Below are positions 1-50,827 of a DNA stretch of 50,827 nt, piece after piece. The notes under the pieces were generated by a model. It was not told the origin of the DNA, made no database searches, and saw only the letters and a program-made list of their open reading frames with translations. The DNA comes from Chlamydiota bacterium (GTDB lineage: Bacteria > Actinomycetota > Thermoleophilia > Solirubrobacterales > Solirubrobacteraceae): assembly GCA_903970125.1 (NCBI GenBank), contig CAJCHW010000212.1:1-50827 (forward strand). Direction: 5' to 3'. The translations under genes were made by a program, and so were the position numbers. How positions within the stretch are numbered: position 1 is the first letter of the stretch; every line of letters starts with the position of its first letter.

Positions 1-393
1 GTCGGTGCCATTCAGCGCCGTCTCGCCCCCCAGACGCTCGACGCGCTCGCGCAGCAACGCCAAGCGCTGGGCCAGCACGGCATTCTGGTCGGACAGGCGC
101 GAGATCGTAGTGGAGAAGTGCACGAGCATCACGAGCACGAACAAAAAAGCGATCGCGAACAGCGCGGACGGCGCGTAGTAGATCCCCACCGCGTGGGCGA
201 TGGTCGTCAGCAATCCCTGCCAGATGCCCAGCACAAGCACCGTGGCACCGGCCACCAGCCACAGGATCGCGTAACGCTCCATCAGGCGCTTGCGCCGGAC
301 GAGCTCGAAGATCAGACCACACATGATCAGCGCGAGCAGGATCACCTCGACGCGCTGACTGACCGGCGGCGTTAGGTGTGTGGCGACTGGCAT
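1..393 (-). CDS. DUF2304 family small membrane protein (C-terminus cut by window edge)
   Basis: Reading down from the ATG at 393 gives 131 codons with no stop before the window edge, so the 3' end is missing. Three hydrophobic segments (about residues 16-32, 41-58 and 72-91) are separated by short charged loops and followed by an Arg/Glu/Leu-rich stretch (LAQRLALLRERVERL) that looks like a coiled coil. This layout fits the DUF2304 family, small membrane proteins usually encoded beside dolichol-phosphate-mannose-type GT2 glycosyltransferases. The GT2 gene ends only 18 bases upstream on the same strand, so the two are probably co-transcribed. The biochemical role of DUF2304 is not established; helping the glycosyltransferase at the membrane is an inference. 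Confidence 0.75.
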   Translation of the reverse strand, partial: MPVATHLTPPVSQRVEVILLALIMCGLIFELVRRKRLMERYAILWLVAGATVLVLGIWQGLLTTIAHAVGIYYAPSALFAIAFLFVLVMLVHFSTTISRLSDQNAVLAQRLALLRERVERLGGETALNGTD

Positions 394-411
394 CGGCTCT
401 CCAATGGCTCC

Positions 412-1302
412 TCACGCAGGCTGGCGCTCGGCAAGCACGGCAGATTCGCCAGCGCTGGCGCCCACGTCCTCGGCGGCGCCCACGTCCTCGCCGGCACTCG
501 CGGGCGTCCCTGCGTCCGCAGGCAGGGAGGCGTCCGCGCGCGTGCCCGCCGGCGGACGCCTCCGGAAAAGCCCCACGAACACGGCCAGCAGGACCTTGAC
601 CATGTAGTAGATGGACTGGGTCGAGGAGATCGCGGACGTGCCCGTGACGCGCGGGCGCATCTCGACGGGGATCTCGCAGCTGCGGAGCCGATGTGCGTGC
701 ATCAGCAGGATCGCCTCGATCTCGGGGTAGTCGTGCGGGTAGTCGCGCGCGAAAAGTTCGATCCCCCGCCGATCGGTCATTCGGAAGCCCGAGGTGGGAT
801 CGGTGACCCGGCGGCCCGTGATCGCCGAGACCACCCACGCGAAGATGCGGATACCCACCCGGCGCGCAGCAGAGGAGCGGTAGCCCTCGCCGGAGGGATC
901 CAGGAAGCGCGAACCCGTGACCATGTTCAGCCCCGGATCGGCCTCCATGCACGCCACCAACGTTGCCATGTGCGCGGGGTCGTGCTGCCCGTCCCCATCG
1001 ACCTGGACCGCCAGATCATAGTTGTGGTCAAGCGCGTACATATACCCCGCTTGCATCGCGCCGCCGATCCCAACGTTGAAGGGCATGCGCACAACTGCGG
1101 CGCCTGCTGCCCGTGCACGCTCCGCAGTCGCGTCGCTGGAGCCGTCGTCGATGACCACGACATCGAAACCCGGAGCCGAGTCATGGATCGCGGCAACCGT
1201 GCTGCCAACGGCACCCTCCTCGTTGTAAGCAGGCACGATCGCGAGCCTATGGTCGAGCCTGCGGCTCGTGGTGCTGTCGTGGCTTTGAGCCTGGTCGTGC
1301 AC
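412..1302 (-). CDS. GT2 family glycosyltransferase (polyprenyl-phosphate sugar transferase type)
   Basis: This 296-residue protein has a GT-A nucleotide-sugar fold: N-terminal VPAYNEEG, then VVVIDDGSSDAT, the metal-binding region AVQVDGDGQHDP, and SGFRMTDR. A hydrophobic segment follows (YYMVKVLLAVFVGLF), then a Pro/Ala-rich low-complexity tail. Family knowledge points to transfer of a sugar from a nucleotide donor to a polyprenyl phosphate or surface glycan at the inner face of the membrane. I chose the GTG at 1302 because GGGAG lies about six bases upstream and the conserved domain begins about 20 residues later; the frame stays open further upstream but there overlaps the divergent epimerase gene. 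It is followed closely by the DUF2304 gene. Donor and acceptor cannot be read from the sequence. Confidence 0.88.
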   Translation of the reverse strand: MHDQAQSHDSTTSRRLDHRLAIVPAYNEEGAVGSTVAAIHDSAPGFDVVVIDDGSSDATAERARAAGAAVVRMPFNVGIGGAMQAGYMYALDHNYDLAVQVDGDGQHDPAHMATLVACMEADPGLNMVTGSRFLDPSGEGYRSSAARRVGIRIFAWVVSAITGRRVTDPTSGFRMTDRRGIELFARDYPHDYPEIEAILLMHAHRLRSCEIPVEMRPRVTGTSAISSTQSIYYMVKVLLAVFVGLFRRRPPAGTRADASLPADAGTPASAGEDVGAAEDVGASAGESAVLAERQPA

Positions 1303-1359
1303 AGCTGCTCCCGGAAACAGTTGCTTTGATCTCAGTGGCAACAAACACGATACCCACCC

Positions 1360-2496
1360 GTGGCGGTGCGGGCGCGGTCCGGCGGTAAGCTGCCATGCAC
1401 CGTGGACGCGCCAAATGACCCTGTAAACGGCGCTGCATCGCGTCCCAACGGCTTGGCGGCCGAGGCGCCACGGACCGGCGAATTGATCCTGGTGGCCGGC
1501 GGTGCCGGCTACATCGGCTGCGTGCTCGTGCCGCGGCTGCTCGCGCGTGGCTATCGCGTGCGCGTGCTCGACCGCCTCTTGTTCGGCGAGCAGCCAATGG
1601 CCGACTTCCGCGACCGGATCGAGCTCGTCGAGGCCGATGTGCGCGCCGTCCCCCCGGACGCATTCGATGATGTCGATGGCGTCATCAACCTCTCGGGCCT
1701 CTCCAACGATCCCACCGCCGAGTACGACCCCGAGGCCAACTGGCAGATGAACGCAATCGCCTCCGAGGCCCTGGGCGAGGAGTGCGTTCGGCGCGACATC
1801 AAGCGCCTTGTGTTCGCCTCGTCGTGCTCGCTTTACGACGGCCTGCCCCCGGGCATCCACGGCGAGGATGCGCCCGTGCAGCCGCACGCCGCGTACGCCA
1901 CATCCAAGCGCTACGCCGAGCAGGCGCTGATGCGGCTCACCTCCGAGGGCCTGTGCCCCGTGATCCTGCGAAACGGCACCGTCTACGGCTTCAGCCCGCG
2001 GATGCGCTTTGACCTCGTGGTCAACACGTTCGTCAAGGATGCCCTGCTGGCCGGGCATCTGCAGCTGCACGGAGGCGGGTGGATGTGGCGGCCGCTCGTC
2101 GATATCGGCGACTGCGCCGACGCCATGATCGCCGCCTATGAGGCGCCCGCGGACCTCGTTGCAGGCGAGATCTTCAACGTCGTGCACTCCAACTACCAGA
2201 TCCGCGAGCTCGCGATGATAGTGGCCGGCTCGGTTCAGCTCACGGGCCGCGCGGTGGCGCTGGAGGAGGTGCCCCAGCCCACGCTCACCCGCAACTACGA
2301 GTGCGCCAACGCCAAGCTGTCGACAACGCTGGGGTTCATCCCCAGCCGCTCGGTGCTTGAGTCCGTTTCTGACCTGCTTGAGCGGATCGCGCCGGGCGAC
2401 CCAGCCCTGTTGAACGATCCCCGCTGCTACAACATCCGCTGGCTGCAGCTGTCAAACGGCGTGGCTTTGGAGCCGGAGTCATCCCCCGTCCTGTGA
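1360..2496 (+). CDS. NAD-dependent epimerase/dehydratase (extended SDR)
   Basis: The 378-residue product is an extended short-chain dehydrogenase/reductase acting on nucleotide sugars. The NAD-binding GGAGYIG sits near residue 47. The Ser of SSCSLYDG and the YATSK motif supply the catalytic Ser/Tyr/Lys set. The Rossmann motif lies unusually far in, so translation may begin at a later start such as the GTG at 1402 rather than the GTG at 1360. It heads a plus-strand run with rmlD (48-base gap) and rmlC, which suggests a role in making a deoxysugar precursor. It does not carry the TDExYG signature of RmlB, so I do not call it dTDP-glucose 4,6-dehydratase. The exact substrate is unknown. Confidence 0.8.
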   Translation: MAVRARSGGKLPCTVDAPNDPVNGAASRPNGLAAEAPRTGELILVAGGAGYIGCVLVPRLLARGYRVRVLDRLLFGEQPMADFRDRIELVEADVRAVPPDAFDDVDGVINLSGLSNDPTAEYDPEANWQMNAIASEALGEECVRRDIKRLVFASSCSLYDGLPPGIHGEDAPVQPHAAYATSKRYAEQALMRLTSEGLCPVILRNGTVYGFSPRMRFDLVVNTFVKDALLAGHLQLHGGGWMWRPLVDIGDCADAMIAAYEAPADLVAGEIFNVVHSNYQIRELAMIVAGSVQLTGRAVALEEVPQPTLTRNYECANAKLSTTLGFIPSRSVLESVSDLLERIAPGDPALLNDPRCYNIRWLQLSNGVALEPESSPVL

Positions 2497-2544
2497 GCCC
2501 GCAGCAGACGTGAGCCGGCGGAGGGTCCTTCATCGGGCGCGGTC

Positions 2545-3474
2545 ATGCGTGCGCTGATCACCGGCGCAGCCGGCCAACTCGGCACCGATCTCGTGGCGCT
2601 GCTGGGAGACCAGGCGCACGCGTACAGCCACTCAGAGCTCGACATCTCAAGCGACTCGGCAGTCGCGCGCGCGTTTGCCGAGACCGAGCCTGAGGTCGTG
2701 ATCAACTGCGCCGCCTTCCACAACCTGGACGTTTGCGAGCGTGAGCCCGCCAACGCTTTCGCGATCAACGTCGAGGCGGTGCGCCGGCTTGCGGGCCAGG
2801 GAGTGCCTCTCGTGCACGTGTCCACCAACTACGTCTTCGACGGTCGTCGCCCCGAGCCCTACGGCGAGGACGACCTGCCTGCGCCACGGTCGATCTACGC
2901 CGTCTCCAAGCTTGCCGGCGAGTACGCGGCGCTTGCGTACGGGCGCAACGCCCTGGTCGTGCGCACCGCGGGGCTGTACGGACTGTCCGGCAACGCCAGC
3001 AAGGGCGGCAATTTCGTCCAACGCGTGCTCGCTCGCGTGCGCGCGGGCAGCGAGTTGAGCGTGGTCGACGACCAACGCCTCCAGCCGACCTACACCGCCG
3101 ACCTGGCGTCGGCGATCCTGGAGGCGATCGAGGCCAAAGCGCAGGGCATAATCCACCTGACTGCCGGCGGTGCCTGTTCATGGTGGGAGTTCACGCGCGC
3201 AATCATGTCTCACGCTGGACTTGAGGTAGAGGTCGTGCGGGCAAAGACGGTGAACGCGCCGGGGGGCGTCGACAGGCCCCTCAACGGTGTGCTCGCACGC
3301 CCCCGCGCCGACTCGCTGGGGCTTTCACCGCTGCGCTCCTGGGACGAGGCGCTGGCGGACTACATCGATACAGCCGGCCTCGCAAGGGCCCCAGCCTCGC
3401 AAGGGCCCCAGCCAACTGACCAGGCAGCCGACCCAGCCAGTCGACCCAGGCAACTGACCGATTCAACTCAGTAA
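2545..3474 (+). CDS. rmlD: dTDP-4-dehydrorhamnose reductase
   Basis: This 309-residue protein catalyses the last step of dTDP-L-rhamnose synthesis, the NAD(P)H reduction of dTDP-4-keto-L-rhamnose. It starts directly with the cofactor-binding GAAGQLG. STNYVFDG and the catalytic YAVSK follow, then the RTAGLYG segment typical of RmlD. The conserved domain ends near residue 275. The last 30 or so residues are a Pro/Gln/Ala-rich tail encoded by short repeats, including a 17-base tandem duplication. rmlC starts 15 bases downstream, so the two are almost certainly co-transcribed. RmlA and a clear RmlB are not in the window and presumably lie elsewhere. Confidence 0.9.
   Translation: MRALITGAAGQLGTDLVALLGDQAHAYSHSELDISSDSAVARAFAETEPEVVINCAAFHNLDVCEREPANAFAINVEAVRRLAGQGVPLVHVSTNYVFDGRRPEPYGEDDLPAPRSIYAVSKLAGEYAALAYGRNALVVRTAGLYGLSGNASKGGNFVQRVLARVRAGSELSVVDDQRLQPTYTADLASAILEAIEAKAQGIIHLTAGGACSWWEFTRAIMSHAGLEVEVVRAKTVNAPGGVDRPLNGVLARPRADSLGLSPLRSWDEALADYIDTAGLARAPASQGPQPTDQAADPASRPRQLTDSTQ
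3377..3410 (+). repeat. 17-bp perfect tandem duplication in the rmlD tail
   Basis: GCCTCGCAAGGGCCCCA occurs twice in a row (3377-3393 and 3394-3410) within the low-complexity 3' end of rmlD. Because 17 is not a multiple of three, each copy is read in a different frame. Gain or loss of a copy would change the C-terminal tail. Confidence 0.9.
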
Positions 3475-3489
3475 AGGAGACCACACCGC

Positions 3490-4056
3490 ATGCAACGGCT
3501 CGACACCAGGCTGCAAGGCCCGATTTTGCTTGCCCCGCGCGTCTTCGGCGACGAGCGCGGCTTTTTCTGTGAGACCTTCCGGCGCAACGTCTACGCGGAG
3601 CTGGGCATCGGCGAGGAGATGGTCCAGGACAACCACTCGCGCTCGGGCAAGGGGATCCTGCGCGGCATGCACTTCCAGATCGGCAAGGGCGTGGCCAAGC
3701 TCGTGCGCTGTGGCCGTGGCGCGATCTACGACGTCGTGGTCGATGTGCGCCGCGGCTCGCCCACGTTCGGCCAGTGGGAGGGCTTTGAGCTCAACGAGGA
3801 CAACATGCACGTGCTCTATTGCCCCGTCGGATTCGCGCACGGCTTCTGCACGCTCTCAGACGTCGCCGACGTGCTCTACAAGCAGAGTGGCTACTACGCA
3901 GAGGAGACCGAGCGCGGCATCGCCTACGACGACCCCGATGTGGCGATCCAGTGGCCACTGGCACTGGATGCCGTGACCGTCTCCGCGCGCGACGCCCAAG
4001 CGCCGCGACTGGCCGAGATCGCCGACTCGCTGCCGTTTGACTACGCGCCGCTGTAG
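3490..4056 (+). CDS. rmlC: dTDP-4-dehydrorhamnose 3,5-epimerase
   Basis: This 188-residue cupin-fold enzyme epimerises C3 and C5 of dTDP-4-keto-6-deoxyglucose, the step before RmlD. The RmlC hallmarks are present: DERGFFCETF, QDNHSRSGKGILRGMHFQ with the catalytic His, and the FAHGFCTLSD segment. The ATG at 3490 is preceded by AAAGGAG at a good distance. All twelve glutamates are encoded by GAG, the usual habit of this chromosome. The last 16 bases overlap the 3' end of the convergent epimerase gene. Length matches the family, and its place directly after rmlD supports the call. Confidence 0.95.
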   Translation: MQRLDTRLQGPILLAPRVFGDERGFFCETFRRNVYAELGIGEEMVQDNHSRSGKGILRGMHFQIGKGVAKLVRCGRGAIYDVVVDVRRGSPTFGQWEGFELNEDNMHVLYCPVGFAHGFCTLSDVADVLYKQSGYYAEETERGIAYDDPDVAIQWPLALDAVTVSARDAQAPRLAEIADSLPFDYAPL

Positions 4057-4988
4057 GACGAATAGGTGGCCGCGAGCCCCTCTCCCAGGCGCGTCGCAGG
4101 CGCCCAGCCGAGTGCGCTGCGCAGACGTGAGGAGTCCAGGCAGCTGCGCGTCAGCTCACCTGGGCGCAGGGGCTCAAAGACCCTCTCCACTCGCGCCGGC
4201 GCGAGCCCTTGGAGCGTGTCGAGCAGGTCCAGCACGGAGCTTTCCTCGCCTGTGCCCACGTTGAACGTGGTCAGCGAGGCGTCGCTGGGCGCTGCGGCCG
4301 TCACGGCAAGCACAAAGGCGCGTGCGACGTCGGCGACATAGATGTAGTCGCGCGTCTGGTGCCCGTCGCCGAAAACCGTGACCGGCTCCCCACGCCTGAG
4401 CCTTTCGCTGAAGATCGCCACCACGCCGGCCTCGCCGTGGGGATTCTGGCGTGGCCCGTAGACATTGCCAAGGCGCAGGACCACGTTTCCGAGGCCGTGC
4501 AGGCTTCCCCAGGTGCGCACGTATGCCTCGCCGGCAAGCTTGGAGGCGCCGTAAGGCGACAGCGGTTCGGCCCACGTGGACTCCGCGCTTGGCCGCAGGG
4601 CGTGCTCGCCGTAAAGCGCACCGCCCGTGGACGCGAACACCACAGGCGCCCCATGATCCTTGGCCAGATCGACGACGTTGAACGTGCCGACCACGTTCAC
4701 CGAGAGGTCGTGCGCGGGGTCCTTGACGGACGCAGTCACACTCGCCTGTGCCGCCAGGTGGCAGACCGCGGTGGGGCTGAACGCGCCAAAGAGGTCGGCC
4801 AGCGCCTGCCTGTCGACGATGTCTGTCTGCTTGAAACTCGCGCCTTGAGGCACGTTCGCTGGATCGCCGGCCGAGAGGTCGTCGACCACGAGCACCTCGT
4901 CGCCGCATGCCAGGAACGCTTCGGCAACGTGTGAGCCGATAAACCCTGCGCCGCCGGTAACCAAAACGCGCCGTGATTCATCGACCAT
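4041..4988 (-). CDS. UDP-glucose 4-epimerase-like NAD-dependent epimerase
   Basis: This extended SDR (315 residues from the chosen ATG) opens with [13 protein letters not shown], the NAD-binding glycine motif. It has HLAAQASV, a serine/threonine region [10 protein letters not shown], the catalytic YGASK, and the NVYGPRQ and [10 protein letters not shown] motifs of the GalE/WbpP group. Its likely job is inversion at C4 (or a related change) of a UDP-sugar for surface polysaccharide. A GTG at 5055-5057 would add 23 residues; I prefer the ATG at 4986-4988 because the Rossmann motif then begins at the usual distance. Its 3' end overlaps rmlC tail to tail by 16 bases. GalE itself is one possibility; the precise sugar cannot be told. 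Confidence 0.83.
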
Positions 4989-5089
4989 GGCGCTGTCCCG
5001 CGCGCTCAAAACGACCTCAAGGTCCTGCTGCTTGGGTCGCGGGCGGGCATCGGCCACAAGCTACCAACCGGCGATGGGGAGCGACCCGC

Positions 5090-5133
5090 GGTGGTCCCGT
5101 GGTGGCCCCACGATGGCCCCATGGTGGCCCCGC
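5090..5133. repeat. Four 11-bp tandem units between two divergent epimerase genes
   Basis: Four successive 11-base units of the form GRTGGYCCCRY (5090-5100, 5101-5111, 5112-5122, 5123-5133) lie between the divergent starts at 4988 and 5181. They differ from one another at only a few positions. A role as repeated binding sites is possible; simple replication slippage is the plain alternative. Confidence 0.7.
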
Positions 5134-5180
5134 GGCGAGTCCGGGAGCGGGCTGCGATCGGTTACACTGCCGCCCGGCTG

Positions 5181-6260
5181 ATGGCAGTCGCGATCGTCAC
5201 AGGGTCCGGCGGGTTGATCGGCTCGGAGTCCGTGCGCTTCTTTGCCGCACAGGGCTTTGAGGTGATCGGCATCGAGAACGATATGCGCGCCCGCTTCTTC
5301 GGCCCCGAGGCGTCCACGGCACACGTGTCGCAGCGCCTGGCGCGCGAGGTTGACGGGTTTCACTCAGAACCCATCGACGTCCGCGACCGCGACGACGTGG
5401 ATGCGCTTTTGGCGCGCCATGGCAGCCGCATCGAGCTGATCGTGCACACCGCTGCCCAGCCGTCGCACGACTGGGCGGCATCGGACCCCGAGACCGACTT
5501 CACGGTCAACGCCAATGGCACCCTGAACATGCTGCAGGCGGCGCGCGCCCACGCGCCGGACGCGACATTCATCTTCACCTCCACCAACAAGGTCTACGGG
5601 GATCGGCCGAACTTCCTGCCCCTGCAGGAGCTCGACACGCGGCTCGACCTCCCCACCGACCATCACTGGTATGCGGGGATCGATACGGAGATGTCCATTG
5701 ACACCACCACGCACTCGCTGTTCGGAGTGTCCAAGGTCGCCGCAGACCTGCTCGTGCAGGAGTACGGGCGCTACTTCGGGATGCCAACGGTGTGCTTTCG
5801 CGGTGGCTGCCTGACGGGGCCCCAGCACGCCGGCGCGCAGCTGCACGGGTTCCTCTCCTACCTGATGCGGTGCACGGTGACGGGCGCCCCGTACACGGTC
5901 TTCGGCTACGGCGCCAAGCAAGTCCGCGACAACATCCACGCCGCAGATGTGGTGCGGGCGTTCGCGGCCTTTCACGCAAACCCCAGCGCCGCAGCCGTCT
6001 ACAACCTCGGGGGCGGCCGCGACTGCAGCGTCTCCATGCTCGAGGCGATCGCCGCATGCGAGGCGATCGCTGGCCGAGCGCTCGACTACAGGGTCTCCGA
6101 GCGGGCGCGCGTGGGCGATCACCGCTGGTGGATCAGCGACCTGTCGGCGTTCCAGCGCGACTTCCCGCAGTGGCAGCTGACGTTCGACATCGACGCCGTG
6201 CTGCACGACATCTACGAGCACAACGCCGAGGCCTGGACGGCGCAGTCCACACTCGCTTAG
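5181..6260 (+). CDS. CDP-paratose 2-epimerase-like NAD-dependent epimerase
   Basis: This 359-residue extended SDR starts with the NAD-binding TGSGGLIG. It carries the TSTNKVYGD and [20 protein letters not shown] segments, the [19 protein letters not shown] loop, and the [10 protein letters not shown] motif. That combination is characteristic of CDP-paratose 2-epimerases (tyvelose epimerases), which invert C2 of a CDP-dideoxyhexose, and of close relatives. The catalytic Tyr of YxxxK appears as Phe-Gly-Val-Ser-Lys (FGVSK), as in that subgroup. The ATG at 5181 places the Rossmann motif at residue 7; the frame runs open upstream but lies there in the GC-rich repeats. A TACACT box lies 12 bases before the ATG. 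No CDP-paratose synthase is seen here, so the substrate is inferred. Confidence 0.8.
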
Positions 6261-7759
6261 GCCGCCGGCTGGTCGTGGCGACCCAGCCATCTGCCCAGAT
6301 TGATCGCGTCGTGGATCTCCTTGGGGATCAGGCCAAGCAGCTGGCCGGCCCCCAGAAAGAGCAGGCCGGACAACGCGGCGGCGGCGAGGTCGGGCAGGCC
6401 GGGCACGACCAGTGCCACGCTGCCAACGGCGGCCGCTGCAATCAGCCGGCCCACGAACGCGGCTGACACCATCACCCTCCCGGCCGCCCGCGACAGCCGC
6501 CAGTAGATCAGGCAAGCGAGCAGCAGCTCGCCCAGGACGCTGGCCTCGGCGCCACCGATCGCCTTGTACGCAGGCACAAGCACGGCCGCGAACACCGCCA
6601 CCCCCACGAGCGCAATCGCGTTCGTGACAATCAGCTCGCGCTGGCGACCGAGCGCAAGCAGCGACGCCGCCCAGATCTGATCCAAGGCCAAAAACACCAA
6701 CGTGCCGACCTGGATGCGCAGCACCGCACCGGCCGAGCGGAAGGCGTGTCCCCCAATCAGCACCATCACGGGCTCGGCGGCACGGACGGTGACGAGCACG
6801 AGCAGCACCCCCGCAATCAGCGTGGCCTCGCCCAACCCCTGCACAGCGGCCCGCAGTCGAGCGATGTCGTCCCGCGCCGCCGCAGTCAGCAGTGGCAGCG
6901 CCACGCCGGCGACGAGGATGGGCATGATCACCAGGCTTTCCGTGGCCCGAAGCGATCCGCCGAAGTAGCCGGTCTGCTGCGCGCTCGAGATCAACGACAT
7001 GAGCACGATCACCAGCCGGAAGTAGAGCTGCGCCAGGGTCAGCGCCGCGGCCATTGGCAACGCCGTTGCCATCAGCATCCGCTGCTCGCCGCGATCGAAC
7101 CTAGGCAGGATGAATGCGTGCGGGCCGGCGGCAAAGGGCACGAGCGCCATCACTGCGAGCGCCCCCGCGATGAGTACTGCGAAGAAGGGCGTCAAGCCGG
7201 CTCCCAGCACGACCAACAGCGCCACGCCGGTCAGGCCAACCACCTGGCGCACGAAATCCAGCACAGCGGGCCAGACGTTGCGCAGTTCCACGGTCAGACG
7301 CAACACGAGCACGTTCGCCAGCGCATAGATCAGGACACCCATGCCGGCAAGTGCGGTGCCGACGACCATGCGCGTGGGATAGCCGGCGACTGCGGCGAAG
7401 CCCACGCTCAGCGACACCATCACGGGCATCACCACCAGCTTCTGTCCCAGGATGTTCGCGACGAGCCCGCGGTCGTGTGCACCACGCAGCGCCAGTTCGC
7501 GGCTGGCGGCGACGTTGAGGCCGCCGTCGCCCACAAAGGTCGGGATCGCGAGGATCGACAGCACGGTCACGTAGCGACCCGATTCCGCTACGCCGAGATG
7601 GCGCAGCAGCAACGTCGCCGTGCCCAGCCCCAGCACAATGCCTGCGCCACTTGACGCGAGCCGCCAGACGCTGCCGCGGATTACCTTCGCGCCGGCAGTT
7701 GCCGCGGTCAGTACGTCCTCGGCCGGCGCGCCATCGGCGTCCGAGACGGCAGCACTCAT
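6257..7759 (-). CDS. Polysaccharide biosynthesis flippase-like membrane protein (Wzx/MATE-like)
   Basis: This 500-residue protein is almost wholly hydrophobic. About twelve or more membrane segments can be counted from residue 25 onwards, separated by short Arg-containing loops. The first helix with [20 protein letters not shown] and the repeat-like halves are typical of the oligosaccharide/lipid flippase superfamily. It probably moves undecaprenyl-linked glycan across the membrane. It has GAGGA about eight bases before the ATG. Its TAA and the TAG of the convergent epimerase share the tetramer TTAG at 6257-6260. The position beside sugar-nucleotide genes supports the role; family assignment rests on topology rather than a signature motif. 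Confidence 0.75.
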
Positions 7760-7868
7760 GTCAGCAATCCTCGCACGGCCGCGCGCGCGCCGCGATCAGC
7801 GACGATGCGACTGCCGGCGCCTGTCACCGCCACGATGGCCGAGTGTTTTCAGCGGCGATCGCGCTCGC

Positions 7869-8516
7869 TCACAGCACCACTGCGCGCTGCTCCAAGTGCG
7901 CAGCAACCTTGCGCTTGACGCGTTGAAGCGCGTTGTCCACGGTCTTGGTTGCGCATCCCAGGGCAGCGGAGATCTGCTCGTAGGAGTCCCCATCGAGGTA
8001 GAGCGACAGCACGCGGCTCTCCAGCTCGGACAGGACACTGGACAGGCACTCCACCAACGCGCGCAGCTCTTCCGAGGAGACCACCTGCGTCAGCGGTTCC
8101 TGGGTGCTCGGCCCCGGCAGCAGCTGATCCAGCGTCACCGGGTCATCGCCGGAGGCCGCCGGAGTGGAGGAGAACGAGACGTACTGGTTCAGGGGCTGGT
8201 GCTTGTTGCGCGTGGCCGTCTTGACCGCCGTGATGATCTGGCGCGTGATGCACAGCTCCGCGAAGTTGCGAAAGCTCGACTCACGGTCCGTGCGGTAGTC
8301 ACGGACGGCCTTGTACAGACCCACCAGGCCCTCCTGGATGAGATCTTCCGAGTCGCCCCCAGCCAAGAAGTACGACGAGGCCTTCAGACGCACGAAGCTG
8401 TGATACCGGCACACAAGCTGATCGCGCGCTCCGTTATCTCCCTGTTTGGCCAAGGCCACCAGGAATCCATCATCGACCTTAACTTCACGTCGAGTGTTAA
8501 GCAATGATCGTGCCAC
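7869..8516 (-). CDS. sigH: SigH-like RNA polymerase sigma-70 family factor
   Basis: The 215-residue product has sigma region 2 (DLIQEGLVGLYKAVRDY and FRNFAELCITRQI), a linker, and region 4 with SELESRVLSLYLDG and a helix-turn-helix YEQISAALGCATKTVDNALQR. Length and region-2 wording match the Bacillus SigH (Spo0H) type rather than a short ECF factor. The GTG at 8516 is preceded by AAAGGA at about eight bases. It follows cysS on the same strand, as sigH does downstream of cysS in Firmicutes, though the intervening rlmB and yacP genes are missing. A 12-base palindrome lies upstream. The stimulus and regulon are unknown. The sigH name is by resemblance and position. Confidence 0.85.
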   Translation of the reverse strand: MARSLLNTRREVKVDDGFLVALAKQGDNGARDQLVCRYHSFVRLKASSYFLAGGDSEDLIQEGLVGLYKAVRDYRTDRESSFRNFAELCITRQIITAVKTATRNKHQPLNQYVSFSSTPAASGDDPVTLDQLLPGPSTQEPLTQVVSSEELRALVECLSSVLSELESRVLSLYLDGDSYEQISAALGCATKTVDNALQRVKRKVAAHLEQRAVVL

Positions 8517-8612
8517 GAGCCGATCCTTTCTGGGTATCCACAGGGTCCGCACAGGGACCTGAAGAGCCCTCAAATCGCTCAGTGGCGCACACCTCCCCTG
8601 GCGCCAACGCTG

Positions 8613-8624
8613 AGGTTTAAACCT
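8613..8624. promoter_or_regulatory. 12-bp perfect palindrome upstream of the sigma factor gene
   Basis: AGGTTTAAACCT is a perfect palindrome about 97 bases upstream of the sigma gene start, in the 213-base gap below cysS. It is flanked by a wider inverted pair CTGAG/CTCAG. Such a site could bind a dimeric regulator. AT-rich sequence is rare in this window, which makes it stand out. Function is unproven. Confidence 0.35.
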
Positions 8625-8729
8625 AAAGCTCAGGGTTATGTAATGGGCACCCTTGCACACGCACCGGACGTTGTCAAGGCCTTCAACAAAGCCTTCATCA
8701 CGACCGGCGTTCTGCCGCTTTGCAGGCAG

Positions 8730-10151
8730 TTATGCGCGATCGGGGTCGCGCGCCACGAGCTCAGGACCAGCGGCACCATCGCGCACATCCCAGCCGAGCT
8801 GAGCCAACTGGGCTCGCAGCCCGTCCGCGGCGGCGAAATCACGCCGGCCACGTGCGTCCTCGCGCTTGGCCACGAGCTCGTTGACCTCCGGCGGCGCCTG
8901 CACGGGCGCGGCGAGCAGCTGTGCAAGGCCGAGCACGTCAAGCATCTCGCGCAGGTGCTCGTCGCCTGCCTCCAGGCCATTGTCGGCGCCGGCGGCGGCG
9001 CGAATCCAGGCGTTGATCGCGCTCAGCGCCTCGGGCGTGTTGAAGTCGTCGGCGAGCGCGTCAAAGAAGCGGTCGCGCAGGGGCTCAAGCGCAACCGGCG
9101 AGGGACCCCGGGAAAGCCTGCGACCGGCCTCGCGGATGCGAGTGACGTTGGCCTGTGCCTGCTCCAGCGCCTTCTGGGAGTACGACAGCGGCTGGCGGTA
9201 GTGGCCGGAGATCAGATACATCACGACCGCGCTTGGACCGTAGCGCTCAACCACATCGGCCAGCGGCGCGATGTTGCCCACCGATTTGGCCATCTTCTCG
9301 CCCGTCGCCTGGATCATGCCGTTGTGCACCCAGGCGCGCGCCAGCTCTGAGCCGCGCGCCGCGCGCGTCTGCGCGGCCTCGTTCTCGTGGTGGGGAAAGA
9401 CCAGGTCCGAGCCGCCGCCGTGGATGTCGATTTCAGTGCCCAGCAGACCCTCGGCCATGGCCGAGCACTCGATATGCCAACCCGGCCGCCCATCTCCCCA
9501 CGGCGACGGCCAGCACGTGTCCTCATCGGCCTTGCGGGCCTTCCAGAGCGCGAAGTCCAGCGGATCCTCCTTGCGCTCGGAGCCCTCGACACCCTCACCC
9601 TGGTCCATGTCCTCGATGTGCCTGTGCGAAAGCGACCCATAACCGGGATCGGAGCGGACGCGAAAGAAGACGTCGCGGGCGCCGTCGGCGCCGTCAGCGC
9701 CGTCGGCGCCGTTGGCGCCGTTGGAGGCGTGCGCGGCCACGTAGGCGTGGTCTGAGTCGATCAGCGCTTGGATGTATGCCACGATCGCGTCCATGGTCTC
9801 CGAGGCCAGAGGCTCGTGGTCGGGGCGTCCCACGCCCAGCGCGTCGGTGTCGGCCACGTACGCCGCGGTCATCTCGGCCGCCAGCTCGGCGCTTGGGACC
9901 CCCGCGGCGCGAGCGGCCGTGTAGATCTTGTCGTTGACGTCCGTGACGTTGATCACGAGCGTGACCGCCAGACCCTCGTGCTCCAGAAAGCGCTTCATCA
10001 GGCTGAAGACCACGTACGGGCGCGCGTTGCCCAGGTGGATACGGCTGTAGACCGTGGGGCCGCACGCGTAGATGCCAATGCGGCCGGGCTCGCGGGCAAC
10101 CAGTGGTGCCACCTTGCCCGCGGCGGTGTCGTGCAGGCGAATCTCACGCAT
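8730..10151 (-). CDS. cysS: Cysteinyl-tRNA synthetase
   Basis: This 473-residue class I synthetase charges tRNA-Cys. It shows CGPTVYSRIHLGNAR (zinc cysteine and the HIGH-type motif), GWHIECSAM and FPHHENE (further zinc ligands), and KMAKSVGN (the KMSKS loop). I chose the ATG at 10151 because MREIRLHDT matches the family start; 34 more codons are open upstream without need. Between the HIGH and zinc regions the protein carries an Asn/Asp-Gly-Ala repeat (residues about 143-157) encoded by a nine-base repeat. It lies downstream of ispF with a 40-base gap, the arrangement also known from mycobacteria and Firmicutes. The ligase MshC is a paralogue, but this neighbourhood indicates true CysS. Confidence 0.95.
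   Translation of the reverse strand: MREIRLHDTAAGKVAPLVAREPGRIGIYACGPTVYSRIHLGNARPYVVFSLMKRFLEHEGLAVTLVINVTDVNDKIYTAARAAGVPSAELAAEMTAAYVADTDALGVGRPDHEPLASETMDAIVAYIQALIDSDHAYVAAHASNGANGADGADGADGARDVFFRVRSDPGYGSLSHRHIEDMDQGEGVEGSERKEDPLDFALWKARKADEDTCWPSPWGDGRPGWHIECSAMAEGLLGTEIDIHGGGSDLVFPHHENEAAQTRAARGSELARAWVHNGMIQATGEKMAKSVGNIAPLADVVERYGPSAVVMYLISGHYRQPLSYSQKALEQAQANVTRIREAGRRLSRGPSPVALEPLRDRFFDALADDFNTPEALSAINAWIRAAAGADNGLEAGDEHLREMLDVLGLAQLLAAPVQAPPEVNELVAKREDARGRRDFAAADGLRAQLAQLGWDVRDGAAGPELVARDPDRA
9681..9724 (-). repeat. Nine-base tandem repeat inside cysS
   Basis: Five copies of GCCGTYGGC (one with an A change) run head to tail, the last missing its final base. On the coding strand they encode Gly-Ala-Asp/Asn units (GANGADGADGADGA). 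The unit length keeps the frame, so copy number could vary without breaking the enzyme. Confidence 0.85.
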
Positions 10152-10191
10152 GACCGCCAACCCTAGCGGTCGTTGCGCTGCCAACCGCTTT

Positions 10192-10674
10192 TCAGTCGGC
10201 GTGGTCGAGCGCTGCGATCGCGAGCGCTGCCACGCCTTCGCCGCGACCGACAAAGCCCATGCCCTCGCCCGTGGTGGCCTTGACGTTCACGCGCGCGCTG
10301 TTGACCGCAAGGGCGCTTGCCAGCCGTGCGCGCATGGCATCGCGGTGGGCGCCCAGTTTTGGCGCCTCCAAAATCAGCGTGCAGTCGACGTTGACGATTG
10401 CAAACCCCGCCGCGCTGACCTTGACAACCACGGCCCCCAGCAGCTCCATCGAGTCCGCGCCGGCCCACTGCGCATCGCTGTCCGGGAAATGCTGGCCGAT
10501 GTCACCCATGCCGGCCGCGCCCAGCAGTGCGTCCGTCACGGCGTGCGCAAGCACGTCGGCGTCTGAATGGCCGTCCAGGCTCCGGTCGTACGGGACGTCC
10601 ACCCCACCGAGGCGCAGACTGTCTCCGTCGACAAGCCGATGAGAGTCATAGCCGATGCCGACGCGCGCGCTCAT
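10192..10674 (-). CDS. ispF: 2-C-methyl-D-erythritol 2,4-cyclodiphosphate synthase
   Basis: This 160-residue enzyme cyclises CDP-methylerythritol 2-phosphate in the non-mevalonate isoprenoid pathway. The metal-binding GYDSHRL (Asp and His) is at residues 8-14, and DGHSDADVLAHAVTDALLGA, FPDSD and the KATTGEGMGFVGRGEGVAA segments all match IspF. The ATG at 10674 overlaps the stop of the upstream PHP gene by four bases (ATGA), implying translational coupling. cysS follows 40 bases later. Length is standard for the trimeric enzyme. Confidence 0.96.
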   Translation of the reverse strand: MSARVGIGYDSHRLVDGDSLRLGGVDVPYDRSLDGHSDADVLAHAVTDALLGAAGMGDIGQHFPDSDAQWAGADSMELLGAVVVKVSAAGFAIVNVDCTLILEAPKLGAHRDAMRARLASALAVNSARVNVKATTGEGMGFVGRGEGVAALAIAALDHAD

Positions 10675-11591
10675 GGCGCGACGACCGCAGGGCCGATCGC
10701 CGCCAGATGGCGCTCGCGATGCTCGAACACGCACAGCTCACCGACCCCGAGGCGCTGGAGCAACGCCACCGCGGTGTCGTAACCGAAGCCGATCTGGTCC
10801 GGGCTATGAGCGTCGCTCGACAGCGCCACCTTGGCGCCGGCGTCCAGACACATCTGCAGAAACTCCGGCGCGGGGTAGATCTCGCCGACGGGCTTGCGCA
10901 GCCCAGCCGTGGAGACCTCGACAGCCACGCCCGATTCCGCGATGCCCGCGACCGCGAGCTCGTAGTAACGGCGCAGGTCACCTTCCGGCGCCGGCTTGCC
11001 GGAGCCGAAGACCTTCACCAGGTCCGGATGGCCGAGGATGTCAAAGAGGCCGCTGCGTGCCGCCTGGCCGAGCGCCTCGAAGTAGCTGCGCCAGATCTCC
11101 TCCACGCTCCACCCCGCACTCCAGACTCCGTGCGGGTCCATGTCAACGGCGCCAAAGGACTCCACATCGGTCTCGTCTGCGCCTGCCCCCAGAGGCGCGC
11201 CCGCGCGCGGGGCGGGCGCCGCGGCGGCGCGTGCCACGAAGTGCACCGATCCCACGACATAGTCAAAGTCATACTCTCCGAGCAGCGCCGCCAAACGCTG
11301 CTCGCACCCCGGGATGAAGTCCGCCTCGATCCCCAGCCGCAGGTCGGTTTGCTCGCGCACGAAAGCGCAGTAGGAGTCGAGGTCATCGACCGCGTTCTCG
11401 CGCCAGAACGGGTGCTGCCAGACCTCCAGCGCCCGCGTGAAGCGGTAGATGTGCTCAGAGACGCCAAGCTCGGCGATCCCGCGCTCGCTTGCCACCGCGC
11501 GGTAGCGCGCGGCGTTGGCCGCGGTGAAGTGTCCCTGCGCCGTGGCATCGGCGTCGTCGCTGCGCAAGTGCACGTGGTAATCGGTCAGCAT
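10671..11591 (-). CDS. PHP-domain phosphoesterase (histidinol-phosphatase-like)
   Basis: This 306-residue protein begins MLTDYHVHLR, the first metal-binding HxH of the PHP domain. It continues with ELGVSEHI, GIEADF, VVGSVHF, DILGHPDLVK and SSDAHSPD, the ordered metal ligands of the HisK/HisJ-type histidinol phosphatases. The expected reaction is hydrolysis of histidinol phosphate, although PHP proteins also act on other phosphoesters. A GTG at 11609 overlapping the ispD stop would add six residues; I use the ATG at 11591. It sits between ispD and ispF, coupled to ispF by an ATGA overlap. That suggests co-expression with isoprenoid genes rather than with a his operon. The insert around residues 145-165 is Ala/Pro/Gly-rich. 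Confidence 0.83.
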   Translation of the reverse strand: MLTDYHVHLRSDDADATAQGHFTAANAARYRAVASERGIAELGVSEHIYRFTRALEVWQHPFWRENAVDDLDSYCAFVREQTDLRLGIEADFIPGCEQRLAALLGEYDFDYVVGSVHFVARAAAAPAPRAGAPLGAGADETDVESFGAVDMDPHGVWSAGWSVEEIWRSYFEALGQAARSGLFDILGHPDLVKVFGSGKPAPEGDLRRYYELAVAGIAESGVAVEVSTAGLRKPVGEIYPAPEFLQMCLDAGAKVALSSDAHSPDQIGFGYDTAVALLQRLGVGELCVFEHRERHLAAIGPAVVAP

Positions 11592-11601
11592 CGCGAGCGA
11601 T

Positions 11602-12282
11602 TCAAGCACGCCAGCGGCGTCGCAGCAGCGCCTCGGCCACAGTCAGGTCAATTGGCGTGGTCACCTTCAGGTTCTCGCGCGGGGCCGCCACGACCACGAC
11701 CGTGCCTCCCGCACGCTCGATCAGCCACGCATCGTCGGTCGCCTCGGCGAGCACCGCGGGCGCCACGTCGAGCGCCCGCTCCAGCGCCTCGCGGCGAAAG
11801 ACCTGCGGCGTCTGCACCGCCCACAGCGTTGAGCGCTCCACAGTGGCCTCGACGACACCGTCCGCGCGCGCGCGCTTGATCGTGTCCGTGACGGGTGCCG
11901 CAGCAACAGCCCCGTCGACACCCTCTGCGGCGACCGCCCGCAGGGTGGCCTCAACAAGCTCCCCTGTGAGCAGCGGCCGCGCGGCATCGTGGATGACCAC
12001 GGGATCACCGGGGCCAGCGGCTGCGAGCGCGAGCGACACCGACTCGGAGCGCACCTTGCCGCCGGCGACCGCGAGCGTTCCCGCAGGGCCGTGTACGCCG
12101 CGCGGCAGCACAGGATCGGCAGGCGGCAGCGCCACCACAATCTGTCCAATCGCAGGCACAGCTGCGAGCACGTCCAGGCTCCACTGCACGAGCGGCCTGC
12201 CCGCGAGCTCCACGAGCGCCTTGGGGCGGCCGGCCCGGAGGCGCTCGCCAAAGCCCGCCGCGACGATCAGCGCGACTGCCAT
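11602..12282 (-). CDS. ispD: 2-C-methyl-D-erythritol 4-phosphate cytidylyltransferase
   Basis: This 226-residue nucleotidyltransferase couples CTP to methylerythritol phosphate. The nucleotide-binding AAGFGERLRAGRPKAL is at residues 8-23. VIHDAARPL, PVTDTIKR and the QTPQVFRREAL motif follow in the IspD order. Length and motif order are those of the single-function enzyme. It lies 24 bases downstream of carD, as in mycobacteria, and slightly upstream of the PHP gene and ispF, giving a carD-ispD-PHP-ispF-cysS transcription unit. Confidence 0.95.
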   Translation of the reverse strand: MAVALIVAAGFGERLRAGRPKALVELAGRPLVQWSLDVLAAVPAIGQIVVALPPADPVLPRGVHGPAGTLAVAGGKVRSESVSLALAAAGPGDPVVIHDAARPLLTGELVEATLRAVAAEGVDGAVAAAPVTDTIKRARADGVVEATVERSTLWAVQTPQVFRREALERALDVAPAVLAEATDDAWLIERAGGTVVVVAAPRENLKVTTPIDLTVAEALLRRRWRA

Positions 12283-12306
12283 GGCAACGCCTGGCGCAAC
12301 TGGCCG

Positions 12307-12861
12307 CTAATCGGCAGCGAGCGCGACGTTACGTGAGGCCGAGTCGGCAAGGAGCTCGTCGAGGTAGATCTCGACCTCCTCCTCGTCCTTGTCCAGCGCG
12401 TACATCAACTCCGAGGCCAGGATCTTCTTGGCGCGCGTGAACATCTGCTTCTCCCCCGTGGAGAGCCCCTTTTCGTTCTCGCGCAGCGCCAGGTTGCGTA
12501 CCACCTCGGCCAGCTCGTAGATGTTGCCCGTCTTGATCTTGTCGCGATTGTGCTTGAAGCGGCGGTTCCAGTTCTTGGGCATCTCGGAGACTTCGCCCTG
12601 AAGCACGTCGAGCACCTTCTTGACAGTTTCCTCATCGATGACCCTGCGCAGACCCGCGACACCCGCGTTCTCCGTCGGGACCTTGACGGTCATGTCGTTG
12701 TGCAAGATCTTGATCGTGAGGTACTCACGTTTGGCACCGAGGACCTCCATCTCCTCCTTGCCCTCGACCTTGCCCGCGCCATGGTGGGGATAGACGACGT
12801 GGTCACCGAGTTCGAACTCGATGCACTCAATGACACGATCCTCTTCGACGTCCAACAACAT
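12307..12861 (-). CDS. carD: CarD-family transcriptional regulator
   Basis: This 184-residue protein has the N-terminal Tudor-like RNA-polymerase-interaction domain (FELGDHVVYPHHGAGKVEG, about residues 16-34). The helical DNA-binding C-terminal part includes MPKNWNRRFKHNRDKIKTGNIYELAEVVRNL, shown here only in outline (about residues 93-123). CarD stabilises open promoter complexes, notably at rRNA promoters, in actinobacteria and other phyla. The Trp in PKNWNRR corresponds to the residue that wedges into the upstream edge of the bubble. The N-terminal eight to ten residues precede the usual family start. The neighbouring disA (upstream) and ispD (downstream) repeat the arrangement seen in other actinobacteria. 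Confidence 0.94.
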   Translation of the reverse strand: MLLDVEEDRVIECIEFELGDHVVYPHHGAGKVEGKEEMEVLGAKREYLTIKILHNDMTVKVPTENAGVAGLRRVIDEETVKKVLDVLQGEVSEMPKNWNRRFKHNRDKIKTGNIYELAEVVRNLALRENEKGLSTGEKQMFTRAKKILASELMYALDKDEEEVEIYLDELLADSASRNVALAAD

Positions 12862-12935
12862 GTCAGGTTCTGCTTGGGGAATGATCTGCTCCTTTTTCGT
12901 GGCCCGCCGGCGGCGGGAATGACTGACTGATTGCG

Positions 12936-14045
12936 CTAGGACTGCAGGTAGCGGTCAACGAGGTTGACCTCTTGCAGCCGGCGCAGACCCTCCCGGATAT
13001 CCCTGGCCCGCACCTCTCCTACCCCCTCCACTGCCTCGAGCTCTGCGTCGGTCGCCGCGAGCAGCTCGTCCAACCCTCCAAACGCCTCGACAACCTGCCT
13101 TGCGACGAGCCTGGGCAACTTGGGGATACGCCCCAGGATGCGATAGCCGCGCGTCGCGACGGGATAGTCCAGCGTGTTCAGCTTGCGGTCGTAGCCCAGC
13201 AGCTCCGCCAGGCGACCAAAGTCCAAAAGGTCCTGATGGGAGAGACGGCCGATCTCATCCAGTGCCGCCGCCAGCGCCTCGTCGGAGGGCTCTACGAGGT
13301 AGTCGCGCACGAGCGCGGTCTTCTCGGCGGCTGTGCCCACAAGCGTCTCCTCCAGCTGCATCTCGATCAGCCGGCCCTCCGTGCCGAGCTCGACGATGTG
13401 GCGCTCGATCTCCACTGCCATACGCGTCACAAGCTCGGAGCGCTGGAGCACGGCAAGCACGTCGTGCAGCGTGGCCCCACCCTCAAGCTCCATCGCTGTC
13501 AGGCGCATCGAAACCTGGTCAAGCCGGGTCCTGTACTTCTCAAGCGTCGCCAGCCCCTGGTTGGCCTTGGCAAGCACAACCGTGATGTCCCCCATGACGT
13601 ACTTTGAGTCCTCCACGTACAGCGTCACCACGTCCCTGCGCTGGGAGATCGCGATCACGAGCGCGCCCGTCTGCTTGGCAACGCGCTCAGCGGTGCGGTG
13701 GCGGGTGCCCGTCTCCAGCGACAGAATCGTCGGATCCGGCATCAGCTGGACATTCGCCATCGAGATCTTGGTCGCATTTGCGCCGAGGATGATCGCGCCG
13801 TCCATCTTGGCGACCTGGTAGAGCATGCCAGGCGAGTACTCGATGTCGAGTTTGATCCCGCCGGAATTCAAAAAGCTCAGCTCCTCGGGGTCGCCCATGA
13901 CGATAAGGGCACCCGTTCGTGCATCGAGAATGTTGTCGATGCCCTCGCGTAGCGAGGTGCCCGGGGCAACCATCTCCAGGGCCCTGATCAATCCCGGTTC
14001 CTGGCGACTCGTCAGTTCAAGCTCTTCCCCGGGTCGTGAGGGCAC
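12936..14045 (-). CDS. disA: DNA integrity scanning protein / diadenylate cyclase
   Basis: DisA converts two ATP to cyclic di-AMP and scans DNA. The N-terminal DAC domain shows KMDGAIIL (DGA motif) and TGTRHRTAER (RHR motif), both needed for catalysis. A helical linker follows, then a C-terminal helix-hairpin-helix (VEAFGGLDELLAA and VEGVGEVRARDI). From the GTG at 14045 the protein is 369 residues, close to family length. A TTG at 14078 would add 11 residues, but a TACAAT box at 14054-14059 ends eight bases before the GTG, so a leaderless transcript starting at or near it is more likely. Next come carD and ispD. radA, its neighbour in Bacillus, is not found. Confidence 0.93.
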   Translation of the reverse strand: MPSRPGEELELTSRQEPGLIRALEMVAPGTSLREGIDNILDARTGALIVMGDPEELSFLNSGGIKLDIEYSPGMLYQVAKMDGAIILGANATKISMANVQLMPDPTILSLETGTRHRTAERVAKQTGALVIAISQRRDVVTLYVEDSKYVMGDITVVLAKANQGLATLEKYRTRLDQVSMRLTAMELEGGATLHDVLAVLQRSELVTRMAVEIERHIVELGTEGRLIEMQLEETLVGTAAEKTALVRDYLVEPSDEALAAALDEIGRLSHQDLLDFGRLAELLGYDRKLNTLDYPVATRGYRILGRIPKLPRLVARQVVEAFGGLDELLAATDAELEAVEGVGEVRARDIREGLRRLQEVNLVDRYLQS

Positions 14046-14053
14046 GACTACTG

Positions 14054-14059
14054 ATTGTA
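14054..14059 (-). promoter_or_regulatory. Candidate -10 box abutting the disA start
   Basis: On the minus strand TACAAT is followed by eight bases and then the GTG chosen for disA. The spacing puts the transcription start at or next to the first codon. No convincing -35 hexamer is visible. Confidence 0.4.
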
Positions 14060-14116
14060 CGCGATTTGCGGCCCACAAGCGGCCCGGCAGACTGCGTTAG
14101 GACCGTGTTTAGGCGG

Positions 14117-14145
14117 TTGCCAGCGCCCAGGCACTCTGGTAGCCT
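14117..14145 (+). promoter_or_regulatory. Candidate sigma-70-type promoter for the secreted protein gene
   Basis: TTGCCA (14117-14122) and TAGCCT (14140-14145) are separated by exactly 17 bases. They point towards the gene starting at 14240, leaving an untranslated leader of roughly 90 bases. The boxes are imperfect, so this is a candidate only. Confidence 0.4.
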
Positions 14146-14239
14146 TGGCTGGCCTAGGAGTCTGCTGAGGCAGGGATGCTGGCAAGCCTCATGGGGCAAG
14201 AGTCCCAAGTAATGGATTGACTTGGATCAAGGAGGAGGA

Positions 14240-15367
14240 ATGCAGACTTTCGGAGGAGAGCCTGGCGCGCGCGAGCGTCGCTGTTTCCGCCCCTTGGGCC
14301 GGCTGTCCGTGCGCGTGCGCCTGGCAACTGCCTCGGTCGGCTCGCTGGTCCTGCTCGCGCTGGGCTCAGCGGTCGCGCAAGCTCAGCAGGCGCCCGCCCT
14401 GTTCGTGAACCCGCGCTTGCAGCCAATTGTCGCGACCTGCACGAACACGGCGATCACGGAGATCGCCGAATGCCCCACCACAGAGCGCCAGCATGTGCGC
14501 TCGGAGCCGGCCCCAATCATCGGCTGGGGCCCGATCGTGCTGCACGGCGCTACGAGCTCTGAGACGATCAAATGCACGGCGATATACACAGGTACGGCAT
14601 GGCGCGAACACGAAAACGCCGTCGAAAGCGCCGAGATCCGCAGTTACGGCCTGATCGAAGGCTGGACCGACGACCAGTGCACCGCGCCCGCCCTTGTGAA
14701 GTCCTTTGAAAAGAGCATCGGGGTCACGCATCTGAGTATCGTCGTCACCGACGAACCGCCGCTGGAAGAGACATACATCAACGCCGAATCCTGCAACAAG
14801 GCCGAGGTGAAGGCGGGACACGACCGGCTGGGAGAATGCCCGCTCGCGACCGAGCGCGAAGCCGAAGACTGGCCCGAAAACGTCTGGCGCCAGAAGCAGA
14901 CCATGCCCTGGAAGGAGGAAGTCGTCTGGGGCCAGCCTCACATGTCCGAAGAAGAAACCGTGCAGGTGCGGATCGGCCTGGCGTCCTTCAACGAATGTGG
15001 CCCCGGTGAAGACGAAGAAACCGAAGGCAATCCGGAGCGATGCCGCGCGCGCCAGCTGAACAGCAAGTGCTACCCGGCTTCGGAGAACTTCGCGGAAGTC
15101 CCGGCCGGGTGCATCAAGCTCAACGTGGTGATCCCGCAGATCCCGATCGAAATGCCCGTGTACGGCAGCCTTGAAGCCACATGGCGAAACGGCGCAGGCA
15201 ATGCCACCGACCCGGGCCGCATCGAAGCCGAAGAAGCCTATTCCGGCACGCTTTTGGCCGACGAAGGCAGCGGCACCAACTTCACCCTCAGCGGCACCAT
15301 CAAGGAGATGGGCGAAACCGATCAGGGCCTGATCCAGTACAAGGACGCGGTGCGCGAATTCGGCTAG
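14240..15367 (+). CDS. Predicted secreted protein of unknown function
   Basis: The ATG at 14240 follows a very strong ribosome-binding stretch (AAGGAGGAGG). The 375-residue product has an Arg-rich N-terminus, a hydrophobic core (VGSLVLLALGSAVAQA) and a likely signal-peptidase site after AQA near residue 49. The mature part is acidic and rich in Glu, Thr and Cys (recurring pairs such as CTNTAITEIAEC, CNKAEV, CGPG), so disulphide-linked folds are plausible. I recognise no domain. It is the only plus-strand gene inside the long minus-strand housekeeping block, between clpC and disA. It prefers GAA over GAG for Glu, unlike its neighbours. Its stop codon lies in a 19-base tandem duplication. Confidence 0.75.
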   Translation: MQTFGGEPGARERRCFRPLGRLSVRVRLATASVGSLVLLALGSAVAQAQQAPALFVNPRLQPIVATCTNTAITEIAECPTTERQHVRSEPAPIIGWGPIVLHGATSSETIKCTAIYTGTAWREHENAVESAEIRSYGLIEGWTDDQCTAPALVKSFEKSIGVTHLSIVVTDEPPLEETYINAESCNKAEVKAGHDRLGECPLATEREAEDWPENVWRQKQTMPWKEEVVWGQPHMSEEETVQVRIGLASFNECGPGEDEETEGNPERCRARQLNSKCYPASENFAEVPAGCIKLNVVIPQIPIEMPVYGSLEATWRNGAGNATDPGRIEAEEAYSGTLLADEGSGTNFTLSGTIKEMGETDQGLIQYKDAVREFG

Positions 15368-15393
15368 CCGTCCCGAATTCGGCTAGCCGTCCC
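15356..15393 (+). repeat. 19-bp perfect tandem duplication across a stop codon
   Basis: GAATTCGGCTAGCCGTCCC occurs at 15356-15374 and again at 15375-15393. The first copy contains the TAG of the secreted protein gene. The second copy therefore repeats the last codons and stop just outside the gene, a recent slippage or duplication product. Confidence 0.95.
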
Positions 15394-15466
15394 GGGCCGG
15401 CCGCTTTTGGGCATGCCAGGGGCGCGGGCGGGTACGCGCATGCCCCCCTTGTTATCGCAGCCGCGC

Positions 15467-18184
15467 TCAGGCGCCCGCGGGGTCTGAGCCGCCACCCGGG
15501 ATGTCGGTGTCGGCCGCTGGGCCGTCATCGGACATCGGAGCGTCGTTCAGGCTGGGCTCTACAGAGCCCGCATCTTCAGGCGCGCTCAGCTCGCCAAGGC
15601 CGCCTTCGGGCGCCACCAGGTCGCCGAGGCCACCGGAGCCAAGCTCCTCGCCCGCGAGCTCCTCGGCATGCTCAGCGGGAGCGCCCACGGCCACCGGTGT
15701 CTTCTTCGGCTTCTTGGGCTTGACCACGGTCAGCTTGACGTGCTCGCCCTCGCCCTCGCCGGGCGCGTTGACCACAACGGTGGCTCCCGGGGTGAGCTCG
15801 GCGCGCAGCACGAAGTCCGCCAGTGGGTCCTCGATGTAGCGCTGGATCGCCCTGCGCAAGGGGCGGGCGCCCATCGCGGGGTCCCAGCCCTTGTCCACGA
15901 GCAGCTCCCTTGCGGGCTCTGTCAGCTCCAGCTGCAGCTCGCGCTCGGCCATGGACTCGCGGATGCGCAAGAGCAGCAGATCGACGATCTCCTTGATCTC
16001 GTCCTTTTGCAGCTTGTGGAAGACGATCACCTCGTCGATGCGGTTGAGCAACTCCGGCCGGAAGACCTTCTTCAGCTCACCCATGATCCGCTCTTTCATG
16101 TCGTCGTAGGTGATGCCCGTCTCGTCGTCTGAGACGGCGAAGCCAAGCGGCGTGTTGCGCGCAATCTCGGCCGCTCCAATGTTGGAGGTCATGATCACGA
16201 TCGCGTGGCGGAAGTCCACGGTGCGCCCCTGGGCATCGGTCAGACGGCCGTCCTCAAGGATCTGCAGCAGGATGTTGAAGACGTCGCCGTGGGCCTTCTC
16301 GATCTCGTCGAGCAAGAGCACGCAGTAGGGCTTGCGGCGCACAGCCTCCGTGAGCTGGCCGCCCTCGTCGTAGCCAATGTAGCCCGGCGGAGAGCCCACA
16401 AGCCGCGAGACCGCGTGCTTCTCCATGTACTCCGACATGTCGATCCGGATCATCGCGTCCTCGTCGCCGAAGAGAAACTCGGCGAGCGTGCGTGCGAGCT
16501 CGGTCTTGCCCACGCCCGAGGGACCCAGGAAGATGAACGAGCCCGTTGGGCGCTTGGGGTCCTTGAGGCCCGCGCGGGCGCGCCTGATCGCCTTCGAGAC
16601 GACCTCGACGGCGGGGTGCTGGCCGATCACGCGCTTGTGCAGCTCGTCCTCCATCCGCATCAGCTTCTGTGTCTCGGCCTCGGTCAGCTTGAAAACGGGG
16701 ATGCCAGTCCACATCGACACGATGTCAGCGATCTCCTCCTCGCCGATCGCGGGCCTGTCGGCCGACTTGCCCGACTCCCACTCCTCCTCAAACTCGCGCT
16801 TCTTGTTGGTTAGCTTGCGCTCCTGGTCGCGCAGCGCTGCCGCCTTCTCGAACTCCTGGGCCTCGATCGCCGACTCCTTCTTGCGCCGCGTCGTCTCGAT
16901 CTCGTTTTCGAGCTCCGTATTGGCAGGCGGCGAGGTCATCGACTTGATGCGCATGCGCGACGCCGCCTCGTCGATCAGATCGATCGCCTTGTCAGGCAAG
17001 AAGCGGTCGGAGATGTAGCGATCGGCCAGTTCCCCAGCCGCAACCAGAGCCTCGTCGGTGATCTCCACCTTGTGGTGGGTTTCGTAGCGCTCGCGCAGAC
17101 CCTTGAGGATCTCCACCGTCTGGTCGATCGTCGGCTCGTTGACCCGGATCTGCTGAAAACGGCGCTCCAGCGCGGAATCGCGCTCCAGGTACTTGCGGTA
17201 CTCGTCGAGCGTCGTGGCGCCTATGGTCTGCAACTCGCCACGCGCAAGTGCGGGCTTCAGGATCGAAGCGGCATCGATTGCACCCTCGGCGGCACCCGCG
17301 CCCACGAGGTTGTGCAGCTCGTCGATGAAAAGGATGATGTCGCCACGCTGGGTGATCTCCTTCATCACCTTCTTCAAGCGCTCCTCGAACTCGCCGCGGT
17401 ATTTGGAGCCGGCCACGAGCGCAGCCAGATCCAGCGTGTAGATCTGCTTCTGCTTGAGCAACTCGGGCACTTCGCCGCCCGTGATGCGTTGCGCCAGCCC
17501 CTCGACGACTGCTGTCTTGCCCACGCCTGGCTCGCCCACGAGCACGGGGTTGTTCTTGGTCCGCCGCGAGAGGATCTGCATGATCCGCTCGATCTCCATC
17601 TCACGCCCAACCACGGGGTCGAGCTTGCCGTCGGCTGCCAGCTTGGTCAGGTTGCGCCCGAACTGGTCAAGCAGCCGCGAGGACTTCTTGCCCTCGCCGG
17701 AGACCGCGCCCGAGCCGGCGCCTGCACCGGCGCCCTGGCGGCGGCCGCCCGGGCCCGAGAGCATGCGGATGACCTCGTTGCGGATCTTCTCGGAGTCGGC
17801 ATCGAAGTCGACCAGGATGCGCGCAGCGACACCCTCGTTCTCACGTACCAAGCCCAGCAGGATGTGCTCCGTGCCAATGTAGTTGTGTCCCAGCGAGAGC
17901 GCCTCGCGCAACGCCAACTCCAGCACCTTCTTGGCGCGGGGCGTGAACGGGATCTGGCCGGACGTGACCTCCTCACCGGAGCCCACGATCCGCACCACCT
18001 GAGCGCGCACCCGCTCAACCGTGATGTCAAGGCTCTCGAGCACGCGTGCCGCAAGGCCCTCCTCCTCGCGCAGAAGGCCGAGCAGGATGTGCTCCGTGCC
18101 AATGTAGTTGTGCTTGAGCGTCCGCGCCTCTTCTTGAGCCAGAACGACGACCTGGCGGGCCCGCTCTGTAAATCGCTCAAACAT
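15467..18184 (-). CDS. clpC: ATP-dependent Clp protease ATP-binding subunit ClpC
   Basis: This 905-residue AAA+ unfoldase feeds substrates to ClpP. It has two N-terminal Clp_N repeats (both with [13 protein letters not shown]). The first AAA module has Walker A GEPGVGKT near residue 216. A coiled middle region follows with the UVR-like [15 protein letters not shown], then the second module with [13 protein letters not shown] near 554. The ATG at 18184 has GGAGG about ten bases upstream. The last 70 residues, after the conserved region, form an acidic Gly/Ala/Pro-rich tail unusual for the family. ctsR, mcsA and mcsB are absent; lysS lies upstream and disA beyond the inserted secreted-protein gene. 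Confidence 0.97.
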
Positions 18185-18396
18185 GGTGACGCTTCCCTCC
18201 TGGGGGCATTAACGCTTCAGGGACTACTAAGCACCTCGCACTGCATCCTTCGTCGGCGTGGCCGAAAAAGATGAGTACCAGGTTCATCGGCAACGTCTGC
18301 GCCAGAGTTTACCAACGGCCCCGACGACGACCCGCACGTTCCGCGCACGCCCCCAGTTTGCGCGCTCGGAGCGCACCTGCTCGCGCCTGCCTGCCC

Positions 18397-19995
18397 TCAC
18401 GAAGACTCCTGCGAGGACTGACGCATGGCGGGAAAGAGCACCACCTCACGAATGGAGCTTTGCCCCGTGAGCACCATCACCAGGCGGTCGATGCCCAACC
18501 CCACGCCCCCCGTGGGGGGCATGCCGTATTCCAGTGCTTGCACGAAGGGCTCATCGTAGGGCTGGGCCTCGTCGTCGCCCGCCGCGAGCGTGCGCTGCTG
18601 AAGGAAGCGCTCCCGCTGTACGTCGGGGTCGGCCAGCTCGCTGAACGCGTTTGCGACCTCGATGCCACCGATGAACGCCTCCCAGCGCTCGGCCAGCCTG
18701 GGGTCCTCACGGTGCTCGCGCGCAAACGGCGAGAGCGCGATCGGGTAGTCGAACACGAACGTGGGCTCTGTCAGGGAGGGCTCGACGTACTTCGACAAAA
18801 GCGCGTCCGCGAGCGCCGGCCAGCTTTGTCGCTCCGTTGGCACCTGCAGGCCCTTGTCCGCGATCGCACGCGCCAACGATGCAGCGTCTGCGTGAACGTG
18901 CAGGTCGATCCCCGTCGCCTGCGCCACGGCCTCAATGAAGCTCACGCGGCGCCAGGGCTGTCCTGGATCGAACCCCGCGGCGCCCGCAAGCTCGGCGCCG
19001 ACAGCGGCGCCGGCAGCTGCCACGACCGCTTCCAGGCGCGTTGCCTCGGAGCGGTAGTCCGCGTAGGCCTCGTACCACTCCACCATCGTGAACTCCGGGT
19101 TGTGCTTGTGCGAGACACCCTCGTTGCGGAAGTCCTTGCCAAGCTCATACACGCGCTCAAGGCCTCCCACGATCAGCCGCTTGAGGTAGAGCTCTGTGGC
19201 GATCCGCAAATACAGCTCGCGGTCGAGCTCGTTGTGGTGGGTCGTGAAGGGACGCGCAAGCGCGCCCCCGTACAGGGGCTGAAGCACAGGCGTCTCGACC
19301 TCGATGAAGCCCTCCGTGTCGAGGTACGAACGCACCGCGCCAATGATTCGTGCGCGCGCCATGAACAGCTCGCGCGAGGGCTCGTTGGCGATCAGGTCAA
19401 GCTCGCGGTGGCGGTAGCGCAGCTCGACGTCACCGAGCCCGTGGTGCTTGTCCGGGGGCGGCCGCAGCGACTTTGACAGGACTGCGAAGCCCTGCACGCG
19501 CAGCGACAGCTCGCCGCGACGACTACAGATCACGACGCCATCGACACCCAGCAAGTCGCCCAGGTCAAGCTCTGTCAGCTGCGTGAACGCCGCCTCGCCC
19601 AGGACGTCCCGGCGCGCGTACAGCTGGATCCTGCCCGAGCGATCCACCAAGTCCAAAAACGCGGCACCGCCCTGCCCGCGACGGGCGGCGATCCGGCCGG
19701 CCACGCGGCGCTCGTCCTCGGTCTCAGCGCCTGGCTGAAGCTCGGGGTACTGCGCGCGCAGTGTGCCAATCGCAACCACGCCGTCGTAGCTGTAGGGGAA
19801 ATGCCCCGCGCCCGCGTGGCGCAAGGCCTCGCCCTTGGCCCTGCGCTCGCCGATCAGCTCGTCGAGGCGCCCCTGCCCGGCGGCATCCTCGTCGGCGCCT
19901 GCCTGGGCGTCGTCAGCGCGCGCCTGGGCCTCGTAGGCGCGCGCTTGCGCCTCGTCCGCGCCCGCCTGGGCCTCGTTGGCATCCGCAGTGGTCAT
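18397..19995 (-). CDS. lysS: Lysyl-tRNA synthetase (class II)
   Basis: This 532-residue class II synthetase charges tRNA-Lys. The N-terminal OB-fold anticodon-binding domain covers about residues 98-195 (VAGRIAARRGQG onwards). The catalytic core has the motif 2 segment FRNEGVSHKHNPEFTMVEWYEAY and the C-terminal motif 3 GGVGLGIDRLVM, given here as landmarks. The first 40 residues are an Ala/Asp/Glu/Gln repeat of roughly seven-residue units (ADEAQAR), encoded by imperfect 21-base DNA repeats. greA lies 47 bases upstream and clpC 212 bases downstream. The frame and length fit LysS well once the repeat is set aside. Confidence 0.96.
   Translation of the reverse strand: MTTADANEAQAGADEAQARAYEAQARADDAQAGADEDAAGQGRLDELIGERRAKGEALRHAGAGHFPYSYDGVVAIGTLRAQYPELQPGAETEDERRVAGRIAARRGQGGAAFLDLVDRSGRIQLYARRDVLGEAAFTQLTELDLGDLLGVDGVVICSRRGELSLRVQGFAVLSKSLRPPPDKHHGLGDVELRYRHRELDLIANEPSRELFMARARIIGAVRSYLDTEGFIEVETPVLQPLYGGALARPFTTHHNELDRELYLRIATELYLKRLIVGGLERVYELGKDFRNEGVSHKHNPEFTMVEWYEAYADYRSEATRLEAVVAAAGAAVGAELAGAAGFDPGQPWRRVSFIEAVAQATGIDLHVHADAASLARAIADKGLQVPTERQSWPALADALLSKYVEPSLTEPTFVFDYPIALSPFAREHREDPRLAERWEAFIGGIEVANAFSELADPDVQRERFLQQRTLAAGDDEAQPYDEPFVQALEYGMPPTGGVGLGIDRLVMVLTGQSSIREVVLFPAMRQSSQESS
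19890..19980 (-). repeat. Imperfect 21-bp repeats encoding the LysS N-terminal heptads
   Basis: Four to five degenerate copies of a 21-base unit encode successive ADEAQAR-like heptads at the LysS N-terminus. The unit length preserves the frame and the heptad spacing suggests a helical extension. Confidence 0.6.
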
Positions 19996-20042
19996 GGCCC
20001 GGGATTATCGTCCCAGCCCGCGCAGAGGATCGCGCGCGCGGC

Positions 20043-20537
20043 TCAGCCGCCCGGCTTGAGCCCGATGTCGATCTTGGTGATCTTGAGCTTGCGCGCCGGG
20101 CCGCGCGGAACCTGCACCGCGACGGTCTCGTTGCGCTTGTGGCCCAGCAGGGCCCGGCCGATGGGGGATTCGTTCGAGAGCCTGTTTTCAGATGGGTTGG
20201 CCTCGGCGGTGCCCACGATCGTGTACTTCGCCGACTTGCCTGTCTTCTCGTCCTTGATGTGCACGATCGAGCCCACCTGGACCACGTCCGTGGAGATTGC
20301 GCCCAGCTCGATCACAGTCGCCATCCGCAGCTTCTCCTCCAGCTGAGCGATCCTGGCCTCGAGCATCGCCTGCTCGTCCTTGGCGTCGTTGTACTCGGAG
20401 TTCTCGCTGATGTCCCCGAATTCGCGCGCCTCCTTGATGCGTGCCGCGACCTCGCGGCGGCGCTGAGTCGACAGCAACTCAAGCTCACCCTTGAGCTTCT
20501 CCAGGCCGTCCGGTGTGAGGATTACGTCCTTGGGCAT
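20043..20537 (-). CDS. greA: Transcription elongation factor GreA
   Basis: The 164-residue protein rescues backtracked RNA polymerase by stimulating transcript cleavage. The N-terminal coiled coil (about residues 8-75) bears the tip motif GDISENSEYNDAKDEQ with the acidic pair used in the polymerase channel. The C-terminal FKBP-like domain contains ESPIGRALLGHK. Length is close to the E. coli protein. It stands between dus and lysS, 47 bases before lysS, and probably shares their transcript. Confidence 0.97.
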   Translation of the reverse strand: MPKDVILTPDGLEKLKGELELLSTQRRREVAARIKEAREFGDISENSEYNDAKDEQAMLEARIAQLEEKLRMATVIELGAISTDVVQVGSIVHIKDEKTGKSAKYTIVGTAEANPSENRLSNESPIGRALLGHKRNETVAVQVPRGPARKLKITKIDIGLKPGG

Positions 20538-20610
20538 GTGAAATATCGGTGCGCCACCACCGTTTGGGAGCGGCGAGCGCAGCAGTATAGCGAGCGCCCA
20601 GATCCCCCTT

Positions 20611-21693
20611 TTAGGCGCTCATGGCCAGCGGCGCGGGCGCACGGGCGGAGGCAAACAGCGCGCGTGCGTGGCCAAGGTCAGGGGCGCTTTGCAGCTGCGC
20701 GCGCAGGGCGCTTGCGCATCCGTGCTCGAGCGCAAGTCGCGCCACATACCAGGGGTAGAACTTGCGCAGGTAACGGCCCGCGCGCTCCTCGCCGAGATGC
20801 TCACGCGCGCACCCCATCACCCAGTCAAGCTCCGCGACGACCTCGCTGGGATCCGGCGCATCCGTGCGCGCGCCCACGAGCTGCGCAAACAGCCACGGGT
20901 TGCCGAGCGAGCCGCGCGCGAGCATCACCGCGGCGGCGCCAGTGGCCGCAAAGACCGCGCGGATGTGGTCGGCATCGCGCAGCCCCCCTGTCAGGATCAC
21001 GGGGGCGTCGAGCGTTCGCACCAGCTCGGCCACAAGCTCGTAGTCCGGCTGTCCCGAGTGGTGCGCGCTGGCTACCCGAGGGTGCAGCGCGATCGCGCTC
21101 ACGCCTGCATCCGTGACGAGCCTGTGCGCGAGCGCAAGGCCGCTGTGATCGCCCGGGCGCCGGCCGCAACGGAGCTTGACTGTCACCGGCAGACCACTGC
21201 CCTCGCGCGCCGCCCGCGCCAGCGCGAGCGCGCGTTCGGGATCACTCAACAGCGCAGCGCCGGCGCCCGTCTTGCACACCTTGGGCACGGGGCAGCCCAT
21301 GTTCAGGTCGATCATGTCCGCGCCCGCCTCGGCAACGGTCCTCGCGGCGTGGCGCATCACGTCGGGGTCCTGTCCAAATAGCTGGATCGACACCGGTCCG
21401 TGCTCGCGCTCGCGCGGATCGATGCGCAGCAGCTCCTGCATGGTGCGCCTGTTGCCGTAGTGGATGGCGTGGCTTGAGACCATCTCCGAGACCGCCATGC
21501 CTGCGCCGTAGCGCTTGGCTTGCAGCCGCACAAACCAGTTGCCAATGCCCGCCAGGGGCGCCAGCAGCACGCGGTTTGGCACGCGCACGCCGCCCAGCAC
21601 CCAGGGCTCGTCGAGCGCGGTCCTTGCGCCCCCTGCGCCCCCTGCGGCCGATGTGTCCGATGCGGCCCATGCGCCCGGGCTCACCGCTGTCAA
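20611..21693 (-). CDS. dus: tRNA-dihydrouridine synthase
   Basis: This 360-residue FMN-dependent enzyme reduces uridines in tRNA D-loops. The TIM-barrel signatures are present: LAPLAGIGNW, IQLFGQDPD, DLNMGCPVPKVCKTGAGAALL with the catalytic Cys in MGCP, and MLARGSLGNPWLF. The TTG start at 21693 overlaps the coaX stop by four bases (TTGA), and the first 25 residues are Ala/Gly-rich. It most resembles the DusB group, which in Bacillus is also found between folK and lysS. Substrate position in the tRNA is not determined by the sequence alone. Confidence 0.92.
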   Translation of the reverse strand: MTAVSPGAWAASDTSAAGGAGGARTALDEPWVLGGVRVPNRVLLAPLAGIGNWFVRLQAKRYGAGMAVSEMVSSHAIHYGNRRTMQELLRIDPREREHGPVSIQLFGQDPDVMRHAARTVAEAGADMIDLNMGCPVPKVCKTGAGAALLSDPERALALARAAREGSGLPVTVKLRCGRRPGDHSGLALAHRLVTDAGVSAIALHPRVASAHHSGQPDYELVAELVRTLDAPVILTGGLRDADHIRAVFAATGAAAVMLARGSLGNPWLFAQLVGARTDAPDPSEVVAELDWVMGCAREHLGEERAGRYLRKFYPWYVARLALEHGCASALRAQLQSAPDLGHARALFASARAPAPLAMSA

Positions 21694-22466
21694 TCCGCCA
21701 CCTGGTTGCGCTCGTAGATGATCCGCAGGCCCTTGAGCGTGAGCAGGCCGTCGACCTCGTCGATGCTCTTGGCAAAGGGTGCGATTGCAGCCGAGAGTCC
21801 GCCCGTGGCGATCGTCTTCGTGCGCTCGCCCAACTCGCCCCGCAGGCGGCCAACGATCGCATCGACGCCGCCGGCGGTGCCATAGATGACGCCCGCCCTG
21901 ATCGCGTCAATCGTGGTCTTGCCAATCACGGCCCGGGGAGCGACCGTGATGTCCACCTTGGGCAGCGCCGCAGCGCGCTCCGTGAGTGCTTCCAGCGAGA
22001 TCTCCACGCCGGGCATGATGATCCCGCCAAGGTACTCACCCGCCGCCGACACGGGGTCAAAGGTGATCGCGGTGCCAAAGTCCACAACGATGCACGGCCC
22101 ACCAAGGTGCGCGTGCGCGGCCACTGCGTTGACCAGGCGGTCGGCGCCGATCTCGCGGGGGTTGTCGTAGCGGATGGGCATGCCAGTGCGTATGCCCGGG
22201 CCCACCGCGAGCATCTCGTGGCCCAAATATGTGGCGGCCATCTGACACCACTCCGGGCCCAGCGCGGGAACGGTCGAGGAGACGATCGAAGCGTCGATTG
22301 CGTCGAAGTCGAGCTTGCGCAGTTCCAGCAGGTTCAAGAGCGCACCGCCGAGCTCGTCGGACGTGGACTGGCGCACGGTGGCAAAGCGCCAGTGCTCGAC
22401 GAGCTCATCGCCGGCAAAAGCGCCGAAGTGCGTCTGGGTGTTGCCCACGTCTACAGCAAGCAGCAT
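21690..22466 (-). CDS. coaX: Type III pantothenate kinase
   Basis: This 258-residue ASKHA-fold kinase carries out the first step of coenzyme A synthesis and is distinct from CoaA. The phosphate-binding DVGNTQTHFG is at residues 6-15, GADRLVN and IVVDFGTAITFD follow, and the C-terminal ATGGLSAAIAPF is typical. I use the ATG at 22466 because MLLAVDVGNT matches the family start; upstream codons overlap folK. folK ends seven bases before, and the dus start overlaps the coaX stop, so these three genes are tightly linked. Confidence 0.95.
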   Translation of the reverse strand: MLLAVDVGNTQTHFGAFAGDELVEHWRFATVRQSTSDELGGALLNLLELRKLDFDAIDASIVSSTVPALGPEWCQMAATYLGHEMLAVGPGIRTGMPIRYDNPREIGADRLVNAVAAHAHLGGPCIVVDFGTAITFDPVSAAGEYLGGIIMPGVEISLEALTERAAALPKVDITVAPRAVIGKTTIDAIRAGVIYGTAGGVDAIVGRLRGELGERTKTIATGGLSAAIAPFAKSIDEVDGLLTLKGLRIIYERNQVAD

Positions 22467-22473
22467 GGGCAGA

Positions 22474-23016
22474 TTATGGTGCGCTGTGGTCTGCTTGCCC
22501 TTTTCCAGGCGCAACTGCGAGCGGAGCGCCGGCCCAGCGCACGCCCTCGTCCAGCGGGAGCGCTGCAAGCGCATCGGCGAGCCGCCGGCCGTCCGGGGTG
22601 ACCATGTCCATGTCGAGCTCCAGCGCAGGCACGAGCACGAAGCGGCGATTTCTCAGCTGCTCGTGAGGCACGCGCATGCGCTCGTGGTCGAACTCAACGT
22701 CCCCCAGGAGCAGGATGTCGATGTCGATCGCGCGTGGGCCGTGACGAGGCCCGGAGGCGGCGCGGCCAAGCGCGCGCTCAAGCGCCTTGACGCTGTCCAG
22801 CAGTGCAAGCGGCTGGGCCTCGGTGCGCACTAGCACGCATGCGTTCAGAAACGACGGCTGGTCGGTGAGCTCTCCCACGGGGTCCGTGTCGTAGACCGAG
22901 GAGCAAGCCAAGACCTCCATGCCCGCTTGCGGCAGCCCGTACACGGCCGCCTGCAATTGGGCACGGCGATCACCGACGTTTGACCCCAGCGAAAGCAGGC
23001 CGGTGCGAGCGAGCAT
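22474..23016 (-). CDS. folK: 2-amino-4-hydroxy-6-hydroxymethyldihydropteridine pyrophosphokinase
   Basis: This 180-residue HPPK transfers pyrophosphate from ATP to the pterin in folate synthesis. LSLGSNVGDRRAQL at residues 8-21, SVYDTDPVG, and the metal-binding PRAIDIDILLLGD with VPHEQLRNRRFVLVPA are the classic signatures. The ATG at 23016 is well placed. folB ends 36 bases upstream and coaX starts seven bases downstream. The product is a stand-alone enzyme, not a FolB-FolK fusion. Confidence 0.96.
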   Translation of the reverse strand: MLARTGLLSLGSNVGDRRAQLQAAVYGLPQAGMEVLACSSVYDTDPVGELTDQPSFLNACVLVRTEAQPLALLDSVKALERALGRAASGPRHGPRAIDIDILLLGDVEFDHERMRVPHEQLRNRRFVLVPALELDMDMVTPDGRRLADALAALPLDEGVRWAGAPLAVAPGKGQADHSAP

Positions 23017-23052
23017 GAGTGCGAACGGTACGCAGTCGGAGCCCGAGGGGCC

Positions 23053-23646
23053 TCAGTCCGGTTCCCGCCAGACCTCGACCGAGACGCCCTCGACGGGCAG
23101 TGGAATCGGTGGCTCTGGCTTGGTGGCCTTGACCCACACGCCTTCAAGCTCGTACTCCGACAGCAAACGCTCGGCGATCGTGGCGCACAGTCGCTCAAGC
23201 GTGCGGTGCGAGCGCTGCTGGGCGATCAGCGCGACGAGCTGACAGACCTGGGCGTAGTCGACAGTGTCCTCGACGCGATCCGTGGCCGTGGCGTCGGCCT
23301 CGCCCAGATCGAGGCGCAAGTCGAGCACCAGCCGCTGGCCGACCTCACGCTCGGCCTCGGAGGCGCCGTGGTGGGTATAGAGCGACAGGCCCGTGATCTC
23401 GACCGTTACAGACTCAAGGCCCTCCTCGTCGTCCTCCTCTTCATCATCTTCCTCGTCGATGGCGTCGACGACGTCCGCCTCGTCATCAAGCGCGCCGTCG
23501 TGACCGTGGCTTTGTCCGTTGCCCTCGGCGCCCCCGCGCGCGCCCCCCGCGCTGCCCGCGCCGCCCGCGCTGCCGGCAAACTCCCGCGGATCGTCCCCGC
23601 CCTCTTCGGGGCTGGTTGGATCCTGTCCAGCGGGACGCTCAGTCAT
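23053..23646 (-). CDS. folB: Dihydroneopterin aldolase with a long acidic N-terminal extension
   Basis: FolB converts dihydroneopterin to 6-hydroxymethyl-dihydropterin. The catalytic domain occupies only residues 78-197: ITGLSLYTHHGASEAEREVG holds the pterin-binding and catalytic Glu region, and VWVKATKPEPP the conserved Lys. The first 77 residues are Gly/Ala-rich, then strongly acidic (AIDEEDDEEEDDEEG). The ATG at 23646 overlaps the folP stop by eight bases. I find no ATG, GTG or TTG in frame between the extension and the domain, so the extension must be translated if the gene is. Family members are usually near 120 residues, so this is unusual. Confidence 0.9.
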   Translation of the reverse strand: MTERPAGQDPTSPEEGGDDPREFAGSAGGAGSAGGARGGAEGNGQSHGHDGALDDEADVVDAIDEEDDEEEDDEEGLESVTVEITGLSLYTHHGASEAEREVGQRLVLDLRLDLGEADATATDRVEDTVDYAQVCQLVALIAQQRSHRTLERLCATIAERLLSEYELEGVWVKATKPEPPIPLPVEGVSVEVWREPD

Positions 23647-24496
23647 TGGCCGCCAACGTAGCAGCAGCAACGGCAAGAGCATCGCGCACGGCCGCCACGT
23701 CGTGGACACGAAACACGCGCGCGCCGCGCTCGAATGCGAGCACATTTGAGGCGATCGTGCCGGGCAGGCGCGCCTCGGGCCCGGCCGCATCCTCAACACC
23801 CGCTGCTTCGGCTGCAATGCGCCCGAGAAAGCTCTTGCGTGACGTTCCGATCACCACCGGGCGTCCCAGCTCGACGAGCTTGTCGATGTGGCGCAGCAGC
23901 GCAAGGTTGTGCGCCATGCTCTTGCCAAAGCCAATGCCTGGATCCAGCAGCACGCGCTCCTCGGCAATGCCCGCGGACACCGCAAAGCTCAAACGCTGCT
24001 CCAGGAACGCTCGGACGTCATCGACGACGTTGTCATAACGCGGGTCCTGCTGCATCGTTGAGGGCATGCCACGCATGTGGGTCAAGCAGCATTGCGCGCC
24101 GCTTTCAGCCACCACTTCGGCCATCTCGGCATCGGCCCGCAGGGCGCTCACGTCGTTGACCATGCGTGCGCCCGCGCTCAGCGCCGCGCGCGCGACTGCC
24201 GCCTTCATCGTGTCCACGGAGATGCTCGCGACCGCCGTGCCAGCGACCAGGCCTTCGATCACTGAAAGCACGCGGCGGGTCTCCTCGCCGACCCCAACTG
24301 GCGTGGCCCCGGGCCGCGTGGACTCGCCCCCAACATCAACGATCGCGGCTCCTTCGGCGACAAGCTCAAGGCCGCGCGCGACGGCGGCGCCTGGAGTCAC
24401 GAACAGCCCCCCATCGGAGAACGAGTCCGGCGTCACGTTGAGGACGCCCATGAGCGCAAACGGCTGCGTGTCGGGCTCGGTAGAGCTCACCGCCAC
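23639..24496 (-). CDS. folP: Dihydropteroate synthase
   Basis: This 285-residue TIM-barrel enzyme joins p-aminobenzoate to the pterin pyrophosphate and is the sulfonamide target. MGVLNVTPDSFSDGG near residue 16, DVGGESTRPGA near 54, ARMVNDVSAL, LDPGIGFGKS and VVIGTSRKSFLG are the expected motifs in order. The GTG at 24496 is preceded by GGAG. ftsH lies 51 bases upstream. FolE, often between ftsH and folP in mycobacteria, is absent here. Confidence 0.96.
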   Translation of the reverse strand: MAVSSTEPDTQPFALMGVLNVTPDSFSDGGLFVTPGAAVARGLELVAEGAAIVDVGGESTRPGATPVGVGEETRRVLSVIEGLVAGTAVASISVDTMKAAVARAALSAGARMVNDVSALRADAEMAEVVAESGAQCCLTHMRGMPSTMQQDPRYDNVVDDVRAFLEQRLSFAVSAGIAEERVLLDPGIGFGKSMAHNLALLRHIDKLVELGRPVVIGTSRKSFLGRIAAEAAGVEDAAGPEARLPGTIASNVLAFERGARVFRVHDVAAVRDALAVAAATLAAND

Positions 24497-24547
24497 TTTG
24501 ACTCCAGCGCCACCTCGAACCCGGTTACGCGCGCTACCGCGAAGCCC

Positions 24548-26533
24548 TTAGGGCAGGTCTTTGCGCGGTGGGTCAGTCGCGTGCAGCTCAGCGGTGCCAC
24601 CGGCGAGCCCAGGCCGCGGCAGCGGCCGCGGCTCATCGCGCACGCGGCGGCGCAGTGGCGGCGGCGGCGCAGTGGGCAGGGCTTGTGCGGCGGGCTGCTC
24701 ATCGGGGCCGAACACCTCGTGCTCGGTCTTGCCCGCAAGCAGCGATTCAAACTCGGCCTTCTCGAGCGTCTCGCGCTTGACGAGGATCTCCGACATCGTG
24801 TCCAGGCTGTGGCGATGCTCGGAGAGAATGTCCCTAGCGCGCTGATGCGCGTCTTCGACGATGCGCCGGACCTCGTCATCGATCTGGCGGGCAATCTCAT
24901 TGGAGTAGTCCGGCTCGGTCGAGAACTCGCGCCCGAGGAACGGCTGGCTGTGATCGTGACCGAACACGCGTGGCCCCAAGCGCTCGCTCATGCCAAAGCG
25001 CATGACCATCTGCTTGGCCGTCGCAGTCACCTTCTCAAGGTCGTTGGAGGCCCCCGTGGTGACCTCTCCAAACACGATCTCCTCGGCAGCGCGTCCGCCC
25101 AGGGTCATCGCCATGGTGTCGTTGAGCTCAGCCCGCGTGGTCAGAAAGCGATCTTCGGAGGGCAGCGAGATCGTGTACCCCAGCGCCTGCCCGCGAGAGA
25201 TCACGGAGATCTTGTGCACTGGATCGGCGTGCTCGAGGTAGTGACCAACGATTGCGTGACCCATCTCGTGAAAGGCCGTGACCGCACGCTCCTTCTCGCT
25301 CATCACCCGCGTCTTTCGCTCCGGGCCTGCGATCACGCGCAGGATGCCCTCCTCGAGCTCGTTCTGGGTGATCTCGCGCTTGCCTATGCGCGCCGCCAGC
25401 AGCGCCGCCTCGTTGATCAGGTTTGAAAGGTCGGCACCCGTGAACCCAGGCGTCTGGCCCGCGAGTGCATCGATGTCTATCTCGCGCGCCAGCGGCTTGC
25501 CACGCGTATGGACCTCGAGGATCTTGATGCGACCCTTGCGGTCCGGGCGATCGACCGCGATCTGCCGGTCAAAGCGGCCGGGACGAAGCAGTGCGGGATC
25601 GAGGATGTCCGGCCTGTTGGTGGCCGCGATCATGATGATGTTGTCCTTGGCCTCAAAGCCATCCATCTCGACCAGAAGCTGATTGAGCGTCTGCTCGCGC
25701 TCGTCGTGTCCGCCGCCGAGGCCGGCACCGCGATGGCGACCCACCGCGTCGATCTCGTCCATAAAGATGATGCACGGCGAGTTCTGCTTGGCCTGCTCGA
25801 ACAGATCGCGCACGCGCGATGCGCCGACGCCAACGAACATCTCGACAAAGTCCGAGCCTGAGATCGAGAAGAACGGCACCCCCGCCTCGCCGGCCACAGC
25901 GCGCGCAAGCAGCGTCTTGCCGGTGCCCGGCGGCCCGTACAGAAGCACGCCCGTGGGAATGCGCGCACCGAGCGCCTGGAACTTCTTGGGGTTCTCAAGG
26001 AACTCCTTGATCTCATGCAGCTCCTCGACCGCCTCATCGACGCCTGCGACGTCGCGAAAAGTGATCTTGGGCGAGTCAGCCGAGAGTCTCTTGGCGCGCG
26101 ACTTGCCAAACGACATGACCTTCGCGCCGCCACCCTGAACCTGGTTCATGATGAACAGCCAGAAGCCCAGGAAGAGCAGCACGGGCAGGGCATAGCCGAG
26201 CACCTCGAGCAACACGCTGCTCTTGTCGGTCTCGACGTTGAAGCGGACGTCGTACGTGTTGAGCTCTGTTTCGAGCTTGGGCAGCAGCGGGTCCACGTAG
26301 CCGACTTCGTAGCTCTTGCCGTTCTTCAACGCGACCGCGATGACCGTGCCAGACGGCTTGATGTCCACCGATTTGACCTCCCCCTTGGGGATTTCTTCGG
26401 TGACAAGCGTCTTGTACGTATACGGCGACGGCGTGCTGCGGATGATCAGCTTCGACGCAAAAAACGCCAGCAGGATCACGATCAGGATCGGAAACAGGGC
26501 GTTGCGGAAACGGCTCATTGGAGGTCTTGACAT
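24548..26533 (-). CDS. ftsH: ATP-dependent zinc metalloprotease FtsH
   Basis: This 661-residue membrane-anchored AAA+ protease degrades misfolded membrane proteins and regulators. Two membrane segments flank an extracytoplasmic domain (about residues 11-28 and 112-132). The AAA domain has Walker A GPPGTGKT near 202, Walker [12 protein letters not shown] and the second region of homology. The peptidase zinc site HEMGH is near residue 421. Two in-frame ATGs (26533 and 26518) precede the first membrane segment, neither with a clear ribosome-binding site. The C-terminus ends in a Pro/Arg-rich tail. hpt lies 160 bases upstream, folP 51 bases downstream. Confidence 0.97.
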
Positions 26534-26693
26534 TGGGAGCGATTGGTTCGGTGCCGATCAGCTTTGGACGGGCCGACCGCCGTGGTCGACACGTCGCCGC
26601 AAATCTCATCGGCGTCAAGTGCCATCGGCAACTACTGAAGCTTTCAGCAGCCTACCACGGGGTCATCGACAGTTCGGCTGCTTTTGGGGGCCC

Positions 26694-27283
26694 TCAACGC
26701 TCCAACGCGGCCACGAATGGAAGGTTGCGGTGACGCTCGCCCAGGTCGAGTCCATAGCCCACCACGAACTCGTCAGGAATCTCAAAACCGACGTAGCGAA
26801 TGGGCAAATCGACCTCACGCCGTGCGGGCTTGGTGAGCAGCGCGCACACGCCCAGCGTCTGCGGCCCGCGCCAACCGAGGTTGCGCAAGAGATATTGCAG
26901 CGTCAACCCGGAGTCCACGATGTCCTCCACGATCAACACGTGGCGGCCCTCGATGGCGGCGTCGAGGTCCTTGAGGATCCGCACGACCCCCGAGGAGTCC
27001 GTGGCAGAGCCATATGACGCCACCGCCATAAAGTCGACCTCCACGGGGATGTCGATTGCGCGCATGAGATCGGCCAAAAAGAACAGCGCGCCCTTGAGCA
27101 CGCCCACCAGCAGCAGCGACTCGCCGTCGGGATAGTCGCCGGAGATCTCCGCCCCCAACTCCTCTACACGGCGTCGCAACTGCTCGGAGGTGACCACGAC
27201 ATCGCCGATCCCCGCCGGTGTCTGCTGGGCTTGGCCGTCGGCGGCGCTGCCATCTGCCGCGCCTGGCGGGGTGTCAACGGCGC

Positions 27284-27287
<4 letters not shown>
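26694..27287 (-). CDS. hpt: Hypoxanthine phosphoribosyltransferase
   Basis: This 197-residue enzyme salvages hypoxanthine (and usually guanine) with PRPP. The PRPP-binding VLIVEDIVDSGLTL is near residue 116, VGVLKGALFFLADL supplies the first loop, and VGYGLDLGERHRNLP the C-terminal signature. The GTG at 27287 overlaps the tilS stop by four bases (GTGA). A Gly/Ala/Gln-rich 25-residue lead precedes the domain. The tilS-hpt-ftsH order is shared with Bacillus and with mycobacteria. Confidence 0.95.
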
Positions 27288-28420
<1,133 letters not shown>

Positions 28421-28422
28421 CG

Positions 28423-29004
28423 TCAGCCCTTGGGTTTGGCCGCGGCGCGCGTCGGAGTCTTGCTCGCAGTAGCGCGTGCAGTGCCACTTGAGGACAGCGA
28501 CTTGCGCAGCGCGCCAAGCTCGTCGCCAACCGCTGCGAGACGGACCTCGATGCCCTCAAGGCGGGCTTCAATGCCGGAGCCCTGCCCAACTGAGCGGCCA
28601 AGGCCCTGCAACCCATCCTCAACGCCCTCCAGGCGTTGGGAGACCGAGCGCAGCCTGCGGGTGAGACGTTCGATGTCCGCAGCGGAGGGCAGGTTCAATG
28701 CCCCCATGGCCAGCTCCTGGGCCTGGGCCGCCTTCTCACGCGCCCCCCAAGCGCGGCCGAGCGCGCCCGTCACGAGCGGGTTTTCCAACAGCTCCGAAAG
28801 CGCCCGCCCGAGCACGTCCTGCGTTGCCCCCGAGTGCTCGCCGCCAGGGGCAGGGAGCGGGTCCGCCGGCTCCTGTGAGCCGGCGTGCGATCCATGGGTG
28901 GTGCCTTGGCGGCTGGTGCGCCTGGGCCGGTCGCTGCTGTTGGGTGAGTCGGACAGCTGGGGCTCCTTGAAGTTATGAGGACTACCAACAAGGATACGTT
29001 GCAC
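28423..29004 (-). CDS. Hypothetical protein with predicted coiled coil
   Basis: I do not recognise a family. The first 60 residues are polar and low in complexity. From about residue 65 (VLGRALSELLENPLV) the protein becomes helical, and ADIERLTRRLRSVSQRLEG with LEGIEVRLAAVGDEL suggests a coiled coil, followed by a Lys/Ala-rich tail. Coordinates give the longest frame from the GTG at 29004. A well-spaced AAGGAG (28963-28968) instead points to a CTG codon at 28956 as a possible start, and a -10-like box at 28991-28996 would make the GTG too early. The gene is two bases from tilS and so probably heads the tilS-hpt unit. Confidence 0.6.
   Translation of the reverse strand: MQRILVGSPHNFKEPQLSDSPNSSDRPRRTSRQGTTHGSHAGSQEPADPLPAPGGEHSGATQDVLGRALSELLENPLVTGALGRAWGAREKAAQAQELAMGALNLPSAADIERLTRRLRSVSQRLEGVEDGLQGLGRSVGQGSGIEARLEGIEVRLAAVGDELGALRKSLSSSGTARATASKTPTRAAAKPKG
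28991..29000. promoter_or_regulatory. Candidate bidirectional promoter with overlapping -10 boxes
   Basis: AGGATACGTT contains TACGTT (28995-29000) reading rightwards, six bases before the GTG at 29007, and TATCCT (28996-28991) reading leftwards towards the hypothetical/tilS unit. Both fit TANNNT and share two bases. Divergent transcription from one symmetric core is therefore plausible. No clear -35 boxes are visible. Confidence 0.35.
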
Positions 29005-29006
29005 TT

Positions 29007-29936
29007 GTGTCCGAGCGGCTATTCGTGTGTGTGCAAGTCGAAACGATCTCTGCGCTCAGCGTGCAAGACGGCCGCTACGTGCTGCGCGAGCGACCCGGAG
29101 CCCCGCCCGACCACGTGCTCGTGCTGGCAACCAAGCGCAGTCGCGACGACCGCCCGGAGGCCACGGTCGCAACCGTGATCGATCCCGTCTCGCTGACCGC
29201 CAGAAGCCAGGCACAGCGTTGGCTCTCAGAGCTTGATGTAGAGCGCGAGACCGCGCTCGCCCTCGCGGTTCTGGACCGAGTGCGCGCTGCCCACCGGATA
29301 GCCACCGCTGACCCGGACGTGCACGCGCTCTGGCCCGCGCACACGCTCGCAGTGCGCGCCGGCTGGGGAACCGGTGCAAACGTGGCCGACGGCCGCTTTG
29401 ACGAACAACGCGAGCTGCCTCGCGATGCGCTACATGCCAAGCAGGGCAGCGCAAGGCGGCTGCTGCGCAAAGCGCTTCCGACGACGCGCGCGCGCCGTGG
29501 CGCACTGCGCGCCGACGAACGGTTCGCGGCGCTCATTGGCGGACGCACACGGGCGCTTTTATGTGAGGAGCTCGCGCTGCGCGCCCGGCACGACCTCGAC
29601 CGCGGCGACCTGCGGCTCGCAGCACTCGAGCTGGAGCGGGCGTACGCGGCGGCCCTGGTGGAGCTCTCAGCCGAGCAAGCAGCAGTTCTGTCTGAGCGTC
29701 TCGCCGAGTTGCACACACTCAACGACAGCGTGCGTGCAGCCTCCGCATCCGCGCTCGCGCCCGAGGGGTCCGGTCCGGTGCCTGGTCCCGGGTCCGGTCC
29801 CGAGTCCGGTTCCGCGCCCGGCTGGATCGATTCGCTGCCCAATCAGGAAGTGATCGACGTGATCACCCATGCCCTGGGACGCCTGGAAGCTGCGCTGCGG
29901 GCACGGGTGGCCGCAGGGGCCTATGGTGCGGGGTAG
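29007..29936 (+). CDS. Hypothetical protein
   Basis: This 309-residue protein matches no family I can name. It begins with a beta-rich part (LFVCVQVETISALSVQDGRYVLRERPG). A helical, Arg/Glu/Ala-rich middle follows (about residues 65-250) with LRADERFAALIGGRT and ELALRARHDLDRGDLRLAALELE. A Pro/Gly/Ser repeat (GPVPGPGSGPESGS) comes next, and the last segment is helical (NQEVIDVITHALGRLEAAL). No signal peptide or membrane segment is seen. The GTG is six bases past a TACGTT box. Its stop codon overlaps by one base the GTG of the aldo/keto reductase-like gene, so the two are likely co-translated. Confidence 0.7.
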   Translation: MSERLFVCVQVETISALSVQDGRYVLRERPGAPPDHVLVLATKRSRDDRPEATVATVIDPVSLTARSQAQRWLSELDVERETALALAVLDRVRAAHRIATADPDVHALWPAHTLAVRAGWGTGANVADGRFDEQRELPRDALHAKQGSARRLLRKALPTTRARRGALRADERFAALIGGRTRALLCEELALRARHDLDRGDLRLAALELERAYAAALVELSAEQAAVLSERLAELHTLNDSVRAASASALAPEGSGPVPGPGSGPESGSAPGWIDSLPNQEVIDVITHALGRLEAALRARVAAGAYGAG

Positions 29937-31066
29937 TGCAACCCACGACTACAGCCATCGGAACCTGGAGTGGTGGGCGCTTCATGCACTTCGGCGAGCC
30001 CATTGCCGAGCGGCGGCTGCAGGCGCTTTTGCGGCCCGGTGACGGCATCGACACGGTCATAACCGCTGACGTCTACGGGGCCGGTGAGGCCGACACCCTG
30101 CTGGGGCGTTCGCTGGCAGGCCTTGCGCGCGATAGCTACTGCCTGGTCGGTGCGATCGGCCACGACTTCTACGAGGGCGCCCGCGAAGGCGCGAAGGGCT
30201 ACCCCCGCTTCACCGACCCCACGCTGCGCACCGAGCACGATTACGCGGCTTACATCCGGGCCGCGACCGAGCGGAGCCTGGCACGGGTCGGGGTGGAGCA
30301 CTTCGATCTGTTGCTACTGCACAATCCCGACCGCACGGGCTACAGCAGTGAGGCCGTATGGGCCGGCATGCAGGCTATGCGCGATGCGGGTCTGGCGACA
30401 ATGCTTGGGGTTGCGCCCGGTCCCGCCAACGGTTTCACGCTGGATCTGATCGACTGCATCGAGCGTTTTGGTCGGCTGATCGACTGGGCGATGATCATCC
30501 TCAGCCCAATGGAGCCGTGGCCGGGCGAACTCGTGCTCGAAGCCGCCACGCGCCACGGGGTCAAGCTGATCACCCGCGTCGTGGACTACGGCGGGCTCTT
30601 CTACGACGACATCGGAGCGGGCCACGCTTTCGGCCGCCAAGACCACCGCGCGTTTCGCCCCGACGGCTGGGTCGAGGAGGGGCTGAGCAAGCTCGAACTG
30701 ATGCGCCCCTACGCCATCAGCCACGACATCTCAATGCTCCAGCTGGCGTGCTACTGGAACCTTGCCCATGATCCCGTTGCGTGCGTGGCGCCGACATTGC
30801 TGCAAGAGCACGGGCCCGACGCGCGCACAATCGAGGACAAGCGCTCAGAGCTTGCCGCCGTGGTGATGCCCAACCAGCTCACCGACGCCGAGGTGGCCGA
30901 GCTGGGTAGGATCGGCGACAACGTCGGGTGCATGGCGCTCAAGGGTGCAAGCAGCGAACACGACGGTCAGGCCAGAGCCGATCGCTGGGCCGTCAGCGAG
31001 GAGCTGAGGGCGCTGGCTGGCCGCTGGTCGATCGACCCCGAGCGCGATCTGGCCCGGTCGACCTAG
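29936..31066 (+). CDS. Aldo/keto reductase family protein, catalytic Lys apparently missing
   Basis: The 376-residue protein follows the aldo/keto reductase barrel: ITADVYGAGEADTLLGRSL (catalytic Asp and Tyr), FDLLLLHNPD (catalytic His), and a C-terminal ELRALAGRW. In the family a Thr-Lys pair follows the next strand. Here the aligned segment reads CLVGAIGHD, so the catalytic Lys seems replaced by Ala. An altered reaction, a non-enzymatic role or a displaced Lys are all possible. The GTG at 29936 overlaps the upstream stop by one base. A striking alternating purine/pyrimidine tract follows downstream. Confidence 0.82.
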   Translation: MQPTTTAIGTWSGGRFMHFGEPIAERRLQALLRPGDGIDTVITADVYGAGEADTLLGRSLAGLARDSYCLVGAIGHDFYEGAREGAKGYPRFTDPTLRTEHDYAAYIRAATERSLARVGVEHFDLLLLHNPDRTGYSSEAVWAGMQAMRDAGLATMLGVAPGPANGFTLDLIDCIERFGRLIDWAMIILSPMEPWPGELVLEAATRHGVKLITRVVDYGGLFYDDIGAGHAFGRQDHRAFRPDGWVEEGLSKLELMRPYAISHDISMLQLACYWNLAHDPVACVAPTLLQEHGPDARTIEDKRSELAAVVMPNQLTDAEVAELGRIGDNVGCMALKGASSEHDGQARADRWAVSEELRALAGRWSIDPERDLARST

Positions 31067-31127
31067 CCGGTCTCCCCGACCTCGCGCTGAGTACGAGCGG
31101 CTGTTGTCGGTGGCTTTATTTTCGATG

Positions 31128-31168
31128 GCATGCGCGCGCGCGTGTGCGCGCGTACGCACGCGCGCGCG
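31128..31168. repeat. 41-bp alternating purine/pyrimidine tract with hairpin potential
   Basis: Every base from 31128 to 31168 alternates purine and pyrimidine, mostly CG with some CA/TG and one TA step. This is the sequence class that most readily adopts left-handed Z-DNA. The flanks GCATG and CATGC (31128-31132, 31171-31175) allow a long hairpin. It lies between the convergent ends at 31066 and 31235. T-runs are on the wrong sides for a normal intrinsic terminator in either direction. Confidence 0.85.
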
Positions 31169-31234
31169 GCCATGCAAAAAAGCGACATGCCCACGGCGCT
31201 CGCTCCGTGGCTCGCTCCCGGCTGGTCCCGCTGG

Positions 31235-33244
31235 CTAGGACCCCGTGAAGTGCGGCTGGCGGCGGCCGAGGAAGGCCGCGATGCCCTCCTTGGCGTCGTC
31301 GCTCGCAAAGGCTGCACGGAAGGCGCCCTGCTCGGCCTCGATCGCCGCCTCGTCGCCAAGCGCCGAGAGGCCCTTGATCTGGCCCAGTGCAACCGGCGCC
31401 TGGCCGGCAAGCCTACGCGCCCACATAAGCGCCAGGTCAAAGAGCTCGTGATCGGCGACGACGTCGGTGAGGAGACCGACTTCGAGCGCCCTTTCGGCCG
31501 GGACGAGGTCCCCGATCAGGTTCATCTCGAGGCTTGCACCACGACCGACGAGGCGTGGTAGACGCACGGTGCCGCCGAACCCCGGGATGATCCCCAGCTT
31601 GATCTCGGGCTGTCCGAACACCGCCGAGCTGGCGGCCAGGCGGATGTCACACGCCATCGCAAGCTCGCATCCGCCCCCGAACGCCAGGCCGTTGACGGCG
31701 GCGATCGTGGCGATCCCAGCTGCTCCCAGTTCCGAGAACAGTTGATGTGCTGACTTGATCAGCTTTTCCCCGGCGGCCTCCTCCATCGACGTGAACGCCT
31801 TGATGTCGGCGCCGGCGCTGAACAGGAACGGGTTGGCCGAGGCGATCACAAGCGCACGCACGGGCTCGGCGGCGTTCTTGACAGCCTCCCAGACCTTGCC
31901 CAGGTCCTCGATCACCTGCGGCGAGATCGAGTTCATTTGGCCGTTTGCCAGCCAGGCGATCGCCACGCCCCCATCGCCCGTCTGCAACTTGACAGTCTCA
32001 GCGGGCTGCTCTGCGTCGGCCTGCGGGTAGGCGTAGAAGCCCTGGCCAGTGCTTGCGCCCAGCCGTCCGCCGGCCACCAGCCGGCGCAGAATCACAGGCG
32101 GCGCAAAGCGGTCGCCGTAGCGCTCCTGTGCAGCCTCCAAGCGCGCGAGCAGCTTGTCCAGGCCTTCGGCGTCGGCCTTCACAAAGGGCGGCATCAGGCC
32201 GCGACGCGGATCGAGCCCAGCGCCGGCCATCATCCCGAAGTCGATGTCACGGTGGGTCGCCACGCGCTCCTGCAAGACCAGGCAGGCCTCGACAAAGGTC
32301 TTCAGCGTCAGCAGCTCGACGAGCTCTGGCACGTCGGGCTCGGCGTCGCCCACGACGTTGGGCTCCCCTGTCGGCGAGTAGGTGCCGTCGCCTGCCGTCT
32401 TGGCTCCAAGCTTGCCCTGGGCGACAAGGTCGGTCAGGGCCTTTGAGACGTAGAACCGCTCGGGACCGTAGGACTCGAACATGTGCTCGGCAACGTGCAG
32501 CACCGTGTCGAGACCGAGCAGATTCACGAGCACATACGGACCGACTGGAACCACCCCCGCGGCGCCCACGCCCTCGTCGAGCGCCTTCACCGAGAGACCC
32601 TTCTCCTCCTGCTCGCGGAAGACCTCGGAGATCCCCGCCATGAGGATGCGGTTGACCACAAAGCCAGGGGTGTCCAGGCAGGCGATCGGCTGTTTGCGGA
32701 TCGCCTGGGCGAACGCGAGCGCCGCAGCGACCGTGTCCGCCGAGGTCTCATCGCCCTCGACGACCTCGATCAGGGGCATCAGCGAGGCGGGGTAGAAGTA
32801 GTGGAAGCCGACGACCTTCTCGGGCCGCAAGGTGGCTTCGCCGATCTCGGTGATCGACAGCCCGGACGTGTTCGACGCGAGGATCGCGTGCGACGGGGTG
32901 CAAGCGTCAAGCTCCGCGAACACAGCCTGTTTGATGGGCATACGCTCGGGCACCGCCTCGATCACGAAGTCCACGTCGCCGAATCCGTCATACGCGGTCG
33001 TGCCATGGATGCGATCGACCACCTCTGCGACGGCGGCTGCGCCCTGCTCCTCGGTGAGCTTGCCCTTCTTGACGAGGCGGCCGATCTGACCCTCGGTGAC
33101 CGAGCGCGCCTCCTTGATCCCTGCTGCCACCAGCTCATCGCTGATGTCCTTCAGAACGACGGGGATGCCTGCGGCGGCGATCGTCTGGGCGATCTGGCCG
33201 CCCATGGTGCCTGCGCCTACGACAGCGGCTTTGAACACGAACAT
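31235..33244 (-). CDS. Fused 3-hydroxyacyl-CoA dehydrogenase / enoyl-CoA hydratase
   Basis: This 669-residue protein carries two beta-oxidation activities. The N-terminal dehydrogenase (about 1-400) has VVGAGTMGGQIAQ for NAD, ILASNTSGLSITEI, and VVGFHYFYPASLMPLIEV with the catalytic His. The C-terminal hydratase (about 415-665) has FSAGADIKAF, NGLAFGGGCELAMACD and GQPEIKLGIIPGFGG, which supply both catalytic Glu residues. The order HAD then ECH is the reverse of FadB/FadJ and resembles Bacillus FadN and archaeal hydroxybutyryl-CoA fusions. The acyl-CoA dehydrogenase gene lies 82 bases upstream on the same strand. Confidence 0.93.
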   Translation of the reverse strand: MFVFKAAVVGAGTMGGQIAQTIAAAGIPVVLKDISDELVAAGIKEARSVTEGQIGRLVKKGKLTEEQGAAAVAEVVDRIHGTTAYDGFGDVDFVIEAVPERMPIKQAVFAELDACTPSHAILASNTSGLSITEIGEATLRPEKVVGFHYFYPASLMPLIEVVEGDETSADTVAAALAFAQAIRKQPIACLDTPGFVVNRILMAGISEVFREQEEKGLSVKALDEGVGAAGVVPVGPYVLVNLLGLDTVLHVAEHMFESYGPERFYVSKALTDLVAQGKLGAKTAGDGTYSPTGEPNVVGDAEPDVPELVELLTLKTFVEACLVLQERVATHRDIDFGMMAGAGLDPRRGLMPPFVKADAEGLDKLLARLEAAQERYGDRFAPPVILRRLVAGGRLGASTGQGFYAYPQADAEQPAETVKLQTGDGGVAIAWLANGQMNSISPQVIEDLGKVWEAVKNAAEPVRALVIASANPFLFSAGADIKAFTSMEEAAGEKLIKSAHQLFSELGAAGIATIAAVNGLAFGGGCELAMACDIRLAASSAVFGQPEIKLGIIPGFGGTVRLPRLVGRGASLEMNLIGDLVPAERALEVGLLTDVVADHELFDLALMWARRLAGQAPVALGQIKGLSALGDEAAIEAEQGAFRAAFASDDAKEGIAAFLGRRQPHFTGS

Positions 33245-33326
33245 GAGCTCTCCTGGGGTGTTGATCGTTTTAGGGCCCGCGCAGGCCGAGACGATGAGGC
33301 CGCGTCCCGTAGCGCTCGGGCTGCTG

Positions 33327-34565
33327 CTAGTTGGCTGCCGCCGGCTCCGCCTGGGGCTCGGCCCCGTTTGAGGACGTTGGCGCCGCGCTGTCGCCGTTGG
33401 ACGACCCCGGCTCGCTTGAGGGCCGCCGCGGCAAAAGTGTTTCGCGAGCGATCACGAGCCGCTGAATCTGTGAGGTCCCCTCGTACAGCTGCATGATCTT
33501 GGCATCGCGGAAGAGCTTCTCGACGGGGTACTCCTTGATGAAGCCATAGCCGCCATAGATCTGCACAGCGTCGGTTGCGATCTTCATCGCGGCGTCGGCT
33601 GCGAAGCGCTTGGCGTGCGAGGAGACGATCGTGTTGTCCTTGCCCTGGTCGAGCAGCACCGCAGCCTTCCAGGCGAGCAAGCGCGCGGCCTCGACTTCGG
33701 TGGCCATGTCGGCGATCATGAACTGGATCCCCTGGTGCATCGCGATGGGGACCCCGAACTGCACGCGTTCCTTGGAGTATTCGATCGCGAACTCCATCGC
33801 GGCGCGGGCGATGCCAACGGCCATTGCTGCCACGCCCGGACGTGTGCGATCGAGCGTCGTCATGGCCAGCTTGAAGCCTTGGTTTTCCTGGCCAATCAGA
33901 TGGTCAGCGGGGATCTCGACGTCGTTGAACGAGATCGCTGCGGTGTTGGAGGCGCGCTGGCCGAGCTTGTCCTCCTTCTTGTCCACGGTCACGCCGGCGT
34001 CGCGGGGCACAACGAAGGCCGAGATGCCGCGACGCCCCGCCTCCTTGTCGGTCTTGGCATAGACGGTGTACCAGTTGGCGTAGCCGCCGTTGGTGATGAA
34101 CACCTTGGAGCCATTGATCACGTACTTGTCGCCCTTCTTGACCGCAGTGGTGCGCATGCTCGCAACGTCGGAGCCCGCGTCGGGCTCGGTCAGGCAGAAG
34201 GAGCACAGCAGGGGTGCCTCGACCAGCCGGCCCAGGTACTCCTTCTTGAGGGCCTCGGAGCCCGCGAGCACCAGCGGCCCGTAAGCCAGGCTGTTGCAGC
34301 CAAGTGTGGTCTGGATGCCCGAGCAACCCCAGGAGAGCTCCTCCTCGATCTGAATGCCCGACAGCGAGTCCACGCGGGTGCCGCCGTAGGCCTCGGGGAT
34401 GTAGTAGTTCATCAGCCCCAGCTCCCACGCCTTGTTGATGATCTCCTCGGGGAAGGTGCCGTGCTTGTCGTACTCCCAGGCGACAGGACGGATCTCCTTG
34501 ACCGCAAAGTCGTGCGCCAAGTCGCGCAGGTCCTGCTGCTCGGCTGAAAGCGTGAAATCGACCAT
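33327..34565 (-). CDS. Acyl-CoA dehydrogenase
   Basis: This 412-residue flavoprotein performs the first beta-oxidation step. CFCLTEPDAGSDVASM and YVINGSKVFITNGG are the two family signatures. The QIYGGYGF loop and LYEGTSQIQR contain the catalytic Glu region near residue 370. The ATG has CGAGGAGAAA upstream. The last 25 residues are a Ser/Pro/Ala-rich tail outside the domain. It precedes the HAD-ECH gene in the same direction, giving three consecutive activities. Short-chain versus branched-chain preference cannot be read with confidence. Confidence 0.94.
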   Translation of the reverse strand: MVDFTLSAEQQDLRDLAHDFAVKEIRPVAWEYDKHGTFPEEIINKAWELGLMNYYIPEAYGGTRVDSLSGIQIEEELSWGCSGIQTTLGCNSLAYGPLVLAGSEALKKEYLGRLVEAPLLCSFCLTEPDAGSDVASMRTTAVKKGDKYVINGSKVFITNGGYANWYTVYAKTDKEAGRRGISAFVVPRDAGVTVDKKEDKLGQRASNTAAISFNDVEIPADHLIGQENQGFKLAMTTLDRTRPGVAAMAVGIARAAMEFAIEYSKERVQFGVPIAMHQGIQFMIADMATEVEAARLLAWKAAVLLDQGKDNTIVSSHAKRFAADAAMKIATDAVQIYGGYGFIKEYPVEKLFRDAKIMQLYEGTSQIQRLVIARETLLPRRPSSEPGSSNGDSAAPTSSNGAEPQAEPAAAN

Positions 34566-34710
34566 TGTGTTTCTCCTCGGGGCTAGGGGCGCGGGGCCGT
34601 GTCGTAGGGCGCAGGGCGCGGAGCCGTGTTGGGGGCCGCGGTTTGGGCCCGCCTAGGTTCGCTTGACCGGGCGGTCGATCTTACCAATGCAACCGCGCCC
34701 GCGTGAGATC

Positions 34711-34752
34711 CCCGGCCACCGTGCGCGAGCGCCCGGCCACCGTGCGCGAGCA
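34711..34752. repeat. 21-bp tandem duplication in an intergenic region
   Basis: CCCGGCCACCGTGCGCGAGC followed by G or A occurs twice in a row (34711-34731, 34732-34752), with one mismatch at the last base. It lies in the 240-base gap between the divergent acyl-CoA dehydrogenase and small membrane protein genes. The rest of the gap holds GC-rich near-repeats (GGGCGCGGRGCCGTGT). Confidence 0.85.
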
Positions 34753-34792
34753 TTGGACCGCGGCTACCGCGACCAATCGACCGGTGCGCGCT

Positions 34793-34798
34793 TACAAT
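34793..34798 (+). promoter_or_regulatory. Candidate -10 box abutting the start at 34806
   Basis: TACAAT ends seven bases before the GTG at 34806, the spacing expected if transcription starts at the first codon. No good -35 box is seen and no ribosome-binding site fits between. Confidence 0.45.
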
Positions 34799-34805
34799 CG
34801 GTCGC

Positions 34806-35156
34806 GTGCACCTGCTACTGGCAACAGTGCCAGCGATCGCCGGCGTGCTGCCCACCTTGTTGTTCGTGGGGATGGTGCTGGCGGGGGTACTGGGTGCCAT
34901 GACCATGATCTCCGGCAACAAGGCCTACGACGAGATCGGCCGGGGAGGGCTCTCGATGCACCAGAGCAGCGGTGGCTCCCAGGAGAGCCTCGACGACGAG
35001 CCAGTGCCCGTCGGGGTCAGTGCTCGCGAGCTTGAGATCCGGCAGATGCTCCAGGCGCGTAACGCCCGCATCGTGCGCCAGGGTGGCGAGCCGCTGGACA
35101 TCGAGGCTGAGCTGAGCAGGCTTACCGGCGCCAGCGGCGCTGTCGATTCTCCGTGA
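34806..35156 (+). CDS. Small membrane-anchored protein of unknown function
   Basis: The 116-residue product has one or two N-terminal hydrophobic segments (LLLATVPAIAGVLPTLLFVG and VLAGVLGAMTM, residues 3-33). A cytoplasmic-looking tail ends in ELEIRQMLQARNARIVRQGG and PLDIEAELSRL, a basic-acidic helix pair that looks conserved. I recognise no named family. The GTG at 34806 is chosen because the hydrophobic start follows at once and TACAAT sits seven bases before it, suggesting a leaderless transcript. The next gene starts 85 bases downstream in the same direction. Confidence 0.65.
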   Translation: MHLLLATVPAIAGVLPTLLFVGMVLAGVLGAMTMISGNKAYDEIGRGGLSMHQSSGGSQESLDDEPVPVGVSARELEIRQMLQARNARIVRQGGEPLDIEAELSRLTGASGAVDSP

Positions 35157-35229
35157 GCGCTCGCGGCTGCTGGAGCGCCCCGCCGACAGCGGCACGACGC
35201 GCGCGCTGTGATGGCGCCAGGCGATGGGG

Positions 35230-35235
35230 TATAAA
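35230..35235 (+). promoter_or_regulatory. Candidate -10-like box abutting the start at 35242
   Basis: TATAAA is followed by six bases and the ATG at 35242. It is the most AT-rich hexamer in the vicinity and repeats the spacing seen before other genes here. Confidence 0.35.
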
Positions 35236-35241
35236 GCGCCA

Positions 35242-35604
35242 ATGCCACGCCATCGCCGCTTTGAGCTCGAGGAGCTCGCCAACCGCCCAGGCACCTATTT
35301 CAACCCCCAGACCGAGGTCCTCATCGTTGTCGACGACGCGCAGGAGCTCGGCCACGAGATTTTCAGCGTGGAGGAGCTTGAGAGCGACGAGTGGGTGCTC
35401 GTTTCGGACACCGCGCCAATCGACGAAAGCGTCCGTGATGAGCTGCTTGAGAGCTTTAAGCTGGCCAACCGTCCCGACACGCCCGAAACCGACGATGGGG
35501 ACGACGTCGAGGATGACGAACTCGACGAGGACGATCTACCGGACGCCGACGAGCTTGCCGAGGCCGACGACCTCGACGACGAAGACGACCTGGATCTCGG
35601 TTAG
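35242..35604 (+). CDS. Small acidic protein of unknown function
   Basis: This 120-residue protein has two parts. The first 75 residues look folded (PRHRRFELEELANRPGTYF, TEVLIVVDDAQELGHEIF, DEWVLVSDTAPIDESVRDEL). The remainder is a run of Asp, Glu, Leu and Ala resembling the acidic tails of chaperone-like or RNA-polymerase-associated factors. I do not recognise the family. The ATG at 35242 follows a TATAAA box by six bases. Glu is mostly GAG, as in ordinary genes here. Neighbours are an unknown membrane protein and a secreted epimerase-like protein, which give no functional hint. Confidence 0.7.
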   Translation: MPRHRRFELEELANRPGTYFNPQTEVLIVVDDAQELGHEIFSVEELESDEWVLVSDTAPIDESVRDELLESFKLANRPDTPETDDGDDVEDDELDEDDLPDADELAEADDLDDEDDLDLG

Positions 35605-35692
35605 GCGCGGCGCGGGCGCAGGCGCCCGCAAGGGCTGCCCCCGCGCGGGGGGCGCAGCCAGGGGGTGGGCCCGCCCCTCCCTTGGCACCGTT

Positions 35693-37372
35693 GTGTGCGC
35701 GACGCTCGCGACGCTGGGCGCCACGCTGCCGGGCTCTGCGCAGGCACAGCGGGCCGCCGGGACCCGCGCACTGCCAGCGGCTACGGCTTCGGCTGCCACC
35801 GCGGCTGCGACCACGACCACGGCGCATCGGCTGAGCGTCGGCGCTGCGCTTAGCGCGCTTGCGCAAAGCGGGAGCATCAGCTCGACCGCGTACACCCAGT
35901 ACAGCGCCGAATACTCTGCCGCGCTGAGTTCGTTGCGCCACCTCTCAGGCACGCGACGGACGGAACTGGATGCGGTACTCGTGAACGTGCAGAAGATCGC
36001 CGCGGCGGGCGAGTTCACCCCGTCGCGCCTGCCGGCACTGTTCTTGACGCTCACCCGCAACCGCCAGTGGTGGACCACGGACTCCCTGCTCGCAGCAGAC
36101 CAGCGCGTGAGCTTCCCGGAAAGCAAGATCGTGTGGGAGCACTACCCGGGCCAGGGCATCGAGATCCAATGGCTCGCGACGTTCGGAGAGGCCAACGGCT
36201 ACTACCTCTCCGGGCACGCCGACTCCGACCTGCGCCAGCTGCTCGCTGAAGTCATCCCGCTGGCGACCGAACGCGCGGGAGGCATCGCGTGGGAGTACCT
36301 CTTTAACTTCGACGGCGGCTCGCCACCGTGGACCTCCGCGCTTTCCCAGGGCACTGCTTTGCAGGTGCTCGCACGCGCCTACTCCCGGTTCAAAGAACCG
36401 ATCTATCTGACCACGGCGCAGCGCGCACTTGGCATCTTCAGAGTGGCGCCGCCCGTGGGCGTGCGGCTTGCCACCAAACAGGGCACCTGGTACCTGCAGT
36501 ACACGTTCGCCCCCAACGACCTCATCCTCAACGGCTTCATTCAGTCGCTCGTGGGGCTGTATGAATTCACAAAGCTCACCGGCGAACCGCTCGGGGCCAA
36601 CCTGTTTGAAGCCGGTGACGCCGAGGCGCGGTCGCAGGTAGCGCACTACAACACCGGCGCCTGGTCGCACTACGACCAGTTCACGGAATCCACGCTCTCC
36701 TACCACGAACTGTTGACCGAATTTCTGGTGCACCTGTGCGAACGCACGGAAAGCGGGCCACCACTGCCGGTCAGAGCCCGCGAATCGACGGAAGCGAGCC
36801 CGTCCACTGGCGGCGCGTCAGGCTCGCAAGCCGGCACGGGGGGCGCCGCGACGGGCGGCTCCACCGGGTCCACCGGGTCCACCGGCTCCACGGGCTCCAC
36901 CGGGTCCACGGGGTCCACGGGCTCCACCGGGTCCACGGGGTCCGGCGACTCCGGTGGCCAGCAGGCAGCGGGCTCCACGGGGGCGCAGGCACCGACTACA
37001 GCCAAAACCCCGATTGCGGGCGACGAGATCTACTGCACCACTGCCAAGGAATTCACGGCCGATTTGCACACCCCGCCGCGTGTGACCGTGTTGACCTCCA
37101 AGCTGCCAACGGCAGCCCGCGGCGGAGTGATGATCTCGCTGTCGAAGGTGTCCACGGTCACGATGACCGTGCGGCATGGCGCGCGGGTGGTGTGGACCAA
37201 CGGCGCCGGGCTGGAAGCGGGCCACCCGCGGCTGCTGTGGATCACGCCGAAGCAACCGGGTACCTACTCGGTGACCGTGACCGCAGTCGACGAGGCAGGC
37301 AACAGAGCCTCGACCTCGCGCAACATCACCGTGGCTGCCACCGCGCCGAAGGGTCAACATCCCGTGCATTGA
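35693..37372 (+). CDS. Secreted D-glucuronyl C5-epimerase-like protein with Ig-like C-terminal domain
   Basis: The central region (about residues 145-345) carries WEHYPGQGIEIQ, FNFDGGSPPWTSALSQG, a hydrophobic NDLILNGFIQSLVGLYEF and HYDQFTESTLSYHELL. These match the C-terminal catalytic domain of D-glucuronyl C5-epimerases, which invert uronic acids in polysaccharides. A (Gly-Ser-Thr)9 linker near residue 388 leads to a beta-rich C-terminal domain ending TYSVTVTAVDEAGNR, of bacterial Ig-like type. The frame is open far upstream. The GTG at 35693 gives a short signal peptide (VCATLATLGATLPGSAQAQ), yet the preceding Arg-rich codons would suit a longer one, so the start is uncertain. Glu is mostly GAA, as in other exported proteins here. 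Confidence 0.75.
   Translation: MCATLATLGATLPGSAQAQRAAGTRALPAATASAATAAATTTTAHRLSVGAALSALAQSGSISSTAYTQYSAEYSAALSSLRHLSGTRRTELDAVLVNVQKIAAAGEFTPSRLPALFLTLTRNRQWWTTDSLLAADQRVSFPESKIVWEHYPGQGIEIQWLATFGEANGYYLSGHADSDLRQLLAEVIPLATERAGGIAWEYLFNFDGGSPPWTSALSQGTALQVLARAYSRFKEPIYLTTAQRALGIFRVAPPVGVRLATKQGTWYLQYTFAPNDLILNGFIQSLVGLYEFTKLTGEPLGANLFEAGDAEARSQVAHYNTGAWSHYDQFTESTLSYHELLTEFLVHLCERTESGPPLPVRARESTEASPSTGGASGSQAGTGGAATGGSTGSTGSTGSTGSTGSTGSTGSTGSTGSGDSGGQQAAGSTGAQAPTTAKTPIAGDEIYCTTAKEFTADLHTPPRVTVLTSKLPTAARGGVMISLSKVSTVTMTVRHGARVVWTNGAGLEAGHPRLLWITPKQPGTYSVTVTAVDEAGNRASTSRNITVAATAPKGQHPVH
36857..36937 (+). repeat. Nine-base tandem repeat encoding a (GST)9 linker
   Basis: Nine consecutive units of GGSTCCACS encode Gly-Ser-Thr repeats between the catalytic and Ig-like domains of the epimerase-like protein. 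The unit keeps the reading frame. It probably acts as a flexible extracellular spacer. Confidence 0.95.
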
Positions 37373-37389
37373 GCGCCGGAGGCGGCGCG

Positions 37390-37395
37390 TACAAT
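37390..37395 (+). promoter_or_regulatory. Candidate -10 box abutting the start at 37402
   Basis: TACAAT is separated by six bases (CGAGAG) from the GTG at 37402. TTGAGC lies 15 bases upstream, a short spacing. This again suggests a leaderless transcript, although GAGAG could be a weak ribosome-binding site. Confidence 0.45.
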
Positions 37396-37401
37396 CGAGA
37401 G

Positions 37402-37989
37402 GTGTCCGCACCACTGGAACGCTTGCGCCAGGCATGGGAGGCGCTTGACGCAAACCAGCGGCTGGCGGCGGTGGCGGCGGTGGCGATGCTGTTGAGCATG
37501 TTCTTGCCGTGGTACAGCCAGACGGCCACAGCTGTGGTCGTGAGCAAGTCCAGGTTGCTCTCCACGAGCGCCACGTTCACCGCCTTTCAGGCGTTCTCTT
37601 GGGTGGAGGCGGCGGTGCTGCTCGTGAGCGCAAGCGTGCTCGCGATGCTCTACGCGCGTGGCCGCAAGCGCCCGTTTCGGCTGCCCGGCAGCGACGGCCT
37701 GATCGTGATGATCGCGGGCGCGTGGACGGCGGTGCTGATCTTCTACCGCATGATCGACAAGCCCGGGGTCCATGGCACGCTACGGATAACGGCAACCGTG
37801 GGCATTGAGTGGGGCATCTTTCTGTCGCTCTTCTGTGCCCTGGCACTGACAGCTGCGGGAGCCCGCATGCGCGAGCAGCGCAGCCCGGGCCCACCGACGA
37901 TGCGCCCGCCCGCGCCACCGGACAGGGGACCGGAGCGCGCCCCGCAGAGCGAGCACGCGACCGTGGCCTACCCGGCGCGGGACAGATGA
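37402..37989 (+). CDS. Small multi-pass membrane protein of unknown function
   Basis: This 195-residue protein has four hydrophobic segments (about residues 22-37, 63-82, 95-113 and 131-152) and a Pro/Arg-rich cytoplasmic-like tail. The first segment ends MFLPWYS, a motif often seen at the outer edge of the first helix in small actinobacterial membrane proteins. I know no function. The GTG at 37402 follows TACAAT by six bases. Its stop overlaps the moxR-like ATG by four bases (ATGA), so it may be an accessory membrane partner of the MoxR/VWA pair. Confidence 0.7.
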   Translation: MSAPLERLRQAWEALDANQRLAAVAAVAMLLSMFLPWYSQTATAVVVSKSRLLSTSATFTAFQAFSWVEAAVLLVSASVLAMLYARGRKRPFRLPGSDGLIVMIAGAWTAVLIFYRMIDKPGVHGTLRITATVGIEWGIFLSLFCALALTAAGARMREQRSPGPPTMRPPAPPDRGPERAPQSEHATVAYPARDR

Positions 37990-39041
37990 ACGCCGCATCG
38001 GCGACAGCGGCGGCGGCAACAGCAGCAGCGGCGGCGGCGGCGGCGGCGGACAGCGTGGAGGCGACGCCGGCTTCGGCGGCCGAGGTCGCCGAGGGGCTGC
38101 GTACGGCCGGCTACCTGCCCGGAGAATCCACGGCGCTCGTGGCGTTCCTGGCCATCCGCATGGGCAAGCCGGTGCTGGTTGAGGGGCCCGCGGGCGTTGG
38201 CAAGACAGAGCTTGCAAAGTCGCTCTCGCGCTACCTCGGGCGCGAGCTGGTGCGCTTGCAGTGCTACGAGGGCTTGGACGAGGCAAAGGCGCTGTATGAG
38301 TGGAACTACCGCAAGCAACTGCTGCGGATCCAGGCGGAGGCGTCGCCTGGGGCCGACGACGGTCCAGCGGGGTTGGGCACCGACCCGGCCTCCGCATCCG
38401 CGCGCGGCGCCCACGGCGATCCCCACGACAGGGGCTGGCAGGAGATCTCCGACGACATCTTTGGCGAGGACTTCCTGCTGGCGCGGCCACTTCTGACGGC
38501 AATTGCCTCCCCCGAGCCCGTGGTCCTGCTGATCGACGAGATCGACAAGACAGACCAGGAGTTCGAGGCGATGCTGCTGGAGGTGCTCTCGGACTTCCAG
38601 ATCTCGATCCCCGAGCTCGGCCCGATCGTCTCGCGAACACACCCCCTGGTGCTTTTGACGTCAAACAACTCGCGTGAGCTCACGGAGGCGCTCAAGCGGC
38701 GCTGTCTGTATCTGTGGCTGGACTACCCCGCGCTTGACCGCGAGCTTGAAATCGTGCGCATGCACGCGCCGGAACTCAACGACACGGTGGCGCGCAAGCT
38801 CGTGGAGATCGTGGGCATGGTGCGCGAGCTTGACCTCAAAAAGCCGCCGTCGATCGCCGAGTCGATCGACTGGGCGCGTACGCTCGTGCTGCTGGGGGCC
38901 ACGGAGATCGATTCAGACGTGCTCGCGAAGACGATGTCGGTGATCATCAAGCACCGCACCGACATGGATGTGGTGGCTGCGCGGGTGGGCGTGAGGCTGG
39001 GCGGCTCAAGCGACGAGCCAGTCCCGCCGGCGACGGGTTAG
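37986..39041 (+). CDS. MoxR-family AAA+ ATPase (CoxD-like)
   Basis: The 351-residue ATPase has Walker [14 protein letters not shown] near residue 67, Walker B VVLLIDEIDKTD, sensor 1 LLTSNNSRELTEALKRR, and the VEIVGMVREL lid. These are features of the MoxR group that remodels or activates enzyme complexes together with VWA proteins. The first 25 residues are an Ala-rich run. A Gly/Ala/Asp insert (about 125-150) lies before FGEDFLLARPLL. Partnering with the next gene, a CoxE-like VWA protein, resembles CoxD/CoxE of CO dehydrogenase maturation. No molybdenum hydroxylase gene is present in the window. Confidence 0.92.
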   Translation: MNAASATAAAATAAAAAAAAADSVEATPASAAEVAEGLRTAGYLPGESTALVAFLAIRMGKPVLVEGPAGVGKTELAKSLSRYLGRELVRLQCYEGLDEAKALYEWNYRKQLLRIQAEASPGADDGPAGLGTDPASASARGAHGDPHDRGWQEISDDIFGEDFLLARPLLTAIASPEPVVLLIDEIDKTDQEFEAMLLEVLSDFQISIPELGPIVSRTHPLVLLTSNNSRELTEALKRRCLYLWLDYPALDRELEIVRMHAPELNDTVARKLVEIVGMVRELDLKKPPSIAESIDWARTLVLLGATEIDSDVLAKTMSVIIKHRTDMDVVAARVGVRLGGSSDEPVPPATG

Positions 39042-39051
39042 GCGACCCACG

Positions 39052-40554
39052 ATGACCGCCGCGGACGGTGGGACCACGGGCCTGCCCGTGCGGCTGCTCG
39101 AACTGGCGTCGGAACTGCGCGCCGAGGGCGTGGCGATCGGCACCGCGGAGCTGCTGGACTCATTTGACGCACTGAAGGAGATCTCCTGGGCCTCTGAGCG
39201 CGACTTCCGCGAGGCGCTCGCGGCAACGCTCGCCAAGAGCCCCGAGGACAGACGCGTCTTTGAGCTCGTGTTCGAGCGCTTCCTGTTCACCGCCACGGAG
39301 CTGGCGGCATTGGCTGAAGGTGGCTCCAAGGATGACTCCGAAGCCATCGATGCCAGCGAGCGCAAAGCTGCGAGCGACACTTCGGCGGGGGCCGACAGCG
39401 AGCGCGATCAGGACTCCCAGCGGCAGTGGCTCGGCGACGAGCTCTCAAGCGACGAGCTCGATGCTCTGCGTGGCGCGATCGCGGCGGCGCTGCAGTCAAG
39501 CGCCACCGGGGGCCCGGGCGCGGAGGGATCCATGCGGGACCTCGCGCGGCTCGCTATCGCCGCGTTCGGCTCCCGCCAGCAGCATTCCGGCGTGGTGGGG
39601 GTCGACGTGCAGCGCATCCGCAGAGCACTGGACCTGCGCACAGCCGACCGCCCGGAGCTCGGCGCGCAGGACCCGCGTCGGCGCGGGGTCCCCCACGCTC
39701 AACTGCGCCGCTTTGAGGCGCTTTTGCGCAGGGAGCTTGAGCGGGCGCTGATCGAGCGCACAGGCCAATTGCCCCGGGCAAGGCCTCTGCGGGAGCTCGA
39801 CCGCGCGCTGCCATCGAGCCCGCTGGCGGACCTCGCAGCGGTGCACCGTGTGGTCGCCCAGATGCGCAGGCGCCTTGCCACCCAAGGCAGCCAGGCACGC
39901 GGTCACGCGCGCCATGCCCAGGTCGACGTGCGCCGCACCATGCGTGCCTCGCTGCAAACCGGTGGGGTGCCAGTGGTGCTCAAGTACCGCCCCAAGCGGC
40001 CGCGGCGCCCGGAGGTCTATGTGCTGTGCGATGTCTCCACATCAGTGACCTCCGCGTCCGTGTTCTTCTTGTCCGTGCTGCACGCACTGCACGACTCCTT
40101 TCGCAAGATGCGCTCGTTCGTGTTCATCGAGCGCGTGGGCGAGGTCACGGACATCTTCGAACGGGAGCGCGACTTCCGGGCACTGAGTGAACGGATCGCC
40201 CAGCAGGCGCCCGTGGCGGACATCTCCGGCTACACCGACTACGGGCGCGTGTGGTCGGAGATGCTCGATCTGGTCGCCGACGACCTGCACCCGCGGGCCA
40301 CGCTAATCGTGCTCGGCGACGCCCGCACCAACGGACGCGATCCACGCTCAGAGGATTTCGCGATGCTCGCAAGCCGTGCGGGGCGCACCTTCTGGCTGAA
40401 CCCCGAGCCACGGCTTTACTGGAACTACGGCGACTCCGTGATGGCCGCATACGAACCGTACTGCCATGCGTTCGAGTGCTGGACCACGTCGCAACTGGAG
40501 GACTTCGTGCGCGCGCTCGCGCGGCCTGGACTGGCGTTAGCATCACGCTCCTGA
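39052..40554 (+). CDS. VWA domain-containing CoxE-like protein
   Basis: This 500-residue protein has a helical N-terminal half. The C-terminal von Willebrand A domain is recognisable by YVLCDVSTSV (MIDAS DxSxS near residue 326), GYTDYGRVW with the conserved Thr, and LIVLGDARTNGRDP. This is the CoxE/YehP-like architecture that pairs with MoxR ATPases in metallo-enzyme maturation or chaperone assemblies. The start lies ten bases after the moxR stop. A polar, Ser/Asp-rich stretch (about residues 85-130) separates the two halves. Confidence 0.92.
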   Translation: MTAADGGTTGLPVRLLELASELRAEGVAIGTAELLDSFDALKEISWASERDFREALAATLAKSPEDRRVFELVFERFLFTATELAALAEGGSKDDSEAIDASERKAASDTSAGADSERDQDSQRQWLGDELSSDELDALRGAIAAALQSSATGGPGAEGSMRDLARLAIAAFGSRQQHSGVVGVDVQRIRRALDLRTADRPELGAQDPRRRGVPHAQLRRFEALLRRELERALIERTGQLPRARPLRELDRALPSSPLADLAAVHRVVAQMRRRLATQGSQARGHARHAQVDVRRTMRASLQTGGVPVVLKYRPKRPRRPEVYVLCDVSTSVTSASVFFLSVLHALHDSFRKMRSFVFIERVGEVTDIFERERDFRALSERIAQQAPVADISGYTDYGRVWSEMLDLVADDLHPRATLIVLGDARTNGRDPRSEDFAMLASRAGRTFWLNPEPRLYWNYGDSVMAAYEPYCHAFECWTTSQLEDFVRALARPGLALASRS

Positions 40555-40643
40555 CGCAAGTCCAGGCAACGAGATGGGCAAGCGCGGCACGTGGACTCGA
40601 CGCGCCGCCACCAATTTCCCGCGGCCAGGATCCGCTCTGGGCG

Positions 40644-41492
40644 GTGGATGTACGCGGGGTGCATCGCACTTACCCAGCCGTTGGTGTCTGGGGTCGCTCG
40701 CGCGGCGGCGGGCAGGGCCGTACACGCGCACGAACGCGGGCGCGGGCGCGGACACGGACACGGACACGGACACGGGCCGAGGCGATAGCTGCGCTCAAAG
40801 GCCTGTCGCTGAAAGTCGCACCGGGCGAGATCGTGGCAGTGGTGGGACCAAGTGGCGCAGGCAAGACGACGCTGCTTGAGCTCGTGTGCGGGATTCAGAG
40901 CCCTGATGTCGGGTCTGTGGCGGCCCAGCCGGCGGTGCTCATGCCCCAGCGCGACCAGTTGTTGCCCTGGTTGTGCGCCGTTGACAACGCCGCGCTCGCG
41001 TTGCGCATTGCGGGCATCGCGCGCGCACAAGCGCGCGCGCAAGCAAGCGCCGCGTTCGCCGAGCTCGGCCTGGAGGGCTTCGAGCGTGCCATGCCCTGGG
41101 AGCTCTCAAGTGGCATGCGCCAGCGGGTCGCTTTCGCGCGCACGCTGCTGGCAGGTAAGCCGGTGCTCTGTCTGGACGAGCCCTTCGGCGCGCTTGACGC
41201 GATCACGCGGGCCGAGGCCCAGCGCTGGCTGGCAGAGGCGCTTTTGCGCGAGCCGCGCACGGTGCTGCTCGTGACCCACGACGTCGAGGAGGCCTTTGTG
41301 CTGGCCGACCGCGTGGCCGTGCTGTGCGCACGACCCGGGTATGTCATTGCCGAGCTCGACGTCAAGCTTGCCCGCCCACGATCGCGTACCGACCCAGAGC
41401 TCGTGGCCCTGCGCGAGCGCGCCCTGGCAGCGCTCGCGACGGGTATGTCTGCGCACGGCGCAAGCGAGGCACCGGCCAGTGCCCGCGACTGA
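40644..41492 (+). CDS. ABC transporter ATP-binding protein (nitrate/taurine type) with an Arg-Thr repeat loop
   Basis: Walker A GPSGAGKTTLLE is near residue 68, the signature ELSSGMRQR near 152, Walker B VLCLDEPFG near 174 and the H-loop VTHDVEEA follows. It is the energising subunit of an importer of the nitrate/sulfonate/thiamine-precursor class. The GTG at 40644 starts VDVRGVHRTYP, the usual first strand. Between this strand and ALKGLSLKVAPGE lies an expanded Arg/Thr/Gly-rich loop of about 35 residues, partly encoded by a six-base repeat. Family members normally have only a short turn there. The permease gene overlaps its 3' end by 14 bases. Confidence 0.9.
   Translation: MDVRGVHRTYPAVGVWGRSRGGGQGRTRARTRARARTRTRTRTRAEAIAALKGLSLKVAPGEIVAVVGPSGAGKTTLLELVCGIQSPDVGSVAAQPAVLMPQRDQLLPWLCAVDNAALALRIAGIARAQARAQASAAFAELGLEGFERAMPWELSSGMRQRVAFARTLLAGKPVLCLDEPFGALDAITRAEAQRWLAEALLREPRTVLLVTHDVEEAFVLADRVAVLCARPGYVIAELDVKLARPRSRTDPELVALRERALAALATGMSAHGASEAPASARD
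40749..40772 (+). repeat. Six-base tandem repeat (CGGACA)4 inside the ABC ATPase gene
   Basis: Four perfect CGGACA units encode Arg-Thr repeats. Together with surrounding degenerate GCGCGGRCGC sequence they build the inserted loop of the ATPase. Six-base units keep the frame. Confidence 0.95.
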
Positions 41493-42282
41493 GCGCGCCG
41501 CGTATGCACTCAAACGGGCGGCACCGCCACTTGCGGTGATAGCGGTGCTTGTGGGCGCCTGGGAGGTGTACGCCGACACGGGCACCACCAACCGTCTCTT
41601 TCTACCCGCCGCGCATTCGGTCGCAGCGGCGCTCTGGAACAACGCGGGCCTGATCGCATCCAACCTGGCCACAACCGCCGAGGAGGTGGGGCTGGGGCTG
41701 GGGCTCGCGCTGGCGATTGGGCTTGTGTGCGCCCTGGTGATCCACCTTGCGCCCCTCGCCCGCCAGGCGTTGTACCCGCTTGCGATCGGCTCCCAGGCGA
41801 TCCCGGTTGCCGTGATCGCGCCGCTGCTGGTGTTCTGGTGGGGATTCGGCCTGCTGCCAAAGCTGTTTGTGATCGTGCTCATCTGCTTTTTCCCCGTGGT
41901 CGTGACGACGGTTGACGGCCTGGCCGCTGTCGACCCCGATCAGCTCAAGCTCTTGGGTACCCTTGGTGCCTCGCGCTGGCAGGCGTTTCGCTTCGCTGAG
42001 CTCCCCGCCGCGTTGCCCGCCGCCCTGAGCGGCGCGCGCATCGCAGTGGCAGTCGGGCTGATCGGCGCGGTGATCGCCGAAATATCGACCGCAGGCACAT
42101 CGTCGGGCCTGGGGCACCTGATTGAGCTGGACTTGAACGACTTGACAGCCGCACAGACACAGGTCGCGTGGGCGGCCACAATCGTGCTCTTCGCATTCGC
42201 GATCGTGTGCTTCTACACGCTGGGACTGGGCGCACGGCGGCTGGCCCCCTGGGCCGATCACTCCAGCAGGGTGCCATCGTGA
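41479..42282 (+). CDS. ABC transporter permease (nitrate/taurine type)
   Basis: This 267-residue protein has six or so membrane segments beginning near residue 15 (APPLAVIAVLVGAW). The cytoplasmic EAA loop LLGTLGASRWQAFRFAELPAAL sits near residue 160, where the ATPase docks. The pattern is that of SsuC/TauC/NrtB permeases. The GTG at 41479 overlaps the ATPase gene by 14 bases, and its TGA shares four bases (GTGA) with the binding-protein start, so the three subunits are translationally coupled. Confidence 0.92.
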   Translation: MPATERAAYALKRAAPPLAVIAVLVGAWEVYADTGTTNRLFLPAAHSVAAALWNNAGLIASNLATTAEEVGLGLGLALAIGLVCALVIHLAPLARQALYPLAIGSQAIPVAVIAPLLVFWWGFGLLPKLFVIVLICFFPVVVTTVDGLAAVDPDQLKLLGTLGASRWQAFRFAELPAALPAALSGARIAVAVGLIGAVIAEISTAGTSSGLGHLIELDLNDLTAAQTQVAWAATIVLFAFAIVCFYTLGLGARRLAPWADHSSRVPS

Positions 42283-43154
42283 CGGGGGCGCGGGTAACGG
42301 TCGGCCGGGTTGGACGGGTGACCGTCGGCCGGGTCGGGCGGGTCATGGCCGGGCGCTGGTGTTGGGCGGCCCGGGCGATAGGCCTTGCCGCGGCGGCATC
42401 CTTGCTGTGCGCGTGTGGGGTCAAACAGGAGGCGGTCAAGGCGCCCGCGGTCAGGTTGTTCAGCGTGACACTGGGAGGCGCACCGAATGCCTTTGACGGC
42501 GCTCTGTACAGCGCAATCGCCCATGGCCAACTGCATGCGGCGGGACTTTCCGTGACCGTGCTGCAGGCCCCCGCAAGCGCGCAAGCACTGCAGGAACTTG
42601 CGGCAGGCACTACGGACATGGCTGTCGCCGATCAGTCCCAGCTGCTGCTCGCGCGCGATCAGGGACTGCGCCTGGTGGCGATCGCAGCGCTTGGCGAGCA
42701 ACCCCTGGGGGCGCAGCTGGAACACGCGGGCAGCGCCGCCGAAACGAGCGAGGCGGCACTCGCCAAGCGTGCGGGCAGCGGCGGGATTCCAGCCACCGAA
42801 GACGTCGTGCTCGTGGTGCGCGTGCGCCAAGCCGAGGACGAAGGCGAAAACCTGCGCGCGTTCATGCAAGCGCTCACAGACGCTTTTGCCGAAGTTCGCA
42901 CGGACCCCGCGCAGGCGGCGGCGCTGGTTGTGGCAGCGACGCACACTCGCCATCCCCGCGCCCAGGGGCAGGCGATCACACGCGCGCTCTCAGCCCTCCC
43001 CGCGCCGACAAGCGGCGCGCCGTACGGCTACCAGACGGCCACCAGCTGGGAAGCGTTCGCGCGCTGGATGTACGTGGCGGGCTTGCTTCACACCGACCCC
43101 ACAAGCCTCAGCCAGCCATACACAGACGAGTATCTCGCCGGTCAGGGAGTCTGA
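42279..43154 (+). CDS. ABC transporter substrate-binding lipoprotein (NMT1/THI5-like), apparently lacking its central region
   Basis: From the GTG at 42279 the leader ends in LLCAC, a lipobox with the lipidated Cys near residue 47; the ATG at 42345 is an alternative. The N-terminal lobe is recognisable (APNAFDGALYSAIAHGQL, ELAAGTTDMAVADQSQLLLA), as is the C-terminal part (LVVRVRQAEDEG, LRAFMQALTDAF, PYGYQTATSWEAFARWMY). Between VAIAALGEQPL and ATEDVVLVVRV only some 35 residues remain, where relatives carry roughly a hundred that hold the second lobe and its hinge. The gene is in frame and coupled to the permease. Substrate is unknown, and ligand binding may be impaired or altered. Confidence 0.82.
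   Translation: MTGARVTVGRVGRVTVGRVGRVMAGRWCWAARAIGLAAAASLLCACGVKQEAVKAPAVRLFSVTLGGAPNAFDGALYSAIAHGQLHAAGLSVTVLQAPASAQALQELAAGTTDMAVADQSQLLLARDQGLRLVAIAALGEQPLGAQLEHAGSAAETSEAALAKRAGSGGIPATEDVVLVVRVRQAEDEGENLRAFMQALTDAFAEVRTDPAQAAALVVAATHTRHPRAQGQAITRALSALPAPTSGAPYGYQTATSWEAFARWMYVAGLLHTDPTSLSQPYTDEYLAGQGV
42291..42338 (+). repeat. 24-bp imperfect tandem repeat in the lipoprotein leader
   Basis: Two units of 24 bases (42291-42314 and 42315-42338), alike at most positions, encode RVTVGRVG twice ahead of the hydrophobic signal core. This lengthens the positively charged n-region if the upstream GTG is used. Confidence 0.75.
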
Positions 43155-43190
43155 GCGCCGCCGGCCACATGCGCCCGGCCACAGACGCCT

Positions 43191-43240
43191 GGCGGCCTGG
43201 CGGCGGGGCGGCGGGGCGGCGGGGCGGCCGGCCGCGGGGC
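43191..43240 (+). repeat. G-rich tract with three 8-bp units, possible G-quadruplex
   Basis: GGCGGGGC occurs three times head to tail (43202-43225), followed by a fourth GGGG run at 43236-43239, between the convergent ends at 43154 and 43245. Four G-runs on one strand could fold into a quadruplex, although the last loop is long. Confidence 0.6.
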
Positions 43241-43244
43241 CCCG

Positions 43245-43589
43245 CTAGGAACCGCGTCGCTCCAGCAGGTGCACGTCCACGAGCAGCGAGCGGCTGGCGA
43301 CAATTTGCAGGCGCTCGGCGCTCTTGGCACTGCCAGAGCGGCGGCGCAGCGGCCCGCGTCGCCGGGCCGGAGCCAATACTGGGGTGCGGCGGCGGCGCAG
43401 GATGCCCACTACAGCGGCGCCCGCGGCAAACGAGCCGGCGGCGACTGCGGGCAGCACGGTGGCCGGTGCCAACGCCCTGCCGGGCCGCACCAGCGCAGCC
43501 GAGGCAGCAGACACGGGCGTCACGGCCGACGCACCCGTCACGCGCGACAGGGCCAGTGCCTGACCATTTGAATGCACACGATCTTCCAC
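43245..43589 (-). CDS. Small single-pass membrane protein of unknown function
   Basis: The 114-residue product (from the GTG at 43589) has one hydrophobic segment (ATVLPAVAAGSFAAGAAVVG, about residues 42-61). A basic stretch RRRRTPVLAPARRR follows, then a compact end ERLQIVASRSLLVDVHLLERR. That last segment resembles, only loosely, the C-terminal beta region of FliO-like membrane-anchored proteins. TACACT ends eight bases before this GTG, favouring it over the GTG at 43595. No partner in the neighbourhood explains it. Moderate confidence that it is a real gene, low for any function. Confidence 0.55.
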   Translation of the reverse strand: MEDRVHSNGQALALSRVTGASAVTPVSAASAALVRPGRALAPATVLPAVAAGSFAAGAAVVGILRRRRTPVLAPARRRGPLRRRSGSAKSAERLQIVASRSLLVDVHLLERRGS

Positions 43590-43597
43590 GCGCACGC

Positions 43598-43603
43598 AGT
43601 GTA
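43598..43603 (-). promoter_or_regulatory. Candidate -10 box abutting the start at 43589
   Basis: On the minus strand TACACT is followed by eight bases and a GTG at 43589, the same geometry as before several other genes in the window. A -35 box is not evident. Confidence 0.35.
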
Positions 43604-43668
43604 AGGGTCACACCGGCGCCCTTGAGGCGGCGCCTCGAGCCGGCGGCGGCCGGCGGCCGGCGGCGCGG

Positions 43669-44814
43669 CTAGATGCCCAGCAACCGCTCGTACATGCGGT
43701 AGCGCTTGGCCACGCGCGAGCCCATCGCTTCCATGGCCCTGTTCATGGGCGTGTTGGTCTCAAGTATCCAGCCACAAAGACCGTGCTTCTGGGGGGTGCG
43801 CTCGGCGGTGTTGAAGTGCTCGACGTAGAGCAGAGCGGCAACGCCAGTGTGCTGGTACTCCGGCTTGACACCCAGAAAGCCCACGCGAATCCAGGTCATG
43901 ATCTTGGCCTTGCGCAGGAAGTACCACCAGCCCAGGGGCAGGACCTTGCCGTTCATCTTGCGGGCAACCTGGTTTAGGTCGGGGACGGTGATCGCGAGCC
44001 CCACGATCTCGCCCGTGTCCTTGCGCTCGGCCACCATGAACCAGTTCTTGTCAAAGGCAAGCTGGAGTTCCTGCGCGTAGGCATCGAGGTCCTGCTTGGA
44101 GTACGGCACGAACCCCCAGTGATCTGACCACGCGGCGTTGTAGACCTCGGCAAAGCCATCGAGATCGCGGCGCAAATGCAAGCGGCTCATGCGCCGCAGC
44201 TGGATCCCGTGCTCGCTTTCGGCCTTCTCGGCCAGCTCGAAGAGCACGGGCAAGGTGTTGTTGCGGTCCGACACGTCGATCTCCCACACGAACATGTCCA
44301 CGGCCTTGGCCATGCCGTCCTGCTCAAGCAGCCGCTGATAGTAGGGCGGCTGCCACGGTTCGAGGATGAGTGCGGGCGCGTCGAAGCCCTCGACGAGCAC
44401 GCCGGCGCCGTCGTTGACCGTGAACTCCGCTGGACCGACCATGCGCTCGCACTGGCGTGCGCCGAGCCACTGTGCGGCGGCGTCGAGCAGCGCGTGCACG
44501 ACCTCCTGGTCCTCCTCGAACTCCAGAAAGCCAAACCAGCCCCAGACGGCGCCGTGGTACTCGTTGTAGGAGTGGTCGATGTGCGCGGTGATCCGCCCCA
44601 CCACGCGGGCTGAGTCACCGTCCGTGCGCCACGCCAGAAAGTACTCCGCCTCGCCGTGCTTGAAGAAGGCGTTCATGCGGCGGTTGAGAAACAGCCGCCG
44701 CTCGAGCTTCAGCGGTGGCACCCACTGGGGGTGGTTAGCATGCAGGCGGAAGGGCAGGTCGATGAATCGCCGTAGATCCCGCCTGCCGGAGACAGCTCTC
44801 ACCTGCACACTCAC
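43669..44814 (-). CDS. YghO-like GNAT acyltransferase (bacterial ceramide synthase-like candidate)
   Basis: This 381-residue protein has the FIDLPFRLHANHPQWVPPL opening and WGWFGFLEFEEDQEV, followed by GPAEFTVNDGAGVLVEGFD and a C-terminal acetyltransferase-like half with GFLGVKPEYQHTGVAALLY. This is the YghO-type GNAT family. Members next to serine palmitoyltransferase genes have been identified as bacterial ceramide synthases that N-acylate the long-chain base. Here the divergent neighbour, 16 bases away, encodes an alpha-oxoamine synthase, the enzyme type that would make that base. A ceramide role is therefore a reasoned inference, not something the sequence proves. The start is GTG at 44814. 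Confidence 0.75.
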   Translation of the reverse strand: MSVQVRAVSGRRDLRRFIDLPFRLHANHPQWVPPLKLERRLFLNRRMNAFFKHGEAEYFLAWRTDGDSARVVGRITAHIDHSYNEYHGAVWGWFGFLEFEEDQEVVHALLDAAAQWLGARQCERMVGPAEFTVNDGAGVLVEGFDAPALILEPWQPPYYQRLLEQDGMAKAVDMFVWEIDVSDRNNTLPVLFELAEKAESEHGIQLRRMSRLHLRRDLDGFAEVYNAAWSDHWGFVPYSKQDLDAYAQELQLAFDKNWFMVAERKDTGEIVGLAITVPDLNQVARKMNGKVLPLGWWYFLRKAKIMTWIRVGFLGVKPEYQHTGVAALLYVEHFNTAERTPQKHGLCGWILETNTPMNRAMEAMGSRVAKRYRMYERLLGI

Positions 44815-44830
44815 GGATCGGGCACCTTAC

Positions 44831-46240
44831 ATGCCAACAACCGCTGCCGCCTCCACCCCACAGGCTCCAACTGCGCCTGCACCCTCCGCGACCTCCGCAA
44901 AGCTCCCGGACGTGTTCGCGAAGGTCCACGGCCACGAGCGCGAAGCGGTTCTGACCGCCGCACGGGCCGCGGGCATTCTGCCGTACTGGCACGTGGTCAG
45001 CTCTCCCGCGCGCGGGGTCGTGGAGATGGAGGGGGCGCAGCGGATCATGCTGGGCTCAAACAACTACCTGGGCCTCACAGACGACCCGCGGGTGATCGCG
45101 GGGGCGCAGCAGGCCCTGTATGACTACGGCACAGGCTTGACGGGCTCGCGCCTGCTCAACGGGACAACGCCGCTGCACCTGGAACTCGAGCGCGAGCTGG
45201 CTCAGTGGATGGGCACCGAGGACGCACTCGTGTTCACCACGGGCCACCAGGCCAACGTGGGCACGCTGGGGACGCTGCTCACCGCCGCTGACACGGTGAT
45301 CGTGGACTCCGGCGACCACGCATCGATCCTCGACGGTTGCATCATCTCGCGCGCCAAGCTCCGCCCCTTTCGCCACAACCGCCTGGACAAGCTCGAGAAG
45401 ATGCTTGACCGGGCAGGCGCCGACGGCGGCGGCGTGCTCGTGGTCGTCGACGGGGTGTTCTCGATGGAGGGCGACATCGCGCCCCTGGCCGACATATGCG
45501 AGCTGTGCGAGCGCTACGGCGCCCGCTTGATGGTCGATGAGGCACACGGCGTAGGCGTGCTCGGGGCCCGCGGCGCCGGCTGCTCGGAGCTTCTGGGAGT
45601 CGAGACGCGCGTGGACCTGCGCATGGGCACGTTCTCCAAATCGCTCGCCTCATGTGGGGGCTTCATCGCGGGCCAGTCGGACGTGATCGATTACCTGCGC
45701 ATCTACTCGCGCCCCTTCCTCTTTACGGCCTCCGGTGTGCCCGCCGCCGTTGGTGCGGCGCTGGCGGCGCTGCGGGTCATGCGGTCCAACGACGGTCCCA
45801 AGCTGTTCGAAAGGCTGCTTGACAACGCGTGGTACCTGCACGACGGGCTGCACGAACTGGGATTCGCGGTGGTGGCGCCACAGGCGTTGCCGGCTTCAGG
45901 GCTCGGTGGTGCCGGCGCCGCCGGTGGCAACAGCGCGGCCAAAGCACCGGGCGTCCGCGTCGATGCCGCGGGTGCAGCCACCATCGTCACGCCAATCGTC
46001 CCAGTGCTCGTGGGCGACGACTGGAAAGCCGGCTTGCTCTGGCGCGCGCTGTATGACGCAGGGGTGTTCGTCAACACCGCCATCCACCCCAGCGTCCCGC
46101 CCGGTGGTGCTTTACTGCGAACGAGCGTGATGGCCAGCCACGACCGCGCCACGCTGTCGCGCGCACTTGAGATCTTCGCCGCAATCAAGGATCGCTTCGA
46201 GGCCGAGCACGGACCCCTGCCGGCCGACGCAGGACACTGA
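44831..46240 (+). CDS. Alpha-oxoamine synthase (serine palmitoyltransferase / KBL / BioF type)
   Basis: This 469-residue PLP enzyme condenses an amino acid with an acyl-CoA. GSNNYLGLTDDPRV, TGSRLLNGTTPLHLELE, VFTTGHQANVG, DSGDHASILDGC, MVDEAHGVGVLG and the PLP-lysine motif TFSKSLASCGGF near residue 269 are all in place. The family includes BioF, glycine C-acetyltransferase and serine palmitoyltransferase. The neighbouring YghO-like GNAT protein favours a serine palmitoyltransferase-like role, while no biotin gene is nearby. The ATG at 44831 precedes a Pro/Ala/Thr-rich lead; a frame upstream is open but overlaps the divergent gene. A Gly/Ala-rich insert (about 358-372) is unusual. Confidence 0.88.
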   Translation: MPTTAAASTPQAPTAPAPSATSAKLPDVFAKVHGHEREAVLTAARAAGILPYWHVVSSPARGVVEMEGAQRIMLGSNNYLGLTDDPRVIAGAQQALYDYGTGLTGSRLLNGTTPLHLELERELAQWMGTEDALVFTTGHQANVGTLGTLLTAADTVIVDSGDHASILDGCIISRAKLRPFRHNRLDKLEKMLDRAGADGGGVLVVVDGVFSMEGDIAPLADICELCERYGARLMVDEAHGVGVLGARGAGCSELLGVETRVDLRMGTFSKSLASCGGFIAGQSDVIDYLRIYSRPFLFTASGVPAAVGAALAALRVMRSNDGPKLFERLLDNAWYLHDGLHELGFAVVAPQALPASGLGGAGAAGGNSAAKAPGVRVDAAGAATIVTPIVPVLVGDDWKAGLLWRALYDAGVFVNTAIHPSVPPGGALLRTSVMASHDRATLSRALEIFAAIKDRFEAEHGPLPADAGH

Positions 46241-46607
46241 CCGGCGCCGACCACTGGCGAGCATCGCGGTCGATCGCCGGGCCGGTGTCGCCGGGCCGGT
46301 GAGCCGTCCCGCTCTTGTCCGTTTTTTCACAAGCGGGTCACAACTACGAAAAACGCGCTGAGAGCGCACGAACGAGTGGCCGCGCAGTTGACCGCTCGCG
46401 CCCGCTTGCATAGGTTCGTCAATGAGCGTTGCGCCTGTCTCACCGGTGTCGCTCGCAACCCCCAGCTGGCGCGTAGGGCGTGCGTTGAGGCGCTCCCGCG
46501 ACTAGGTGGTTGGCACCGGGTGGGTCCAGCGGACGCGTTTCTCGTCAATACCCAAGGGATATGTGCGTCGGCTCTCACCGACGGCACTTCAGGGGAGTGA
46601 ACTCAAA
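46241..46607 (+). promoter_or_regulatory. 367-bp intergenic region with a sigma-70-type promoter
   Basis: The region holds TTGACC (46388-46393), a 17-base gap and TAGGTT (46411-46416), the best-matching promoter in the window. It predicts a start near 46423 and a leader of about 185 bases before the ATG at 46608. Upstream, a repeated CGCCGGGCCGGTG pair and a CCCGCT...AGCGGG inverted repeat with a T-run in its loop follow the oxoamine synthase gene. I see no tRNA and no riboswitch I can name. A short open frame (46376-46600) looks like chance. Confidence 0.55.
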
Positions 46608-47126
46608 ATGACCGCGATAGCGACGATAGCCCCTGCCGATTCTCAGCACACAGATTCGGCCGGCCTCCAGCCCGCAACGGCCAGCGACCATCGCCAGCCC
46701 ATAACCAACGTTCACGGGGAAGATCGGTCCCAGTCGTCCTGTGGAGGCGACTCCGAGCGCCAGTACATGCGTGCTCTTGAGCGCGCCAATGAGGTGCGAA
46801 TTGCACGCGCAGAGCTCAAGCGCAAAGTGGCCGCGGGCACGGTCGATGTTGCCCAGATCGTCGTCAACTGCCCCTGGGAGGCCGAGAGCATGGCTGTCGC
46901 GGACCTGCTCACGAGCCAGCGCCGCTGGGGCCACACACGCTGTCGCAAGCTGCTCGCCCGGGTGCCAATCTCAGAGCGAAAGACACTGGGCTCGATGACC
47001 GAGCGCCAGCGCTCCACGCTTGTGGCGCTTTTGGCCGATGCCGGCGCGTGCGACTCCTCGAGGTTTGTGGGGGCCAGTGTCACCAGCCCCCGCCTAACCA
47101 GCTCGCCTGAACCAGCCCTCGCCTGA
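46608..47126 (+). CDS. Actinobacterial IHF-like DNA-binding protein
   Basis: The conserved core (about residues 55-145) reads ALERANEVRIARAELKRKVA, CPWEAESMAVADLLTSQRR, WGHTRCRKLLARV and GSMTERQRSTLVALL. It corresponds to the helical domain and helix-two-turn-helix of the mycobacterial integration host factor family, which bends DNA and shapes the nucleoid. The first 50 residues are polar and unstructured, longer than in mycobacterial proteins. AGGGGAG lies ten bases before the ATG at 46608. The last 33 bases overlap the convergent exporter gene, and a 16-base repeat spans the stop. Confidence 0.85.
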   Translation: MTAIATIAPADSQHTDSAGLQPATASDHRQPITNVHGEDRSQSSCGGDSERQYMRALERANEVRIARAELKRKVAAGTVDVAQIVVNCPWEAESMAVADLLTSQRRWGHTRCRKLLARVPISERKTLGSMTERQRSTLVALLADAGACDSSRFVGASVTSPRLTSSPEPALA

Positions 47127-49823
47127 ACCACGGGCAAGCCGCGGCAGCGATTTGCTGCCGCGGCTGACTGCCATCCGCTCGGTGAGCAGGAGCACGGAGG
47201 GCAGCACGAGCACGACGCCCACGAGCGACACCCCCAGATCCACCAGCGTGGCCAGTCCGAACTCCTGCAGCATGCGCACCTGGGAGAGAACAAGCACGGC
47301 AAAGCCGGCAATCGCGGTCACCGCCGAGGCCGCCACCGCCGCGCCCGTGCGTCTGAAGGTGGTGCGCAGCGCCTCAGCGGGGTCGCACCCCGCGAGGCGC
47401 TCCTGGCGGTAGCGCTCGGCCAGCAGCACACTCAGCTCCGTCGATATCGCGACGACCAAGCACGCCAGCCCACCGGACATCGGGTTGAGCGTGATGTGCG
47501 TGACAAAGAGCAACAGCCCCGACCAGCCGCTGGCGAGGATCACGGGTAATGCCGCGGCGACGGTCCTTCCAAGGTCGCCACCAAAAGCGCAAAGGAGGAT
47601 CACGGTGACCACGGCGAGGCTGATCAGCAGCGCCAGCGCGCGCTGGGATGTTGATGCGACATCGGAATCCGCCTGTGCTCCCAGGACCGCCAATCCCACC
47701 AGCCGAGCGCTCACGCCCCGCGGCGGATCAAGCAGCGAGCGCATCGTTTCGATCACCCGCTGCTGACGATCGAGTGAAATCAGGCGGATCCCGAACGCCA
47801 ACGTGGCGTAGTGCCTGTTAGCCGTGATCACGTTCTGGGCGAAGTACCGCGGGATCACCGCCAGCAGGCCGTCGATCTCTCTCGCCGACAGCTTGCCCTG
47901 CACCGACGCCCCTTCGCCTGTGCTTGATTCGTTGAACAGATCCGACAGCGAGAACGCGGGGCAGAGCGTGGCGGTGCTGCACGCCGGCCCAGCGCTTGAG
48001 GTAGCCCCGCTGTAGCCAAAGCGTTTGAGCACAGCGTTCTGGTAGGACGCCATCCACGCCACCACCGACGGCTTGGTCAGGTCGTCGCCGGTGAGGAGCA
48101 GGTCGATCTGTCCTCCCGAGCCCGTGTCATGCTCAAGCACCTTGAGGTTTTCCAGCGACTGCAGATTCTGGGGGACTAGCTTTGCCAGTTCGGTTTGCAC
48201 GGGCGTCTGCGTGGACAGCCCCCACCCCGCCGCCGCAAGCACCACGCCCACGCCCAGCACCGTCGCGGGGCGTCTGAATGCACCCCCCAAGGCACCTGTC
48301 TGCACAAGCGCGGGCAGCCGATTCTCACGCACAAGCTCGCCCGCCCCACGCCAGGCCGCCGCGAGCGTTGCACCCACGGTGCTTGCAGCGAAGCCCCCCG
48401 CGCTTGCCCATCTGCGCGGAGATCTGCGTGGAGCGCTCCCACGCGCGTGCCACAGCACGATCGCCGCCGAGCCCGCGGTCAACGCGCAGACAAACGCGAT
48501 CGCTATCCCCACGATGAGCAGCTCGGCAAATCCCCGCACCAAGGGCACGGGCGAGACGAGCAGCCCAAGCATCGCTCCTGCGCTCGCGAGCGCAGCGATT
48601 GCAACCGTGGGTGCTCCCGCAACCGCGGCCCTGCGCACCGCACGCGCCATATCGCCACCCTCGTCGGCGAGCTCCTCGTTGGTGCGCGATTGCAGCTGGA
48701 TGGCATAGTCCACGGACAGTCCCACGAGCACAGGGAGCACCGCCAGCGAGCCAAGGGTCAGCGAGCCGCCCACCAATGCCAGCGCTCCGAAAGTAAGCGC
48801 GCACGCCGCCAGTGCGAGCGCCAGTGCAAGCAGCGACGGTCGCGCTACAACGACCAGGCCGAGCACGCCGGCCATCACCACCACAACCGCCACCAGGAGC
48901 CACTCGATCGACCGCGTCAGCGAGCTTGTCAAGTCGGACACGATCACGGGCTCGCCCGTGACCAGGTAGCGCTCGCCGTGTTGCAGATGCCACTGCCCCA
49001 TCGCCACCGCTTCGCGTATGAGCCCTATTGCGGCCGTGCGCTGAGCTTCTGAGAGGCCCGCCTTCAGGCGCACCGAGACGAGCGCGGAGTCACGACTTGG
49101 GAACAGGTACGCGAAGCGTCCCTTCGGCGTCCCCGCACGCTCCGTCCGCGCAAACACGAGTGCGTTCACGAATTCGGCGTTGTTGAGCGCCGGTTCGGAC
49201 GTAAGCCCGTACTGGACCGCCAGCGCCGCCACTTCAGCGGCGTAAGCGCTCAGCGTCGCCTGGCGCGCCTGCTTGCCAAGCGCAAGCGCTTCTGGTTCCG
49301 AGAGACCACGCGCGAGCGCCTGCGCCACCACCGTCCGCTGCGCCGTGTCCCCCTGGGTTTCGCTGTCATGGCGCTCGCGCTTCAGCTGCCCATCGATCTC
49401 CGACGCCGCCTCGTTGATGAAAGTGCCCGGACCAAGCACCACCTTGACAGCGCCCGTGCGCTCCAGGCGGCCGCACGGTCCCTGACGCCCACCCTCCTTT
49501 GCCAGTGCCGCCTGCGGGACCCTTCCCGACAGGCAGCCCTCCAAGCCCAGCAGCCGCTCCAGATCCGAGCTCTGGAGCAGCTGCTGCAGGTTGCCCTGTA
49601 CGAGCACCTCGATCGGCTCTTCACCGAACCGCTCATAGAAGGTCTGCGTGGCGCGGTAGTCCGCGCTTGAGCTGCTCACGAACGTGTCCGTGGCGCCGCT
49701 CGGCGCGAGGGTGAGCGCGAGCACGGCGCCCACGAGCGCGAGCGCAGCCACCGCCACCACCACCAGCCTCGGTCGTGCTGCAGCCGCGCCGGCCACAGCA
49801 CCGAACAGTCCCCTGGCGCTCAC
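47094..49823 (-). CDS. MMPL/RND-superfamily transporter
   Basis: This 909-residue membrane protein has the RND duplication. Helix 1 is near residues 20-40, a large extracytoplasmic loop to about 290, then a bundle of helices with LPVLVGLSVDYAIQLQSR (the conserved Asp-Tyr of the proton relay). A second large loop (about 530-740) is followed by a second bundle in which the equivalent site reads LVVAISTELSVLLAERY. MMPL/HpnN-like proteins export lipids such as hopanoids, mycolates or glycolipids. The second relay site lacks the Asp, as in some family members. It starts at GTG 49823 and its end overlaps the IHF-like gene. A lipid cargo is an inference. Confidence 0.9.
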   Translation of the reverse strand: MSARGLFGAVAGAAAARPRLVVVAVAALALVGAVLALTLAPSGATDTFVSSSSADYRATQTFYERFGEEPIEVLVQGNLQQLLQSSDLERLLGLEGCLSGRVPQAALAKEGGRQGPCGRLERTGAVKVVLGPGTFINEAASEIDGQLKRERHDSETQGDTAQRTVVAQALARGLSEPEALALGKQARQATLSAYAAEVAALAVQYGLTSEPALNNAEFVNALVFARTERAGTPKGRFAYLFPSRDSALVSVRLKAGLSEAQRTAAIGLIREAVAMGQWHLQHGERYLVTGEPVIVSDLTSSLTRSIEWLLVAVVVVMAGVLGLVVVARPSLLALALALAACALTFGALALVGGSLTLGSLAVLPVLVGLSVDYAIQLQSRTNEELADEGGDMARAVRRAAVAGAPTVAIAALASAGAMLGLLVSPVPLVRGFAELLIVGIAIAFVCALTAGSAAIVLWHARGSAPRRSPRRWASAGGFAASTVGATLAAAWRGAGELVRENRLPALVQTGALGGAFRRPATVLGVGVVLAAAGWGLSTQTPVQTELAKLVPQNLQSLENLKVLEHDTGSGGQIDLLLTGDDLTKPSVVAWMASYQNAVLKRFGYSGATSSAGPACSTATLCPAFSLSDLFNESSTGEGASVQGKLSAREIDGLLAVIPRYFAQNVITANRHYATLAFGIRLISLDRQQRVIETMRSLLDPPRGVSARLVGLAVLGAQADSDVASTSQRALALLISLAVVTVILLCAFGGDLGRTVAAALPVILASGWSGLLLFVTHITLNPMSGGLACLVVAISTELSVLLAERYRQERLAGCDPAEALRTTFRRTGAAVAASAVTAIAGFAVLVLSQVRMLQEFGLATLVDLGVSLVGVVLVLPSVLLLTERMAVSRGSKSLPRLARGSGEGWFRRAG
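47102..47130 (+). repeat. 16-bp-period tandem repeat across the IHF-like stop codon
   Basis: CTCGCCTGAACCA occurs at 47102-47114 and again at 47118-47130. The second copy contains the TGA of the IHF-like gene, and the whole lies inside the 3' end of the convergent MMPL gene. Confidence 0.85.
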
Positions 49824-49994
49824 GGCGCTGAGGCTAATGGACGCCAGCGACGGCGCGGACGTCCGTTGTGGTCGTGGCGTCTGTGACTAAAGCCCTTGCC
49901 TGCCGCTGCCGAAGCATGCCGCGTCGGCCGTCTTGAGTAAATGGACTCCCGGCTCGCAGCCCAAACAACCCGGCACATCGGAGCGCGAACGGAA

Positions 49995-50827
49995 ATGGTC
50001 AAACCGAGGAGATTGCAACGCAGCCGCGTCAGCGCGGTGCTCGCGCTGAGCACGATCAGCGCCATGGTCGGCGTTGCCTATCTGGCTCCCAGCGGCAGCG
50101 ATGCCGCCACCGAAAGGGAATCCACCAAGGTCACCTTTGAAGCCGAATGCGAGCTTGCCCCCGGCACGTTCGGCGTGGAAAAGGGTCCGACCAAGATGAA
50201 GTTCACGACCTACGCCTCAAACCCCAAGATCATCCGCGAAAACGAAGAAGTCACGTTCACCGAAGTGCACGCCGAAATCGCGGTGCCCAAGGAATGGAGT
50301 GAAGAGCTCTACGGCACCCTGGGTGACGAATTCGCCACCGGCAAGGCGACGTACATGGAAACGAACGTCACCGGCGGTTCACAGACGCTCCTCAACAGCT
50401 CGAAGTCCAGCGAATTCCCGGAAGGCGCACCGTACTCGGCCGAACTGAAGTCCAAATCGGAACAACTGACGCTGAAGGTGCCATCGGGCAAACACGCCAA
50501 TGGCAAGACCAGCTACACGCTCGGTCCAATCAAGGCCGGCAAGGCCGGCGAAACGTTCAAGCTCGAACTGGGCACCAAGAAGGGCTGGGAAGGCACCACG
50601 GACAAGCCCACCCAGGGCATCCAGTCGGTGATGACCGGCTACAAAAACAGCTCGGAAACGACCAAGGGAGAACTCTTCGGGGTCAAGATCGAAAACACCC
50701 CCACGGCGTGCACAGCGCCGGCGGGCGTCGTGCTTGGCAAGTGGACGATCCAGCCCGAAGAAGTCGTCACCACCACCTCCACCCATACCGACGTGGTCAC
50801 GTCAACCGCAGTCGTGACCGTGACCTC
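49995..50827 (+). CDS. Predicted secreted protein of unknown function (C-terminus cut by window edge)
   Basis: The frame opens at the ATG at 49995 and runs without a stop to the window edge, giving 277 full codons. The N-terminus is basic (MVKPRRLQRSRVS), then hydrophobic (AVLALSTISAMVGVAYLA), with a likely signal cleavage after SDAA near residue 38. The mature part is Lys/Thr/Glu/Gly-rich and predicted beta-sheet (VTFEAECELAPGTF, KSEQLTLKVPSG), followed by a Thr/Val run near the edge. I recognise no domain. Of 28 Glu codons I count 26 GAA and 2 GAG, the reverse of ordinary genes here. A weak CGGAG lies upstream. It is divergent from the MMPL gene across a 171-base gap. Confidence 0.7.
   Translation, partial: MVKPRRLQRSRVSAVLALSTISAMVGVAYLAPSGSDAATERESTKVTFEAECELAPGTFGVEKGPTKMKFTTYASNPKIIRENEEVTFTEVHAEIAVPKEWSEELYGTLGDEFATGKATYMETNVTGGSQTLLNSSKSSEFPEGAPYSAELKSKSEQLTLKVPSGKHANGKTSYTLGPIKAGKAGETFKLELGTKKGWEGTTDKPTQGIQSVMTGYKNSSETTKGELFGVKIENTPTACTAPAGVVLGKWTIQPEEVVTTTSTHTDVVTSTAVVTVT

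Follow-up and report, generated by a model that had tools for sequence, protein, structure and literature searches.

The window analysed here, a stretch of 50,827 nucleotides, is one contig of a metagenome-assembled genome (MAG) of 2.66 Mb that is 87% complete. It carries a divergent gene pair, an alpha-oxoamine synthase (AOS) and a GNAT protein, with two further genes on the AOS side:

44814-43669, minus strand: GNAT protein of 381 aa, GTG start at 44814; a bCerS/YghO homologue with a predicted tandem GNAT fold
44815..44830, no strand: intergenic region of 16 bp separating the two divergent start codons
44831-46240, plus strand: AOS of 469 aa, ATG start at 44831; belongs to an Spt-like clade
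46506..47126, plus strand: integration-host-factor-like (mIHF) gene; a conserved neighbour, probably unrelated in function
47094-49823, minus strand: MMPL/HAE3-type membrane transporter; a conserved neighbour

Both open reading frames of the pair are present at these positions, as an earlier note on this DNA had described, with start codons 16 bp apart; the mechanical ORF of the AOS begins further upstream, at 44579, as against the ATG at 44831. Pfam matches were strong for the AOS (Aminotran_1_2, E 2.9e-53) and weak for the GNAT protein (Acetyltransf_1, E 3.9e-07), and the gene between AOS and MMPL scored 46.9 bits with the actinobacterial integration host factor model (curated cut-off 60). 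The actinobacterial host proposed in the same note is borne out by the record titles of relatives carrying the GNAT gene. Among 12 GNAT loci in named species genomes, nine are titled Solirubrobacter, Solirubrobacteraceae or Solirubrobacterales, and the remaining three only 'Actinobacteria bacterium' or 'bacterium'. The nearest GNAT relative, 90% identical and from a bog MAG, is one of these three. Going by these titles, we place the window in Solirubrobacterales.

Profile comparisons consistently ranked serine palmitoyltransferase (Spt) first for the AOS. The NCBIfam Spt models stood at the top, all below their curated equivalog cut-offs (379 bits with a cut-off of 640, 376 with 500 and 309 with 670); the AOS also stayed below the cut-offs of the models for Kbl (346 bits, cut-off 460; 298 bits, cut-off 493) and BioF (335 bits, cut-off 426). 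These Spt cut-offs were passed by the Sphingomonas, E. coli and Parabacteroides rows, and the AOS of the Rubrobacter and Streptomyces operons also fell short of them. All nine AOS scanned from the order Solirubrobacterales matched Spt, Kbl and BioF models alike, with the best E value always for Spt. Ranking against PDB profiles gave the same picture, with Spt at the top (411 and 333-346 bits), a BioF/Kbl dual enzyme (323-324 bits) and Kbl (286-309 bits) lower, and cysteate acyltransferase (cysteate-C-fatty acyltransferase, 272 bits) and enzymes named BioF (up to 234 bits) lowest. The window AOS has the HAS, DEAH and TFSKS motifs, which we take to be catalytic and mostly common to all alpha-oxoamine synthases, together with the PLP lysine. 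A further motif, GSRxLNGT, was invariant in nine of nine Solirubrobacterales (SOL) AOS and present in all five Spt-labelled rows, the corresponding motif in the three Kbl rows being SVRFICGT.

Phylogenetic analysis placed the SOL sequences in an Spt clade with support of 100/98. This reduced tree included 10 of the 25 SOL rows and left out four sequences flagged as long branches (Acidisoma, E. coli BioF, a Streptomyces KS-type row and the MAG's own BioF paralogue). The clade also held Bacteroidota and Sphingomonas Spt, the AOS of E. coli, Pseudomonas and Roseomonas, the Rubrobacter and Streptomyces operon AOS, a Nonomuraea AOS and a Priestia plasmid AOS with no assigned function, and the three Kbl and two BioF rows fell outside it. 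The five Spt labels came from the PDB (Sphingobacterium), from the NCBI cut-offs (Sphingomonas, Parabacteroides) or from similarity (Bacteroides, Prevotella). Approximately unbiased (AU) tests rejected a grouping of SOL with Kbl (p = 0.0015) or BioF (p = 0.0014), the outcome named beforehand as speaking against the earlier reading of this gene, which accordingly stands as Spt-like. Within the clade, the SOL rows adjoined a proteobacterial group at 74/85, not starred, and neither SOL with Bacteroidota (p = 0.31) nor SOL with the actinobacterial group (p = 0.24) was rejected. A fuller tree with the four long-branch rows contained a comparable clade at 91/97; there E. coli BioF grouped with the Kbl rows, in a placement marked by the program as possibly false. 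The MAG encodes a separate BioF above the curated cut-off (461 bits, cut-off 426), so that the biotin role is already taken. On these comparisons, we propose that the AOS is likely a serine palmitoyltransferase-like enzyme.

The GNAT protein aligned over 98-99% of its length, at 30.6-36.3% identity, with GNATs of Spt clusters and their relatives, including full-length matches in Sphingomonas, Roseomonas, Acidisoma, E. coli (YghO), Pseudomonas, Rubrobacter, Streptomyces and Nonomuraea. It is thus a full-length homologue of the Spt-cluster GNATs (31-35% identity for those of Sphingomonas, E. coli, Rubrobacter and Streptomyces), in keeping with its earlier description as YghO-like and of bCerS type. 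An alignment of 11 rows, built without a misframed row (L079) and without the Bacteroides row, had 27 invariant columns, and in the GNAT tree the window protein joined the GNATs of the actinobacterial operons at 90/87, not starred. Its predicted fold, compared by VIA-align, is a tandem GNAT, and a PDB sequence search returned a single, insignificant match. The protein is therefore proposed as a likely N-acyltransferase of a long-chain base.

Across Solirubrobacterales, the two genes are nearly invariant. The AOS was present in 140 of 140 order genomes examined and the GNAT gene in 139, and the pair was adjacent and divergent in 113, with six more divergent within 6 kb. These genomes comprise a first set of 61, the window's own MAG included, and 79 further ones. 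Every genome of the first set had both GNAT (61/61) and AOS (61/61). In 59 of the 61 the two genes were adjacent and divergent, their match ends separated by a median of 25 bp, so that the arrangement is not due to chance. In the two exceptions, the genes lie 3.5 kb from each other and still divergent (G047) or at a distance of 137 kb (G041). All 79 further genomes had the AOS and 78 the GNAT gene; the pair was adjacent and divergent in 54, divergent within 6 kb in five, far apart on one contig in four and on different contigs, possibly through assembly breaks, in 15, the last lacking GNAT. Some order genomes (e.g., G005, G165 and G210) carry gene fragments only. Since AOS and GNAT are mostly unlinked in genus g36, linkage is typical of the order and not obligatory.

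The two genes also tend to occur together outside the order. A class-wide search of 230 genomes, all with a completeness of 90% or more apart from the window's own MAG, used thresholds of E <= 1e-40 for GNAT and E <= 1e-70 for AOS, the latter chosen to leave out BioF/Kbl paralogues, such that weaker AOS may exist, for example in G154. Within the order, it found the AOS in 121 of 121 genomes and GNAT in 120. Among the 109 others, five had both genes (G130 and G150-G153, whose AOS are 46-51% identical and were left out of the trees), one had GNAT alone (G154), and the remainder had neither at these thresholds, with weak GNAT matches in G080 (3e-14) and G101 (1e-3) counted as absent. Co-occurrence in these 109 genomes was significant by Fisher's test (p = 5e-8), with the qualification that genomes are not independent samples. 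At the phylum level, with a threshold of E <= 1e-15, the GNAT profile matched 60 of 396 genomes: 25 belong to the order, 3 to the rest of the class and 32 to other classes. An AOS scoring >300 bits with the Rubrobacter AOS was found in 16 of these last 32, as against 2 of 32 genomes without GNAT (Fisher p 1.8e-4), the 300-bit line having been set after the scores were seen and the GNAT-less genomes picked by handle number. At E <= 1e-50, no AOS match was obtained in any of the seven GNAT-bearing genomes of the actinobacterial family f15, nor in G286 or G533, and GNAT was present in Bacteroides and Chloroflexota records with no AOS annotated nearby. The association outside the class is therefore strong and not exclusive, and the GNAT genes found without AOS in f15, Bacteroides and Chloroflexota indicate that this family is not tied to one pathway alone.

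Comparison with known systems revealed shared enzymes in different gene arrangements. The Caulobacter/Sphingomonas pathway (Spt, bCerS and CerR, with ACP) likewise combines an Spt-like AOS with a bCerS-family GNAT, and the window GNAT is 33% identical to the Sphingomonas protein over its length. Unlike in those systems, the window pair is divergent with a 16-bp spacing, and no gene of CerR-like, ACP, acyl-ligase or LptF-like type was found linked to it. The E. coli yghO locus encodes an AOS, an ACP, an epimerase-like SDR, a fatty acyl-AMP ligase and YghO, and P. veronii has a counterpart, with ACP- and ligase-sized neighbours annotated as hypothetical. In both, yghO is transcribed away from the AOS gene, as in the window, but Solirubrobacterales keep only AOS and GNAT together. 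Rubrobacter radiotolerans (AOS 40% and GNAT 35% identical to the window proteins) and a plasmid of Streptomyces NBC_01001 (37% and 34%) instead have co-directional three-gene operons, AOS-GNAT-SDR, with a CerR-like SDR. Among Bacteroidota, Sphingobacterium Spt (3a2b) was the best PDB match of the window AOS, which is also 39-42% identical to three Bacteroidales rows, including that of Parabacteroides (L125). Two of these Bacteroidota stretches, L125 and L127, each of roughly 7 kb, differ from the window in that no GNAT is annotated beside the AOS.

No enzyme for the reductive step could be recognised in Solirubrobacterales. Named clusters combining AOS, a GNAT homologue and an SDR reductase are found in Sphingomonas, E. 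coli, P. veronii, Rubrobacter and Streptomyces, the Rubrobacter and Streptomyces operons having an epimerase-type, CerR-like SDR after the GNAT gene. The four GNAT-bearing genomes of the Rubrobacter family in the phylum sample all carry the three genes consecutively as AOS-GNAT-SDR (for one of them, which is identical to R. radiotolerans, the gene caller missed the SDR and the annotated record supplied it); two others of this family, G259 and G287, were not among the phylum GNAT matches and had no AOS match. Around the Solirubrobacterales pair, no CerR-like, ACP or acyl-AMP-ligase gene was found in the window or in 17 AOS-side neighbourhoods of relatives, searched by BLAST at E 1e-6 on simple gene calls, by which short genes such as ACP can be missed. 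The earlier observation that CerR is not adjacent thus extends to the relatives.

A search for a CerR homologue elsewhere in the genome, suggested by the earlier note, recognised no CerR orthologue. Many extended SDRs are encoded, none found linked to the pair, and the weak SDR matches that the window does contain (1360-5057, 45-49 bits) are about 39 kb away from it. A Rubrobacter SDR query against the 61 order genomes gave best E values per genome from 6.8e-34 to 1.5e-6 and no uniform orthologue. In an SDR tree with 23 order SDRs from 20 stretches, mostly best matches, the only one to group within the CerR set was L170 (90/87, on a long branch), which comes from the MAG of the window. L170-type SDRs matched 51 of 61 relatives at E <= 1e-25, and were absent from several pair-bearing genera (6 of 6 genomes in g34, 2 of 2 in g35, 13 of 14 in g36 and 3 of 3 in g39), while weaker homologues (E 1e-27 to 1e-41) occurred in families f5 and f7, which have no pair. 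Given a distribution that does not follow the pair, we rejected L170 as a demonstrated CerR. By eye, the neighbours of L170-type genes in L197-L199 resemble chaperonin, Mrp or ferredoxin genes. According to PMC11087976, CerR is periplasmic and homologous to NDUFA9, and oxidised ceramide accumulates without it; a pathway stopping at oxo-ceramide would therefore be chemically possible.

The surroundings of the pair are widely conserved as well. On the GNAT side, relatives share VWA (CoxE) genes along with genes named by eye as MoxR-like and ABC-type, and on the AOS side mIHF-like and MMPL genes. All 17 AOS-side neighbourhoods of relatives contained an MMPL gene, and 17 of the 18 stretches compared contained an mIHF-like gene. 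A metH-like gene lies further on in two relatives, as judged by eye from N-terminal sequence. Because the mIHF-like gene is equally conserved and a metH-like gene follows further on, the MMPL linkage may be plain synteny. The lipid exporter that the earlier note had placed beside the pair is hence a constant neighbour, and export of this product does not follow from a syntenic block; as a dedicated exporter we rejected it. MlaE-like genes lie beyond MMPL in several relatives, and in G037 (L101, L087) MMPL is the last gene of a series whose other members are MlaE-like, ATPase-like and Mce-like. Six long proteins are encoded there between the MMPL and MlaE-like genes, and the one compared with the MCE family model scored 125 bits (cut-off 140.5). 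The gene beyond MMPL in the window, at the contig end, is not MlaF/MlaE-like as in relatives.

Based on the families, AOS phylogeny, linkage and co-occurrence described above, we consider it likely that the pair encodes the first and acylating steps of a bacterial sphingolipid-type pathway, for which we infer substrates, product, sequence of reactions and possible export. In this scheme, a 3-oxo long-chain base would arise when the AOS joins a long-chain acyl thioester to an amino acid, most likely serine, and the bCerS-family tandem GNAT would N-acylate this base to 3-oxo-ceramide. Any reduction of the keto group would fall to a reductase encoded elsewhere. The product is most likely an N-acyl 3-oxo long-chain base (oxo-ceramide). 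The ceramide-type backbone originally proposed for this locus agrees with the AOS in the Spt clade and the bCerS/YghO homology of the GNAT, and is weakened by the missed Spt cut-offs and by a CerR that was not identified. A related pathway that starts from an amino acid other than serine, such as alanine, glycine or cysteate, appears unlikely; in it, N-acylation by the GNAT of the aminoketone formed by the AOS would give a 1-deoxy-ceramide, a sulfonolipid-like or another lipid. It would fit the lack of firm support for the SOL position within the Spt-like clade, the scores below Spt cut-offs, the cysteate-C-fatty acyltransferase among the PDB relatives (272 bits) and the 1-deoxysphingolipids reported in a Black Sea paper (PMC11334938), but the best profile matches are serine palmitoyltransferases.

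More distant readings fare worse. It is quite improbable that the AOS is Spt-like by descent while the pair serves another product, for example a secondary metabolite or an acyl group linked to the wall, and that the tandem GNAT transfers an acetyl or acyl group to a polar amine. The pair is conserved almost throughout the order and mostly in synteny, which points to a core function, and in sequence the GNAT resembles proteins of Spt clusters, its sole PDB sequence match being insignificant. Primary metabolism, with the AOS as BioF or Kbl and the GNAT as an unrelated neighbour, draws on BioF and Kbl models scoring only about 10% below the best Spt model (335 and 346 vs 379 bits), yet we give it very little credence, as the AU tests reject both groupings, the MAG has another BioF above cut-off and the AOS motif is unlike that of Kbl.

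Building on the sphingolipid-type reading, we tentatively raise the less probable idea of an order-wide core pathway lacking CerR, which would yield 3-oxo-ceramide that stays unreduced, or a ceramide whose keto group an unrelated enzyme has reduced, and would possibly be served by the neighbouring MMPL/mce-type transporter; product transport by such a system is a guess. If so, sphingolipid-type lipids would belong to the basic membrane make-up of a large soil group of monoderm lineage, and would be a core trait of an order instead of a rarity in Gram-positives. Solirubrobacterales are common in soil, and soil ceramides could then stem from them. With two of three enzymes nearly invariant and the third not recognised, the order also offers a test case for the reductive step. 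Some Gram-positives are already known to carry ceramide genes; what is added here is the order-wide conservation of the pair. Among the literature matches listed, none concerned sphingolipids of Solirubrobacter or Thermoleophilia, which is weak evidence of absence. The pair is also present in a cultured organism, Solirubrobacter soli DSM 22325 (locus L121).

Near the alpha-oxoamine synthase (AOS)-GNAT pair of the relative G037 lies a transporter block (locus L101), and a block is likewise present in G008, which belongs to the window's genus (locus L102):

L101:597-14607, transporter block near the AOS-GNAT pair of G037
L102:10870-16073, transporter block of G008
Window 49941-50827, protein gene at the contig end

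In G037, the run that includes the MMPL gene also comprises six long proteins, two MlaE-like permeases and one gene the size of an ATPase gene, and a metH-like gene comes after the run. One of the six long proteins matches the MCE model, with a score below the cut-off. The G008 block, which holds two MlaE-like genes, another ATPase-sized gene and MMPL, is otherwise the same but lacks the long Mce-like proteins found in G037, and these subunits may have been lost from the transporter block in the window's genus. The window's contig-end gene, whose protein has no NCBIfam match, occupies the position of MlaF/MlaE- or Mce-like genes in relatives.

Beyond Solirubrobacterales, AOS genes were located in the Rubrobacter family, where they form an operon with the GNAT and SDR genes, and on a Bacillota plasmid:

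L092:6704-12296, AOS-GNAT-SDR operon region, Rubrobacter radiotolerans plasmid
L128:953-2167, Spt-like AOS, Priestia megaterium plasmid CP109762.1

Among four Rubrobacter-family loci compared, an LTA-synthase-family gene was close to the operon in three (L140, L142, L145) and was not seen near it in L144; its product might attach a head group to ceramide. The Priestia AOS scores 522 bits against the Spt-CFB model (cut-off 640), higher than the window AOS, and no GNAT is annotated in the 3-kb stretch examined. The bCerS-family GNAT homologues are also present in seven genomes of actinobacterial family f15 (G252, G291, G331, G341, G359, G386 and G421) that have no AOS match at E <= 1e-50, and the GNAT family may therefore have a different role there.

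Alignments of the window AOS with its relatives are interrupted by one stretch:

Window 45884-45982, Gly/Ala-rich, ~30 residues, near residues 352-384 of the AOS
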